Source: Pseudomonadota bacterium (GTDB lineage Bacteria; Pseudomonadota; Gammaproteobacteria; Burkholderiales; Methylophilaceae). Taken from it: 44,369 bases of DNA. The notes under the pieces were generated by a model. The model searched no databases and was not told where the DNA came from. It saw only the letters and a list, made by a program, of their open reading frames with translations. Position numbers and translations under genes: made by a program. Every line of letters begins with the position of its first letter. Within the stretch, counting starts at the first letter, position 1. This document shows, piece by piece, positions 1 to 44,369 of the stretch. The stretch spans positions 1 through 44,369 of the forward strand of contig JAKQTN010000034.1 in NCBI GenBank assembly GCA_029563075.1, given 5' to 3'.

Positions 1-586
1 TTTCACGCACTTTGGATTTTGTGGTGTTATCGATGCCTGTGCTCATTGGTCCGGCAGGGACAAACACACAAGGTAAGTGACCAAACTTTAAGGCACCAAT
101 CAAAAGACCAGGTACGATTTTATCGCATATGCCTAAGAGCAACGCCGCATCAAACACATCGTGGGAGAGCGCAATTGCAGTACTCATCGCAATCGTGTCT
201 CGGCTGAACAATGACAGCTCCATGCCAGGTTCGCCCTGGGTAATGCCGTCGCACATGGCGGGCACACCACCAGCCACTTGAACGGTTGCACCGTGCTTGT
301 GCGCTTCATCACGGATAATATCGGGGTAGTTCACATACGGCTGATGCGCGGAAAGCATCTCGTTATACGCCGTCACAATACCAATATTTGGTGCTTTTTC
401 TACCACCACACGCAATTTATCATTGGAAGGCATCGCAGCAAACGCATGCGCCACATTGGCGCAACCTAAGCGATCCGCCCCTCTTTGCCGGTTTGCAATT
501 TCATCCAGGCGCTGCAGATAAGCAGTACGGGTTGGGCGGCTTACCTCAATAATACGTTCAGTCACTTCTATATGCGATTGCTTCAT
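1..586 (-). CDS. edd: 6-phosphogluconate dehydratase, 3' part cut off by the window edge
   Basis: The reading frame starts at ATG 586 on the minus strand and runs open off the left edge (about 195 residues seen of about 600 in the family). It matches the N-terminal half of the IlvD/Edd iron-sulfur dehydratases: [14 protein letters not shown] near residues 105-117 and [10 protein letters not shown] near 151-160 hold two of the Fe-S cysteines, followed by [13 protein letters not shown]. The length and the Edd-type N-terminus favour Edd over IlvD. The enzyme turns 6-phosphogluconate into KDPG in the cytoplasm (Entner-Doudoroff route, also a cleavage branch of the RuMP cycle in methylotrophs). 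The 94 bases to the next gene (587-680) hold no clear terminator. Which gene follows edd (eda would be expected) is outside the window. Confidence 0.93.
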
Positions 587-680
587 TTTATATAAAACCT
601 GCGGTAGTTAACGAACTAACTCAATTATCCCCAAAGCAGGGCATGTCGTCAAACCGATAACCCATTATTGTGCGTTTTTA

Positions 681-2399
681 TTATGTTTTAGTCACAAGCA
701 CATCTTCCATCATTAAATATTCCAAATCGCAGCCATAAAACATGTTAAGCGCATCCCTTGGACTACATATCATCGGCTCACCACGACGATTCAGCGATGT
801 GTTTAACACAACCGGCACGCCGCGCAATTTTTCAAGATGCTCAATCAGTTCATAATAACGCGGGTTCGTTTCGCGCGTAACCACCTGCGCACGCGCTGTG
901 CCGTCTTCATGCACAACTTCTGGAATACGCGATTTCCAGTGTTCCGCCACATCAAACGTAAACGTCATATATGGCGCCGGATGATTGGTTTGCAGAATAT
1001 CAGGCGCCACACGGTCGAGCATGCTTGGGCAGAACGGACGCCAGCGCTCGCGGTATTTAATCTGCGCATTGATGCGGTCAGCTACTCCCGGAAAACTTGG
1101 ATCGCCCAAAATACTGCGGCAACCCAAAGCACGTGGACCAAACTCCATGCGGCCTTGCAGCCAGGCCAATGGATTGCCTGCAGCCAATAACTCAGCCGCT
1201 TTTTGTGGAAAGTTTTCAACGCGGGTAAATTTAGGCTTACGGGCATGCGCCACACATGCTGCAACACATTCCTCACTGGTATAAGCAGGGCCCAAATAAG
1301 CATGCCGCATCGGCTCTATCGTGTCTCCTGCCAAATGCGCGGCATAAGTGGCTGCACCTAATGAGGTGCCATTGTCGCCGGATGCCGGCTGTACAAATAA
1401 CTCTTTCACATGCGGCATGGCAATAATGCGCTGATTCAATTTCACATTCAGCGCCACGCCGCCCGCCATGGCGATGCGGCCTGTTTCCTTGATAATATCG
1501 CCCAAATAATAATCAATCATTTTCAGGGCAACATCTTCCAGCAACTGCTGCACCGATGCCGCATAATGAATATACGGGTCGTCAATCTCGTCACCATGAC
1601 GCTTCGGGCCAAGCCATTCAATCAGTTCCGGCGCAAAGTAATAACCTTTTCCGCGTTCTTTATAGCGGCGTAGTCCCACCACATTTACCAGCTTGGTGTT
1701 CACGCGCAACTCGCCGTCTTCAAAGCTCACCAGCCGCGACAAATCGTATTTGCTTGGATCGCCGTAAGGCGCCATCCCCATCACCTTGAATTCGCCGTCC
1801 AGCATCTCAAAACCCAGATACTCGGTGATCGCACCGTACATGCCGCCGAGTGAGTCCGGGTCATAGAACTCCTTGATTTTGTGGATCTTACCGTTTTCTC
1901 CATAGCCGAAAAACGTCGTCGCGTATTCGCCTTTGCCGTCAATGCCAACAATGGCGGTTTTTTCTTTGAAGCCGCTTAAATGGTAGGCGCTGGATGCGTG
2001 CGCTAGGTGATGTTCTACCGGCACGAACTTGGCTTTGCTTAAGCCCAAATCCGCCATAAGCTTGAGTGATTTGTCGCGGTTGCGGCGGAAGCGGCGATTG
2101 CCATTGAACAACGCGTCCAGCGCGCGATCCGGCGCGTACCAATGGCGCTTGGCGTAATGCCAGCGCGCATTAGTGCTTAGTGGAATCTCCGCGTACGGAA
2201 ACGCAACAATATCCACCTCTTCCGGTTTCACCCCAGCCTGCTTCAGGCAGAATTTTGCAGCCTCATAAGGAAACTTGTTTTTCGCGTGTTTATCCCGGAT
2301 AAAACGCTCCTCTTCCGCAGCCGCAATAATCTTGCCATCAACCAAAATTGCAGCCGAAGCATCGTGTCCAAGCGCCCCTGATAAACCTAATACAATCAT
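681..2399 (-). CDS. Carbamoyltransferase, NodU/CmcH family
   Basis: A 572-residue protein, full length for the family. The N-terminal Kae1-like ATPase/carbamoyl-adenylate domain shows GHDAS at 11-15, the metal-binding HHLAH at 130-134 and VGIDGKGEYAT at about 151-161. The C-terminal YrdC-unrelated half has the family motif GRMEFGPRALGCRSILGDP. These enzymes transfer a carbamoyl group from carbamoyl phosphate to a sugar or antibiotic hydroxyl. Its neighbours (tandem LPS kinase, ArnT-like, WaaP, WaaG, WaaC) suggest the acceptor is a sugar of the LPS inner core, like the carbamoylated heptose of Pseudomonas core. That acceptor is inference. It lies 25 bases downstream of the kinase gene and is probably in the same operon. 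Confidence 0.85.
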   Translation of the reverse strand: MIVLGLSGALGHDASAAILVDGKIIAAAEEERFIRDKHAKNKFPYEAAKFCLKQAGVKPEEVDIVAFPYAEIPLSTNARWHYAKRHWYAPDRALDALFNGNRRFRRNRDKSLKLMADLGLSKAKFVPVEHHLAHASSAYHLSGFKEKTAIVGIDGKGEYATTFFGYGENGKIHKIKEFYDPDSLGGMYGAITEYLGFEMLDGEFKVMGMAPYGDPSKYDLSRLVSFEDGELRVNTKLVNVVGLRRYKERGKGYYFAPELIEWLGPKRHGDEIDDPYIHYAASVQQLLEDVALKMIDYYLGDIIKETGRIAMAGGVALNVKLNQRIIAMPHVKELFVQPASGDNGTSLGAATYAAHLAGDTIEPMRHAYLGPAYTSEECVAACVAHARKPKFTRVENFPQKAAELLAAGNPLAWLQGRMEFGPRALGCRSILGDPSFPGVADRINAQIKYRERWRPFCPSMLDRVAPDILQTNHPAPYMTFTFDVAEHWKSRIPEVVHEDGTARAQVVTRETNPRYYELIEHLEKLRGVPVVLNTSLNRRGEPMICSPRDALNMFYGCDLEYLMMEDVLVTKT

Positions 2400-2424
2400 G
2401 TTGTTAACTCTAGTTATTTAGTTT

Positions 2425-3864
2425 TTATAGTATGCCCGCCATCTTAAGCGGCGTGTGATCGGCATATGTCACTTTAAATGTCTTAATGAATGCATTATAC
2501 AGGGCTTGGTCATCTTGCCAATTTCGCATGAAGCGACGCAGGTCACGTACATGCGCTTTCAGGCAAGGACGGTGATGCTGGCGCATACCATCCAAATCAA
2601 TCAGCACCGGCATCACGCCTTGCATTTTGATATTGGTCGCCTTGGTGTCTCCATGCGAGATCTGTAGCAAATACAACCTGTAAAACAGCGTACAAATGTT
2701 TTTGACTGCTGCTGCGCGCAGCAGCTTATTTTGCGTTTGGGCAAAAAACTGTGTCGCATCCAGCGCATTTACAAATTCGGTCAAGAAATACGCCTTGCCC
2801 CGGAGCAAGTCGAATTTTCTGGTCTCCAGCAGGGCGATTGGCACAGCGGTAGGAATGCCCAGCAGTTTCAGCCGGTGCGCGTTCGCCCAGGAAACCGCTG
2901 CACGGCTAGGCCGAAGTGCCCGACTTACAGCATGCACCACTCCTTTGATGTTATAGCGTTTAATCACGATTTCTTTGTCTGCAATTTTAGCCATAGCGAC
3001 AGTGCAGGTATTGCCATTCTTTAACAACACGCCACCTGCAATTAGCGCATCGCATTCCAGGTTTTCAGGCAAATAGAACGCGTTAGACCATGCCTGGAAG
3101 GCGCTTGCAGATTGCCTTACAGACACATCCGTACAACTTCTGAACACCTTTTTGTCCGCATAATTGCGTAAGGCTTTCAGACGGTACTCATTTGCCAGCG
3201 GTGCGATTTGAACAGTATCTATTGGCCGGTGCCAGCGGATGATGGTGTGATACGCCTCCAACATTTGCGGCAGCCACTCGGACTGTTCCAGCACATCGAA
3301 TTTGGAAATCATCTCAGCCAGATTATGCAGCGCCTTTTTGTAGGTCAGTCCAGCGTGCTGACGCACACCATCACCATCTAGCGTGTATATCGCATCATTC
3401 GCCACTAGGAAATTCTTGAGATGCAGATCGGTATGCACAATATCGGCATCGTGATGTTGCGCGATGATTTTCATCAGTTTTTCTACCAGTTCCTGACGCG
3501 CCTTGGGTTTGAGTGTCGGCCACAGCTCCTCGACATTTCCGGAGGATTTAATCTCTTCCAGAACAATGACTTGCGCTTGCTCACCCTTGTCTGAAAACCC
3601 TGCCCCAGAATATAACGGTTTTGGCGTGGCAATCCCCCCTTGCTGCAGGATAGCGATGCCGTCCGCATCGCGCTTGGCATACTTTTGTGCATCCTTACCT
3701 AAAAAAATCTTGGCGAAGACGCCTTGGCCGTTCCACTCGCCCTTAGCTACCAGCCTTCTGGATGGAATCCTCCTGACGATTTCCAGGACCTGCAAATCCG
3801 GAGCACCTTCCAGATGCAATACAAATTGGGCCTTTCCGGCCTGAGACAATGCTTCCAGATTCAT
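2425..3864 (-). CDS. Tandem (two-domain) LPS-kinase-like protein
   Basis: I take ATG 3864 as the start because it forms an ATGA overlap with the stop of the upstream glycosyltransferase gene; a start at 3888 would be eight codons longer. The 479 residues hold two protein-kinase-like folds of the InaA/WaaP type. Domain 1 (about 10-235) has the lysine in FAKIF (52), HTDLHLKNF (catalytic Asp 146) and LDGDG (163). Domain 2 (about 270-475) has VIKRY (302), HGDTKATNI (Asp 406) and IDLDG (423). Both therefore look catalytically competent. WaaP-type kinases phosphorylate inner-core heptose at the cytoplasmic face before LPS export. The Pseudomonas core locus has a kinase gene beside a carbamoyltransferase in a similar setting. 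Substrates of the two domains are unknown. Confidence 0.82.
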   Translation of the reverse strand: MNLEALSQAGKAQFVLHLEGAPDLQVLEIVRRIPSRRLVAKGEWNGQGVFAKIFLGKDAQKYAKRDADGIAILQQGGIATPKPLYSGAGFSDKGEQAQVIVLEEIKSSGNVEELWPTLKPKARQELVEKLMKIIAQHHDADIVHTDLHLKNFLVANDAIYTLDGDGVRQHAGLTYKKALHNLAEMISKFDVLEQSEWLPQMLEAYHTIIRWHRPIDTVQIAPLANEYRLKALRNYADKKVFRSCTDVSVRQSASAFQAWSNAFYLPENLECDALIAGGVLLKNGNTCTVAMAKIADKEIVIKRYNIKGVVHAVSRALRPSRAAVSWANAHRLKLLGIPTAVPIALLETRKFDLLRGKAYFLTEFVNALDATQFFAQTQNKLLRAAAVKNICTLFYRLYLLQISHGDTKATNIKMQGVMPVLIDLDGMRQHHRPCLKAHVRDLRRFMRNWQDDQALYNAFIKTFKVTYADHTPLKMAGIL

Positions 3865-5393
3865 TTTGAAATCTTCCACAGCGTCCAACGGCCTACCGTT
3901 TTTTCTTCCTGAACACGGTATTGCTGAACATCCGGTTTATCCTTGCTCACATACCACATCGAATCATGCGTCTGCATATACCCGGCAATGCTTTTCGAGC
4001 TCAAGGTTTTAATCGGCCTTTGGGCATAGAACGAGAACGCGCCATTGCCCGGCTCATTCTGAAAAACCGGCTCATAAGCCAACATCTGCAGTGTAAGTTG
4101 CTGGATATCGTTTTTCTCCATGTCCTTGCTTAAATATTGCTCGGAAAACAAATAGCCAAACACTGACAATGTTGCCACAATCAGCATAGCATTTGCAGGT
4201 TGCTCTATCTTGAACAAGTTTTTCAACACCAGCGGAACCAGCAATATCGCCACCCAGTATGGTACCGGACTTACATTGAAAGCATGCTTCCTGACGGCAA
4301 AAACCACCATGCCCGCAATAGCAATACACAACAGCCAGAACAGCAATTTGTTCAGCCGGTAGAACTTACCGCTGGCAGTGCTGACATAATTCCCTATCAA
4401 AATAGCCACAGATGGCGCAAACAGCAACGCATACTGCATTTGCTTGTTGACTGTGAATGTCAACAACACAAAAACCACTGCAAACCACGCCCATGCAAAA
4501 GAAACCAACTTATTCAGCGGCCTGTGCAGGTAATACCAGGTGGCCATCGGGATAATCAGCAAGCCCCAAGGCAGGAAGAACTCAGTGATATGCACCAGAT
4601 ACCAGTAGATAGGCTGCTGGTGTGTGCCGCTGACAAACGTCTCATCCAGTTGCTTGCCAAAAAAATGCTGCGCCGCATCCGGCAAGGTCAAAAATACCCA
4701 AGCATACCAGCCGCCCGCGGCCAGCAAGAACAGCCCCAAGCCAAGCGGGCTCAACAACCTTTTGAGCACTGGCATTTGTTTATTAAAATACGCATACGCC
4801 AGTAAAGTGAATAACGGAATTGCAATCCCGGCTGGCCCCTTGCTGAGAAAGCCCAAGCCCATCGCCAGCATGGCCAAAGCCGCCCATCTGCGTTGCTCAT
4901 TGGCCGCGCGATGCAGCAGATTAAACCCGGCATAACACGCCGCCGAGATGAAAAATATCAGCGTGGTGTCCGCCTCGCCACTGCGAAAATGCCGCAGGCT
5001 GATTAGCGATGTCGCCAGCACCAGCACCACATTTGCCGAGGTTTCCGTACTGGCCTTCTGCCTGACCCACGTAAAAATCAGTGCCAGCAGCATCAGTGCA
5101 AACAGCATAGATGGCAAACGTGTGCTCAACTCGCTCACGCCAAACAGCTTGTAACTTACCGCGGTCGTCCAATATGTCAGCGGCGGTTTCTGCAGGCGCA
5201 TGTCGCCATTGAAATGCGGCACCATCCAATCGCCGCTCACCACCATCTCGCGGGAGGTTTCTGCGATGCGTGATTCACGGATGTTATCGATAGCACGGCC
5301 AGCAGACCCGACAAACAAAGCCGACAGCACCAGACTTAAAATCGCCACCCAGGTTTTCATCTTAATATTCACCATATTCAATTTTTTTAACAT
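3861..5393 (-). CDS. ArnT-type membrane glycosyltransferase (GT83/PMT superfamily)
   Basis: A 510-residue polytopic membrane protein. After the first membrane helix comes the long periplasmic-loop motif IRESRIAETSREM...DWMVPHFNG...LQKPPLTYW, typical of ArnT-like polyprenyl-phosphate-sugar transferases with the acidic residue near the front. About ten further hydrophobic segments follow, then a soluble C-terminal part. Such enzymes move a sugar from undecaprenyl phosphate to lipid A or core on the periplasmic side. Aminoarabinose is the classical donor, but no arn pathway genes are seen here, so the sugar is unknown. Start codons at 5393, 5375 and 5360 are all possible; none has a strong ribosome binding site. 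It is divergent from the acyltransferase gene and translationally coupled to the downstream kinase. Confidence 0.83.
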   Translation of the reverse strand: MLKKLNMVNIKMKTWVAILSLVLSALFVGSAGRAIDNIRESRIAETSREMVVSGDWMVPHFNGDMRLQKPPLTYWTTAVSYKLFGVSELSTRLPSMLFALMLLALIFTWVRQKASTETSANVVLVLATSLISLRHFRSGEADTTLIFFISAACYAGFNLLHRAANEQRRWAALAMLAMGLGFLSKGPAGIAIPLFTLLAYAYFNKQMPVLKRLLSPLGLGLFLLAAGGWYAWVFLTLPDAAQHFFGKQLDETFVSGTHQQPIYWYLVHITEFFLPWGLLIIPMATWYYLHRPLNKLVSFAWAWFAVVFVLLTFTVNKQMQYALLFAPSVAILIGNYVSTASGKFYRLNKLLFWLLCIAIAGMVVFAVRKHAFNVSPVPYWVAILLVPLVLKNLFKIEQPANAMLIVATLSVFGYLFSEQYLSKDMEKNDIQQLTLQMLAYEPVFQNEPGNGAFSFYAQRPIKTLSSKSIAGYMQTHDSMWYVSKDKPDVQQYRVQEEKTVGRWTLWKISK

Positions 5394-5467
5394 TTTATCA
5401 GAGGCAGGTTAGCCAAAACTTAGCTATCGCACTAAAACTTGCATAAAGCGCTACAATGGCGCCCACT

Positions 5468-6331
5468 ATGCTGAACTTCTTTTCACAGCTTATCGCAAAG
5501 CTGCCGCTTCCCATAATCCACAAATTGGGTAAAGCGCTAGGCTGGCTGATACATTGGTGCACGCCAGCCTCCGCACACATCCAGCGGCAGAACCTCACGC
5601 AAAGCAGCTTGTGCGCTGACCAAGCGAGATTCAAGCAAGTCATCCACGCCAACATCGGCGAGACTGGAAAAGCCATCCTGGAAACGCTTGCCATCTGGCA
5701 ATGGCCGCAGGAAAAAGCGCTCTCCTACGTCAAAAACTGCGATAACTGGCATCTGGTGAAAGACGCTCTGGCCGCAGGCAAAGGCCTCATCTTCATCACG
5801 CCGCACCTGGGCTGCTTTGAAATTACTTCAATTTATTATGCGTCGAAACACCCAATTACTGTGCTGTTTCGCCCGCCAAAAAAATCCTGGCTTTCTGCGT
5901 TAATTGATTCAGGGCGCAGCAAAGGGCTGGTGAAACTTGCACCTGCCAGCATGCAAGGCGTACGCGAGCTTATGCAGGCATTGAAAAAAGGAGAGGCTGT
6001 AGGCATTCTGCCAGACCAGATTCCCGCCGCCGGCGAAGGCGAATGGGCAGATTTTTTTGGAAAGCCGGCTTATACCATGACACTTGCCAGCAAACTGGCA
6101 GAAAAAACCGGTGCAACCGTTATCATGGCGTACGGTGAACGGCTGGCGAATGGCGAAGGTTACGAAATCCATCTCACCAAACTAGACTCTATCGCCACAC
6201 CTGCCTTGCTTAACCAAGCTATTGAGCGGCAAATAGCACAAAAACCGGAACAGTATTTATGGCGATATAACCGCTATAAAGCAAGACGTCACGCCGTTTC
6301 CAAAGCAAACTCGCCAGACACCGCTATTTAA
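5468..6331 (+). CDS. Lipid A late acyltransferase-like protein (LpxL/HtrB family)
   Basis: The 287 residues from ATG 5468 (an ATG at 5456 would add four) fit the LpxL/HtrB family. There is a hydrophobic N-terminus (about 1-35) and the catalytic HX4E motif TPHLGCFE (His 113, Glu 118). VLFRPPKK near 133 and GILPDQIPAAGEG (about 195-207) are the acyl-acceptor and binding blocks of the superfamily. The enzyme would add a secondary acyl chain to lipid A precursor at the inner membrane. The gene stands alone on the plus strand inside minus-strand core genes, and its last 8 bases overlap the end of the convergent waaP gene. It could act on another lysophospholipid. Confidence 0.85.
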   Translation: MLNFFSQLIAKLPLPIIHKLGKALGWLIHWCTPASAHIQRQNLTQSSLCADQARFKQVIHANIGETGKAILETLAIWQWPQEKALSYVKNCDNWHLVKDALAAGKGLIFITPHLGCFEITSIYYASKHPITVLFRPPKKSWLSALIDSGRSKGLVKLAPASMQGVRELMQALKKGEAVGILPDQIPAAGEGEWADFFGKPAYTMTLASKLAEKTGATVIMAYGERLANGEGYEIHLTKLDSIATPALLNQAIERQIAQKPEQYLWRYNRYKARRHAVSKANSPDTAI

Positions 6332-7139
6332 TGGCAGATTTTTCATCCGCAAGCCGTTTTTGAAATTTATTGCTATGAAATTTAGCATAAAGCTGACTTG
6401 CACGCGCTTCAGCTTTATTCCAGAATTTAACCGTTTGCGGCAGGTAATGCTGTTTGAACAACGCCCAGTCTTCATCGGTAAATCCGCAATCCATGGCAGA
6501 AAAATATAAGCCTGCAATGTCTTTCATGACCGTGCTGCCATTACTTGGCTGACCTTGCAGCATACGGTGCAAATCAATCAAATACAAGCCTATATCGCCC
6601 TGCTCCAGCGCCTGTTTTTTGAGTACAAAATGGCACAGATAAAAATCGCGGTGACATAAACCTGCTCCATGCAACTTTGCTGCAAGCTGAGCGATGGCAA
6701 TAATGAGTTTTTGTTTAAACGCCGCGCTTGGCGGGTTGGATTTCCAATCTGCGCACAAATCTTCTAATGAAACAATGCCGCCCAAATCTTCTGTCACCAC
6801 AAATGATTGCAAACTGGCAGGGCTGCAACCACGCTGCCCATAAGCCACTAATGGCGTGGTAGCTATGCCGATTTCACCCAGTTTTTGGATGGCGTGCACC
6901 TCTGTCATCGCACCTAAAATCGGTTGTTTAAAGCTAATTAAATTTTTAAGAATCTCGCCCCAACCCACGCCGAAATGCTGCTTGATAAAGTAGCTTTTTC
7001 CTCCTAAACTGATTTGCATGGTTTTACGGCCGCGCACATCACGGAAGGCTTTGCCCGAGAGCTGCATGAGCGCCGCAAAGGCATCATCGCCAGCAAGATG
7101 CTGCCTAATTTCTTCCGGCACAAACAGCAAATTTTTCAT
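6324..7139 (-). CDS. waaP: LPS core heptose(I) kinase, WaaP/RfaP
   Basis: The 271-residue length matches WaaP. Kinase-like landmarks are the lysine of SYFIKQHF (53), Glu 80 in AMTEVHA, the catalytic HRDFYLCHF (Asp 165) and the metal-binding LIDLHR (Asp 189). HRDFYLCHF is diagnostic for RfaP against general Ser/Thr kinases. It phosphorylates O4 of heptose I in the cytoplasm, which lets LPS be bridged by divalent cations. Its ATG overlaps the stop of waaG in an ATGA tetranucleotide, so the two are coupled. Its 3' end overlaps the convergent acyltransferase by 8 bases. Confidence 0.93.
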   Translation of the reverse strand: MKNLLFVPEEIRQHLAGDDAFAALMQLSGKAFRDVRGRKTMQISLGGKSYFIKQHFGVGWGEILKNLISFKQPILGAMTEVHAIQKLGEIGIATTPLVAYGQRGCSPASLQSFVVTEDLGGIVSLEDLCADWKSNPPSAAFKQKLIIAIAQLAAKLHGAGLCHRDFYLCHFVLKKQALEQGDIGLYLIDLHRMLQGQPSNGSTVMKDIAGLYFSAMDCGFTDEDWALFKQHYLPQTVKFWNKAEARASQLYAKFHSNKFQKRLADEKSAIK

Positions 7140-8275
7140 GATGTACCTGCTTTTTTACGCAGGGCAAGCTCGATCAGGATCTTGGCTTCGGCACTGCCAT
7201 CGTTGGCCTGCATGATGCGTTGTGCATACTTGAGGCCATTGGCGGACCATTGCGGTTTTTTGTCCGTTTGCCGCATTTCTAAAAATTGCCGGTTAAATGC
7301 AGCTTGGTCAAACGGCAGTTCACTCACAATCCCGGCATCGGCATCCGCCACATGATGCGCATAGCCACAGCTGGCCGTCACCAGCATGGGCGCGCCGCAG
7401 GCCATACCTTCCAAAATCACTAGACCAGTGTTTTCACGATAAGCTGGATGTACACACACATCTGCGCCCTGCATCAATTGTGGAATATCCGGCCTGCCCT
7501 TGGAAATAACAATATGTTTTTCCAAACCAAATTTTTTGGCCATTTGTTGGAATTTTTTAGGATTGTCCTGCCCTACCGCCACCAACCTTGTGTTGCTGCG
7601 CAAACTTTCCGGCAACGCCGCCAGCGCCAAAATAGCACGGTCCAGGCCTTTCATGGAAAAACCGGAACCTGTCAGCAAATATACAAAATCGTCCGCACCA
7701 AAGCCAAACGCATTACGCAAATGCGCGCGCATAGCCCGCTTGTCTTGCAGTACAAAACGCCCTGGTGACAAAAACGGCGGAATATAATGAAAACGCGCGT
7801 CCTGCGTACCGTACCAGTGCTGAAAATGTGGCTTTTCGGTAAGCGATACGGCTAAAATTTCAGTTTTAGATGCATGCGAAAAAATGGCCTTTTCGCACGC
7901 CGCAAACCACTTAAAACGCGGCAAGAACCGATACAGAAAATGGCGCTGCTTATGTGCGCGTTCGACGAAACAAGGATCGGCGGCAAAATGGGCGTCCAAC
8001 CCCGCCATACGGTTATATCCAAAAATATAATCAAAGCCGCCCGTTTTAATTTGCTCAAATGCCGCATTGATAAACTTTTGATATCGCTGATAATTAAACC
8101 AGCCTTTTTGCGGTAATACATGCACCTTGATACCGTCAGGCGTATCCCCGTCCCAGCTCAAAGCAAACACTTCCACCTGATGGCCACGCTTCACCAACTC
8201 ATTAGCCGTACGCAGCATATCGCGCTGCATGCCACCGTAAGGAAAGTATTTAAAAATTAAAAACGCAAATTTCAT
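7136..8275 (-). CDS. waaG: LPS core glucosyltransferase I, WaaG (GT4)
   Basis: A 379-residue GT-B fold GT4 enzyme. The N-terminus FLIFKYFPYGGMQRDMLR is the acceptor-side glycine loop of WaaG. The nucleotide-sugar half has LLTGSGFSMKGLDRAILAL and HPAYRENTGLVILEGMACG, which carries the EX7E motif. It adds the first outer-core hexose to heptose II. The gene is the first of a waaG-waaP pair and is divergent from waaC with only 29 bases between the start codons, so their promoters must lie in or beside each other's coding sequence. Confidence 0.92.
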   Translation of the reverse strand: MKFAFLIFKYFPYGGMQRDMLRTANELVKRGHQVEVFALSWDGDTPDGIKVHVLPQKGWFNYQRYQKFINAAFEQIKTGGFDYIFGYNRMAGLDAHFAADPCFVERAHKQRHFLYRFLPRFKWFAACEKAIFSHASKTEILAVSLTEKPHFQHWYGTQDARFHYIPPFLSPGRFVLQDKRAMRAHLRNAFGFGADDFVYLLTGSGFSMKGLDRAILALAALPESLRSNTRLVAVGQDNPKKFQQMAKKFGLEKHIVISKGRPDIPQLMQGADVCVHPAYRENTGLVILEGMACGAPMLVTASCGYAHHVADADAGIVSELPFDQAAFNRQFLEMRQTDKKPQWSANGLKYAQRIMQANDGSAEAKILIELALRKKAGTS

Positions 8276-8304
8276 TACCCGAATTGTATGCGAAAATACG
8301 CCGT

Positions 8305-9294
8305 ATGCTGCGCATTCTACTTATCAAAACTTCTTCACTGGGTGATGTGATTCACAATTTACCAGTGGCAACAGATATTCGTGCACATTTTCCCAACGCG
8401 CAGATTGACTGGGTGGTGGAAGAATCTTTTGCGGATATTCCACGCATGCATCCTGCCGTGAACCAAGTGATGACGGTCGCCATGCGGCGGTGGCGCAAAC
8501 AATTATTTAGTGCAAAAACCTGGTCGGAGATTGCTGCTTTTAAAAAATCAATTCAACAAAACTATTATGATGCGATCATTGACACGCAAGGCCTGCTCAA
8601 AAGCGCGCTAATTACGTGCACCGCAAATGGCATTAAGCACGGCTATGACAAAAACTCGATTCGTGAGCCGCTTGCCAGCCGGTTTTATGATCGAACATAT
8701 ACTATTTCTTATCAGCAGCATGCAGTTGTTAGAAATCGCACATTAGCCGCATTAAGCTTGGGCTATGCACCCTCGACCGAGGCGCCAGATTACGGCATTT
8801 CAGCAAAACACACTATAAACAATACCTCTGTAAGCCTTATGGATATTGACTTACAGGCTGACTATATTGTGGGTTTGCATGGCACCAGCCGTGAGAGCAA
8901 ATTGTGGCCAACTGTGTATTGGGTAGACCTGGGCAGGCAAATGGCGCAGCAAAACCTTAATCTGGTTCTACCTTGGGCGAATGAGGCTGAATTCAACCGC
9001 GCCGGCGAGATTGCGCAACAACTGCAAAATGTCACCGTTTTACCAAAACTCAGCATTGCAGAATTAGCCGGCGTGATCGCCGACGCCCAGGCCGCTGTCG
9101 GCGTGGATACCGGCTTATCACACCTTGCTGCCGCGCTGGATAAACCTACTATCGCGATTTATACCGACACCAACCCCGCACTCACCGGCGTGATGGCTGG
9201 AATACATGCCCAGGCGATTAACCTTGGCAATATTGGTGAAATCCCAAGCGTGTCGAACGTTTTGGATTCGCTTAACAAGCTTCTTCAAAAATAA
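8305..9294 (+). CDS. waaC: LPS heptosyltransferase I, WaaC (GT9)
   Basis: The conserved GT9 N-terminus MLRILLIKTSSLGDVIHNLP begins at ATG 8305. An in-frame ATG at 8284 would add an unconserved heptapeptide, so I prefer 8305 (329 residues). The C-terminal donor-site block AAVGVDTGLSHLAAALDKPTIAIYT is the ADP-heptose binding signature. The enzyme joins the first L-glycero-D-manno-heptose to Kdo2-lipid A. The stop codon lies only 23 bases before the sigma-32 promoter of grpE, with no strong terminator between them, so some read-through into the chaperone genes is possible. Confidence 0.93.
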   Translation: MLRILLIKTSSLGDVIHNLPVATDIRAHFPNAQIDWVVEESFADIPRMHPAVNQVMTVAMRRWRKQLFSAKTWSEIAAFKKSIQQNYYDAIIDTQGLLKSALITCTANGIKHGYDKNSIREPLASRFYDRTYTISYQQHAVVRNRTLAALSLGYAPSTEAPDYGISAKHTINNTSVSLMDIDLQADYIVGLHGTSRESKLWPTVYWVDLGRQMAQQNLNLVLPWANEAEFNRAGEIAQQLQNVTVLPKLSIAELAGVIADAQAAVGVDTGLSHLAAALDKPTIAIYTDTNPALTGVMAGIHAQAINLGNIGEIPSVSNVLDSLNKLLQK

Positions 9295-9317
9295 TTGCTG
9301 GATTTTTAAGCTTTTGG

Positions 9318-9345
9318 CTTGAAATAAAAAACTGCATCCCCACTT
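9318..9345 (+). promoter_or_regulatory. Sigma-32 heat-shock promoter of grpE
   Basis: CTTGAAA at 9318-9324 and CCCCACTT at 9338-9345, separated by 13 bases, fit the RpoH consensus (CTTGAAA, 11-16 bases, CCCCAT). The -35 half is a perfect match. Transcription would start near 9352, leaving a leader of under 30 bases with a good AGGGGA ribosome binding site. It lies just after the waaC stop. Confidence 0.9.
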
Positions 9346-9379
9346 TCGAAATAGTGTTAAAGAACAATAGGGGAAACGC

Positions 9380-9886
9380 ATGCAAGACGATAATGAAAAC
9401 CAACAGTCTGACAACCAACAAAATGAGCAAACCGAACAAACCGCCGAAGAGCGCATTGCTGAGTTAGAAGCCGCGCTCGAAGAAGCCAAAGCCAATGTGC
9501 TTTACGTCAAAGCCGAAGGTGAGAATATCCGCCGCCGAGCCATGGATGATATCGACAAAGCGCGTAAATTCGCACTGGAAAAATTCAGCGGTGAATTACT
9601 GGCAGTAAAAGACAGTCTGGATGCCGCACTGGCTGTAGACAAAGCGGACGTCGCCAGCTACAAAAATGGCGTGGAACTCACCGCCAAACAGCTCAGCTCG
9701 GTATTCGAAAAATTCCATATCACTGAAGTGAATCCCGTTGGCGAAAAGTTCGACCCGAATAAACATCAGGCCATCAGCATGCTGGAAAACAGCGGCGAAC
9801 CTAATACCGTGGTTAGTGTACTGCAAAAAGGCTACACACTCAGCGACCGCGTGTTAAGGCCGGCATTAGTGACGGTAGCAAAATAA
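9380..9886 (+). CDS. grpE: Nucleotide exchange factor GrpE
   Basis: 168 residues: an acidic, Gln/Asn-rich, disordered N-terminus (1-25), a long dimerising helix rich in Glu/Ala/Lys (about 26-90), and the C-terminal beta domain ending in [16 protein letters not shown] and [22 protein letters not shown], the family signature. GrpE releases ADP from DnaK. The gene has its own sigma-32 promoter and is separated from dnaK by 112 bases containing a second one. hrcA, which often precedes grpE in betaproteobacteria, is absent here; waaC takes that place. Confidence 0.97.
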
Positions 9887-9923
9887 TTACCTTAAAAATT
9901 TTAAGGCTATTGAGCTTTAAACT

Positions 9924-9951
9924 ATTGAAATGGTAAAAACCTACCCCACAT
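9924..9951 (+). promoter_or_regulatory. Sigma-32 heat-shock promoter of dnaK
   Basis: ATTGAAA at 9924-9930 and CCCCACAT at 9944-9951 with a 13-base spacer. This is the same spacing as the grpE promoter, and six of seven -35 positions match. It gives dnaK-dnaJ an independent heat-shock start about 40 bases before the dnaK ATG. Confidence 0.88.
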
Positions 9952-9998
9952 AAGCTTCAGGTTGATTTATAACTTTAAGAATTTAAAAGGAACGAAAC

Positions 9999-11921
9999 AT
10001 GGGCAAAATTATTGGTATTGACTTAGGTACAACAAACTCTTGCGTTGCCGTGATGGAAGGCGGCAAACCGCGCGTAATTGAAAACGCTGAGGGTACACGT
10101 ACCACACCTTCTATCATCGCTTATCAGGAAGATGGCGAAATTTTAGCTGGCGCGCCTGCCAAGCGCCAGGCGGTAACTAACCCTAAAAATACACTGTTTG
10201 CAGTAAAGCGTTTGATTGGCCGTCGCTTTGAAGAAAAAGAAGTGCAAAAAGACATTAAACTCATGCCTTACACCATTGCTAAAGCCGATAACGGTGACGC
10301 ATGGGTTGAAGTACGCGGCACAAAAATGGCGCCGCCACAAATCTCGGCTGAAGTACTGCGTAAAATGAAAAAAACTGCCGAAGACTATTTAGGCGAAGAA
10401 GTAACCGAGGCGGTAATCACAGTGCCAGCTTACTTTAACGACAGTCAGCGTCAAGCCACTAAAGACGCAGGCCGTATCGCAGGTTTGGACGTAAAGCGTA
10501 TCATTAACGAACCAACCGCCGCCGCACTGGCATTTGGCTTGGATAAACAGGAAGGCGACCGCAAAATTGCCGTGTACGACTTGGGCGGCGGTACTTTTGA
10601 CGTGTCAATTATCGAAATTTCCAGCATTGATGGCGAGCACCAATTTGAAGTACTTTCGACCAACGGCGATACATTCCTGGGCGGCGAAGACTTTGATAAC
10701 CGCATCATCGACTTTTTAGCGGATGAATTCAAAAAAGAAAACGGCCTGGATTTACGTAATGACCTGTTGGCCAAGCAGCGCTTAAAAGAAGCCGCCGAAA
10801 AAGCAAAAATCGAGCTTTCCGGCGCAGCACAAACTGAAGTGAATTTGCCGTACATTACGGCAGATGCAACAGGGCCGAAGCACTTGGTGGTGAAGATCAC
10901 GCGGGCGAAATTAGAATCTCTTGTGGATGATTTGATTGAACGCACCATCGCACCATGTAAAACTGCTTTGAAAGATGCCGGCGTTTCACCTTCGGACATT
11001 TCCGACGTGATTTTGGTCGGCGGCCAAAGCCGTATGCCGAAAGTGCAGGAAAAAGTAAAAGAAATCTTCGGCAAAGAGCCACGTAAAGACGTGAACCCGG
11101 ACGAAGCGGTGGCTGTGGGCGCGGCGATTCAAGGCGGCGTGCTGCAAGGTGACGTGAAAGACGTGCTGTTGCTTGATGTAACGCCATTGTCACTCGGCAT
11201 TGAAACGCTTGGCGGCGTGATGACCAAACTCATCAAGAAAAACACCACGATTCCTACCAAGGCTGCGCAGACTTTCTCAACCGCTGAGGACAACCAGAAT
11301 GCCGTGACCATTCAGGTATTGCAGGGTGAGCGCGAAATGGCCAGCGGCAATAAATCGCTTGGTCAATTTAACTTAAGTGATATTCCACCTGCACCGCGTG
11401 GCATGCCACAAATTGAGGTGACGTTTGACATCGACGCCAACGGTATTTTGCATGTTTCCGCAAAAGATAAAGCCACTGGCAAAGAAAACAAAATCACCAT
11501 CAAAGCCAACAGCGGCTTGAGTGAAGATGAAATTAAACGCATGGAAGAAGATGCAGCCGCTCACGCAGACGAAGACAAAAAACTGCGCGAACTGGTAGAC
11601 GCACGTAACGCCGCAGATGGCATGGTACATAGCGTGAAAAAATCTCTCACCGAGCATGGTGACAAGCTGGATGCGGCTGAAAAAGAAGCGATTGAAGCGG
11701 CTATCAAAGACGTGGAAGATGTGATAAAAGATGGCGATAAAGAAACCATCGAAGCCAAAACCAATGCACTGATGGAAGCTTCACAAAAACTGGGCGAAAA
11801 AGTGTATGCAGAGCAGCAGGCGCAAGCCAATACGCAAAGCGCTCAACCAAGCCCGGAAGGCGAAAAAACGGTAGATGCAGAAGTCGTAGATGCTGAGTTT
11901 GAAGAAGTGAAAAAAGACTAA
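9999..11921 (+). CDS. dnaK: Hsp70 chaperone DnaK
   Basis: 640 residues, standard length. The ATPase domain shows [14 protein letters not shown] at 5-18, the [13 protein letters not shown] phosphate block and [13 protein letters not shown]. The substrate domain (from about 390) contains [14 protein letters not shown]. The lid ends with the acidic tail [13 protein letters not shown]. DnaK folds proteins with DnaJ and GrpE and in proteobacteria also holds and delivers sigma-32 for degradation, which closes a feedback loop with rpoH further along this window. The ribosome binding site AAAGGAACG precedes the ATG. Confidence 0.98.
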
Positions 11922-11950
11922 TGCAACACGACAGAGATTAGCCGCAGGAC

Positions 11951-11975
11951 AAGAGCCACGACCATCGTGGCTTTT
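11951..11975 (+). terminator. Stem-loop between dnaK and dnaJ (attenuator-like)
   Basis: AGCCACGA (11954-11961) and TCGTGGCT (11965-11972) pair perfectly around a 3-base loop. The stem extends by a G-U and two A-U pairs into a short T run. The T tract is only four bases, so this is probably a partial terminator that lowers dnaJ relative to dnaK, or a stem that protects the dnaK message. Confidence 0.65.
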
Positions 11976-12017
11976 GTCTATGCCTAATCAACATTTTCAA
12001 TGGTAACTGGATAAAAA

Positions 12018-13142
12018 ATGGCTGCAAAAAGAGATTATTACGAAGTCCTTGGCGTAAATAAAGACGCGTCAGAAGAAGAGATCAAAAAATCTTATCGCAA
12101 ACTGGCGATGAAGTATCACCCCGACCGCAACCCGGACAACCCGAAGGCTGAGGAGCAGTTTAAAGAGGCGAAAGAAGCCTATGAAATGCTCTCTGATGAC
12201 CAGAAACGCGCGGCTTATGACCAGTATGGCCATGCAGGCGTAGACCCCAGCATGGGCGCGGGAGCTGGCGGCTTTGGCGGAGCCGGCTTCAGCGATGCAT
12301 TCGGCGATATTTTCGGCGATATTTTCGGCGGCGGCGCACGCGGCCAGCGCAACAATGTATACCGCGGCGCAGATTTACGCTACAACATGGAAATCAGCCT
12401 GGAAGACGCCGCCAAAGGCACTGAAACCAAAATCCGCATCCCGGTACAAACCACCTGCGAAACCTGCAAAGGCTCCGGCGCACGCCCAGGCACACAGCCT
12501 GTCAGCTGCACCACTTGTGGCGGCCACGGCCAGGTGCGCATGCAGCAAGGCTTTTTCTCGGTACAACAAACCTGCCCAAAATGTCACGGTACAGGCAAAA
12601 TGGTCAAAGACCCCTGCCCGACCTGTCATGCGGCTGGTCGTGTTAAACAGAATAAAACCTTATCGGTCAAAATTCCCGCTGGCGTGGATGAAGGCGATAG
12701 AATCCGTTTGAGCGGAGAAGGCGAAGCTGGCGTCAATGGCGGCCCCACAGGCGATTTATATGTGGTGGTTCACCTGAAACCACACGAGATTTTCCAACGC
12801 GACGGCGGCAACTTGCATTGCGAAATGCCGATCAGCTTTACGACGGCAGCTTTAGGCGGCGAGATTGAAGTCCCAACGTTAGGTGGCTCGGCCAAAATGA
12901 AAATCCCTGCTGAAACCCAAACCGGCGGCGTGTTCAGGTTAAAAGGCAAAGGAATCAAGCCCTTACGGCAATCTGACCACGGCGATTTAATGGTGCATGT
13001 GGTGGTGGAAACACCGGTCAAGCTCACCGAAAAGCAAAAAGAATTGCTACGCGAGTTTGATACCAGCACGCAAGCCGATGCCGGCAAACATAGCCCGAAA
13101 AACAAAAGCTGGGTAGATAAAGCAAAAGATTTTTTTGGATAA
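12018..13142 (+). CDS. dnaJ: Hsp40 co-chaperone DnaJ
   Basis: 374 residues. J domain at 1-70 with KYHPDRNP, a Gly/Phe-rich linker (about 75-115), then four zinc-binding repeats [24 protein letters not shown] and CPTCHAAG. The last has AAG instead of the usual GxG, a mild deviation that keeps both cysteines. Two C-terminal beta domains follow. It stimulates DnaK ATPase and delivers substrates. It is transcribed with dnaK through the intergenic stem-loop. Confidence 0.97.
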
Positions 13143-13194
13143 TCTAAGCCAAATCGATGCTGAACCCTTTTAAGTTATAGAATAGGCTTTCGTT

Positions 13195-14043
13195 TTGATT
13201 AAGACGTTTCTATATCGATGGCTGCTGAAGCGCCTCATAGCTAAGGCATGTGAATCAAGCATTCCACGCTCTGGCAAGAAAGGGGAAGAAGTGAATTGTT
13301 ATGTGGTAGCTGTAGACCACGGCGATTCACCGTATTTTGTTGCTACCGCGATTGATGGCAATGTTCTTACAGGGCTCAAGTGGAACGGACGCTCCTACGG
13401 CGACAATGCAACAATCTCCATTTCAGACCTAGAGAGTGGGACACTAAACATCACACACTACTATGGTCTTTCTGAGGTTACCTATGACAGCATTTATGAT
13501 GTCGCATGGCATTACATCACAAGGCTTATCTACCTAAAGATTCACATCTATCGCCACATAGACTCAACGTATCAATATTTCTTCAACAAACGAAAACTCG
13601 TTACAAAGAAACGAATGGAACTCCTTCGGTTGATGATGGACGACCAGCTGGATCGCACGCATGACGGAATCACATCTCTAGACTTAATGACGAAAATCTA
13701 CTCAATGAGATTGTTTTTGCATCCGTCTTGGGAAGTACAACACAAAAAAATGGATCTTTATTTGGAATCTCTCGTATCATCTGGTGAGCTAAACAAGATT
13801 AATCATGAATACATTGTTACTGGGAAAGCCATTAGCACAATAGAAAAATATGAGGAAGACGAAAGACGCCATACAGAAGCTGTGAAGCTACAAAAAAAAA
13901 TGTTCTGGTTAACAATAATCGCTGTAATTTTTGCAATAGTGCAATCAGGGGTTATTAAGCTGCCTACAGTTGTCAACTTCTCAGATACCCCTACCACGGA
14001 AAATCTGCATAGCAAACCAATTAAACGAGTCAACTTCGCTTAA
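13195..14043 (+). CDS. Unknown membrane-anchored protein, accessory gene
   Basis: I do not recognise a named family. The frame opens at TTG 13195 (weak AGG eight bases upstream); the first in-frame ATG is 140 codons in, so a TTG start is likely. Visible parts of the 282 residues: a beta-rich segment (about 30-95), a helical stretch, then about 140-215, which looks like a winged-helix fold (MELLRLMMDDQLDRTHDG...LESLVSSGELNKINHEYIVTG). A charged helix and one C-terminal membrane segment (about 236-256) follow, with a short tail. The codon usage is more AT-rich and less biased than that of dnaJ beside it, and repeats and a pseudogene follow, so acquisition by transfer is plausible. Confidence 0.55.
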   Translation: MIKTFLYRWLLKRLIAKACESSIPRSGKKGEEVNCYVVAVDHGDSPYFVATAIDGNVLTGLKWNGRSYGDNATISISDLESGTLNITHYYGLSEVTYDSIYDVAWHYITRLIYLKIHIYRHIDSTYQYFFNKRKLVTKKRMELLRLMMDDQLDRTHDGITSLDLMTKIYSMRLFLHPSWEVQHKKMDLYLESLVSSGELNKINHEYIVTGKAISTIEKYEEDERRHTEAVKLQKKMFWLTIIAVIFAIVQSGVIKLPTVVNFSDTPTTENLHSKPIKRVNFA

Positions 14044-14067
14044 ATTATGCAAAAATAAGTAAAAAAT

Positions 14068-14107
14068 AGACGCCCTGGAAGGCAATATCCATGCGGCTTG
14101 CAGGGCA
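14068..14107. repeat. Short dispersed repeat, copy B
   Basis: 40 bases that match 14778-14817 at 34 of 40 positions, offset exactly 710. The core CAATATCCATGCGG is identical. GCCCTG and CAGGGC at the two ends form a short inverted repeat. A related copy in the other orientation lies at 29771-29804. This copy sits just beyond the 3' end of the decayed 83-residue-gene copy. Confidence 0.75.
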
Positions 14108-14133
14108 GGTGTTTTTAATTAAAAAGTTACTAG

Positions 14134-14224
14134 TTAAAGCAATTTTGAATTGCGATAAGTGCTTCGCGTGCGCCGCTAAAATCTTGGTAGTTTTACCATG
14201 TGTCCAGCATGCCAATATTGGCTG
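14134..14224 (-). pseudogene. Decayed partial copy of the 83-residue gene at 14822-15073
   Basis: Read on the minus strand this stretch aligns with the 3' half of the intact gene (about 14826-14935). Shared words on the plus strand include TTGAATTGCGAT/TTGGATCGCGAT, GCTAAAATCTTGGTA/GCTGAAATCTTCGTA and CCATGTGTC/CCATGCGTT. At least three single-base indels break the frame, and the similarity fades after 14224, where the 5' half would be. The flanking repeat is also shared, so the duplicated unit was gene end plus repeat. Confidence 0.75.
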
Positions 14225-14236
14225 AAACCCGCGCCA

Positions 14237-14292
14237 ATATTACATTCCGGTTACATCCACGTCATCAAACTGTAACATCTTTTGATTAGAAT
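14237..14292 (+). promoter_or_regulatory. PhoB-like boxes and -10 before the small secreted protein gene
   Basis: Four heptamers at an exact 11-base period: ATATTAC (14237), CGGTTAC (14248), ACGTCAT (14259) and CTGTAAC (14270). The last pair, ACGTCAT-CAAA-CTGTAAC, fits the Pho box (CTGTCAT, 4 bases, CTGTMAY) at 12 of 14 repeat positions. A -10 hexamer TAGAAT (14287-14292) begins 10 bases later with no -35, which is the geometry of PhoB-activated promoters. No phoB gene is in the window. Confidence 0.55.
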
Positions 14293-14322
14293 ACAGGTTC
14301 TTTCAAAAGGAGACTTAACAAC

Positions 14323-14676
14323 ATGAATCAAAAGTTCATCAAAAACAATTTAATCAATAGCTTACTCGTCGGTGGTTTGCTTGTATCAACCATGCAGGCA
14401 AATGCGGCAGGATTCCATAAAGGTAACAATAACGAAGGAAAGGCTGTTTCATCCGCCAAGTTTTACGAGGTGCTGGCCAAAACAAATACGGATCATCTGG
14501 GCTACAACTTTGGTAAGCCTGATGAGATTCAACCACTGAAGGATACTTCAGGTGCCAGGGTAGGTTCAGTTTGGGTTTACCATGATGCGGTACAAAAAGA
14601 GAACGGCGTGAAGGATGCGCACTTTGTCATCGTCAATGGTGAATTGCAATACGCTACTTTATCTGACCCTTCATAA
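14323..14676 (+). CDS. Small secreted/periplasmic protein of unknown function
   Basis: 117 residues. AAAAGGAG lies 10 bases before the ATG. A clear Sec signal peptide occupies residues 1-29 (positive MNQKFIKNN, hydrophobic LINSLLVGGLLVS, cleavage site ANA-A). The mature part of about 88 residues has no cysteines and contains YNFGKPDEIQPLKD...GSVWVYHDAV and AHFVIVNGELQYATL, which suggests a small beta-sheet domain built around a G-P-D turn, as in SmpA-like folds. I recognise no enzyme motif. The upstream Pho-like box suggests induction by phosphate starvation. A strong terminator follows, so it is a single-gene unit. Confidence 0.75.
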   Translation: MNQKFIKNNLINSLLVGGLLVSTMQANAAGFHKGNNNEGKAVSSAKFYEVLAKTNTDHLGYNFGKPDEIQPLKDTSGARVGSVWVYHDAVQKENGVKDAHFVIVNGELQYATLSDPS

Positions 14677-14712
14677 GCACTGGCTTAATCGGGTTATTTT
14701 AACCCCACCAGA

Positions 14713-14741
14713 CAGCCCGCAATTGCGGGCTGTTTTATTTT
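14713..14741 (+). terminator. Rho-independent terminator after the secreted protein gene
   Basis: CAGCCCGC and GCGGGCTG pair perfectly around AATT (a 20-base perfect palindrome), followed by TTTTATTTT. A weaker 6-bp stem (GGGTTA/TAACCC) precedes it at 14691-14705. Confidence 0.92.
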
Positions 14742-14777
14742 GTGCGATAACATTTGTCATGCAAAGGTCGCATAAAC

Positions 14778-14817
14778 AGACGCTCTGAGAGACAATATCC
14801 ATGCGGGTTTCAGGGCA
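14778..14817. repeat. Short dispersed repeat, copy A
   Basis: 34 of 40 bases match copy B. It begins just beyond the stop codon of the intact 83-residue gene, the same relative place that copy B has beside the pseudogene. Confidence 0.75.
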
Positions 14818-14821
14818 TAAA

Positions 14822-15073
14822 TTATTGATTTAAACTGCTTTGGATCGCGATGAGTTCATCACGCGCATCGCTGAAATCTTCGTACTTTTTGCCATGCGTT
14901 CTGGCATACCAGTATTTGCTGTTCCAAACGTCGCCTTCAATTTTATGCAGCACCGCGTGAATCCAGTTGGCGGTGCTGTCGCTGTAATCTTGTGCGATTT
15001 TGTGTGATTGATCCCAATCGCCTGCAAGCGCGAGGTTGCAGGCTTGTAAGAGTTGCGCCTTATTATCTGCCAT
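14822..15073 (-). CDS. Conserved small protein of unknown function (83 aa)
   Basis: Soluble 83-residue protein, probably all-helical, with MADNKAQLLQACNLALAGDWDQSHKIAQDY at the front and an aromatic, charged core (NWIHAVLHKIEGD, SKYWYARTHGKKYEDF). I recall similar short proteins annotated only as hypothetical in proteobacteria, and assign no function. It is the last gene of a minus-strand run after gloA, but a 110-base palindrome separates them. A decayed copy of its 3' half lies 700 bases away. Confidence 0.75.
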   Translation of the reverse strand: MADNKAQLLQACNLALAGDWDQSHKIAQDYSDSTANWIHAVLHKIEGDVWNSKYWYARTHGKKYEDFSDARDELIAIQSSLNQ

Positions 15074-15100
15074 ATTTAATCATCAATTCATCAGCACAAA

Positions 15101-15210
15101 TGATGGCGTGGGATAAAGTGCAAGGCGCACGGAACGCAAAAACCGGAATGTACACGAAGTACATGAGGATTTTGAGTACCGCGCTACGCAGCAATTTGCC
15201 CATGCCGTCA
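15101..15210. repeat. 110-bp imperfect palindrome (REP/MITE-like intergenic element)
   Basis: The element is symmetrical about base 15156. Outer arms: TGATGGCGTGGG against CCCATGCCGTCA. Middle arms: GGCGCACGG and AAAAACC against GGATTTT and CCGCGC. Centre: ATGTAC-ACGAA-GTACAT. It fills the gap between the 83-residue gene and gloA, and its right end supplies the TGA stop of gloA (15208-15210). The transcript would fold into one long hairpin. Such sequences are usually multicopy in a genome; only one copy is in this window. Confidence 0.7.
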
Positions 15211-15609
15211 TTTGGGGTATGTAATTGTGCCCTTTTGGATAAATTCAATTTTATAGCCGTCCGGGTCTTCCACAAATGCGATGATAATGGTGCCGTGCTT
15301 CATTGGGCCCGCCTCGCGCACGACTTTGCCACCCAATGCCTTCACCTTGTCGCATGCGGCGAAGGCGTCATCCACTTCAATTGCAATATGCCCAAATGCA
15401 CCGCCCATTTCGTAGCTAGTTTTGCCGTAGTTGTAAGTAAGCTCCAGCACGGTGTTGTCGAACTCGTTACCATAGCCCACAAAAGCCAGCGTAAATTCAC
15501 CATCGGGGTAATCGTGCTGGCGCAATAATTTCATGCCTAGCACTTCAGTATAAAACTTGATGGAGCGGTTTAAATCGCCTACGCGAAGCATGGTGTGTAA
15601 AATTCTCAT
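15208..15609 (-). CDS. gloA: Lactoylglutathione lyase (glyoxalase I)
   Basis: 133 residues, starting [13 protein letters not shown]. The four metal ligands of the Ni-type enzyme, His 5, Glu 56, His 74 and Glu 122, sit at the same numbers as in E. coli GloA (in RILHTM, VLELTYN, GHIAIEV and YKIEFIQ). It isomerises the methylglyoxal-glutathione hemithioacetal to S-lactoylglutathione in the cytoplasm. It lies 9 bases downstream of the ferredoxin gene. The C-terminus ends exactly where the 110-bp palindrome begins, so the last codons may have been reshaped by that insertion. Confidence 0.95.
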
Positions 15610-15618
15610 GGCAATTTC

Positions 15619-16987
<1,369 letters not shown>

Positions 16988-17003
16988 TTTAACCTGTTAT
17001 TAC

Positions 17004-18299
17004 TTACTGCGCCCCAACAGTCACGGTAACAAAGTGCTCTGGTTTCACTCTACGGCTGAATGCGTCCTTAATCTGCTTGGCGGTGACTTTAGCAATTTGT
17101 TTATTAAAATCATCCAGATAGGTAAGCGGCAATTTGTAAAACCCAATCACAGACAGATAGTCCAGAATCTTGCCGTTACTGTCGATACGCATGGGAAAAC
17201 CGCCAATGATATTATCCTTGGCCGCTTTAAGCTCTTTTTCGGTCACGCCGTTTTTAATGAATTTAGCCACCGTTTCATTCACTACTTTCATGGCATCACT
17301 GGCCTGCTCTTTTTTGGTTTGCAAGCCGATCTGAAACGGGCCCAATTCACTCATGGGCATAAAGTAGCTGTATACGCTGTATACCAGACCGCGTTTTTCG
17401 CGCACTTCTTCCGTGAGACGCGACACAAAACCGCCGCCGCCCAGAATGTAATTCCCAACATATAACGGGAAATAATCCGCATCGCCGCGTTTGATACCCG
17501 GGTAGCCCAACAGAATATGGGCTTGCGATGCTGGATGGTTAATGTTTTGTACATTCGCTGCTTGCGGTAATGCAACCTCTGCAATTTTTGCCACTGCCGG
17601 TGTTTGCGGCAAGCCACTGGAAACTGCTTCTGCAATTGCGCGCGCCTGTTGTTCTGTCATGTCGCCAATCAGCGCGATTACAGCGCTTTTGGCGGTGTAA
17701 AAGGTATTGTAAAACTGCACCAAATCTTCGCGCTTCATGGCGGTAATCGTGTCGATCTCCCCGCTTTGGTCCAGACCATAGGGATGATTTGGATACAAGG
17801 CCAGCATAAACGCTTTGTTGGAAATGCTCTCCGGCTGCGTCGCAGCTTCTTTTATTCCGGCAATGATACGTGTTTTTTCGCGCTCCAAAACGGCTTGCGG
17901 AAAATCCGGTTTATGCAAAATCTTGTTAAATGTTTCGAGGGCTTTCTCACTTTCGCTTGTGAGTGTACGTAGCTTAAACGCAGCACGGTCGGCATCCAGC
18001 TCGCCGCCCAGAATTGCGCCGATGTCGGCAAATTTGTTAGTAATCACTTCCTCGCTCATGCCATCTGCGCCTAGCGTCATCATATAACGGGTTACGCCAG
18101 CCACACCTGACGTCGCCTTGGTATCGCGCGCGCTGCCTGCGGGGAAATTCACACTCATATCGATAATCGGCAAATCATGATTCTCGACAAAATACACATC
18201 TGAACCCGCACTGGTTTGCCAATGATTGATTTTGACGGCGGCATTTACGGTAAAACTGAACGCAAAAATGAATAGTGCAAAAACTGATTTAAAAAACAT
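17004..18299 (-). CDS. M16 family peptidase-like subunit without the zinc motif
   Basis: 431 residues with a signal peptide (about 1-20, ending VNA-A) and the M16 fold. At the place of the HXXEH zinc site it reads GVAGVTRYMMTLGADG, so it lacks zinc ligands. The C-terminal half keeps the conserved GGGFVSRLTEEVREKRGLVYSVYS, the R/Y motif that helps the partner subunit. Such a protein normally pairs with the active subunit encoded 17 bases upstream, giving a periplasmic heterodimer like the mitochondrial processing peptidase. The substrate is unknown. Confidence 0.88.
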   Translation of the reverse strand: MFFKSVFALFIFAFSFTVNAAVKINHWQTSAGSDVYFVENHDLPIIDMSVNFPAGSARDTKATSGVAGVTRYMMTLGADGMSEEVITNKFADIGAILGGELDADRAAFKLRTLTSESEKALETFNKILHKPDFPQAVLEREKTRIIAGIKEAATQPESISNKAFMLALYPNHPYGLDQSGEIDTITAMKREDLVQFYNTFYTAKSAVIALIGDMTEQQARAIAEAVSSGLPQTPAVAKIAEVALPQAANVQNINHPASQAHILLGYPGIKRGDADYFPLYVGNYILGGGGFVSRLTEEVREKRGLVYSVYSYFMPMSELGPFQIGLQTKKEQASDAMKVVNETVAKFIKNGVTEKELKAAKDNIIGGFPMRIDSNGKILDYLSVIGFYKLPLTYLDDFNKQIAKVTAKQIKDAFSRRVKPEHFVTVTVGAQ

Positions 18300-18316
18300 T
18301 TTTTATTCTCTGATAA

Positions 18317-19693
18317 CTAGTGTGTATGAGGCATGCCTGCGGGTTTAGCGTTAGGGTCTATAGGTTGCGGATCAAGTGTTGCAACCGTCATGTTATCTTT
18401 AACTAAATATTTCTTAGCCACTGCCTGAATTTGCTCCGAAGTTATCGCTTTTAATTTTTCCGGATACTCCTTCAGCAAGCGCCAGCTATAGCCCATGGTT
18501 TCAAGCTGGCCGATCTGCATGGCCTGATAAAACATCGAATCACGCTGATATACATCCGCCGCAATTACTGCCGCCTTTACACGATCCAATTCCTGCTGCG
18601 TGACACCATCGGTTTTGATTTTCTCAATTTGCGCGACCAACGCAGCTTCCAGCTCCGTTATGGTTTTGCCTTCACTTGGCATCCCCTCAAGCTCAAACAG
18701 GGCTTCTCTTCCTCTTGACGTGCTATCGTAACCGGCACCCACATCCACTGCCAACGCTGCCTCCCGCACCAGTTTCTGATTGAGTCTTGCCGAATCGTTG
18801 CCGCTCAGCACGCCGGCCAGCACATCCAGCGCATAAGGCTCCCAGGCTTGTTCTGGCGCTTGAAGTTTGTCGGACAGAGTGGGCACGTGATACCCCATCA
18901 CCAGATAAGGCAGCTTGGCTGGTGCTTTCACCACCACGCGCCGCTCGCCGATTTGCGGCGGCTCGGTTTGCGGTTTACGTGCGGGTAACTTACGTGGTTT
19001 GATGTTGCCAAAATACTGTTTGGCAAGCTTTAGCACCTCCTGCGTTTTTACGTCCCCAACGACCACAATTGTCGCGTTATTTGGTGCATACCAGGTGTTA
19101 TACCATTCACGCGCATCAGCCGCCGTCATGTGCTCCAGATCGTTCATAAAGCCCACAACTGGCCGTGCATAAGGGTGTGCCCTGAACGCGGTGGATTGAA
19201 ATTGCTCATTCACCTTCGACTGCGGCTTATCCTCAGTACGCCATCGACGCTCTTCCATCACCACCTTGATTTCTTTGGCAAATTCTTCATCGGTAATTTG
19301 CAAATTCGCCATGCGGTCCGCTTCCAGCTTGAAAGAGAGCGGCAAATGCGATTTTTCTAGCTGCTGAAAATAACAGGTGTAATCCATGCCTGTAAACGCA
19401 TTTTCCTTACCACCTGCAGCCGCAATTAATCTGGAAAACTGGCCTGCAGGCACTTTTTTGGTCCCTTTAAACATCATGTGCTCCAGCACATGCGCTACAC
19501 CGGTCTTGCCGTTCACTTCATCCAGCGCACCGGCGCGATACCACACTTGCGACACAACTACGGGCGCACGATGATCTTCCTGTACCACTAATTTCAGGCC
19601 GTTTTTAAGTGTAAACTCCTGAATCTCTGCCAGCGCTACTAGAGGGATAAAACTGAATATGATGAATGTGAATTTATTTATTTTTGTAAACAC
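18317..19693 (-). CDS. M16 family zinc peptidase, active subunit
   Basis: 458 residues with a signal peptide (about 1-22). The inverted zinc motif HVLEH spans 68-72 (His 68, Glu 71, His 72), and the third ligand is about Glu 147 in KVVMEERRWR. GKENAFTGMDYTCYFQQL follows, typical of the pitrilysin/PqqL group. It is exported, so it probably degrades peptides in the periplasm. It is the first gene of the minus-strand run toward rsmD-coaD and is divergent from ftsY across about 140 bases. Confidence 0.9.
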   Translation of the reverse strand: MFTKINKFTFIIFSFIPLVALAEIQEFTLKNGLKLVVQEDHRAPVVVSQVWYRAGALDEVNGKTGVAHVLEHMMFKGTKKVPAGQFSRLIAAAGGKENAFTGMDYTCYFQQLEKSHLPLSFKLEADRMANLQITDEEFAKEIKVVMEERRWRTEDKPQSKVNEQFQSTAFRAHPYARPVVGFMNDLEHMTAADAREWYNTWYAPNNATIVVVGDVKTQEVLKLAKQYFGNIKPRKLPARKPQTEPPQIGERRVVVKAPAKLPYLVMGYHVPTLSDKLQAPEQAWEPYALDVLAGVLSGNDSARLNQKLVREAALAVDVGAGYDSTSRGREALFELEGMPSEGKTITELEAALVAQIEKIKTDGVTQQELDRVKAAVIAADVYQRDSMFYQAMQIGQLETMGYSWRLLKEYPEKLKAITSEQIQAVAKKYLVKDNMTVATLDPQPIDPNAKPAGMPHTH

Positions 19694-19835
19694 GAAAATA
19701 CTCTCTCAAAAACAACAATAGTGAAGCTGCCACATAATGACACACGCCAAATTAGTTTAGTTCCGATTGACGAGTGGATGGCACGCATGCAAGTTTACGA
19801 CTAAAATAGCAGCTATTCGAAATTTTAAGTTTGTT

Positions 19836-20849
19836 ATGTTCAATATTTTCAAGAAAAAACCCGATCCAGCTGCAAGCAACCAACAAGATCCAATCCCTGC
19901 TCAACAAGCTGAGGCACCTGCAGAGCCCGCTGTTGAGCAAAGCCTGAGTTTTACGCAGCGATTAAAACAGGGACTAGCTAAAACCCGCCAGCAGCTTGGC
20001 GGCCAGCTCGCCAGCCTGTTTGGCGGCGGTAAAATCGATGCCGAAACATATGAGGAGCTTGAAACGATTTTGCTCACTTCTGATATCGGCGTCCCTGCCA
20101 CACAGAAGCTGTTAGATAACCTTAAAAAGCGTGTTAAACGCGAAAACCTGGAAGACACCGGTGCGCTGAAAACTGCCTTAAAAGCAGAATTATTAAGCGT
20201 TTTAGCGCCACTTGAAGCGCCGCTGCAGACCAATACCCACGCACCTTTTGTGATGATGCTCGCAGGCGTTAACGGCGCCGGCAAAACCACCACCATCGGC
20301 AAACTCGCCAAATTATTCCAGGCGCAAGGCAATAGCGTACTCATTGCGGCAGGCGACACCTTCAGAGCTGCTGCCCGCGAGCAATTGCAAGTGTGGGGTG
20401 AGCGCAATAATGTACATGTCATTGCCTCTGAAGGCGGCGACCCGGCTGCTGTGATTTTCGATGCGGTGAATTCCGCCATCGCCAAAAAAATCGATATCAT
20501 CATTGCCGACACGGCCGGCCGCCTGCCCACACAGATGCACTTGATGGACGAAATCAAAAAAGTGCAGCGCGTGATCGATAAAGCACTGCCTGGCGCCCCG
20601 CATGAAATTTTATTGGTGATTGACGCCAACACCGGCCAGAATGCGGTTTCGCAGGTAAAAGCCTTTGACGACGCGCTGGGCGTGACTGGCTTGGTGCTAA
20701 GCAAACTGGACGGCACCGCCAAAGGCGGCGTGATTGCTGCGATTGCCGAGGCGCGCCCGATTCCGATCCGTTTTATCGGCATTGGTGAAGCAATTGACGA
20801 TTTGCGGCCTTTTAACGCGCATGAGTTTGTTGATGCACTGTTTGATTAG
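19836..20849 (+). CDS. ftsY: Signal recognition particle receptor FtsY
   Basis: The start is ATG 19836 (337 residues); a TTG at 19767 would add 23 residues of no FtsY character. There is a short acidic/Pro/Ala-rich A domain (1-35), a helical N domain, and a GTPase domain with GVNGAGKTTT (144-153), DTFRAAAREQL, DTAGRL and LSKLDGTAKGG. It docks ribosome-SRP complexes at the inner membrane. It precedes ftsE-ftsX as in most proteobacteria, 25 bases from ftsE. Confidence 0.97.
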   Translation: MFNIFKKKPDPAASNQQDPIPAQQAEAPAEPAVEQSLSFTQRLKQGLAKTRQQLGGQLASLFGGGKIDAETYEELETILLTSDIGVPATQKLLDNLKKRVKRENLEDTGALKTALKAELLSVLAPLEAPLQTNTHAPFVMMLAGVNGAGKTTTIGKLAKLFQAQGNSVLIAAGDTFRAAAREQLQVWGERNNVHVIASEGGDPAAVIFDAVNSAIAKKIDIIIADTAGRLPTQMHLMDEIKKVQRVIDKALPGAPHEILLVIDANTGQNAVSQVKAFDDALGVTGLVLSKLDGTAKGGVIAAIAEARPIPIRFIGIGEAIDDLRPFNAHEFVDALFD

Positions 20850-20874
20850 CCACATATTGATGCATAATTGAATC

Positions 20875-21543
20875 ATGATTACCTTTGACCACGTCATCAA
20901 ACGTTACCCTGGTAGCCACGAAGCATTGACCGACGTGAGCTTTACCATTGAACAAGGTGAAATGGTATATGTCACAGGGCATTCCGGGGCAGGCAAGAGT
21001 ACGCTCCTGAAGCTGATGGCAGCGATCGAGCGCCCGACCTCCGGCACTGTATTGATTAACAATCAGAATGTCAGCAAGCTCAAAGCATCTACCTTACCCT
21101 ATATCCGCCGCATGTTTGGCCTGGTGTTTCAGGACCATAAACTTTTATATGACAGAAACTGTTATCACAATGTCGCGCTGCCATTGGCTATTAACGGCAT
21201 CACAGAACATGAGGCCGGTAAGCGCATTCGTGCCGCGCTGGATAAAGTAGGCTTGCTGGATAAAGAAAAAGCCATGCCAATTACGCTTTCCGGCGGTGAG
21301 CAGCAGCGTCTAGCCATCGCAAGGGCCGTCGTTTCCAGGCCATCGATTCTTATCGCAGACGAGCCCACCGGAAATTTGGATAGAAACTATGCGGCGGATA
21401 TTTTGCAACTGTTTAACGCGTTTCAACAAGTGGGCGTAACTGTGATTATCGCCACGCACGATGCGCTCGGCAACGCCGGTGAGCAGAATAAAGTGCTGCA
21501 TTTGAACCACGGCAAGCTTGTCAATGCCGAGGTTGTTTTATGA
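20875..21543 (+). CDS. ftsE: Cell division ABC ATPase FtsE
   Basis: 222 residues: Walker A GHSGAGKS (35-42), Q-loop FQDHKLL, signature LSGGEQQR, Walker B ILIADEP and the switch ATHD. Together with FtsX it controls peptidoglycan hydrolases at the septum through a periplasmic activator. Its stop overlaps the ftsX ATG in ATGA, so the two are translationally coupled. Confidence 0.97.
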   Translation: MITFDHVIKRYPGSHEALTDVSFTIEQGEMVYVTGHSGAGKSTLLKLMAAIERPTSGTVLINNQNVSKLKASTLPYIRRMFGLVFQDHKLLYDRNCYHNVALPLAINGITEHEAGKRIRAALDKVGLLDKEKAMPITLSGGEQQRLAIARAVVSRPSILIADEPTGNLDRNYAADILQLFNAFQQVGVTVIIATHDALGNAGEQNKVLHLNHGKLVNAEVVL

Positions 21544-22451
21544 ACGTCTGGCTCACTCAGCATACTCAGGCGCTAAGCCTGGTACTAAGACGCTTCAGAA
21601 CAAACAAACTCGGTACATTACTGATTTGCTTCACGATAGGTATTACAGTTGCCCTGCCAAGCATCATGTACGCGGTTCTGGATAGTGTAAATAATCTGAC
21701 CAGCAATATAAAAAGCGAGTCACGAATCAGTGTTTTTCTGGCTTTAAATCATAGCGACGCGGCCATACAAACAATCAAAGCCGCTTTAGAAAAAAATGCT
21801 GCTATTAAGAACTTCAAGTTCGTATCAAAAGAAGAAGCCCTCGGCCAGCTGCAGGCCTTAGACACCAATAAAGATGTGCTACATTCACTTGAGAAAAACC
21901 CCTTGCCCGATGCTTTTTTTGTGGAACCGAGCAAGCTTGATGCTGAATCGATAGAGAATCTTAAAGCAGCTTTAAGCAAAATGGACGGTGTCGAAGAAGT
22001 CATTGTGGATGGCGCCTGGATTAAACGCCTCAATTACCTGCTGTTGCTGGGCCAAAAGGCAATGCTCGCTATCGCTGGCTTGTTGGCGTTCGCACTGGCG
22101 GCTGTCATCGCCAATACCATCCGCATGCAAATCGTCACACAAAGCGCAGAGATAGAATTAAGCCAACTAATCGGTGCCACCAGAAGCTTTATCCGCAGGC
22201 CGTTTTTGTACGCTGGCGCGCTGTATGGCTTAATCGGCGGACTGTTCGCACTGCTGATTACCTTTACGGTCATTTTCCTGTTTAACCAGTCCCTCGCACC
22301 GCTAGCGGCCGAGTATCAAACAAGCTTTTCACTCACTTATCCCAGTCTTCCAACAAGCATCATCACCTGTTTGCTATCTATCGTGGTCGGGCTGATTTCA
22401 GCCTATCTTGCTGTATCTAAATCGATGTATAAATTATCCAGTAGCCACTGA
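21540..22451 (+). CDS. ftsX: Cell division membrane protein FtsX
   Basis: 303 residues with four membrane segments (about 25-50, 175-198, 222-250 and 273-295). A periplasmic domain between the first two contains VSKEEALGQLQ and NPLPDAFFVEP, typical of FtsX. Partner of FtsE in divisome activation. The stop codon is part of the terminator stem that separates it from rpoH. Confidence 0.96.
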   Translation: MNVWLTQHTQALSLVLRRFRTNKLGTLLICFTIGITVALPSIMYAVLDSVNNLTSNIKSESRISVFLALNHSDAAIQTIKAALEKNAAIKNFKFVSKEEALGQLQALDTNKDVLHSLEKNPLPDAFFVEPSKLDAESIENLKAALSKMDGVEEVIVDGAWIKRLNYLLLLGQKAMLAIAGLLAFALAAVIANTIRMQIVTQSAEIELSQLIGATRSFIRRPFLYAGALYGLIGGLFALLITFTVIFLFNQSLAPLAAEYQTSFSLTYPSLPTSIITCLLSIVVGLISAYLAVSKSMYKLSSSH

Positions 22452-22481
22452 AAAGACCTTTTAAAAAATCCCGGTCTTTTC
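22450..22481 (+). terminator. Terminator between ftsX and rpoH
   Basis: GAAAAGACC at 22450 pairs with GGTCTTTTC ending at 22481 around a 14-base AT-rich loop that itself has a TTTTAAAAAA core. The stem begins inside the ftsX stop codon. It isolates the rpoH promoter from read-through. Confidence 0.7.
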
Positions 22482-22495
22482 GGAACTTTCAGAGT

Positions 22496-22525
22496 CTAGC
22501 ACTCTCGAAGTTAGAGTGCTAAAAT
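22496..22525 (+). promoter_or_regulatory. CIRCE operator (HrcA site) overlapping an extended -10 promoter of rpoH
   Basis: CTAGCACTC (22496-22504), 9 bases, GAGTGCTAA (22514-22522): 17 of 18 arm positions match the CIRCE consensus TTAGCACTC-N9-GAGTGCTAA, and the spacer is exact. The right arm runs into TGCTAAAAT, an extended -10 hexamer (TAAAAT at 22520-22525). A bound HrcA repressor would therefore block RNA polymerase. The transcript would begin near 22532, giving a leader of about 24 bases. Confidence 0.93.
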
Positions 22526-22542
22526 AGCAATAACTATTAATT

Positions 22543-22558
22543 AAGGAGTTTTACTATA
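22543..22558 (+). promoter_or_regulatory. Shine-Dalgarno and apparent ATA start codon of rpoH
   Basis: AAGGAG at 22543-22548 is followed after 7 bases by ATA (22556-22558), where the conserved RpoH N-terminus begins (ATA then Asn-Ala-Leu-Thr-Ile-Pro). The frame is closed by TAA at 22538. Between that stop and TTG 22691 there is no ATG, GTG or TTG in frame. One base change would turn ATA into ATG. Confidence 0.75.
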
Positions 22559-23407
22559 AACGCTTTAACTATACCGTCGATCTCGTCACTTGACAGCTTT
22601 GATCAGTATGTTCGTGCCATCAAAGCCTTCCCGCTTCTGAGCGCGGAGGAAGAGTATGAATATGCAACTCGCCTCAAGAAAAATAATGACTTGGAGGCTG
22701 CACAGTTGCTGATTGTTTCGCATCTGCGCTTGGTTGTGAGCATCGCGCGTGGCTACATGGGTTACGGTTTACCACAGTCAGACCTTATTCAGGAAGGCAA
22801 TATTGGCCTAATGAAGGCAGTTAAACGCTTCGACCCAGACCGTGGCGTGCGTCTTGTTTCATTTGCCATGCATTGGATTAAAGCAGAGATTAATGAATTT
22901 ATCGTGCGCAACTGGCGCTTGGTTAAAACCGCCACTACCAAAGCACAACGTAAATTATTTTTTAATTTGCGCAGCATGAAACAAGGCCTGGAATCGCTTC
23001 ATCCTGACGAAGTCAACCATATTGCACGCGAGCTGAAGGTCAAGCCGGAAGAAGTGCGCGAGATGGAATACCGCTTGAACGGGCATGAAATTTCTTTGGA
23101 TGCGCATATTGACGATGACGGTGAGGAAAGCTTTAGCCCGATTGCCTACCTGGAAGACGAAAGCCCGGAGCCTTCTGCGTTTTTAGAAAACCAGCAAACC
23201 GAACAGTTGCAATCCATGGGCTTAAGCAAGGCATTAGAAAGCTTGGACGAGCGCAGCCGCCGCGTGCTGGAAGCGCGTTGGCTCACGGAAAATGCAACTT
23301 CAACCTTGCATGACTTGGCTGCTGAATTTAATGTTTCCGCTGAGCGTATCCGCCAGATTGAACAAAAAGCCATGCAGAAGATTAAAGCTTTAATGCTTAA
23401 ATCTTAA
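22556..23407 (+). CDS. rpoH: Heat-shock sigma factor RpoH (sigma-32), apparent AUA start
   Basis: From ATA 22556 the protein has 283 residues, the normal length. SLDSFDQYVRAIKAFPLLSAEEE is the usual region 1.2 entry, so starting at the first standard codon (TTG 22691) would remove 45 conserved residues. Core region 2 reads SHLRLVVSIARGYMGYGLPQSDLIQEGNIGLMKAV. QRKLFFNLR is the RpoH box that separates it from other sigma factors. Region 4.2 is NVSAERIRQIEQKAMQKIK. It directs RNA polymerase to heat-shock promoters such as the two in front of grpE and dnaK here. Control seen in the sequence: HrcA operator, short leader and a start codon normally disfavoured by IF3. Confidence 0.93.
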   Translation: MNALTIPSISSLDSFDQYVRAIKAFPLLSAEEEYEYATRLKKNNDLEAAQLLIVSHLRLVVSIARGYMGYGLPQSDLIQEGNIGLMKAVKRFDPDRGVRLVSFAMHWIKAEINEFIVRNWRLVKTATTKAQRKLFFNLRSMKQGLESLHPDEVNHIARELKVKPEEVREMEYRLNGHEISLDAHIDDDGEESFSPIAYLEDESPEPSAFLENQQTEQLQSMGLSKALESLDERSRRVLEARWLTENATSTLHDLAAEFNVSAERIRQIEQKAMQKIKALMLKS

Positions 23408-23421
23408 TTTGTTTTAACAAT

Positions 23422-23450
23422 AAAAAAGCCGACATTGCGTCGGCTTTTTT
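23422..23450. terminator. Bidirectional terminator between rpoH and the dynamin gene
   Basis: AAAAAAGCCGAC and GTCGGCTTTTTT pair over 12 bases around a 5-base loop. The A and T runs on both sides let it work for both converging genes. Confidence 0.95.
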
Positions 23451-23466
23451 GTTAGCTGCAATTAAC

Positions 23467-25425
23467 TCAAGCTGCTTTAGTTTCTGCTTCACTCTCAAAT
23501 GCCAATGCATTACCCATATGCTGACGCAATACTTTTAGATCCATCATCTGGGCACGTATGCTTTTCTCGATATTTTCAAGCTCTAGAATACGGTCTTCCA
23601 AGGTGTCGGTTGCCTTGTAGATGCGTTTAATACTTTCCAGGCGGCGGCGTAATTGTAACTGATGCTCGCGCACCTGCGACTCCATCGGCGCGATCACGGC
23701 TTTCAACCAGTTCTCAACGTCACGGTTAGCCACTTCATACACATGTATCACACGGCTTGCCAAGGTTTCAAAAAACTTGGTGGTCAGCGTCATTTTCTCA
23801 TTCGCGATCATATTAAATGTCGTATTAAACTGCTCTTTATAAGCACGTTCAAGTTTGGCCAGTTCTTTCTGGTAACGCAGCGTTGAAAACGCCGGCGGCT
23901 CGGATTTGCGCAAGCCATGTTCCTTAGAAAATTTGTCGTACATCACATCCATCATTTTCTTAATCTCATCGATCTGCGCATCGGATGACACTAATCGGCC
24001 TTTTAGATCGGTGAAAAAATGATCCATCGCCTCACGGATTGTTTTGGTAAAACTGGCGTTTACCATGGTTTCACGCGTGGTATGCACCTGCATCTTTAGC
24101 GCTTCCATGCCCAGCAAGGTAAACAGCTTGTTGGTTTGCTGCGAGAACACGCTGCGCAATGCCTGAAAACGCTGCAAGCCTTTTTCAAAGTTCTCCTTGT
24201 CCACCTTCACCTTGTTCATCATGTGCTCAACCACATCTTCGTTTTTGCCGCGCAAACCACGAAGCTCTTCAAGTTGTTCTGCCACGCCTGATATTCGTGA
24301 TTCTAAAATCATGTTCGAATTGCTGATTAAATCCTCAATCTCGTTTTTTGTATTGTCGCGGACGATTTCTTTTTTTGAAGGAATCAGTTCGTCAGACAAG
24401 GCTTTTTCCAGCGCCGGTAGCCGACTCTGTGCCAATAAAGCATCATCGCCATTGATTTTGGCTAACAGGCCTTTTTGGGCGGAGGTTGGGAAAATCTGAT
24501 TTGTTTCCAAGCCAAGCAGCTCAGCACTCATCTTAACTTGCTTGCTGATTTCCTTTTCAATTTCCTTTTCGTTTTTCAGCTCGTCCCAAAGACCGTCAAT
24601 TTTGTTTAATACAGCCAAGCGGCCTTTTTGTTTCCAGCGCGTGCCGCTGATATATTGGCGCCATACGTCAATCTCGGATTTTGTCACGCCGGTATCTGCA
24701 GCCAGAATAAACAGCACAGCATGCGCATTCGGCAGCATATTCAATGTCAGCTCGGGCTCGGTTCCGATGGCGTTCAAGCCCGGGGTATCTAAAATAACCA
24801 GCCCCTGCTCAAGCAAAGGATGTGGGAAATTAATCATGGCGTAGCGCCAGCATGGAATATCGACAGTGCCGTCTTTATTCAGGCTCATGGCGTCGTCACT
24901 GCTGTTGGGGTCAAAAAGCCCGTATTTTTCAGCTTCCGCTGCTGTCACCCGCTTAGTGCTGCTGACTTCTTTGAATGCAGCCACCATGCTATCGTTATTA
25001 TCGACATCAAACACGACCGTGTGCCATTCATCCGGATAGCGCTTGTACTCGGTAGTAGTGGCATCTGAGGCGCGCGTATCAATTGGCAACATCATGATGG
25101 AGGTCGGTTTTGACGGGTCATACAATAACTCTGTGGGGCACATCGTGGTGCGGCCCGCGCTGGATGGCAGCAGGCGTTGGCCGTAATCTGCAAAGAAGAT
25201 GGCATTGATCAATTCTGATTTGCCACGTGAGAATTCGGCCACAAACGCGACATTCAGTTTATCTTCACGTAAACGCTCGAGCAGATTGGTGATGCGTTGA
25301 TCTATTTGCGCGTCATTGAGCTCCTGCTCATTCAGCCAGCTGCGATAATCGCAAATACTGTCTACCAGCGCCTTTCTCCACTCAGAGTAGGCTGTAAACT
25401 GGTGCGCTAATTTATTTTCTGCCAT
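23467..25425 (-). CDS. Dynamin-like large GTPase
   Basis: Start ATG 25425 (652 residues), preceded by a GGGGA ribosome binding site; a GTG at 25437 would add four residues. GTPase motifs: P-loop AEFSRGKS (about 63-70), the Thr-rich switch I region (SSAGRTTMCPTELL), DTPG (213-216) and NKID (274-277). The remaining 350 residues are mostly long charged helices, which fits the stalk of bacterial dynamins. Bacterial dynamin-like proteins bind and remodel membranes; some help repair them under antibiotic or phage stress. It is a single gene, which is unusual, as many bacterial dynamins come in pairs. Its role here is unknown. Confidence 0.87.
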   Translation of the reverse strand: MAENKLAHQFTAYSEWRKALVDSICDYRSWLNEQELNDAQIDQRITNLLERLREDKLNVAFVAEFSRGKSELINAIFFADYGQRLLPSSAGRTTMCPTELLYDPSKPTSIMMLPIDTRASDATTTEYKRYPDEWHTVVFDVDNNDSMVAAFKEVSSTKRVTAAEAEKYGLFDPNSSDDAMSLNKDGTVDIPCWRYAMINFPHPLLEQGLVILDTPGLNAIGTEPELTLNMLPNAHAVLFILAADTGVTKSEIDVWRQYISGTRWKQKGRLAVLNKIDGLWDELKNEKEIEKEISKQVKMSAELLGLETNQIFPTSAQKGLLAKINGDDALLAQSRLPALEKALSDELIPSKKEIVRDNTKNEIEDLISNSNMILESRISGVAEQLEELRGLRGKNEDVVEHMMNKVKVDKENFEKGLQRFQALRSVFSQQTNKLFTLLGMEALKMQVHTTRETMVNASFTKTIREAMDHFFTDLKGRLVSSDAQIDEIKKMMDVMYDKFSKEHGLRKSEPPAFSTLRYQKELAKLERAYKEQFNTTFNMIANEKMTLTTKFFETLASRVIHVYEVANRDVENWLKAVIAPMESQVREHQLQLRRRLESIKRIYKATDTLEDRILELENIEKSIRAQMMDLKVLRQHMGNALAFESEAETKAA

Positions 25426-25446
25426 GCGAGTCCCCACTTAATCCCC

Positions 25447-25475
25447 AAAAGTAGTTGCCAAAATTGACTACTTTT
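25447..25475. promoter_or_regulatory. Perfect inverted repeat in the dynamin/DUF971 divergent region
   Basis: AAAAGTAGT (25447-25455) and ACTACTTTT (25467-25475) are perfect 9-base arms around an 11-base spacer, only 22 bases upstream of the dynamin ATG. It could be an operator for a dimeric regulator or a hairpin in the dynamin leader. A second small palindrome (GCTAAT-TT-ATTAGC) lies at 25617-25630, nearer the DUF971 gene. The rest of this 258-base spacer is AT-rich without further features I can name. Confidence 0.5.
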
Positions 25476-25683
25476 CTTGTAATCGTACTTTATCATGACA
25501 TCGTAAATATTCAAATAAATCAGTCACATCAACATGCTTAATTCATTTAAATTCTGATGAAAGGTGGATTTTTAGCGACAAACGGCATATGGTTAAAAAA
25601 AGTTGTGGTAAAAACCGCTAATTTATTAGCCGAGAGACATGTTCTGCTATCATTTCAGTTTGTTCAATTGCATCCATTTTTAA

Positions 25684-26082
25684 ATGAGCGGCTTAAACGT
25701 AAATTCACCCCGACCCATTGATATCCGCCTGCACCAAGCTTCGCGCCTGTTGGAAATTAAATTTGATAACGGCACCGAGTGCATGCTCTCATGTGAGTTT
25801 CTGCGTGTATATTCGCCTTCGGCTGAGGTGCGCGGCCATGGCGCAGGACAGGAAACGCTGCAAATTGACAAAGAGAACGTGAATATCACGGGCATCGAAC
25901 CCGTCGGCAATTACGCGGTCAAGCTTATGTTCTCGGATGGCCATGATACCGGCTTATATTCATGGGATTATTTGTACTATTTAGGCGAACACTACGAGGC
26001 CTTGTGGCAGGATTACATCACCAGACTCGAAATGGCAGGCCACTCTCGTAAAGACATCAGCAAGGAACACCATGAGCGATAA
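25684..26082 (+). CDS. DUF971 domain protein
   Basis: 132 residues. The single DUF971 domain (also found at the front of gamma-butyrobetaine hydroxylases) shows [29 protein letters not shown] and the end [19 protein letters not shown]. In betaproteobacteria it is regularly found just before ubiE, and its last 11 bases overlap the ubiE start here, so the two are coupled. The biochemical role is not established. A part in Fe-S or quinone metabolism is only suggested by context. Confidence 0.9.
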
Positions 26083-26809
26083 AACTACACATTTTGGCTA
26101 CAAAACGGTCGATGAAGTTGAAAAACAGCAAAAAGTGGGCGAAGTGTTTCATTCCGTCGCCAGTAAATACGACATCATGAACGACGTCATGTCGGCCGGA
26201 CTGCACCGTGGCTGGAAACGCTTCGCGGTGGAAGTAAGCGGTGTAAAGCCCGGCGACAAAGTGCTGGATATTGCTGGCGGCAGCGGTGATTTATCCAAAC
26301 TTTTTGCAAAAAAAGTCGGCCAAGATGGGGAAGTGATTCTCACCGACATTAACGCATCCATGCTGGCAGTAGGCCGCGACAGGATGATAGATGCGGGCCT
26401 GAGCGTACCCGCCACACAGTGCAACGCCGAGAAACTGCCTTTTCCTGACAATACGTTTGATTGCGTCATTGTGGCGTTTGGCCTGCGCAACATGACCCAT
26501 AAGGATATTGCATTAAAAGAGATGCAGCGCGTGCTTAAAACAGGCGGCCGCCTGCTAGTGCTGGAATTCTCTAAAGTGTGGCAACCGCTAGAGAAGCTAT
26601 ACGATGCCTACTCGTTCAAATTTCTGCCATTCATGGGCAAACTGATCGCCAAGGATGCCGAAAGCTACCAGTATCTAGCGGAAAGCATCCGCATGCACCC
26701 AGACCAGGAAACGCTCAAACAAATGATGCTGGACGCTGGCTTAGGCAAGGTGGATTACTACAACCTGAGCGCGGGCGTGGTGGCTTTGCATAAAGGTTAT
26801 AAAACCTGA
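26072..26809 (+). CDS. ubiE: Ubiquinone/menaquinone C-methyltransferase UbiE
   Basis: 245 residues. Class I methyltransferase with [19 protein letters not shown] (SAM motif I), [10 protein letters not shown], and the two UbiE signatures [31 protein letters not shown] and [30 protein letters not shown]. It methylates the benzoquinol ring at C2 in ubiquinone synthesis. TGATG links its stop to the ubiJ start. Confidence 0.97.
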
Positions 26810-27402
26810 TGTTCAAGCCGTTTGCAACACGCTTTTTGCAGCACCTCACCAATCAAAATAATTGGTCGCGCGAGCATTTAATCGGCTTTGCGGGAAAAGT
26901 CGTACAGTTTGATGTCGCATTGATGAAAACCAATTTGCTGATTCTAGAAGACGGCAGCCTGGCCATTGCAGGCGAAACAGCAACGCCAGACGCTACTATC
27001 CACGCGCCTCCCAGCCTTGTCTTGCGTCTTCTGGCTAAAGATGAGGCAGCAAAAACACAAATCACCATCGATGGTGATGCGCATCTGGCAACCGAATTGA
27101 GTAAAGTGCTGCAATTGATGCGCTGGGATATCGAAGAGGATTTGAGTCATGTCGTAGGCGATATTGCTGCGCATAAAATTGGCGTAGCAAGCCACAAAAT
27201 TATTCAAGAGACAAAGCAGCAAAGTGTTCATCTGGCCGAAATGCTCGTGGAATATTGGCAGGAAGAGAAAAACGTTCTTGCCAAAAAGCGCCATGTGGAA
27301 CAATTCAATACTGAGGTTGATACGTTGCGAGGCGATGTTGCTCGTTTTGAAAAACGCCTGGAAAAACTAACCCGTTCTGCCAATAAAAACCACACACCAT
27401 AA
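26809..27402 (+). CDS. ubiJ: Ubiquinone biosynthesis accessory factor UbiJ (SCP2 domain)
   Basis: 197 residues. The SCP2-like lipid-binding domain spans about 10-105 (LLILEDGSLAIAGE...IHAPPSLVLRLL...ITIDGDAHLATELSKVL) and is followed by a long charged coiled-coil tail (about 150-190). Its place between ubiE and ubiB is the classical ubiEJB order. It binds the lipid intermediates and organises the soluble Ubi complex. Start and stop are tightly packed with both neighbours. Confidence 0.92.
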   Translation: MFKPFATRFLQHLTNQNNWSREHLIGFAGKVVQFDVALMKTNLLILEDGSLAIAGETATPDATIHAPPSLVLRLLAKDEAAKTQITIDGDAHLATELSKVLQLMRWDIEEDLSHVVGDIAAHKIGVASHKIIQETKQQSVHLAEMLVEYWQEEKNVLAKKRHVEQFNTEVDTLRGDVARFEKRLEKLTRSANKNHTP

Positions 27403-27404
27403 CT

Positions 27405-28964
27405 ATGCATTATTTTCGGCTGTTTCATATCATATTTGTAGCACTGCGCTTCGGCCTGGATGATTTTATTCATGAGCACCCGCCACTACGCCCGCTGCAT
27501 CGACTTATTCAAATCCTATTTTTTTGGCGCAGCAAGCAACAACCGCGCAGTGTTCGGCTGCGTTTAGCGTTAGAGAAATTAGGACCGATTTTTGTTAAGT
27601 TCGGTCAAGTGCTCTCCACCCGGCGTGATTTATTGCCGCCTGATGTGGCAGATGAACTGGCTAAGCTGCAAGACCAGGTGCCACCGGTTGTTTTTGCAGA
27701 GGTGCAAACCACTATAGAAACCGCATTCGGGCTGCCACTCGACCAGGTTTATAGCCAGTTTGACGAAATGGCCATAGCAAGCGCCTCGGTCGCGCAGGTG
27801 CACTTTGCCAACTTGCTGAATGGCAAACCGGTTGCGGTCAAGGTATTGCGGCCAAACATCGCCAAAGTCATCAACCAGGATATTTCCCTGCTCCAATCGC
27901 TCGCCTGGTTTGTACAAGCGGTTTCATCCGAAGGCAAACGCCTCAAGCCGCAGGAAATTGTGGAAGAGTTTGCACGCCACACGCAGCATGAGCTGGATTT
28001 AACGTTGGAAGCCGCCAATTGCAGCCAACTGGCGCGCAATTTTACTGATAAACGTCTACTCATTCCGGAAGTGTATTGGGATTACTGCCGCAAAGAAGTG
28101 ATGACCATGCAGCGCATGCATGGCACGCCTGTAAGCCAGATTGATGTATTGCGAGCAAAAGGTATCGATATCACCAAGCTCGCGCACGACGGCGTGGAAA
28201 TATTCTTTACACAGGTATTTCGCGACGGGTTTTTTCATGCTGATATGCACCCGGGCAATATCCAGGTGGCGGATGATGGCCCAGATAAAGGTAAGTATAT
28301 TGCGCTGGATTTCGGCATCATGGGCAACCTGAACGACACCGACAAATATTATCTGGCACGTAATTTCCTGGCCTTCTTTAACCGCGATTATCGTGATGTC
28401 GCCGTGGCGCATATCGAGTCGGGCTGGGTACCAAAAGACACCAATGTGGATGAACTGGAAACCAGCATCCGCGCTATATGTGAGCCGATCTTTAACAAGC
28501 CGCTCAAGGACATTTCATTTGGGCGCACCTTGCTAAGCCTGTTTCTAATGTCGCGCCGTTTCGGCGTGGTGATTCAACCGCAACTCGTCATGCTGCAAAA
28601 AACCTTGCTGAATATTGAAGGCCTGGGCCGTGATTTAGACCCGAACATTGACCTGTGGCAAACCGCCAAGCCTTTTTTAAAGCGCTGGATGAGCGAACAA
28701 ATAGGTTGGCGCAGCGTAGCAAAATCACTCAAAAAAGAGCTGCCTTTTATCGCAAAAAATGCGCCGCACATGCCGCGTTTGGTGCATCAGTTTTTAACGC
28801 AGCAAACCCAGTCCGAGCGCGATAACCCGCTGCGTGAACAGCTGGATATGCTTATTCAAACCCAGCAACAACAAGCACGCTGGCAAAAGCGGTTAACCTG
28901 GATTATATTGCTGTTGGTCATGTTGCAGATTTCCGCTTATCTAATATTTTATATTTGGAGTTAA
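27405..28964 (+). CDS. ubiB: Atypical kinase/ATPase UbiB
   Basis: 519 residues. UbiB-family landmarks: the inhibitory KxGQ motif in LGPIFVKFGQVLSTRRDLLP, AVKVLRP (nucleotide lysine), HADMHPGNIQV (catalytic loop) and LDFGIMG. Two membrane helices at the C-terminus (about 495-517) anchor it to the inner membrane. It helps extract or deliver ubiquinone precursors. Ends 2 bases before the DUF2147 gene start. Confidence 0.96.
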   Translation: MHYFRLFHIIFVALRFGLDDFIHEHPPLRPLHRLIQILFFWRSKQQPRSVRLRLALEKLGPIFVKFGQVLSTRRDLLPPDVADELAKLQDQVPPVVFAEVQTTIETAFGLPLDQVYSQFDEMAIASASVAQVHFANLLNGKPVAVKVLRPNIAKVINQDISLLQSLAWFVQAVSSEGKRLKPQEIVEEFARHTQHELDLTLEAANCSQLARNFTDKRLLIPEVYWDYCRKEVMTMQRMHGTPVSQIDVLRAKGIDITKLAHDGVEIFFTQVFRDGFFHADMHPGNIQVADDGPDKGKYIALDFGIMGNLNDTDKYYLARNFLAFFNRDYRDVAVAHIESGWVPKDTNVDELETSIRAICEPIFNKPLKDISFGRTLLSLFLMSRRFGVVIQPQLVMLQKTLLNIEGLGRDLDPNIDLWQTAKPFLKRWMSEQIGWRSVAKSLKKELPFIAKNAPHMPRLVHQFLTQQTQSERDNPLREQLDMLIQTQQQQARWQKRLTWIILLLVMLQISAYLIFYIWS

Positions 28965-28966
28965 TC

Positions 28967-29404
28967 ATGAAAATAGTACCAAAAATCATTGGCTTATGTC
29001 TTGCATTATGCGCTACGCTGGCATTAGCCGCCTCTCCCGCCGGTTTGTGGAAAAGTATCGATGACAAAACCGGCAAACCACGCTCCCTCATCCGCATCAC
29101 CGAACACAATGGTGAATACAGCGCCGTAGTAGAAAAAGGCTTGCTGCCGACCGACACAGGCGAAGCGGTGTGCGACAAATGCACCGATGAACGCAAAGGT
29201 CAGAAAATCATCGGCATGACGATTGTAAAGGGGCTGAAAGAGAAAAATGGCGTGTACCAGGGCGGAGAAATTCTGGATCCTGATAACGGCAAAACCTACA
29301 AATGCAAAATGAAACTGGACGAAACCGGAAACAAACTGGAAGTGCGCGGATTTATTGGGGTTTCGCTGTTTGGCAGATCACAGACCTGGACGCGGGAAGA
29401 GTAA
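28967..29404 (+). CDS. DUF2147 exported protein
   Basis: ATG 28967 (145 residues) has GGAG seven bases before it. The signal peptide is about 1-22 (LALAA). The mature part is the DUF2147 lipocalin-like barrel: SPAGLWKSIDDKTGKPRSLIRITEHNGEYSA at the front, the pair CDKC, and GVYQGGEILDPDNGKTYKCKMKL, RGFIGVSLFGRSQTW. It probably works in the periplasm; the family has no firmly known ligand. It is co-oriented and nearly contiguous with ubiB. Confidence 0.88.
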   Translation: MKIVPKIIGLCLALCATLALAASPAGLWKSIDDKTGKPRSLIRITEHNGEYSAVVEKGLLPTDTGEAVCDKCTDERKGQKIIGMTIVKGLKEKNGVYQGGEILDPDNGKTYKCKMKLDETGNKLEVRGFIGVSLFGRSQTWTREE

Positions 29405-29409
29405 ATTCT

Positions 29410-29748
29410 ATGCGTAAAATTCATAATGGATACATCTCTATTATTCTGTTAGTTTTATTTACATTATGCTCTTGCACTGTAGAACACTCTGATTCGGAAA
29501 ACCTTAATCAAGGTATTGATACTCCTAAAATCTTCAACAGAGACGAATTTAAAAAGAAAGTCATGGGTCTATCAGGAGCTTTCGTCATTCAAGAGCTCGG
29601 AAAGCCGGACTCAACATCAGAATCTGGTGGCACTGAATATTGGTATTACCATCAAAGAAGTATAGATACAGTGACTGGTAATGTAGATAACACTGTGCAA
29701 ATTGTCTTCGACTCTCAAAGTAAGCAAGTTAGCCAGATTAATTTTTAA
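29410..29748 (+). CDS. Small lipoprotein with a SmpA/BamE-like domain
   Basis: Start ATG 29410 (112 residues). The N-terminus is a lipoprotein signal with lipobox LCSC, so the mature protein begins at the second cysteine (about residue 22). The C-terminal part, MGLSGAFVIQELGKPDSTSESGGTEYWYYHQRS...VQIVFDSQSKQVSQINF, has the SmpA/OmlA (BamE) pattern of a G-K-P-D turn followed by W/Y-Y and a final strand. It is much more AT-rich than DUF2147 just upstream, so it may be a later arrival. Function unknown; it is probably not BamE itself. Confidence 0.7.
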   Translation: MRKIHNGYISIILLVLFTLCSCTVEHSDSENLNQGIDTPKIFNRDEFKKKVMGLSGAFVIQELGKPDSTSESGGTEYWYYHQRSIDTVTGNVDNTVQIVFDSQSKQVSQINF

Positions 29749-29770
29749 AGATTTACATAAACTCAAATTG

Positions 29771-29804
29771 GCCTACAGGTCGCATGAATATTGGCTTGCA
29801 GGGC
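29771..29804. repeat. Short dispersed repeat, copy C (opposite orientation)
   Basis: In inverted orientation this stretch matches copies A and B: CGCATGAATATTGGCTTGCAGGGC against CGCATGGATATTG-CCTTCCAGGGC in the reverse complement of copy B. It lies between the converging lipoprotein and mutM genes, away from any copy of the 83-residue gene, so the repeat moves or arises independently of that gene. Confidence 0.6.
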
Positions 29805-29815
29805 ATGCAGATTAA

Positions 29816-30631
29816 TCAGCGCTTTTGGCAGTGTCTACAAAAAAACGTGGAGCGCTGCCCCAGCCGGATGCATTGGATGGGCTTGCTGCATACTTTGCAA
29901 GGCTCGCCGGTACGACCATACACAAAATATTCCTGCTGGAAATAACCCGGGTTGCCATCGGCACCAAAAAAATCCCGTAAGCTGCTTCCGCCCGCGTTAA
30001 GGGCATCGTTCAGCGTCGCTTTAATTTCTGCCACTAATTTTTCACACTGTTTTAAGGTAAGCTGTTTGGCAGGTATTTCGGGATGAATGCGCGCCCTAAA
30101 CAAAGACTCGCTGGCGTAGATATTCCCTACACCCACCACCAAGTGGCTATCCATAATCGCAACCTTGATCGCTGCACTACGTGTACGCAGTTCTCCATGC
30201 AGATATTTAGCGTTAAAACCATCTTCGAGCGGTTCCGGGCCCAGCACGCGCAACAGCGGATGCTCATCAGGCTTCCCGCCTGCCCACAGCACCGCGCCAA
30301 ACCGGCGCGGGTCGCGCAGGCGCAACACCTGACCATCATGAAACTGAATATCAAAATGGTCATGCTTTTCAGGCGGGTAATTTCTATCGAGCAGGCAAAG
30401 GCGGCCGGACATGCCTAAGTGCAACAAAAGTGTACCGTTTTCAAAATCTGCCAGAATGTATTTGGCTCGACGCCTTAAGCCAAGCAGTTTTTGATTGTGG
30501 AGCGTTTGCGGCAGATGCGCCGGAATCGGCCAGCGCATGCCGGCATTGCGAATGACGATATTTTTGACCGTTTGATTTAAGAGCGGAACCAGGCCGCGAC
30601 GGGTGACTTCGACCTCAGGCAATTCAGGCAT
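29816..30631 (-). CDS. mutM: Formamidopyrimidine-DNA glycosylase (Fpg)
   Basis: 271 residues. The catalytic N-terminus is PELPEVEVTRRGL (Pro after Met removal). Lys in RRRAKYIL is the hairpin lysine. The helix-two-turn-helix reads VVGVGNIYASESLFRARIHP. The C-terminal zinc finger is CKVC-X16-CRHC. It excises 8-oxoguanine from DNA. It follows the Gld-type ABC genes on the same strand, 21 bases downstream of the DUF4340 gene. Confidence 0.97.
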   Translation of the reverse strand: MPELPEVEVTRRGLVPLLNQTVKNIVIRNAGMRWPIPAHLPQTLHNQKLLGLRRRAKYILADFENGTLLLHLGMSGRLCLLDRNYPPEKHDHFDIQFHDGQVLRLRDPRRFGAVLWAGGKPDEHPLLRVLGPEPLEDGFNAKYLHGELRTRSAAIKVAIMDSHLVVGVGNIYASESLFRARIHPEIPAKQLTLKQCEKLVAEIKATLNDALNAGGSSLRDFFGADGNPGYFQQEYFVYGRTGEPCKVCSKPIQCIRLGQRSTFFCRHCQKR

Positions 30632-30652
30632 ACGTCACCCGCCAGCTGCGTC

Positions 30653-31546
30653 TTATTGAAGATTAAGCGGCGGGTTCAGCATATTAAACCCGACATCATT
30701 GCTAAAGTGATACAAAACGCCTTCATCGGGGCGGCCAAGCAGTAAGTCTGGCGCTTCCTGAATTTTATCGAAATGTATTTTTTTGCCATCTTTCAGCTTC
30801 ACTTCAAACGATGGATATGTCACTTTACGGTCTGGCGCATACAACTCGACTTGTTTGGCTTGCGCCTGCTTCCAGCTGAAATCCAGCCATTCGTTCAGCT
30901 CGTTTTGCGTGGGTTTGGCTTTGGGCGCATTCACGCTCCACTTGCCATCTGTAATATCCACATTCAAGCGCGCTTCTTCCCATTGCTCCAAACGCGAAAA
31001 ATCGAAGCCGGAAATCTGTTTTGCCTCCTCCCGGCTAAGCGGGCTTTTATCAACCAATTCGATAGGTTGCGTACTTGCCGCCTCGGCATAGCTGCCTGGC
31101 AGCAGATAAACCGCATCTTTATAGGCAATATACTGTTCATCATTGACCGGATTGAATGTTCCAAAAACAAACTCTTCTGTGCCGGCTGCATTAGTGAGCT
31201 TGAGCTTGAGTTGCGGATTATCCAGCCCGAACTTGGCCAAATCGGTAGTGGGGAACTTCTCTGCACTCTTAGCCGCGATGATAGCTAAAATACGCTGTAC
31301 GGACATCTGGTCTGCACGCACTTTATACGGCGCGGTCATGTGCCACAGGCCATCCACCTTCTCGAAACTGGTGGGCGCCCGGGTAGGAAACTCGACTTTG
31401 ACTGCAATAAAATCACCCAGTTTTAATGCAGAAACCTCATGCCCAGAAGGCGCGCTGGTATTGGCTTGCGGGCGCATATACAAAAACGTGACCAGGCCGG
31501 CTACAATCGCCAGCATCACTAAATTCAATAGCCATCTCTTTTTCAT
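30653..31546 (-). CDS. DUF4340 membrane-anchored protein
   Basis: 297 residues with one N-terminal membrane helix (about 5-25), then a periplasmic DUF4340 region made of repeated beta units (KVEFPTRAPTSFEKVDGLWHMTAPYKVRADQMSVQRILAIIAA; FGLDNPQLKLKLTNAAGTEEFVFG; DKSPLSREEAKQISGFDFSRLE). It is the last gene of the four-gene ABC system, 34 bases after the GldG-like gene. DUF4340 proteins often accompany GldA/F/G-like genes; the activity is unknown. Confidence 0.85.
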   Translation of the reverse strand: MKKRWLLNLVMLAIVAGLVTFLYMRPQANTSAPSGHEVSALKLGDFIAVKVEFPTRAPTSFEKVDGLWHMTAPYKVRADQMSVQRILAIIAAKSAEKFPTTDLAKFGLDNPQLKLKLTNAAGTEEFVFGTFNPVNDEQYIAYKDAVYLLPGSYAEAASTQPIELVDKSPLSREEAKQISGFDFSRLEQWEEARLNVDITDGKWSVNAPKAKPTQNELNEWLDFSWKQAQAKQVELYAPDRKVTYPSFEVKLKDGKKIHFDKIQEAPDLLLGRPDEGVLYHFSNDVGFNMLNPPLNLQ

Positions 31547-31580
31547 ATCACCATCTTTTTAATATTCAGGTCAACCCACT

Positions 31581-32975
31581 TTACGCTTTTCTGCGTTTCC
31601 ACCATAGCCAAAAGCCCGCAATGAACACCCCGATCGGGATGAAGAACTGGAAGCCATGGAATACTGTCCAGGCAACCAGACGGCTTGTGTCATCGTTTGG
31701 AATGGTCACATTGATGTCTTTAAGCGGCATGGGCTGAATAGTGATGAGTTTGTCGTCACCCGCCAGCCAGTTGACAATATTGATACCGAAGTCCAGATTG
31801 CCGCCGTTGGTAATAAAGGTGTTCGATAAAAAGTTGCCGTTACCTATCACCACCACGCGCTGACCCTTTTTGCCGTATTCACGCTCTAAAGCCACGCCGA
31901 TATTGATTGGGCCACGTTTGTCTTTTTTCTCATCAAACACGGCTTTCTGGTTTTTTCCGCCATTCAAAATCTTGTCTGATTCCAGCCAGCCATTGGGCGC
32001 AACTTCCACCAAACGCGCTACCTTCCAGCCAAGCTCATCAGAGGCTTTTGCATCCACTTCATGCGCCTCGGGAAATAGTGTGCGTAGCTGAAAGTTACGC
32101 GTAATGGGGTGGTCGCCGTACAGGCTAGCGAATGCCACTTTGGCATCTGCACCATATTGTGCGGCAGTCATGTCCACGACGATGCCCGGTGAGATGGTCA
32201 AGCCCAGATAATCTGCGACCTCTTTCAAACCGTGCAAATTATCATTATCGAGCAGCCAAAGCAGGTTGCCGCCCGCCTCTAAATAAGCCTTGATTTTTTT
32301 TGCTTCAATTTCGCTTAAATCCACTTGAGGACTGGCAATCACCAGCATGGCGCCATTGCTTGGCACCGCCTGGGCAATGGTTAAATCCGGGTTGGCAAAT
32401 TTAAAGCCTTTCTCTTCAAGTTTTTTACCAAATTCACCAATATCGTGATTTTTAATCCCCTGCAGATGCCGCTCGCCGTGACCATCCAGAAACATCACGG
32501 CCTGTTGGTTGGTTCGCGCCAAGCGCACCAGTAGATTGGTCATTTCCTGTTCAGCAATCGGCGGGAAAATGTGCTCGGTGCGTTTGTTGTATTCCACCAC
32601 TACTTCGCCATCTTGCTTAATATTGGCTTCTTGCGCCAGCTTTGGCTCTTGGGATGGATTTATGAATTTAAGATGAATGTCTTTCTTTTCGCGCTGATAG
32701 CGCGCCATAAAATCGATCATGCCCTTACGGAAAGTATCGCCACGGTCTGCGTCATCTTTGGTAGCAAATACCGTGACATTCACAGGCCCCTGCATCGATT
32801 TGAGTACATTCACGCTGCCTGGCGTGAGTATGTTGCGATTGGCTTGCGTAATATCTTTTGCCACATGGTATTGGCTTGCCAGATAACCCAGAAGAACGAT
32901 AAGCAGTAAAAACAGCAGCACAAAAAACCAGTTTTGCGCCAGCATTTGTAAACGTAGATTTCTATTTATTTTCAT
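31581..32975 (-). CDS. GldG-like auxiliary component of an ABC system
   Basis: 464 residues. Membrane helix at about 15-37, a large periplasmic part with the GldG/IFT52-like pattern (TPGSVNVLKSMQGPVNVTVFATKDD; KFINPSQEPKLAQEANIKQDGEVVVEYNKRTEHI; AVMFLDGHGER; LEAGGNLLWLLDNDNLHGL), and a C-terminal helix (about 436-458) followed by WWKRRKA. It lies 13 bases downstream of the permease gene. In Bacteroidetes the relatives serve gliding motility; in this betaproteobacterium that is not expected. Confidence 0.88.
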   Translation of the reverse strand: MKINRNLRLQMLAQNWFFVLLFLLLIVLLGYLASQYHVAKDITQANRNILTPGSVNVLKSMQGPVNVTVFATKDDADRGDTFRKGMIDFMARYQREKKDIHLKFINPSQEPKLAQEANIKQDGEVVVEYNKRTEHIFPPIAEQEMTNLLVRLARTNQQAVMFLDGHGERHLQGIKNHDIGEFGKKLEEKGFKFANPDLTIAQAVPSNGAMLVIASPQVDLSEIEAKKIKAYLEAGGNLLWLLDNDNLHGLKEVADYLGLTISPGIVVDMTAAQYGADAKVAFASLYGDHPITRNFQLRTLFPEAHEVDAKASDELGWKVARLVEVAPNGWLESDKILNGGKNQKAVFDEKKDKRGPINIGVALEREYGKKGQRVVVIGNGNFLSNTFITNGGNLDFGINIVNWLAGDDKLITIQPMPLKDINVTIPNDDTSRLVAWTVFHGFQFFIPIGVFIAGFWLWWKRRKA

Positions 32976-32988
32976 AGAGTTAATCCAA

Positions 32989-33735
32989 TCAGCCTCTTAA
33001 ACGGTCTGCGTCTAAACGACGAATGGTTAAAATTAAAAAAGTAGCGGTAAATAACACAAAATAGGCAATGTCAGCAGTATCAATCAGCCCGCCAGCAAAC
33101 GATTGAAAATGATTCATCAGCGAAAGTTTTGCCATTGTGCTGCTTGGGTCACCCGAAAAAAAACGATCCAAAATCATCAGTGCAAACAGCGCGATAAAGC
33201 TCAAAATAGCGGCCACTACCGGTTGTGAGGTCAGGCTGGAGAAGTACAGGCCAAGCGAAGAAAAACTCGCGACCAATAAAAACAGGCCCAATGAATTGGC
33301 CAGAATGTAGCCAAAATCAATATCGCTCCAGATGTTGAGCGTAGACAGCATCAGCGCGATATACACAATCAGGATGCTTAAAAAAGCGACCAGCCCAATA
33401 AATTTTCCCAGGACAATCTCAGTCAGCGACAGCGGCGCGCTGAACAGAAAAGGCAGTGTCTGGTTGCGGCGCTCTTCTGATATCAGCCGCATCGAGAGCA
33501 GCGGCACCGCAAACAGCATAATAAACGAGGCCAATCCATACACGACCTGACCAACAAATTGTGTTACGCCGGAACGCTCTGCCGGGCGAATGGCGCCGGA
33601 CATGACTTCGAAATAGTCATTCACGCCGTTAAGATAATACGTACCGAATGCAAACATCAGCAACGCCAGGATGATCCAGCCCATGGGCGATGCAAACACG
33701 CTTTTGAGTTCTTTTCTTGCAATATTCAATATCAT
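32989..33735 (-). CDS. ABC transporter permease (GldF/NosY-like)
   Basis: 248 residues with six membrane helices. The front MILNIARKELKSVFASPMGWIILALLMFAFG and SMRLISEERRNQTLPFLFSAPLSLTEIVLGKF are typical of ABC-2 permeases of the GldF type. It lies 26 bases downstream of the ATPase gene. Confidence 0.9.
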   Translation of the reverse strand: MILNIARKELKSVFASPMGWIILALLMFAFGTYYLNGVNDYFEVMSGAIRPAERSGVTQFVGQVVYGLASFIMLFAVPLLSMRLISEERRNQTLPFLFSAPLSLTEIVLGKFIGLVAFLSILIVYIALMLSTLNIWSDIDFGYILANSLGLFLLVASFSSLGLYFSSLTSQPVVAAILSFIALFALMILDRFFSGDPSSTMAKLSLMNHFQSFAGGLIDTADIAYFVLFTATFLILTIRRLDADRLRG

Positions 33736-33761
33736 TTTCTAACCTTAATTTTATCCAGCTT

Positions 33762-34703
33762 TTATGCGGCTTCTGCTGCCGCATCTTGGTAGGTCAACTG
33801 CACAAACACGTCTTCCAGACTGGTTTGATCAGGTGCGATCTGGTACAAGCCCCAGCCATTTTTAACCGAGGCCTGTACGATTGCTTCATGTGGCGCTTCC
33901 GCCTCGGCAAAGCGAACGCGCATCATATTGTTATCGGTCACTTCGGCTTCGGTCACGCCATTAATTTTAAGCAATTCTTCTACCGCTGGCGCTTTGCTGA
34001 AGCCTATCAATAGCTTATTGCCGACGCGCTGGCGCTTCAGTACATCAATGCCGCCGTTAAACACCAGCTTGCCTTTGTCGATAATCTGCACGTGGTCACA
34101 CACCATTTCCACCTCGGGCAGAATGTGCGTGGAAAGAATTACGCTGTGCGCGCCGCCAATTTCACGAATCAGCGCGCGGATATCGCGAATCTGGATCGGG
34201 TCCAAGCCCACGGTTGGCTCATCCAGAATCACCACCATTGGGCTGTGAATAATGGCTTGGGCGATCCCTACCCGCTGCTGGTAGCCGTTAGATAGATTTT
34301 CAATCAAACGCTTACTCATGTGCATTAAGCCACAGCGCTCTTTGGCGTTTTCAACCGCTTTCTTGATGTGCTTGCCACTTACTCTATGTAAGCGCGCCGC
34401 AATCGTTAAGTATTCATCGACCGTCAGCTCTTTATACAAAGGACGCATTTCGGGCAGATAGCCGATCAGCGCCTTGGCTTCCTTGGGGTTTTCGATCATG
34501 TCGATGCCGCAGATTTTTACGCTGCCTGCACTCGGCGCGAGATTGCCCGTAAGCATTTTCATGGTGGTGGATTTGCCTGCGCCGTTTGGCCCCAAAAAGC
34601 CGAGCACTTCGCCCTGCTTTACACTAAAGCTCACGTTGCTCACGGCCTCACGACCGCCATAAAGCCTGGTCAGCTCGATTGCTTCTACTGTCAAATTATT
34701 CAT
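33762..34703 (-). CDS. ABC transporter ATPase (GldA-like)
   Basis: 313 residues: Walker A GPNGAGKST, signature LSNGYQQRVGIAQA (Asn-Gly in place of the usual Gly-Gly), Walker B VVILDEPTVGLDP and the switch STH. A C-terminal extension (about 215-300) ends in SLEDVFVQLT, as in the ABC-2 export ATPases. It is the first gene of the four-gene minus-strand operon ATPase-permease-GldG-DUF4340, with mutM behind it. Confidence 0.93.
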   Translation of the reverse strand: MNNLTVEAIELTRLYGGREAVSNVSFSVKQGEVLGFLGPNGAGKSTTMKMLTGNLAPSAGSVKICGIDMIENPKEAKALIGYLPEMRPLYKELTVDEYLTIAARLHRVSGKHIKKAVENAKERCGLMHMSKRLIENLSNGYQQRVGIAQAIIHSPMVVILDEPTVGLDPIQIRDIRALIREIGGAHSVILSTHILPEVEMVCDHVQIIDKGKLVFNGGIDVLKRQRVGNKLLIGFSKAPAVEELLKINGVTEAEVTDNNMMRVRFAEAEAPHEAIVQASVKNGWGLYQIAPDQTSLEDVFVQLTYQDAAAEAA

Positions 34704-34740
34704 AAATGTTTAATGTGTACCCAGGTAAAACCAATGGTTT

Positions 34741-34769
34741 ATGAAACAAAACTGGTAGATTAGTTTCAT
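34741..34769. promoter_or_regulatory. Inverted repeat in the divergent region before the ABC operon and TPR gene
   Basis: ATGAAAC (34741-34747) and GTTTCAT (34763-34769), perfect 7-base arms 15 bases apart. A second small palindrome (CATAC-TTAAAT-GTATG) follows at 34786-34801. The 188-base spacer serves two divergent operons, so either could be an operator. This is weak evidence only. Confidence 0.3.
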
Positions 34770-34891
34770 GCAAAAAGTTATAGTCATACTTAAATGTATG
34801 TAATTACTGTCCAACCTTTAATTATGGATGAACTTGCGCTTACTGTCACGGACTAAACGATACACAAACGCTATATTTGGATAATGATCGA

Positions 34892-36574
34892 ATGCCACAA
34901 ATCAAGAAAATAGTTACTGCTTTACTTATCGGCTTTGCAGGTGTCAGCAGTTTGAACGCGGCCGCGGAGCCGAAAGCCGCGCCGGCCATCACGACCGCCA
35001 ACGCGGAGTTTGTGTACAAATATCTGTTAGGCGAAATTGCCGGACAGCGCGGCGAAATCACGTTAGCCAGCCAATTATTTTTGGATTTAGCCAAGCAAAC
35101 GCGCGATCCGCGGCTGGCAGAGCGCGCCGCACGTGCTGCCGCTTATGGCAATCAGCCGGGCATTGCCCTGCAAGCCTCTACATTGTGGGCAGAACTGGAT
35201 CCAGCATCCCTTGAGGCGCAGCAGGCTTCCAGCCAGTTACTAATCGCCAGCGGCAATTTAAAACAGGCCAAACCGCATATTGAGAAACTTCTGGCCAAAG
35301 AAGAGACCCGAGCCAACGGCTTTTTATATCTGAATTCATTACTGGAAAACCAAAAAGACAAAGCAGAAGTTTTGACCGCAATTACCGAATTTGCCGCACC
35401 ATACCCAAAATTGCCGGAAGCGCAGTTTGCAATAGCACAGGCGGCACTGGCTGCAAACAAGCCCGATATCAGCAAAAAGGCACTCGAAACCGCAAACAAG
35501 CTCCGCCCAGGCTGGGAGTTGGCCGCACAACTGCAAGCGCAACTGCTGTTGAAAGAATCTCCGGACAAGGCGGTTGGTTTTTATCAAGGTTTTTTAAAAC
35601 AATACCCAAAAGCGAACGAAGTGCGCATGGCCTATGCCAAGTTACTGGTAAGCCAAAAACGTCACGCGGAAGCTAAACCCGAGTTTGTAAAACTGGTTGA
35701 AAGCTCAAATGGCAGCCCTGAAATCAGCGCGGTGGTTGGCTTGCTATCGCTAGAGTCCAATGACTTTGCGATGGCTGATAAATATTTCCAGCAGTCCCTC
35801 AGCTCGGGATTTAAAAATCCGGACCAGCTCTATTTTTACCTGGGGCGCAGTGCGGAGCGCCAAAAAAACGACACGACGGCGCTTAGCTGGTACGACAAAA
35901 TTCAACCCGGCAATCATTTTTTAGATGGCAGGCTTTCTGCAGCAAACGTGATTGCGCGCACCAAAAACGTGGACGCTGCCATCAAAATGCTGGACGAGGT
36001 GGAAGACCTGACGACGGAACAGCAAATCACGGTGATTCAAGCTGAGGCCAGTTTATTAAGCCAGGCCAAGCGCAATCAGGAATCGTTCGACCTGATGCAG
36101 AAAGCGGTAAACAATATCCCCAATACGGTTGAACTGATTTATGACTATGCGATGGCGGCGGAGCGGATAGGCAAGCTGGACGTAATGGAAGCAGAACTAC
36201 GCAAGACAATCCAGCTCCGACCTGATTTTGCAGCGGCTTATAACGCGCTTGGGTATTCGTTTGCAGACCGGAACATCAAACTGAACGAGGCCAAAACCTT
36301 AATAGAAACCGCGCTCAAATTACAGCCAAACGATCATTACATGCTAGATAGTCTGGGCTGGGTGCATTATCGGCTGGGTAATTTAGCCCTTGCGGCAGAA
36401 TATCTACGCAAAGCTTATGAAATCCAGACGGATCCGGAAATTGCTGCGCATTTAGGCGAAGTATTGTGGAAACAAGGCTTGCAGGAAGAAGCTAAGAAAA
36501 TCTGGGCGAACGCGTTAAAAGACCACCCCGAAAATGACGTGTTGGTGGCTACCGCCAAAAAATTCCGCTCATAA
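34892..36574 (+). CDS. Exported tetratricopeptide-repeat protein
   Basis: The start is ATG 34892 (560 residues); the TTG at 34877 is unlikely. A signal peptide (about 1-24, ending LNAAA) leads into 12 or more helical TPR-type repeats. The best conserved are in the last third: DFAAAYNALGYSFADRNIKLNEAKTLIETALKLQPNDHYMLDSLGWVHYRLGNLALAAEYLRKAYE. Relatives sit just before lolB in many betaproteobacteria. It is probably a periplasmic scaffold for outer-membrane assembly, but no partner is known. 33 bases separate it from lolB. Confidence 0.88.
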   Translation: MPQIKKIVTALLIGFAGVSSLNAAAEPKAAPAITTANAEFVYKYLLGEIAGQRGEITLASQLFLDLAKQTRDPRLAERAARAAAYGNQPGIALQASTLWAELDPASLEAQQASSQLLIASGNLKQAKPHIEKLLAKEETRANGFLYLNSLLENQKDKAEVLTAITEFAAPYPKLPEAQFAIAQAALAANKPDISKKALETANKLRPGWELAAQLQAQLLLKESPDKAVGFYQGFLKQYPKANEVRMAYAKLLVSQKRHAEAKPEFVKLVESSNGSPEISAVVGLLSLESNDFAMADKYFQQSLSSGFKNPDQLYFYLGRSAERQKNDTTALSWYDKIQPGNHFLDGRLSAANVIARTKNVDAAIKMLDEVEDLTTEQQITVIQAEASLLSQAKRNQESFDLMQKAVNNIPNTVELIYDYAMAAERIGKLDVMEAELRKTIQLRPDFAAAYNALGYSFADRNIKLNEAKTLIETALKLQPNDHYMLDSLGWVHYRLGNLALAAEYLRKAYEIQTDPEIAAHLGEVLWKQGLQEEAKKIWANALKDHPENDVLVATAKKFRS

Positions 36575-36607
36575 ATCTTTCAGTTTTTAAATCTTAAGAG
36601 TCTAAAT

Positions 36608-37225
36608 TTGCTGCATAGTCGCAACATCTTATTTTCAGCAATTGTTCCATTGATATTGGGCATATCGGGCTGTGCGACCCTTCCGCCGCCGCCTCAACCG
36701 CCTGCGACATCAAGCATCAATCAGCAACATCTCGCCACGCTTGCCAGCATCAAAACATTCTCGCTTAAGGGCCGTCTGGGTGTAGTCACCAACCCGCGCG
36801 GCTTTACAGGCGGCATCGATTGGCAGCATCAAGCTGCCGAAGATAATATTGATGTGTATTCACCCGTGGGCGGCAAAGTCGCCAACATCATCAAAAGGCC
36901 CAGTGGCGTTACGCTCACCACGCAAGATGGCCGCTCCACCACCGCAAAGGATGCTGAAAGTCTCACCGAAACCACGCTAGGCTGGCGCCTGCCTCTGGAA
37001 GGGCTTAGCGACTGGGCTTTAGGCAAGCCGACAACCAGCAAAATAGATGCGGCCACATGGAATGAACAAGGTCAGCTTACTACGCTGAAACAGGACGGCT
37101 GGGATATTGAATATCAAAACTATGCTGAAAATAGCGGCTACTTTTTGCCCGGAAAAATTGTATTGAAAAGCGAAAAAGTGAATTTAAAATTATTAGTAGA
37201 AAAGTGGGTTAGCGCGGGAAATTAG
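36608..37225 (+). CDS. lolB: Outer-membrane lipoprotein receptor LolB
   Basis: 205 residues from TTG 36608, which has AAGAG seven bases upstream; no ATG or GTG is available before the signal peptide. The lipobox ISGC ends the signal (mature Cys about residue 22), followed by a proline-rich linker and the LolB barrel (LKGRLGVVTNPRGFTGGIDWQH, DNIDVYSPVGGKVANI, LTETTLGWRLPLEGLSDWALG). It receives lipoproteins from LolA and inserts them in the outer membrane. In related genomes ispE normally follows at once; here two extra genes intervene. Confidence 0.93.
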   Translation: MLHSRNILFSAIVPLILGISGCATLPPPPQPPATSSINQQHLATLASIKTFSLKGRLGVVTNPRGFTGGIDWQHQAAEDNIDVYSPVGGKVANIIKRPSGVTLTTQDGRSTTAKDAESLTETTLGWRLPLEGLSDWALGKPTTSKIDAATWNEQGQLTTLKQDGWDIEYQNYAENSGYFLPGKIVLKSEKVNLKLLVEKWVSAGN

Positions 37226-37269
37226 CGTCCTAGAATACAAAGCCCCTTAACAAAACGTACTGAATCAAG

Positions 37270-38106
37270 ATGAAACAAGCTCAAGGCTCGCTTAACGATT
37301 GGCTGGAATCGCAGATAGCCAGGGGCTGCAGCCTGGAATCGATGATCGAGGCGCTGCAACAGGCCGGCCACCCAGCAGAAAATGCGCGCAGTCTGGTGGT
37401 TAAGGCTTTTGAGAAAGTGGGCTTGATTGCAGATTCTTCTCTGCCCGGTTTACAGATGACCGAAGCATGGCAAAAAATCGTGCAGCAACGTGAAGAGATG
37501 TTGCCCATCAAGCCCGTTATCGCACTTGCCATACCGCGACTGATGGTGTTTGAGAACTTCTTAAGCGACGCTGAGTGCGATGCGCTGATTGCGCTGTCAC
37601 TGGCAAAAATGCAGGATTCTACGGTGGTGGATCCGCAAACCGGTGAATTTGTAAAGCACCCTGAACGCATCTCGCGCGGCACGCATTTCGAGCATCAAAG
37701 CAATGAGGTCGTGATTGAAATTGAGAACCGGATAAGCAAGTTATTCGGCTTTCCGGTAAACCAGCAGGAAGCGATTCAGATACTGCATTACGGGGTGGGC
37801 GGAGAATATCGTCCGCATTATGATTATTTCCCGCCTGAAGAGGCCGGCAGCCAGTCAGCTCTTGCGCACGCGGGGCAACGGCTGGCCACGCTGGTGATGT
37901 ACCTAAATACACCGACGCTGGGCGGCAGTACGGATTTACCTAATCTAGGACTCACCATCACGGCCAAAAAAGGCTTTGCCCTGTATTTTGAAAGTATAGC
38001 CCCGCATGGCGAGCCCTATCCCCAAACCTTGCACGCGGGCATGCCTGTATTAGCAGGCGAAAAATGGATTGCCACCAAATGGCTTAGGGAGCGTGCGCTG
38101 TTCTAA
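37270..38106 (+). CDS. 2-oxoglutarate/Fe(II) dioxygenase, prolyl-4-hydroxylase type
   Basis: 278 residues. The catalytic P4Hc domain (about 90-275) has the iron ligands His 183 and Asp 185 (RPHYDYF) and His 255 (QTLHAGMPV), and Lys 265 (GEKWIATKW) for the 2-oxoglutarate carboxylate. The N-terminal 60 residues form a small helical domain (NDWLESQIARGCSLESMIEALQQAGH) of unknown use. No signal peptide, so cytoplasmic. Bacterial relatives hydroxylate proline in proteins such as EF-Tu; the substrate here is not known. Confidence 0.88.
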   Translation: MKQAQGSLNDWLESQIARGCSLESMIEALQQAGHPAENARSLVVKAFEKVGLIADSSLPGLQMTEAWQKIVQQREEMLPIKPVIALAIPRLMVFENFLSDAECDALIALSLAKMQDSTVVDPQTGEFVKHPERISRGTHFEHQSNEVVIEIENRISKLFGFPVNQQEAIQILHYGVGGEYRPHYDYFPPEEAGSQSALAHAGQRLATLVMYLNTPTLGGSTDLPNLGLTITAKKGFALYFESIAPHGEPYPQTLHAGMPVLAGEKWIATKWLRERALF

Positions 38107-38162
38107 CTTTTGACACCACTAATTATCGGATTTCCCGCCTCCTCCAGGCACGCCGGATTCCT

Positions 38163-38181
38163 GGAATTAACGCCTAATTCC
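38163..38181. promoter_or_regulatory. Perfect inverted repeat before the carbonic anhydrase gene
   Basis: GGAATTA-ACGCC-TAATTCC. No T run follows, so it is not a terminator. It lies 74 bases before the start codon, within range of an operator. The remaining spacer (38107-38254) shows no other clear site. Confidence 0.35.
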
Positions 38182-38254
38182 CCCTCTGCTTCCGCATTAA
38201 GTAACACCTGTACTTGCGCATAATTTATGCTGGTTACATGTGGACGTAAGCAGC

Positions 38255-39523
38255 ATGAAAAAAGTCATCCTATTTTTACTGTTATCTATTATCTTGAGCG
38301 GCAACAGCTATGCCATCACCTGGGTAAAACTGAATGAAAGCAGCAATTCAAAACTCATGCTGGATAAGCAATCCGTGCTGCAACAAGATGCCTTTAAGAA
38401 AGCCTGGGTGAAAGTTGAATACAGAACACCACAAAAAAACCTGGAAACAGTGGGCACAGAATACACCCTGTCAAAATTACTGTGGTTTTTTGATTGTGCA
38501 ACACAAAAATCAGCCACGTCGCAGGTCTTTCAGTATCTTGGTAATGAACTTGTTTATTCCGCAGGCGTTGACCCTAAAAATGCCGAGTTTATAGAGCCTG
38601 TTCCGGAATCTGACGTAGACATCGCCATGCGCTATGTTTGCCGCGCAAACAAACCGGCTTCCGCTCCAATAGAATCCAAGACAGTTGCAGAAAAGGCGGG
38701 TACGCCTGTAGCCAAACCCGAAAAAAGTGAAAACGAAAAGGCAGAAACAAAAGCCAAAACCGTCGCAGAGAAACCTGAACCAGCGGCTAACCCAGTTGCC
38801 GCAATAGCTGCACAACCAGATAAACAAGGCGCTGCCAAAGCAGAAGCCAATAAAACCCATTGGACCTATGAAGGAAAACAAGGGCCTGATAATTGGGCCA
38901 AGCTCAGTCCGGAGTTCGCGATATGTGAAACCGGGCGCAACCAATCCCCCATTAACATTGAGAATACGATGCGCGCATCGTTAAAGCCGCTTAAGGGAAT
39001 ACAGAAGTTTCCTGCAAAGGATATTGTCAATAACGGCCATACCGTGCAGGTGAACTTTAAGCAAGGCAACATGCTGGTGCTGGATAGCGCGCCATACCAA
39101 ATGAAACAGGTACATTTTCACGCACCAAGCGAAAATACCATCAATGGCAAATCCTTCCCATTAGAAGCACATTTTGTACATGCCGATGCCAAAGGCAACC
39201 TTACCGTGATCGGCGTTATGTTCAAGGAAGGCGAAGCCAGCCCGGGCCTGGAAAAGCTCTGGGCGCAGCTGCCTGACAAAGAAGGTACGCCGGTTCCGCT
39301 AAAGAGCAGAGTGATTCCGAGCGAATTGATTCCGGAAAACCGCGCTTATTATCGATTTAGCGGCTCACTCACCACGCCGCCATGCAGCGAAGGTGTGCGC
39401 TGGTTGTTGATGAAAACCCCTATGACGGCATCCAAGGCGCAAATAGAGGCTTTTGAGCGTGCGGTGAAACACCATAACAACCGCCCGGTGCAAGCATTGA
39501 ACGGCAGAGTGATTGTGGAGTAA
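38255..39523 (+). CDS. Periplasmic alpha-carbonic anhydrase fused to a surface-adhesin E-like domain
   Basis: ATG 38255 gives 422 residues; the GTG at 38240 is less likely. The signal peptide ends at about residue 20 (SYA-I). Residues 21-130 match the surface-adhesin protein E pattern (ITWVKLNESSNSKLMLDKQSV...LLWFFDC...MRYVC, two cysteines). A Lys/Glu/Ala/Pro-rich linker covers about 135-198. The alpha-CA domain (about 200-422) has zinc ligands His 287, His 289 and His 306 (HFHAPSE, EAHFVH), proton-shuttle His 262 (NNGHTV), LTTPPCSEGV, and Cys 224/Cys 377 for the usual disulfide. It would interconvert CO2 and bicarbonate outside the cytoplasm. The adhesin-like front is an uncommon partner. 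Confidence 0.9.
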   Translation: MKKVILFLLLSIILSGNSYAITWVKLNESSNSKLMLDKQSVLQQDAFKKAWVKVEYRTPQKNLETVGTEYTLSKLLWFFDCATQKSATSQVFQYLGNELVYSAGVDPKNAEFIEPVPESDVDIAMRYVCRANKPASAPIESKTVAEKAGTPVAKPEKSENEKAETKAKTVAEKPEPAANPVAAIAAQPDKQGAAKAEANKTHWTYEGKQGPDNWAKLSPEFAICETGRNQSPINIENTMRASLKPLKGIQKFPAKDIVNNGHTVQVNFKQGNMLVLDSAPYQMKQVHFHAPSENTINGKSFPLEAHFVHADAKGNLTVIGVMFKEGEASPGLEKLWAQLPDKEGTPVPLKSRVIPSELIPENRAYYRFSGSLTTPPCSEGVRWLLMKTPMTASKAQIEAFERAVKHHNNRPVQALNGRVIVE

Positions 39524-39580
39524 ACCAAATAAAAGATTAATTCAATCCAACCTTCTGGCTATGGATGCACATGCGCTAAA

Positions 39581-40453
39581 ATGGCGTGTATGCAAAACTT
39601 TCAATCATTTCTGGCACCTGCAAAAATTAACCTGTTTCTGCACATCACCGGCCGCCGTGCCGATGGTTACCACACACTGCAAAGCGTGTTCCAGCTGCTG
39701 GATTATTACGACACGATTTACCTGAAACCCACAAAAACAGGCGAAATCAAGCGCCTCAACGAAATAAACAACGTGCCTGCAAGCCAGGATCTATGCGCCC
39801 TGGCGGCCAGCGCCCTGCAACAAGCTACTGGCTGTAAACTGGGGGTGGAATACAGTATTGAGAAGCACATTCCCATGGGCGGCGGCCTGGGCGGCGGCAG
39901 CTCAGATGCTGCAACCATGCTACTGGCGTTAAATCATGCATGGCAGCTTAATTTAAGCCGCGAGCAGCTCATGCAAATCGGCCTGACGCTGGGCGCCGAT
40001 GTGCCAGTGTTTGTGTTTGGGCAAAACGCCTGGGCAGAAGGCGTTGGCGAACAACTCACCAAAATTGAGATCCCCCCGCAGTATTATGTGATACTGACGC
40101 CGCCGGTTCATGTCTCTACCGCACAAGTTTTTGCCAGTTCCCGATTGACAAGAGACACGAAACCATTGAAAATAGCGGACTTTTCAAGAGCCCAGAATTT
40201 AGGTGCGCATTCTAATAGTTTTAGAAACGATCTTGAAGCAGTAGTATGTGAAGAATTTCCTGCAGTTGCATCAGCCCTGCAATGGCTTAGCCAGTTTGGT
40301 TCGGCACGAATGAGCGGCTCGGGTGCCTCTGTATTTGTAGCAGTTAATTCACAACAGCAAGCAGATGCGATTTTGGCGCAAAAGCCGGCAAATGTGGCCG
40401 GATTTGTGGCTAAAGGCTTAAACAAGCATCCATTGTTTGAATTAGCAAAATGA
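39581..40453 (+). CDS. ispE: 4-diphosphocytidyl-2-C-methyl-D-erythritol kinase
   Basis: 290 residues. GHMP kinase family: APAKINLFLHITGRRADGYH near the front (active-site Lys), the ATP loop PMGGGLGGGSSDAA, and the C-terminal RMSGSGASVF. It phosphorylates CDP-ME in the MEP isoprenoid pathway. ATG 39590 is an alternative start (three residues shorter); neither has a clear Shine-Dalgarno. A tRNA-Gln follows after 6 bases, the common betaproteobacterial order. Confidence 0.96.
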   Translation: MACMQNFQSFLAPAKINLFLHITGRRADGYHTLQSVFQLLDYYDTIYLKPTKTGEIKRLNEINNVPASQDLCALAASALQQATGCKLGVEYSIEKHIPMGGGLGGGSSDAATMLLALNHAWQLNLSREQLMQIGLTLGADVPVFVFGQNAWAEGVGEQLTKIEIPPQYYVILTPPVHVSTAQVFASSRLTRDTKPLKIADFSRAQNLGAHSNSFRNDLEAVVCEEFPAVASALQWLSQFGSARMSGSGASVFVAVNSQQQADAILAQKPANVAGFVAKGLNKHPLFELAK

Positions 40454-40459
40454 GTTTAT

Positions 40460-40536
40460 TGGGGAGTCGCCAAGCTGGTTAAGGCACCGGATTTTGATTC
40501 CGGCATGCGAAGGTTCGAATCCTTCCTCCCCAGCCA
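40460..40536 (+). tRNA. tRNA-Gln (TTG)
   Basis: 77 bases with encoded CCA. Acceptor TGGGGAG/CTCCCCA pairs fully. The anticodon stem CCGGA/TCCGG encloses loop TTTTGAT (anticodon TTG), and the T arm is AAGGTTCGAATCCTT. The 5' U1-A72 pair is typical of tRNA-Gln. It is probably co-transcribed with ispE. Confidence 0.97.
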
Positions 40537-40556
40537 GATTTTTATAAAAGCAAAAT

Positions 40557-40597
40557 AAGCGTGTAGATTTTACTGATTTACACGCTTTTATTTTTTA
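40557..40597 (+). terminator. Terminator after tRNA-Gln
   Basis: AAGCGTGTA and TACACGCTT pair over 9 bases around a 13-base loop, followed by TTATTTTTT. Confidence 0.8.
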
Positions 40598-40614
40598 ACT
40601 TGTGTTAGGGATGA

Positions 40615-41571
40615 GTGAAATTGAGTAGTGGCAGCATGATGGTGTTTACAGGCAATGCCAACCCGGAGCTGGCGCAGCAAGTCGCGAAGCATCTTGGTAT
40701 TGAGCTTGGCCGCGCCGATGTTGGCCGTTTCAGCGATGGCGAAGTCATGCTTGAACTGCTTGAGAATGTGCGTGGCCGCGACGTATTCGTATTGCAGTCC
40801 ACCAGCCATCCTACCAACGACAGCCTGATGGAAGTCATGGTCATGGTGGATGCGCTACGCCGCTCTTCCGCTGGCCGCATCACAGCGGCTATCCCCTATT
40901 TAGGTTATTCGCGGCAAGATCGCCGTCCACGCTCTGCCCGTGTGGCCATTACCGCAAAAGTGGTCGCCAACATGCTCACCAGCGTAGGCGTCAATCGCTT
41001 GCTGACCATGGATCTGCACTCGGACCAGATTCAGGGTTTCTTTGATATTCCGGTAGATAACATTTATGCCACGCCTATTTTGCTGGATGACTTACGCAAG
41101 AAAAACTATCAGGATTTAGTGGTGGTTTCGCCCGACGTGGGTGGCGTGGTACGCGCACGCGCTGCTGCCAAACAATTGAACTCTGATCTGGCTATCATCG
41201 ACAAACGCCGCCCGAAACCAAATGTGGCCAAAGTGATGAACATTATTGGCGAAGTGGCAGGCCGTACCTGCGTGATCATGGATGACATGGTCGATACAGC
41301 CAATACACTGTGCGAAGCTGCAGCGGCTTTAAAAGAGCATGGCGCGAAAAGGGTGCTGGCATACGCCACACACCCCGTATTATCTGGTAATGCGGCTGAG
41401 CGCATTGCAAATTCCGAACTGGATGAACTGGTCGTCACCAACACCATTCCGCTCAGCAAAGAATCTGCCAGTTGCAAAAAAATCCGCCAGTTAAGCGCGG
41501 CAGAATTGCTGGCAGAAACCATTCGTAGAATTAGCTGTGAAGATTCAGTGTCCTCACTATTTTTAGATTGA
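40615..41571 (+). CDS. prs: Ribose-phosphate pyrophosphokinase (PRPP synthase)
   Basis: 318 residues. [13 protein letters not shown] at the front, [20 protein letters not shown], the ribose-5-phosphate/PRPP motif [14 protein letters not shown] and [17 protein letters not shown]. It makes PRPP from ribose-5-phosphate and ATP. Start uncertain: GTG 40615 has AGGG four bases before it; TTG 40621 and ATG 40636 are possible. An ATG at 40611 reads only five codons before a stop and lies directly on the AGGG, so it is not used. Confidence 0.96.
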
Positions 41572-41593
41572 TAATTTAATAAAGTTTTTAACC

Positions 41594-41617
41594 CTGTTTT
41601 CTGGTCGCGGGAAACAG
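41594..41617 (+). terminator. Stem-loop between prs and rplY
   Basis: CTGTTTTC (41594-41601) pairs with GGGAAACAG (ending 41617) with one G-U pair around an 8-base loop; ATTTTAG follows. It is a weak terminator or processing stem. A second small stem, GCTGT/ACAGC, lies at 41634-41650, just ahead of the rplY ribosome binding site (TTAGGAGC). Confidence 0.45.
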
Positions 41618-41668
41618 ATTTTAGTGCAGTACCGCTGTTAGATAGACAGCACAATTAGGAGCAACAAA

Positions 41669-42298
41669 ATGAGTATCGAAATTAATGCAGTCAAACGTGA
41701 CGTCAAAGGTACGGGTGCGAGCCGCCGTCTACGTCGCGCTGGCAATGTGCCGGGTGTGGTTTATGGTGGCGGTAAAGACGCTGTTAACCTTGAAATCAAT
41801 CACAAAGAATTGTTCTTACAATTCCGCCATGAAGCTTTTCACGCGTCTATCTTAAATTTGAATTTAGATGGCAAAAAAGAAAGCGTGTTATTGCGTGATT
41901 ATCAAATGCACCCAGTACGTAACACTATTCAACACATTGATTTTCAACGTGTTTCAGCCACCGAGAAAATCCACGTTAAAGTGCCTTTCCACTTTATGAA
42001 TGCAGAAATCGCCCCAGGTATTAAACTGGGTGGCGGTATCGTCGCGCACGTCCTGACAGAAGCTGAAGTAAGCTGCTTGCCAAAAGACTTGCCAGAGTTC
42101 ATTGAAGTTGATTTGGCGAATCTGGAAATCGGCCACTCAGTGCACTTGTCACAAATCAAGCTGCCTAAAGGCGTTGAGTTTGTACAATTAGCGCACGGTA
42201 ACGATGCGGCAGTTGCATCAATCGCCAAAACACGCGGCGGCGTTTCTGATGATGCAGCCGAAGGCGCTGCTGAAACTCCAGCAGCAGCCGCAGAATAA
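41669..42298 (+). CDS. rplY: Ribosomal protein bL25, long CTC form
   Basis: 209 residues: the N-terminal 5S-rRNA-binding L25 domain (about 1-95: RDVKGTGASRRLRRAGNVPGVVYGG), the C-terminal CTC/TL5 domain (about 96-190: VKVPFHFMNAEIAPGIKLGGGIV) and an Ala/Glu-rich tail. It is longer than the E. coli form, as usual in betaproteobacteria. TTAGGAGCAACAAA gives a strong ribosome binding site. Confidence 0.97.
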   Translation: MSIEINAVKRDVKGTGASRRLRRAGNVPGVVYGGGKDAVNLEINHKELFLQFRHEAFHASILNLNLDGKKESVLLRDYQMHPVRNTIQHIDFQRVSATEKIHVKVPFHFMNAEIAPGIKLGGGIVAHVLTEAEVSCLPKDLPEFIEVDLANLEIGHSVHLSQIKLPKGVEFVQLAHGNDAAVASIAKTRGGVSDDAAEGAAETPAAAAE

Positions 42299-42318
42299 TC
42301 CGGCAATTGCTATTAAAA

Positions 42319-42350
42319 ACGCGCGCTTAAAAATTAAGTGCGCGTTTTTT
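42319..42350 (+). terminator. Rho-independent terminator after rplY
   Basis: ACGCGCGCTTAA and TTAAGTGCGCGT pair over 12 bases (one G-U) around AAA, followed by TTTTTT. It lies only 17 bases before the pth start, so pth needs its own promoter or read-through. Confidence 0.93.
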
Positions 42351-42366
42351 ATTTATACTAACCACC

Positions 42367-42933
42367 ATGAACGGCATTAAATTATTGGTTGGCCTGGGCA
42401 ACCCTGGCGACAAATACGAAGCCACGCGCCATAACGCAGGCTTTTGGTTTATTGATGAAATCGCTGCGCAGACTAATAGCAAGCTAACGCCGGACGCCAA
42501 GTTTTTTGGCTTGGTCGGCAAGCTCGATCAGGATGTGTGGCTGCTCAAGCCCACCACTTTTATGAACGCCAGCGGTAAAGCCGTGGCGGCGCTTGCCAAT
42601 TACTACAAAATTACCCCGGCTGAAATTTTAGTTGCTCACGATGAACTCGATTTGCCTGCCGGCACGGCCAAGCTCAAGTTTGGCGGCGGGCATGGCGGAC
42701 ACAACGGCTTAAAAAGCATTCATGCCGCGCTGGGCACGGCGGATTATTGGCGCTTGCGCATCGGCATTGACCACCCAGGTGACAAGAACGAAGTGGTGAA
42801 CTACGTGTTAAAAGCGCCTTTAAGACAAGAAAATGATGCTCTGGAAGCCAGTATCCATGCGGCTTCTGGCGTAGTGAATTTATTGCTTGCGGGCGACTTT
42901 GAAGGCGCTATGTTAAAATTACACACCAAATAA
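42367..42933 (+). CDS. pth: Peptidyl-tRNA hydrolase
   Basis: 188 residues: [23 protein letters not shown] (catalytic His in RHNAGF), [21 protein letters not shown] (active-site Asp) and [15 protein letters not shown]. It releases peptides from peptidyl-tRNAs that drop off ribosomes. It is followed by ychF after 17 bases, the common pth-ychF pair. Confidence 0.97.
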
Positions 42934-42950
42934 CTGAAGAGAGAATTTAG

Positions 42951-44036
<1,086 letters not shown>

Positions 44037-44094
44037 CTGCACGAGGTTCAATGTTTAGGATTCAAAAAATTTAGCACATAAACGCAAACTATTT

Positions 44095-44123
44095 TTGACA
44101 ATTCACGCCTAAAACAATAGAAT
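44095..44123 (+). promoter_or_regulatory. Sigma-70 promoter of tRNA-Met
   Basis: TTGACA (44095-44100), exactly 17 bases, TAGAAT (44118-44123), followed by TGCGCCC, a GC-rich discriminator typical of stable-RNA promoters under stringent control. The start would fall about 29 bases before the tRNA. Confidence 0.88.
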
Positions 44124-44159
44124 TGCGCCCTTGCTAAAGTTTCATGCAAACAGTTAAAT

Positions 44160-44236
44160 GGTGATGTAGCTCAGCTGGTTAGAGCACAGGATTCATAATC
44201 CTGGGGTCGAGGGTTCAAGTCCCTCTTTCACCACCA
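44160..44236 (+). tRNA. tRNA-Met (CAT), elongator type
   Basis: 77 bases with encoded CCA. D arm GCTC/GAGC, anticodon stem CAGGA/TCCTG with loop TTCATAA (CAT), T arm GAGGG/CCCTC. The GGTGATG start fits elongator Met rather than initiator. The acceptor pairs GGTGATG with TTTCACC, leaving U6-U67 as a mismatch and G7-U66 as a wobble. tRNA-Ile2 with a CAT anticodon is less likely but not excluded. Confidence 0.92.
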
Positions 44237-44242
44237 ATAAAG

Positions 44243-44276
44243 ACGCCCCTTTCGAGAGATTGGGGCGTTTTCTTTT
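44243..44276 (+). terminator. Terminator after tRNA-Met
   Basis: ACGCCCC (44243-44249) and GGGGCGT (44262-44268) pair around a 12-base loop, followed by TTTTCTTTTT. It serves the single-gene tRNA unit. Confidence 0.92.
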
Positions 44277-44284
44277 TGGGCCAT

Positions 44285-44317
44285 GGCCCATTCATAGCCC
44301 ACATTTAGCCCATCCAA
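44285..44317. repeat. Three 11-bp direct repeats downstream of tRNA-Met
   Basis: GGCCCATTCAT, AGCCCACATTT and AGCCCATCCAA follow each other without gaps (consensus RGCCCAYMYWW). A 12-base palindrome, GGGCCATGGCCC (44278-44289), overlaps the first. Position and form resemble integrase arm-type sites beside a tRNA attachment site, but no integrase is visible in the remaining 52 bases. Confidence 0.5.
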
Positions 44318-44369
44318 AATATAGGTTTTCAAATTTAGATTTGTAACGACCCTAGTGCTAAAGCCTATA

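Follow-up and report, generated by a model that had tools for sequence, protein, structure and literature searches.

The gene rpoH, encoding the heat-shock sigma factor sigma-32, raises a simple question in one genome of the Methylophilaceae: where does its translation begin, if no canonical start codon stands at the expected place? The gene was analysed within a contig of 44,369 nucleotides (JAKQTN010000034.1, assembly GCA_029563075.1, hereafter the window), where it occupies positions 22556-23407 of the forward strand (283 codons and a stop) and is identified by profile matches. A Shine-Dalgarno sequence, AAGGAG (22543-22548), lies 7 nt upstream of the codon ATA (22556-22558), which is followed by Asn-Ala-Leu-Thr-Ile-Pro (AAC GCT TTA ACT ATA CCG, 22559-22576). 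The frame is closed upstream by TAA (22538-22540), and no ATG, GTG or TTG occurs in it between this stop and TTG 22691-22693, 45 codons past ATA. The first-pass annotation had described the site in just these terms, and all of its elements, including the gap of seven bases, were found as described. The locus thus combines an AUH codon (AUA, AUC or AUU) at Shine-Dalgarno distance with the lack of a usable in-frame ATG, GTG or TTG, an arrangement referred to below as AUH-start anatomy. The codon preceding ATA is ACT, which leaves AUA as the sole start candidate in the window.

The predicted protein supports this reading. Read from ATA, it exceeds the cut-offs of two RpoH profiles, NF005143 (422 bits, cut-off 241) and TIGR02392 (404 bits, cut-off 323.1), and carries the Pfam domains Sigma70_r2 and r4. 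Residue 6 of the ATA-started protein aligns with position 7 of the sigma-32 profile NF005143 (285 positions), so that a start at ATA gives the complete protein to within about one residue. Started from TTG, the protein would lose 45 codons and its match would begin only at profile position 48, in keeping with the earlier expectation that a start at this TTG deletes the conserved N-terminus; it is not the start. The gene is preceded on the same strand by those for FtsY (19767), FtsE (20875) and FtsX (21540), all three of which exceed their profile cut-offs, and ftsY-ftsE-ftsX-rpoH is the usual gene order. AUA 22556 as the start codon of rpoH is, on the evidence of the sequence, strongly supported.

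The start codon was compared among relatives. A match to rpoH (E 1e-90) was present in 169 of 187 genomes of the family, and the start region was read in 105 of them, 41 belonging to a clade of four genera (g1, g20, g8 and g10) and 64 lying outside it. In 40 of the 41 clade genomes an AUH codon stands at the start (ATA in 18, ATC in 12, ATT in 10), which, together with the full-length profile match, bears out the proposal that rpoH starts at ATA. Genus g1, to which the window belongs, has AUH in 14 of 14 genomes (ATA 11, ATT 3; the reading for G012 comes from a fragment at the end of a contig, and there was no rpoH match in G001, which is 83% complete), and g20 in 20 of 20 (ATC 11, ATT 5, ATA 4), two further genomes being without an rpoH match. 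The one genome of g8 has ATT. Five of the six genomes of g10 have AUH, and the exception, G023, has either kept ATG or reverted to it, so the AUH start is not indispensable. Within the clade, RpoH identity to the protein of the window falls to 72% (G095), and the GGAG of the Shine-Dalgarno sequence is kept in 39 of the 40 AUH members, G120 having GGAT.

Outside the clade all 64 starts are canonical, 63 being ATG and one GTG (G100). An automatic start rule gave ATG in 63 of 65 rows, G023 included, and the two others were then read by eye: one (L027) proved to be an ATG displaced by an alignment gap, the other (L290) a GTG. The non-clade start lies nearly always one codon upstream of the clade's AUH position (Met-Thr/Ser-Asn-Ala-Leu), and only two genomes of genus g16 (L182, L304) have ATG at the same codon. 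With the ATG of most other genera one codon upstream, a simple change of ATG to ATA at one and the same codon, as first envisaged, is not the likeliest history. Among the best 80 of at least 592 distant named rpoH records (L033-L112), all have a canonical codon in frame before residue 14, so that a second origin of AUH is not seen there, a codon of this kind not in itself proving that it is the start; in ten of the 80 (L034, L043, L044, L056, L060, L061, L071, L074, L100 and L104) no canonical codon has a recognised Shine-Dalgarno sequence.

The anatomy is rare within a genome. In the single-contig congener G007, 1.2 Mb (46%) was screened for coding ORFs in which ATA, ATT, ATC or CTG follows a Shine-Dalgarno sequence and in which the span between the upstream stop and a point more than eight codons further on contains no ATG, GTG or TTG; this screen was used in place of an earlier one based on a coding score, which had recovered infC yet missed rpoH. 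Two of 985 coding ORFs have the AUH anatomy, infC and rpoH, that is, the gene of the start-codon inspector IF3 and that of the heat-shock sigma factor. In the window rpoH is the only such ORF among 36. None of 30 ORFs qualified in two 20-kb stretches of G114 (L264, L265), though L265 holds rpoH; the gene was missed because an ATG stands at codon -7, the screen being blind to in-frame canonical codons upstream.

ATA is the first codon of infC in each of the 13 genomes of g1 in which the N-terminus is covered, including the genome of the window itself (G000:C64:6524, L203); the gene is truncated in G004 and gave no match in G003. ATA is also the infC start in ten other genomes of the family that were read, and AUA is thus very probably a working start codon in this organism. 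Unlike that of rpoH, the infC start stays ATA in the family members read, with no movement among A, C and T, while outside the family both ATA and ATC starts are found.

The history of the rpoH start was followed on a tree of 45 genomes (30 AUH and 15 other rows), built from the codons after the start only. On it, AUH arises once, at the clade's base (support 95/93), and is lost once (G023). The start states require ten changes in all. Apart from these two and one that stems from the misplacement of row L027, about seven remain, in which A, C and T replace one another at the third base. None of these swaps leads to G.

Such a history might reflect a tolerated accident, in which an ancestral AUG was lost once, a strong Shine-Dalgarno sequence compensates, and the codon has drifted since without regulatory use. 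The single gain and the ATG of G023 are compatible with this, and the missing reversion to AUG could be due to chance: among 31 fourfold sites of rpoH that show A, C and T in the 30 AUH rows, four are likewise without G, so that the absence of G is not significant alone. Drift would, however, have had to avoid AUG in four genera, over the range of RpoH divergence given above and through some seven third-base swaps, although a one-base change would restore it, and GTG and TTG are equally absent at this codon. The codons behind the start are also constrained at synonymous sites: in 13 rows of g1, five of the first six (22559-22576 in the window) are synonymously invariant, versus 11 of 190 other amino-acid-invariant codons (Fisher p 1.1e-5, for a region picked after inspecting the data). 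Finally, the only other gene of the same anatomy in the G007 screen is infC. An accident without function is, all in all, unlikely, while keeping some real weight. The invariant synonymous choices behind the start include TTA, ATA and CCG.

The invariance of these synonymous sites within the genus would also fit a site acting mainly as an RNA thermometer, in which the Shine-Dalgarno sequence is sequestered in a hairpin that opens on heating. In the minimum-energy fold, the Shine-Dalgarno region indeed pairs with GCUUUAA of the second and third post-start codons, and the start is located at the loop. The fold has, however, a z-score of only -1.15, and the predicted folds differ between species. 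The mean unpaired probability of the Shine-Dalgarno sequence is 0.287 in the native sequence versus 0.281 with random synonymous codons, and in none of the sequences tested (38 of 40) was the native one among the most hidden tenth. A thermometer is therefore quite improbable and was rejected, the Shine-Dalgarno sequence being hidden no more than by random synonymous codons. A search of Rfam over 21900-23500 gave no match up to E 1 touching the start region, and only weak sub-threshold ones at 23247-23500.

The conservation of ATA, ATC and ATT, taken alone, is also compatible with an internal isoleucine, translation starting elsewhere, either upstream or at a downstream internal ATG or TTG. In thirty of the 40 AUH genes the stretch from the upstream stop to AUH is free of canonical codons, and ten have one in frame there. 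Five of these (G010, G114, G118, G033 and G097) carry it only on the 5' side of the Shine-Dalgarno sequence. The remaining five (ATG in G021, G095, G098 and G099, TTG in G123) have it 1 nt past the Shine-Dalgarno sequence and two codons ahead of AUH; these codons speak for an upstream start in five species, in which they may serve as poor starts. The ATG of the four former genes (L135, L150, L151 and L152, belonging to G021, G098, G099 and G095, respectively) is possibly a step back toward AUG, or a second start.

Several genomes carry a stop codon two to six codons before AUH, which argues against an upstream start. G125 has a TAG in frame two codons ahead of its ATT, and the stop of six genomes of g1 (G006, G007, G008, G011, G012 and G014) overlaps the Shine-Dalgarno sequence, so that almost no alternative start is left. 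The codon preceding AUH varies among the 40 clade members (ATC 12, ATT 11, ACT 7, ACC 6, GTT 2, GAT 1, GCC 1), and the amino acid there is thus not kept. On the 3' side of AUH, amino acids are kept and from the fourth codon on it is mostly the third positions that vary; the clade comparison reveals no third-position pattern in the variation 5' of the Shine-Dalgarno sequence. A downstream start could be sought at codon 17, which is ATG in 13 of 14 genomes of g1, but it is GTT in the window, so that downstream candidates are not common to the genus, and in G007 this ATG lacks a Shine-Dalgarno sequence. The family profile, moreover, reaches to a few residues from the AUH codon. A start elsewhere is accordingly very improbable. 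The choice between neighbouring AUH codons is a finer matter: in 23 of the 40 genes the codon before AUH, at the site of other genera's ATG, is itself AUC or AUU, so that either of the two could serve in those genes. This preceding AUC or AUU has the appearance of a decayed ancestral start.

The first-pass annotation had considered as the main alternative that ATG was turned into ATA by a sequencing error or a mutation in the strain, and would have accepted this on finding ATG in close relatives. This alternative is refuted and practically negligible, since none of the 14 genomes of g1 with rpoH has ATG there, and the codon class is shared by 40 assemblies from different species, several of which (G007, G033, G114) consist of a single contig.

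The AUH start thus remains the preferred reading, and it lies in a distinct transcriptional setting. A CIRCE operator, the site of HrcA, CTAGCACTC-N9-GAGTGCTAA, is located at 22496-22522 of the forward strand, with one mismatch to the consensus; it is the sole match in the window at up to three mismatches, where a mean of 0.01 is expected. The genome of the window (G000; 2.11 Mb in 82 contigs) contains two CIRCE sites at up to two mismatches, this one and another (G000:C78:100436-100462) upstream of a gene resembling groES on visual inspection. It also encodes hrcA, and rpoH, with CIRCE upstream and hrcA in the genome, can be assigned to the HrcA/CIRCE regulon. The sequence TAAAAT (22520-22525, forward strand), which overlaps the right arm of CIRCE, resembles a -10 element; transcription would then begin near 22532, with a leader some 24 nt long. 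The sequence GAGTGCTAAAAT, or a near copy of it, is found upstream of rpoH in many relatives. No CIRCE was found near the Hsp70 gene (dnaK) of the window (9999-11921). With CIRCE at rpoH and none at dnaK, a regulatory cascade from HrcA through rpoH to dnaK is plausible.

Downstream of rpoH and convergent with it, the window encodes a dynamin-like protein of 656 amino acids (23467-25437, reverse strand) with the Pfam domain Dynamin_N and no NCBIfam match at 1e-10; DNA resembling this region by eye also lies 3' of rpoH in G012 (L126). As to the organism, two matches to hexulose-6-phosphate synthase above cut-off were found in G000 and none in four genomes of other families of the order, and it is thus likely a methylotroph of the Methylophilaceae, perhaps belonging to Methylotenera.

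Several features suggest that the heat response is deliberately throttled at translation initiation in this clade. Of the three bases of an AUH codon, two pair with the initiator anticodon, and the class is discriminated against by IF3. The use of mismatched pairs, such as AUU with the anticodon CAU, is lowered by IF3 in vitro (PMC10158994). In rpoH, the normal fMet initiator tRNA would read AUH with a third-position mismatch, while the strong Shine-Dalgarno sequence 7 nt upstream would place the ribosome on this codon. IF3 would disfavour the resulting 30S complex, so that RpoH may be produced at only part of the rate that AUG would allow, and more of it would be synthesised when IF3 is low relative to ribosomes; CIRCE and HrcA would separately control transcription. 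We consider it probable that the AUH start of the clade's rpoH works in this way, as a brake from which the cell presumably benefits. By analogy with sigR, the Staphylococcus aureus genes and the other AUH-like starts discussed below, RpoH would be kept low and would be sensitive to the amount of IF3 per ribosome.

The first-pass annotation had suggested that this codon could keep synthesis low or couple it to IF3 in the manner of infC, and such a role is plausible because infC also starts with ATA in G000 and the rpoH codon stays AUH across the clade. A further step can be proposed only tentatively, namely that the start-codon checkpoint is itself a stress input: less free IF3 per ribosome would raise IF3 and sigma-32 together, and the arrangement, gained once, would have been kept by selection against AUG. 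If control by IF3 is real, heat-shock sigma factor synthesis would be tied to the IF3-to-ribosome ratio, and an initiation-fidelity input would be added to heat-shock control. This ratio is variable in Escherichia coli, where it rises about threefold during cold adaptation, according to one study (PMC6511846).

The recurrence of AUH in 40 species, with ATA, ATC and ATT shifting among them, offers a natural test of initiation fidelity as a regulatory input. It also bears on annotation, since methods limited to ATG, GTG and TTG would shorten RpoH by 45 codons in the window and by 18 in G007. To our knowledge, conserved non-AUG starts are known for few bacterial genes. An AUH start in rpoH was not found reported among the open-access papers listed, from which subscription papers are mostly absent; what appears new here is a conserved non-AUG regulatory start in a heat-shock sigma factor, with three interchangeable codons.

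Among known systems, E. coli rpoH is a translational thermosensor that uses AUG together with mRNA structure, and translation is its regulated step, as it would be in the clade, whose rpoH has an AUH start and for which a dedicated structure found no support. The pcnB gene of E. coli, encoding poly(A) polymerase, reportedly starts with AUU (Binns and Masters 2002); it resembles the clade's rpoH in that an AUH start would limit synthesis, and differs in that its product is not a stress sigma factor. The same codon class is used by infC, which has an AUU, AUA or AUC start and is autoregulated by IF3 in E. coli. It has ATA in the same genome as the rpoH studied here, and the difference is that infC regulates its own repressor, while the signal would gain a second output through rpoH.

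AUH starts in other genes are known from S. aureus, whose infC starts with AUA (PMC13009471). Reporters of ccpN and citZ (AUA) and of cvfC1 (AUU) gave about 10% of the AUG level in poor medium, and ccpN rose to about 30% in rich medium (PMC13009471). The AUH starts of ccpN and cvfC1 are conserved and have extended Shine-Dalgarno motifs, while the AUA of citZ is limited to one strain lineage (PMC13009471). Unlike rpoH, these are genes of a Firmicute acting in central metabolism or encoding a small protein, and none is a heat-shock sigma factor. In Listeria, rsbW start mutants with ATA or ATT are reported in which SigB activity was raised (PMC13068326).

A further case is sigR of Streptomyces, which starts with GTC and is repressed by IF3; with canonical starts or in IF3 mutants its regulon becomes constitutive, and the authors could not show a release by oxidative stress (PMC5472188). 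The two systems differ in several respects. The sigR gene is paired with that of an anti-sigma factor in one operon, whereas rpoH has ftsX and the dynamin-like gene as neighbours. It has one fixed GTC, mismatched at the first and third bases, whereas rpoH has three interchangeable AUH codons and a CIRCE upstream, and its repression by IF3 was demonstrated, while for rpoH we infer it. Nevertheless, both genes encode a stress sigma factor with a noncanonical start, a strong ribosome-binding site and conservation across a clade, and both are misannotated by methods that allow only ATG, GTG and TTG.
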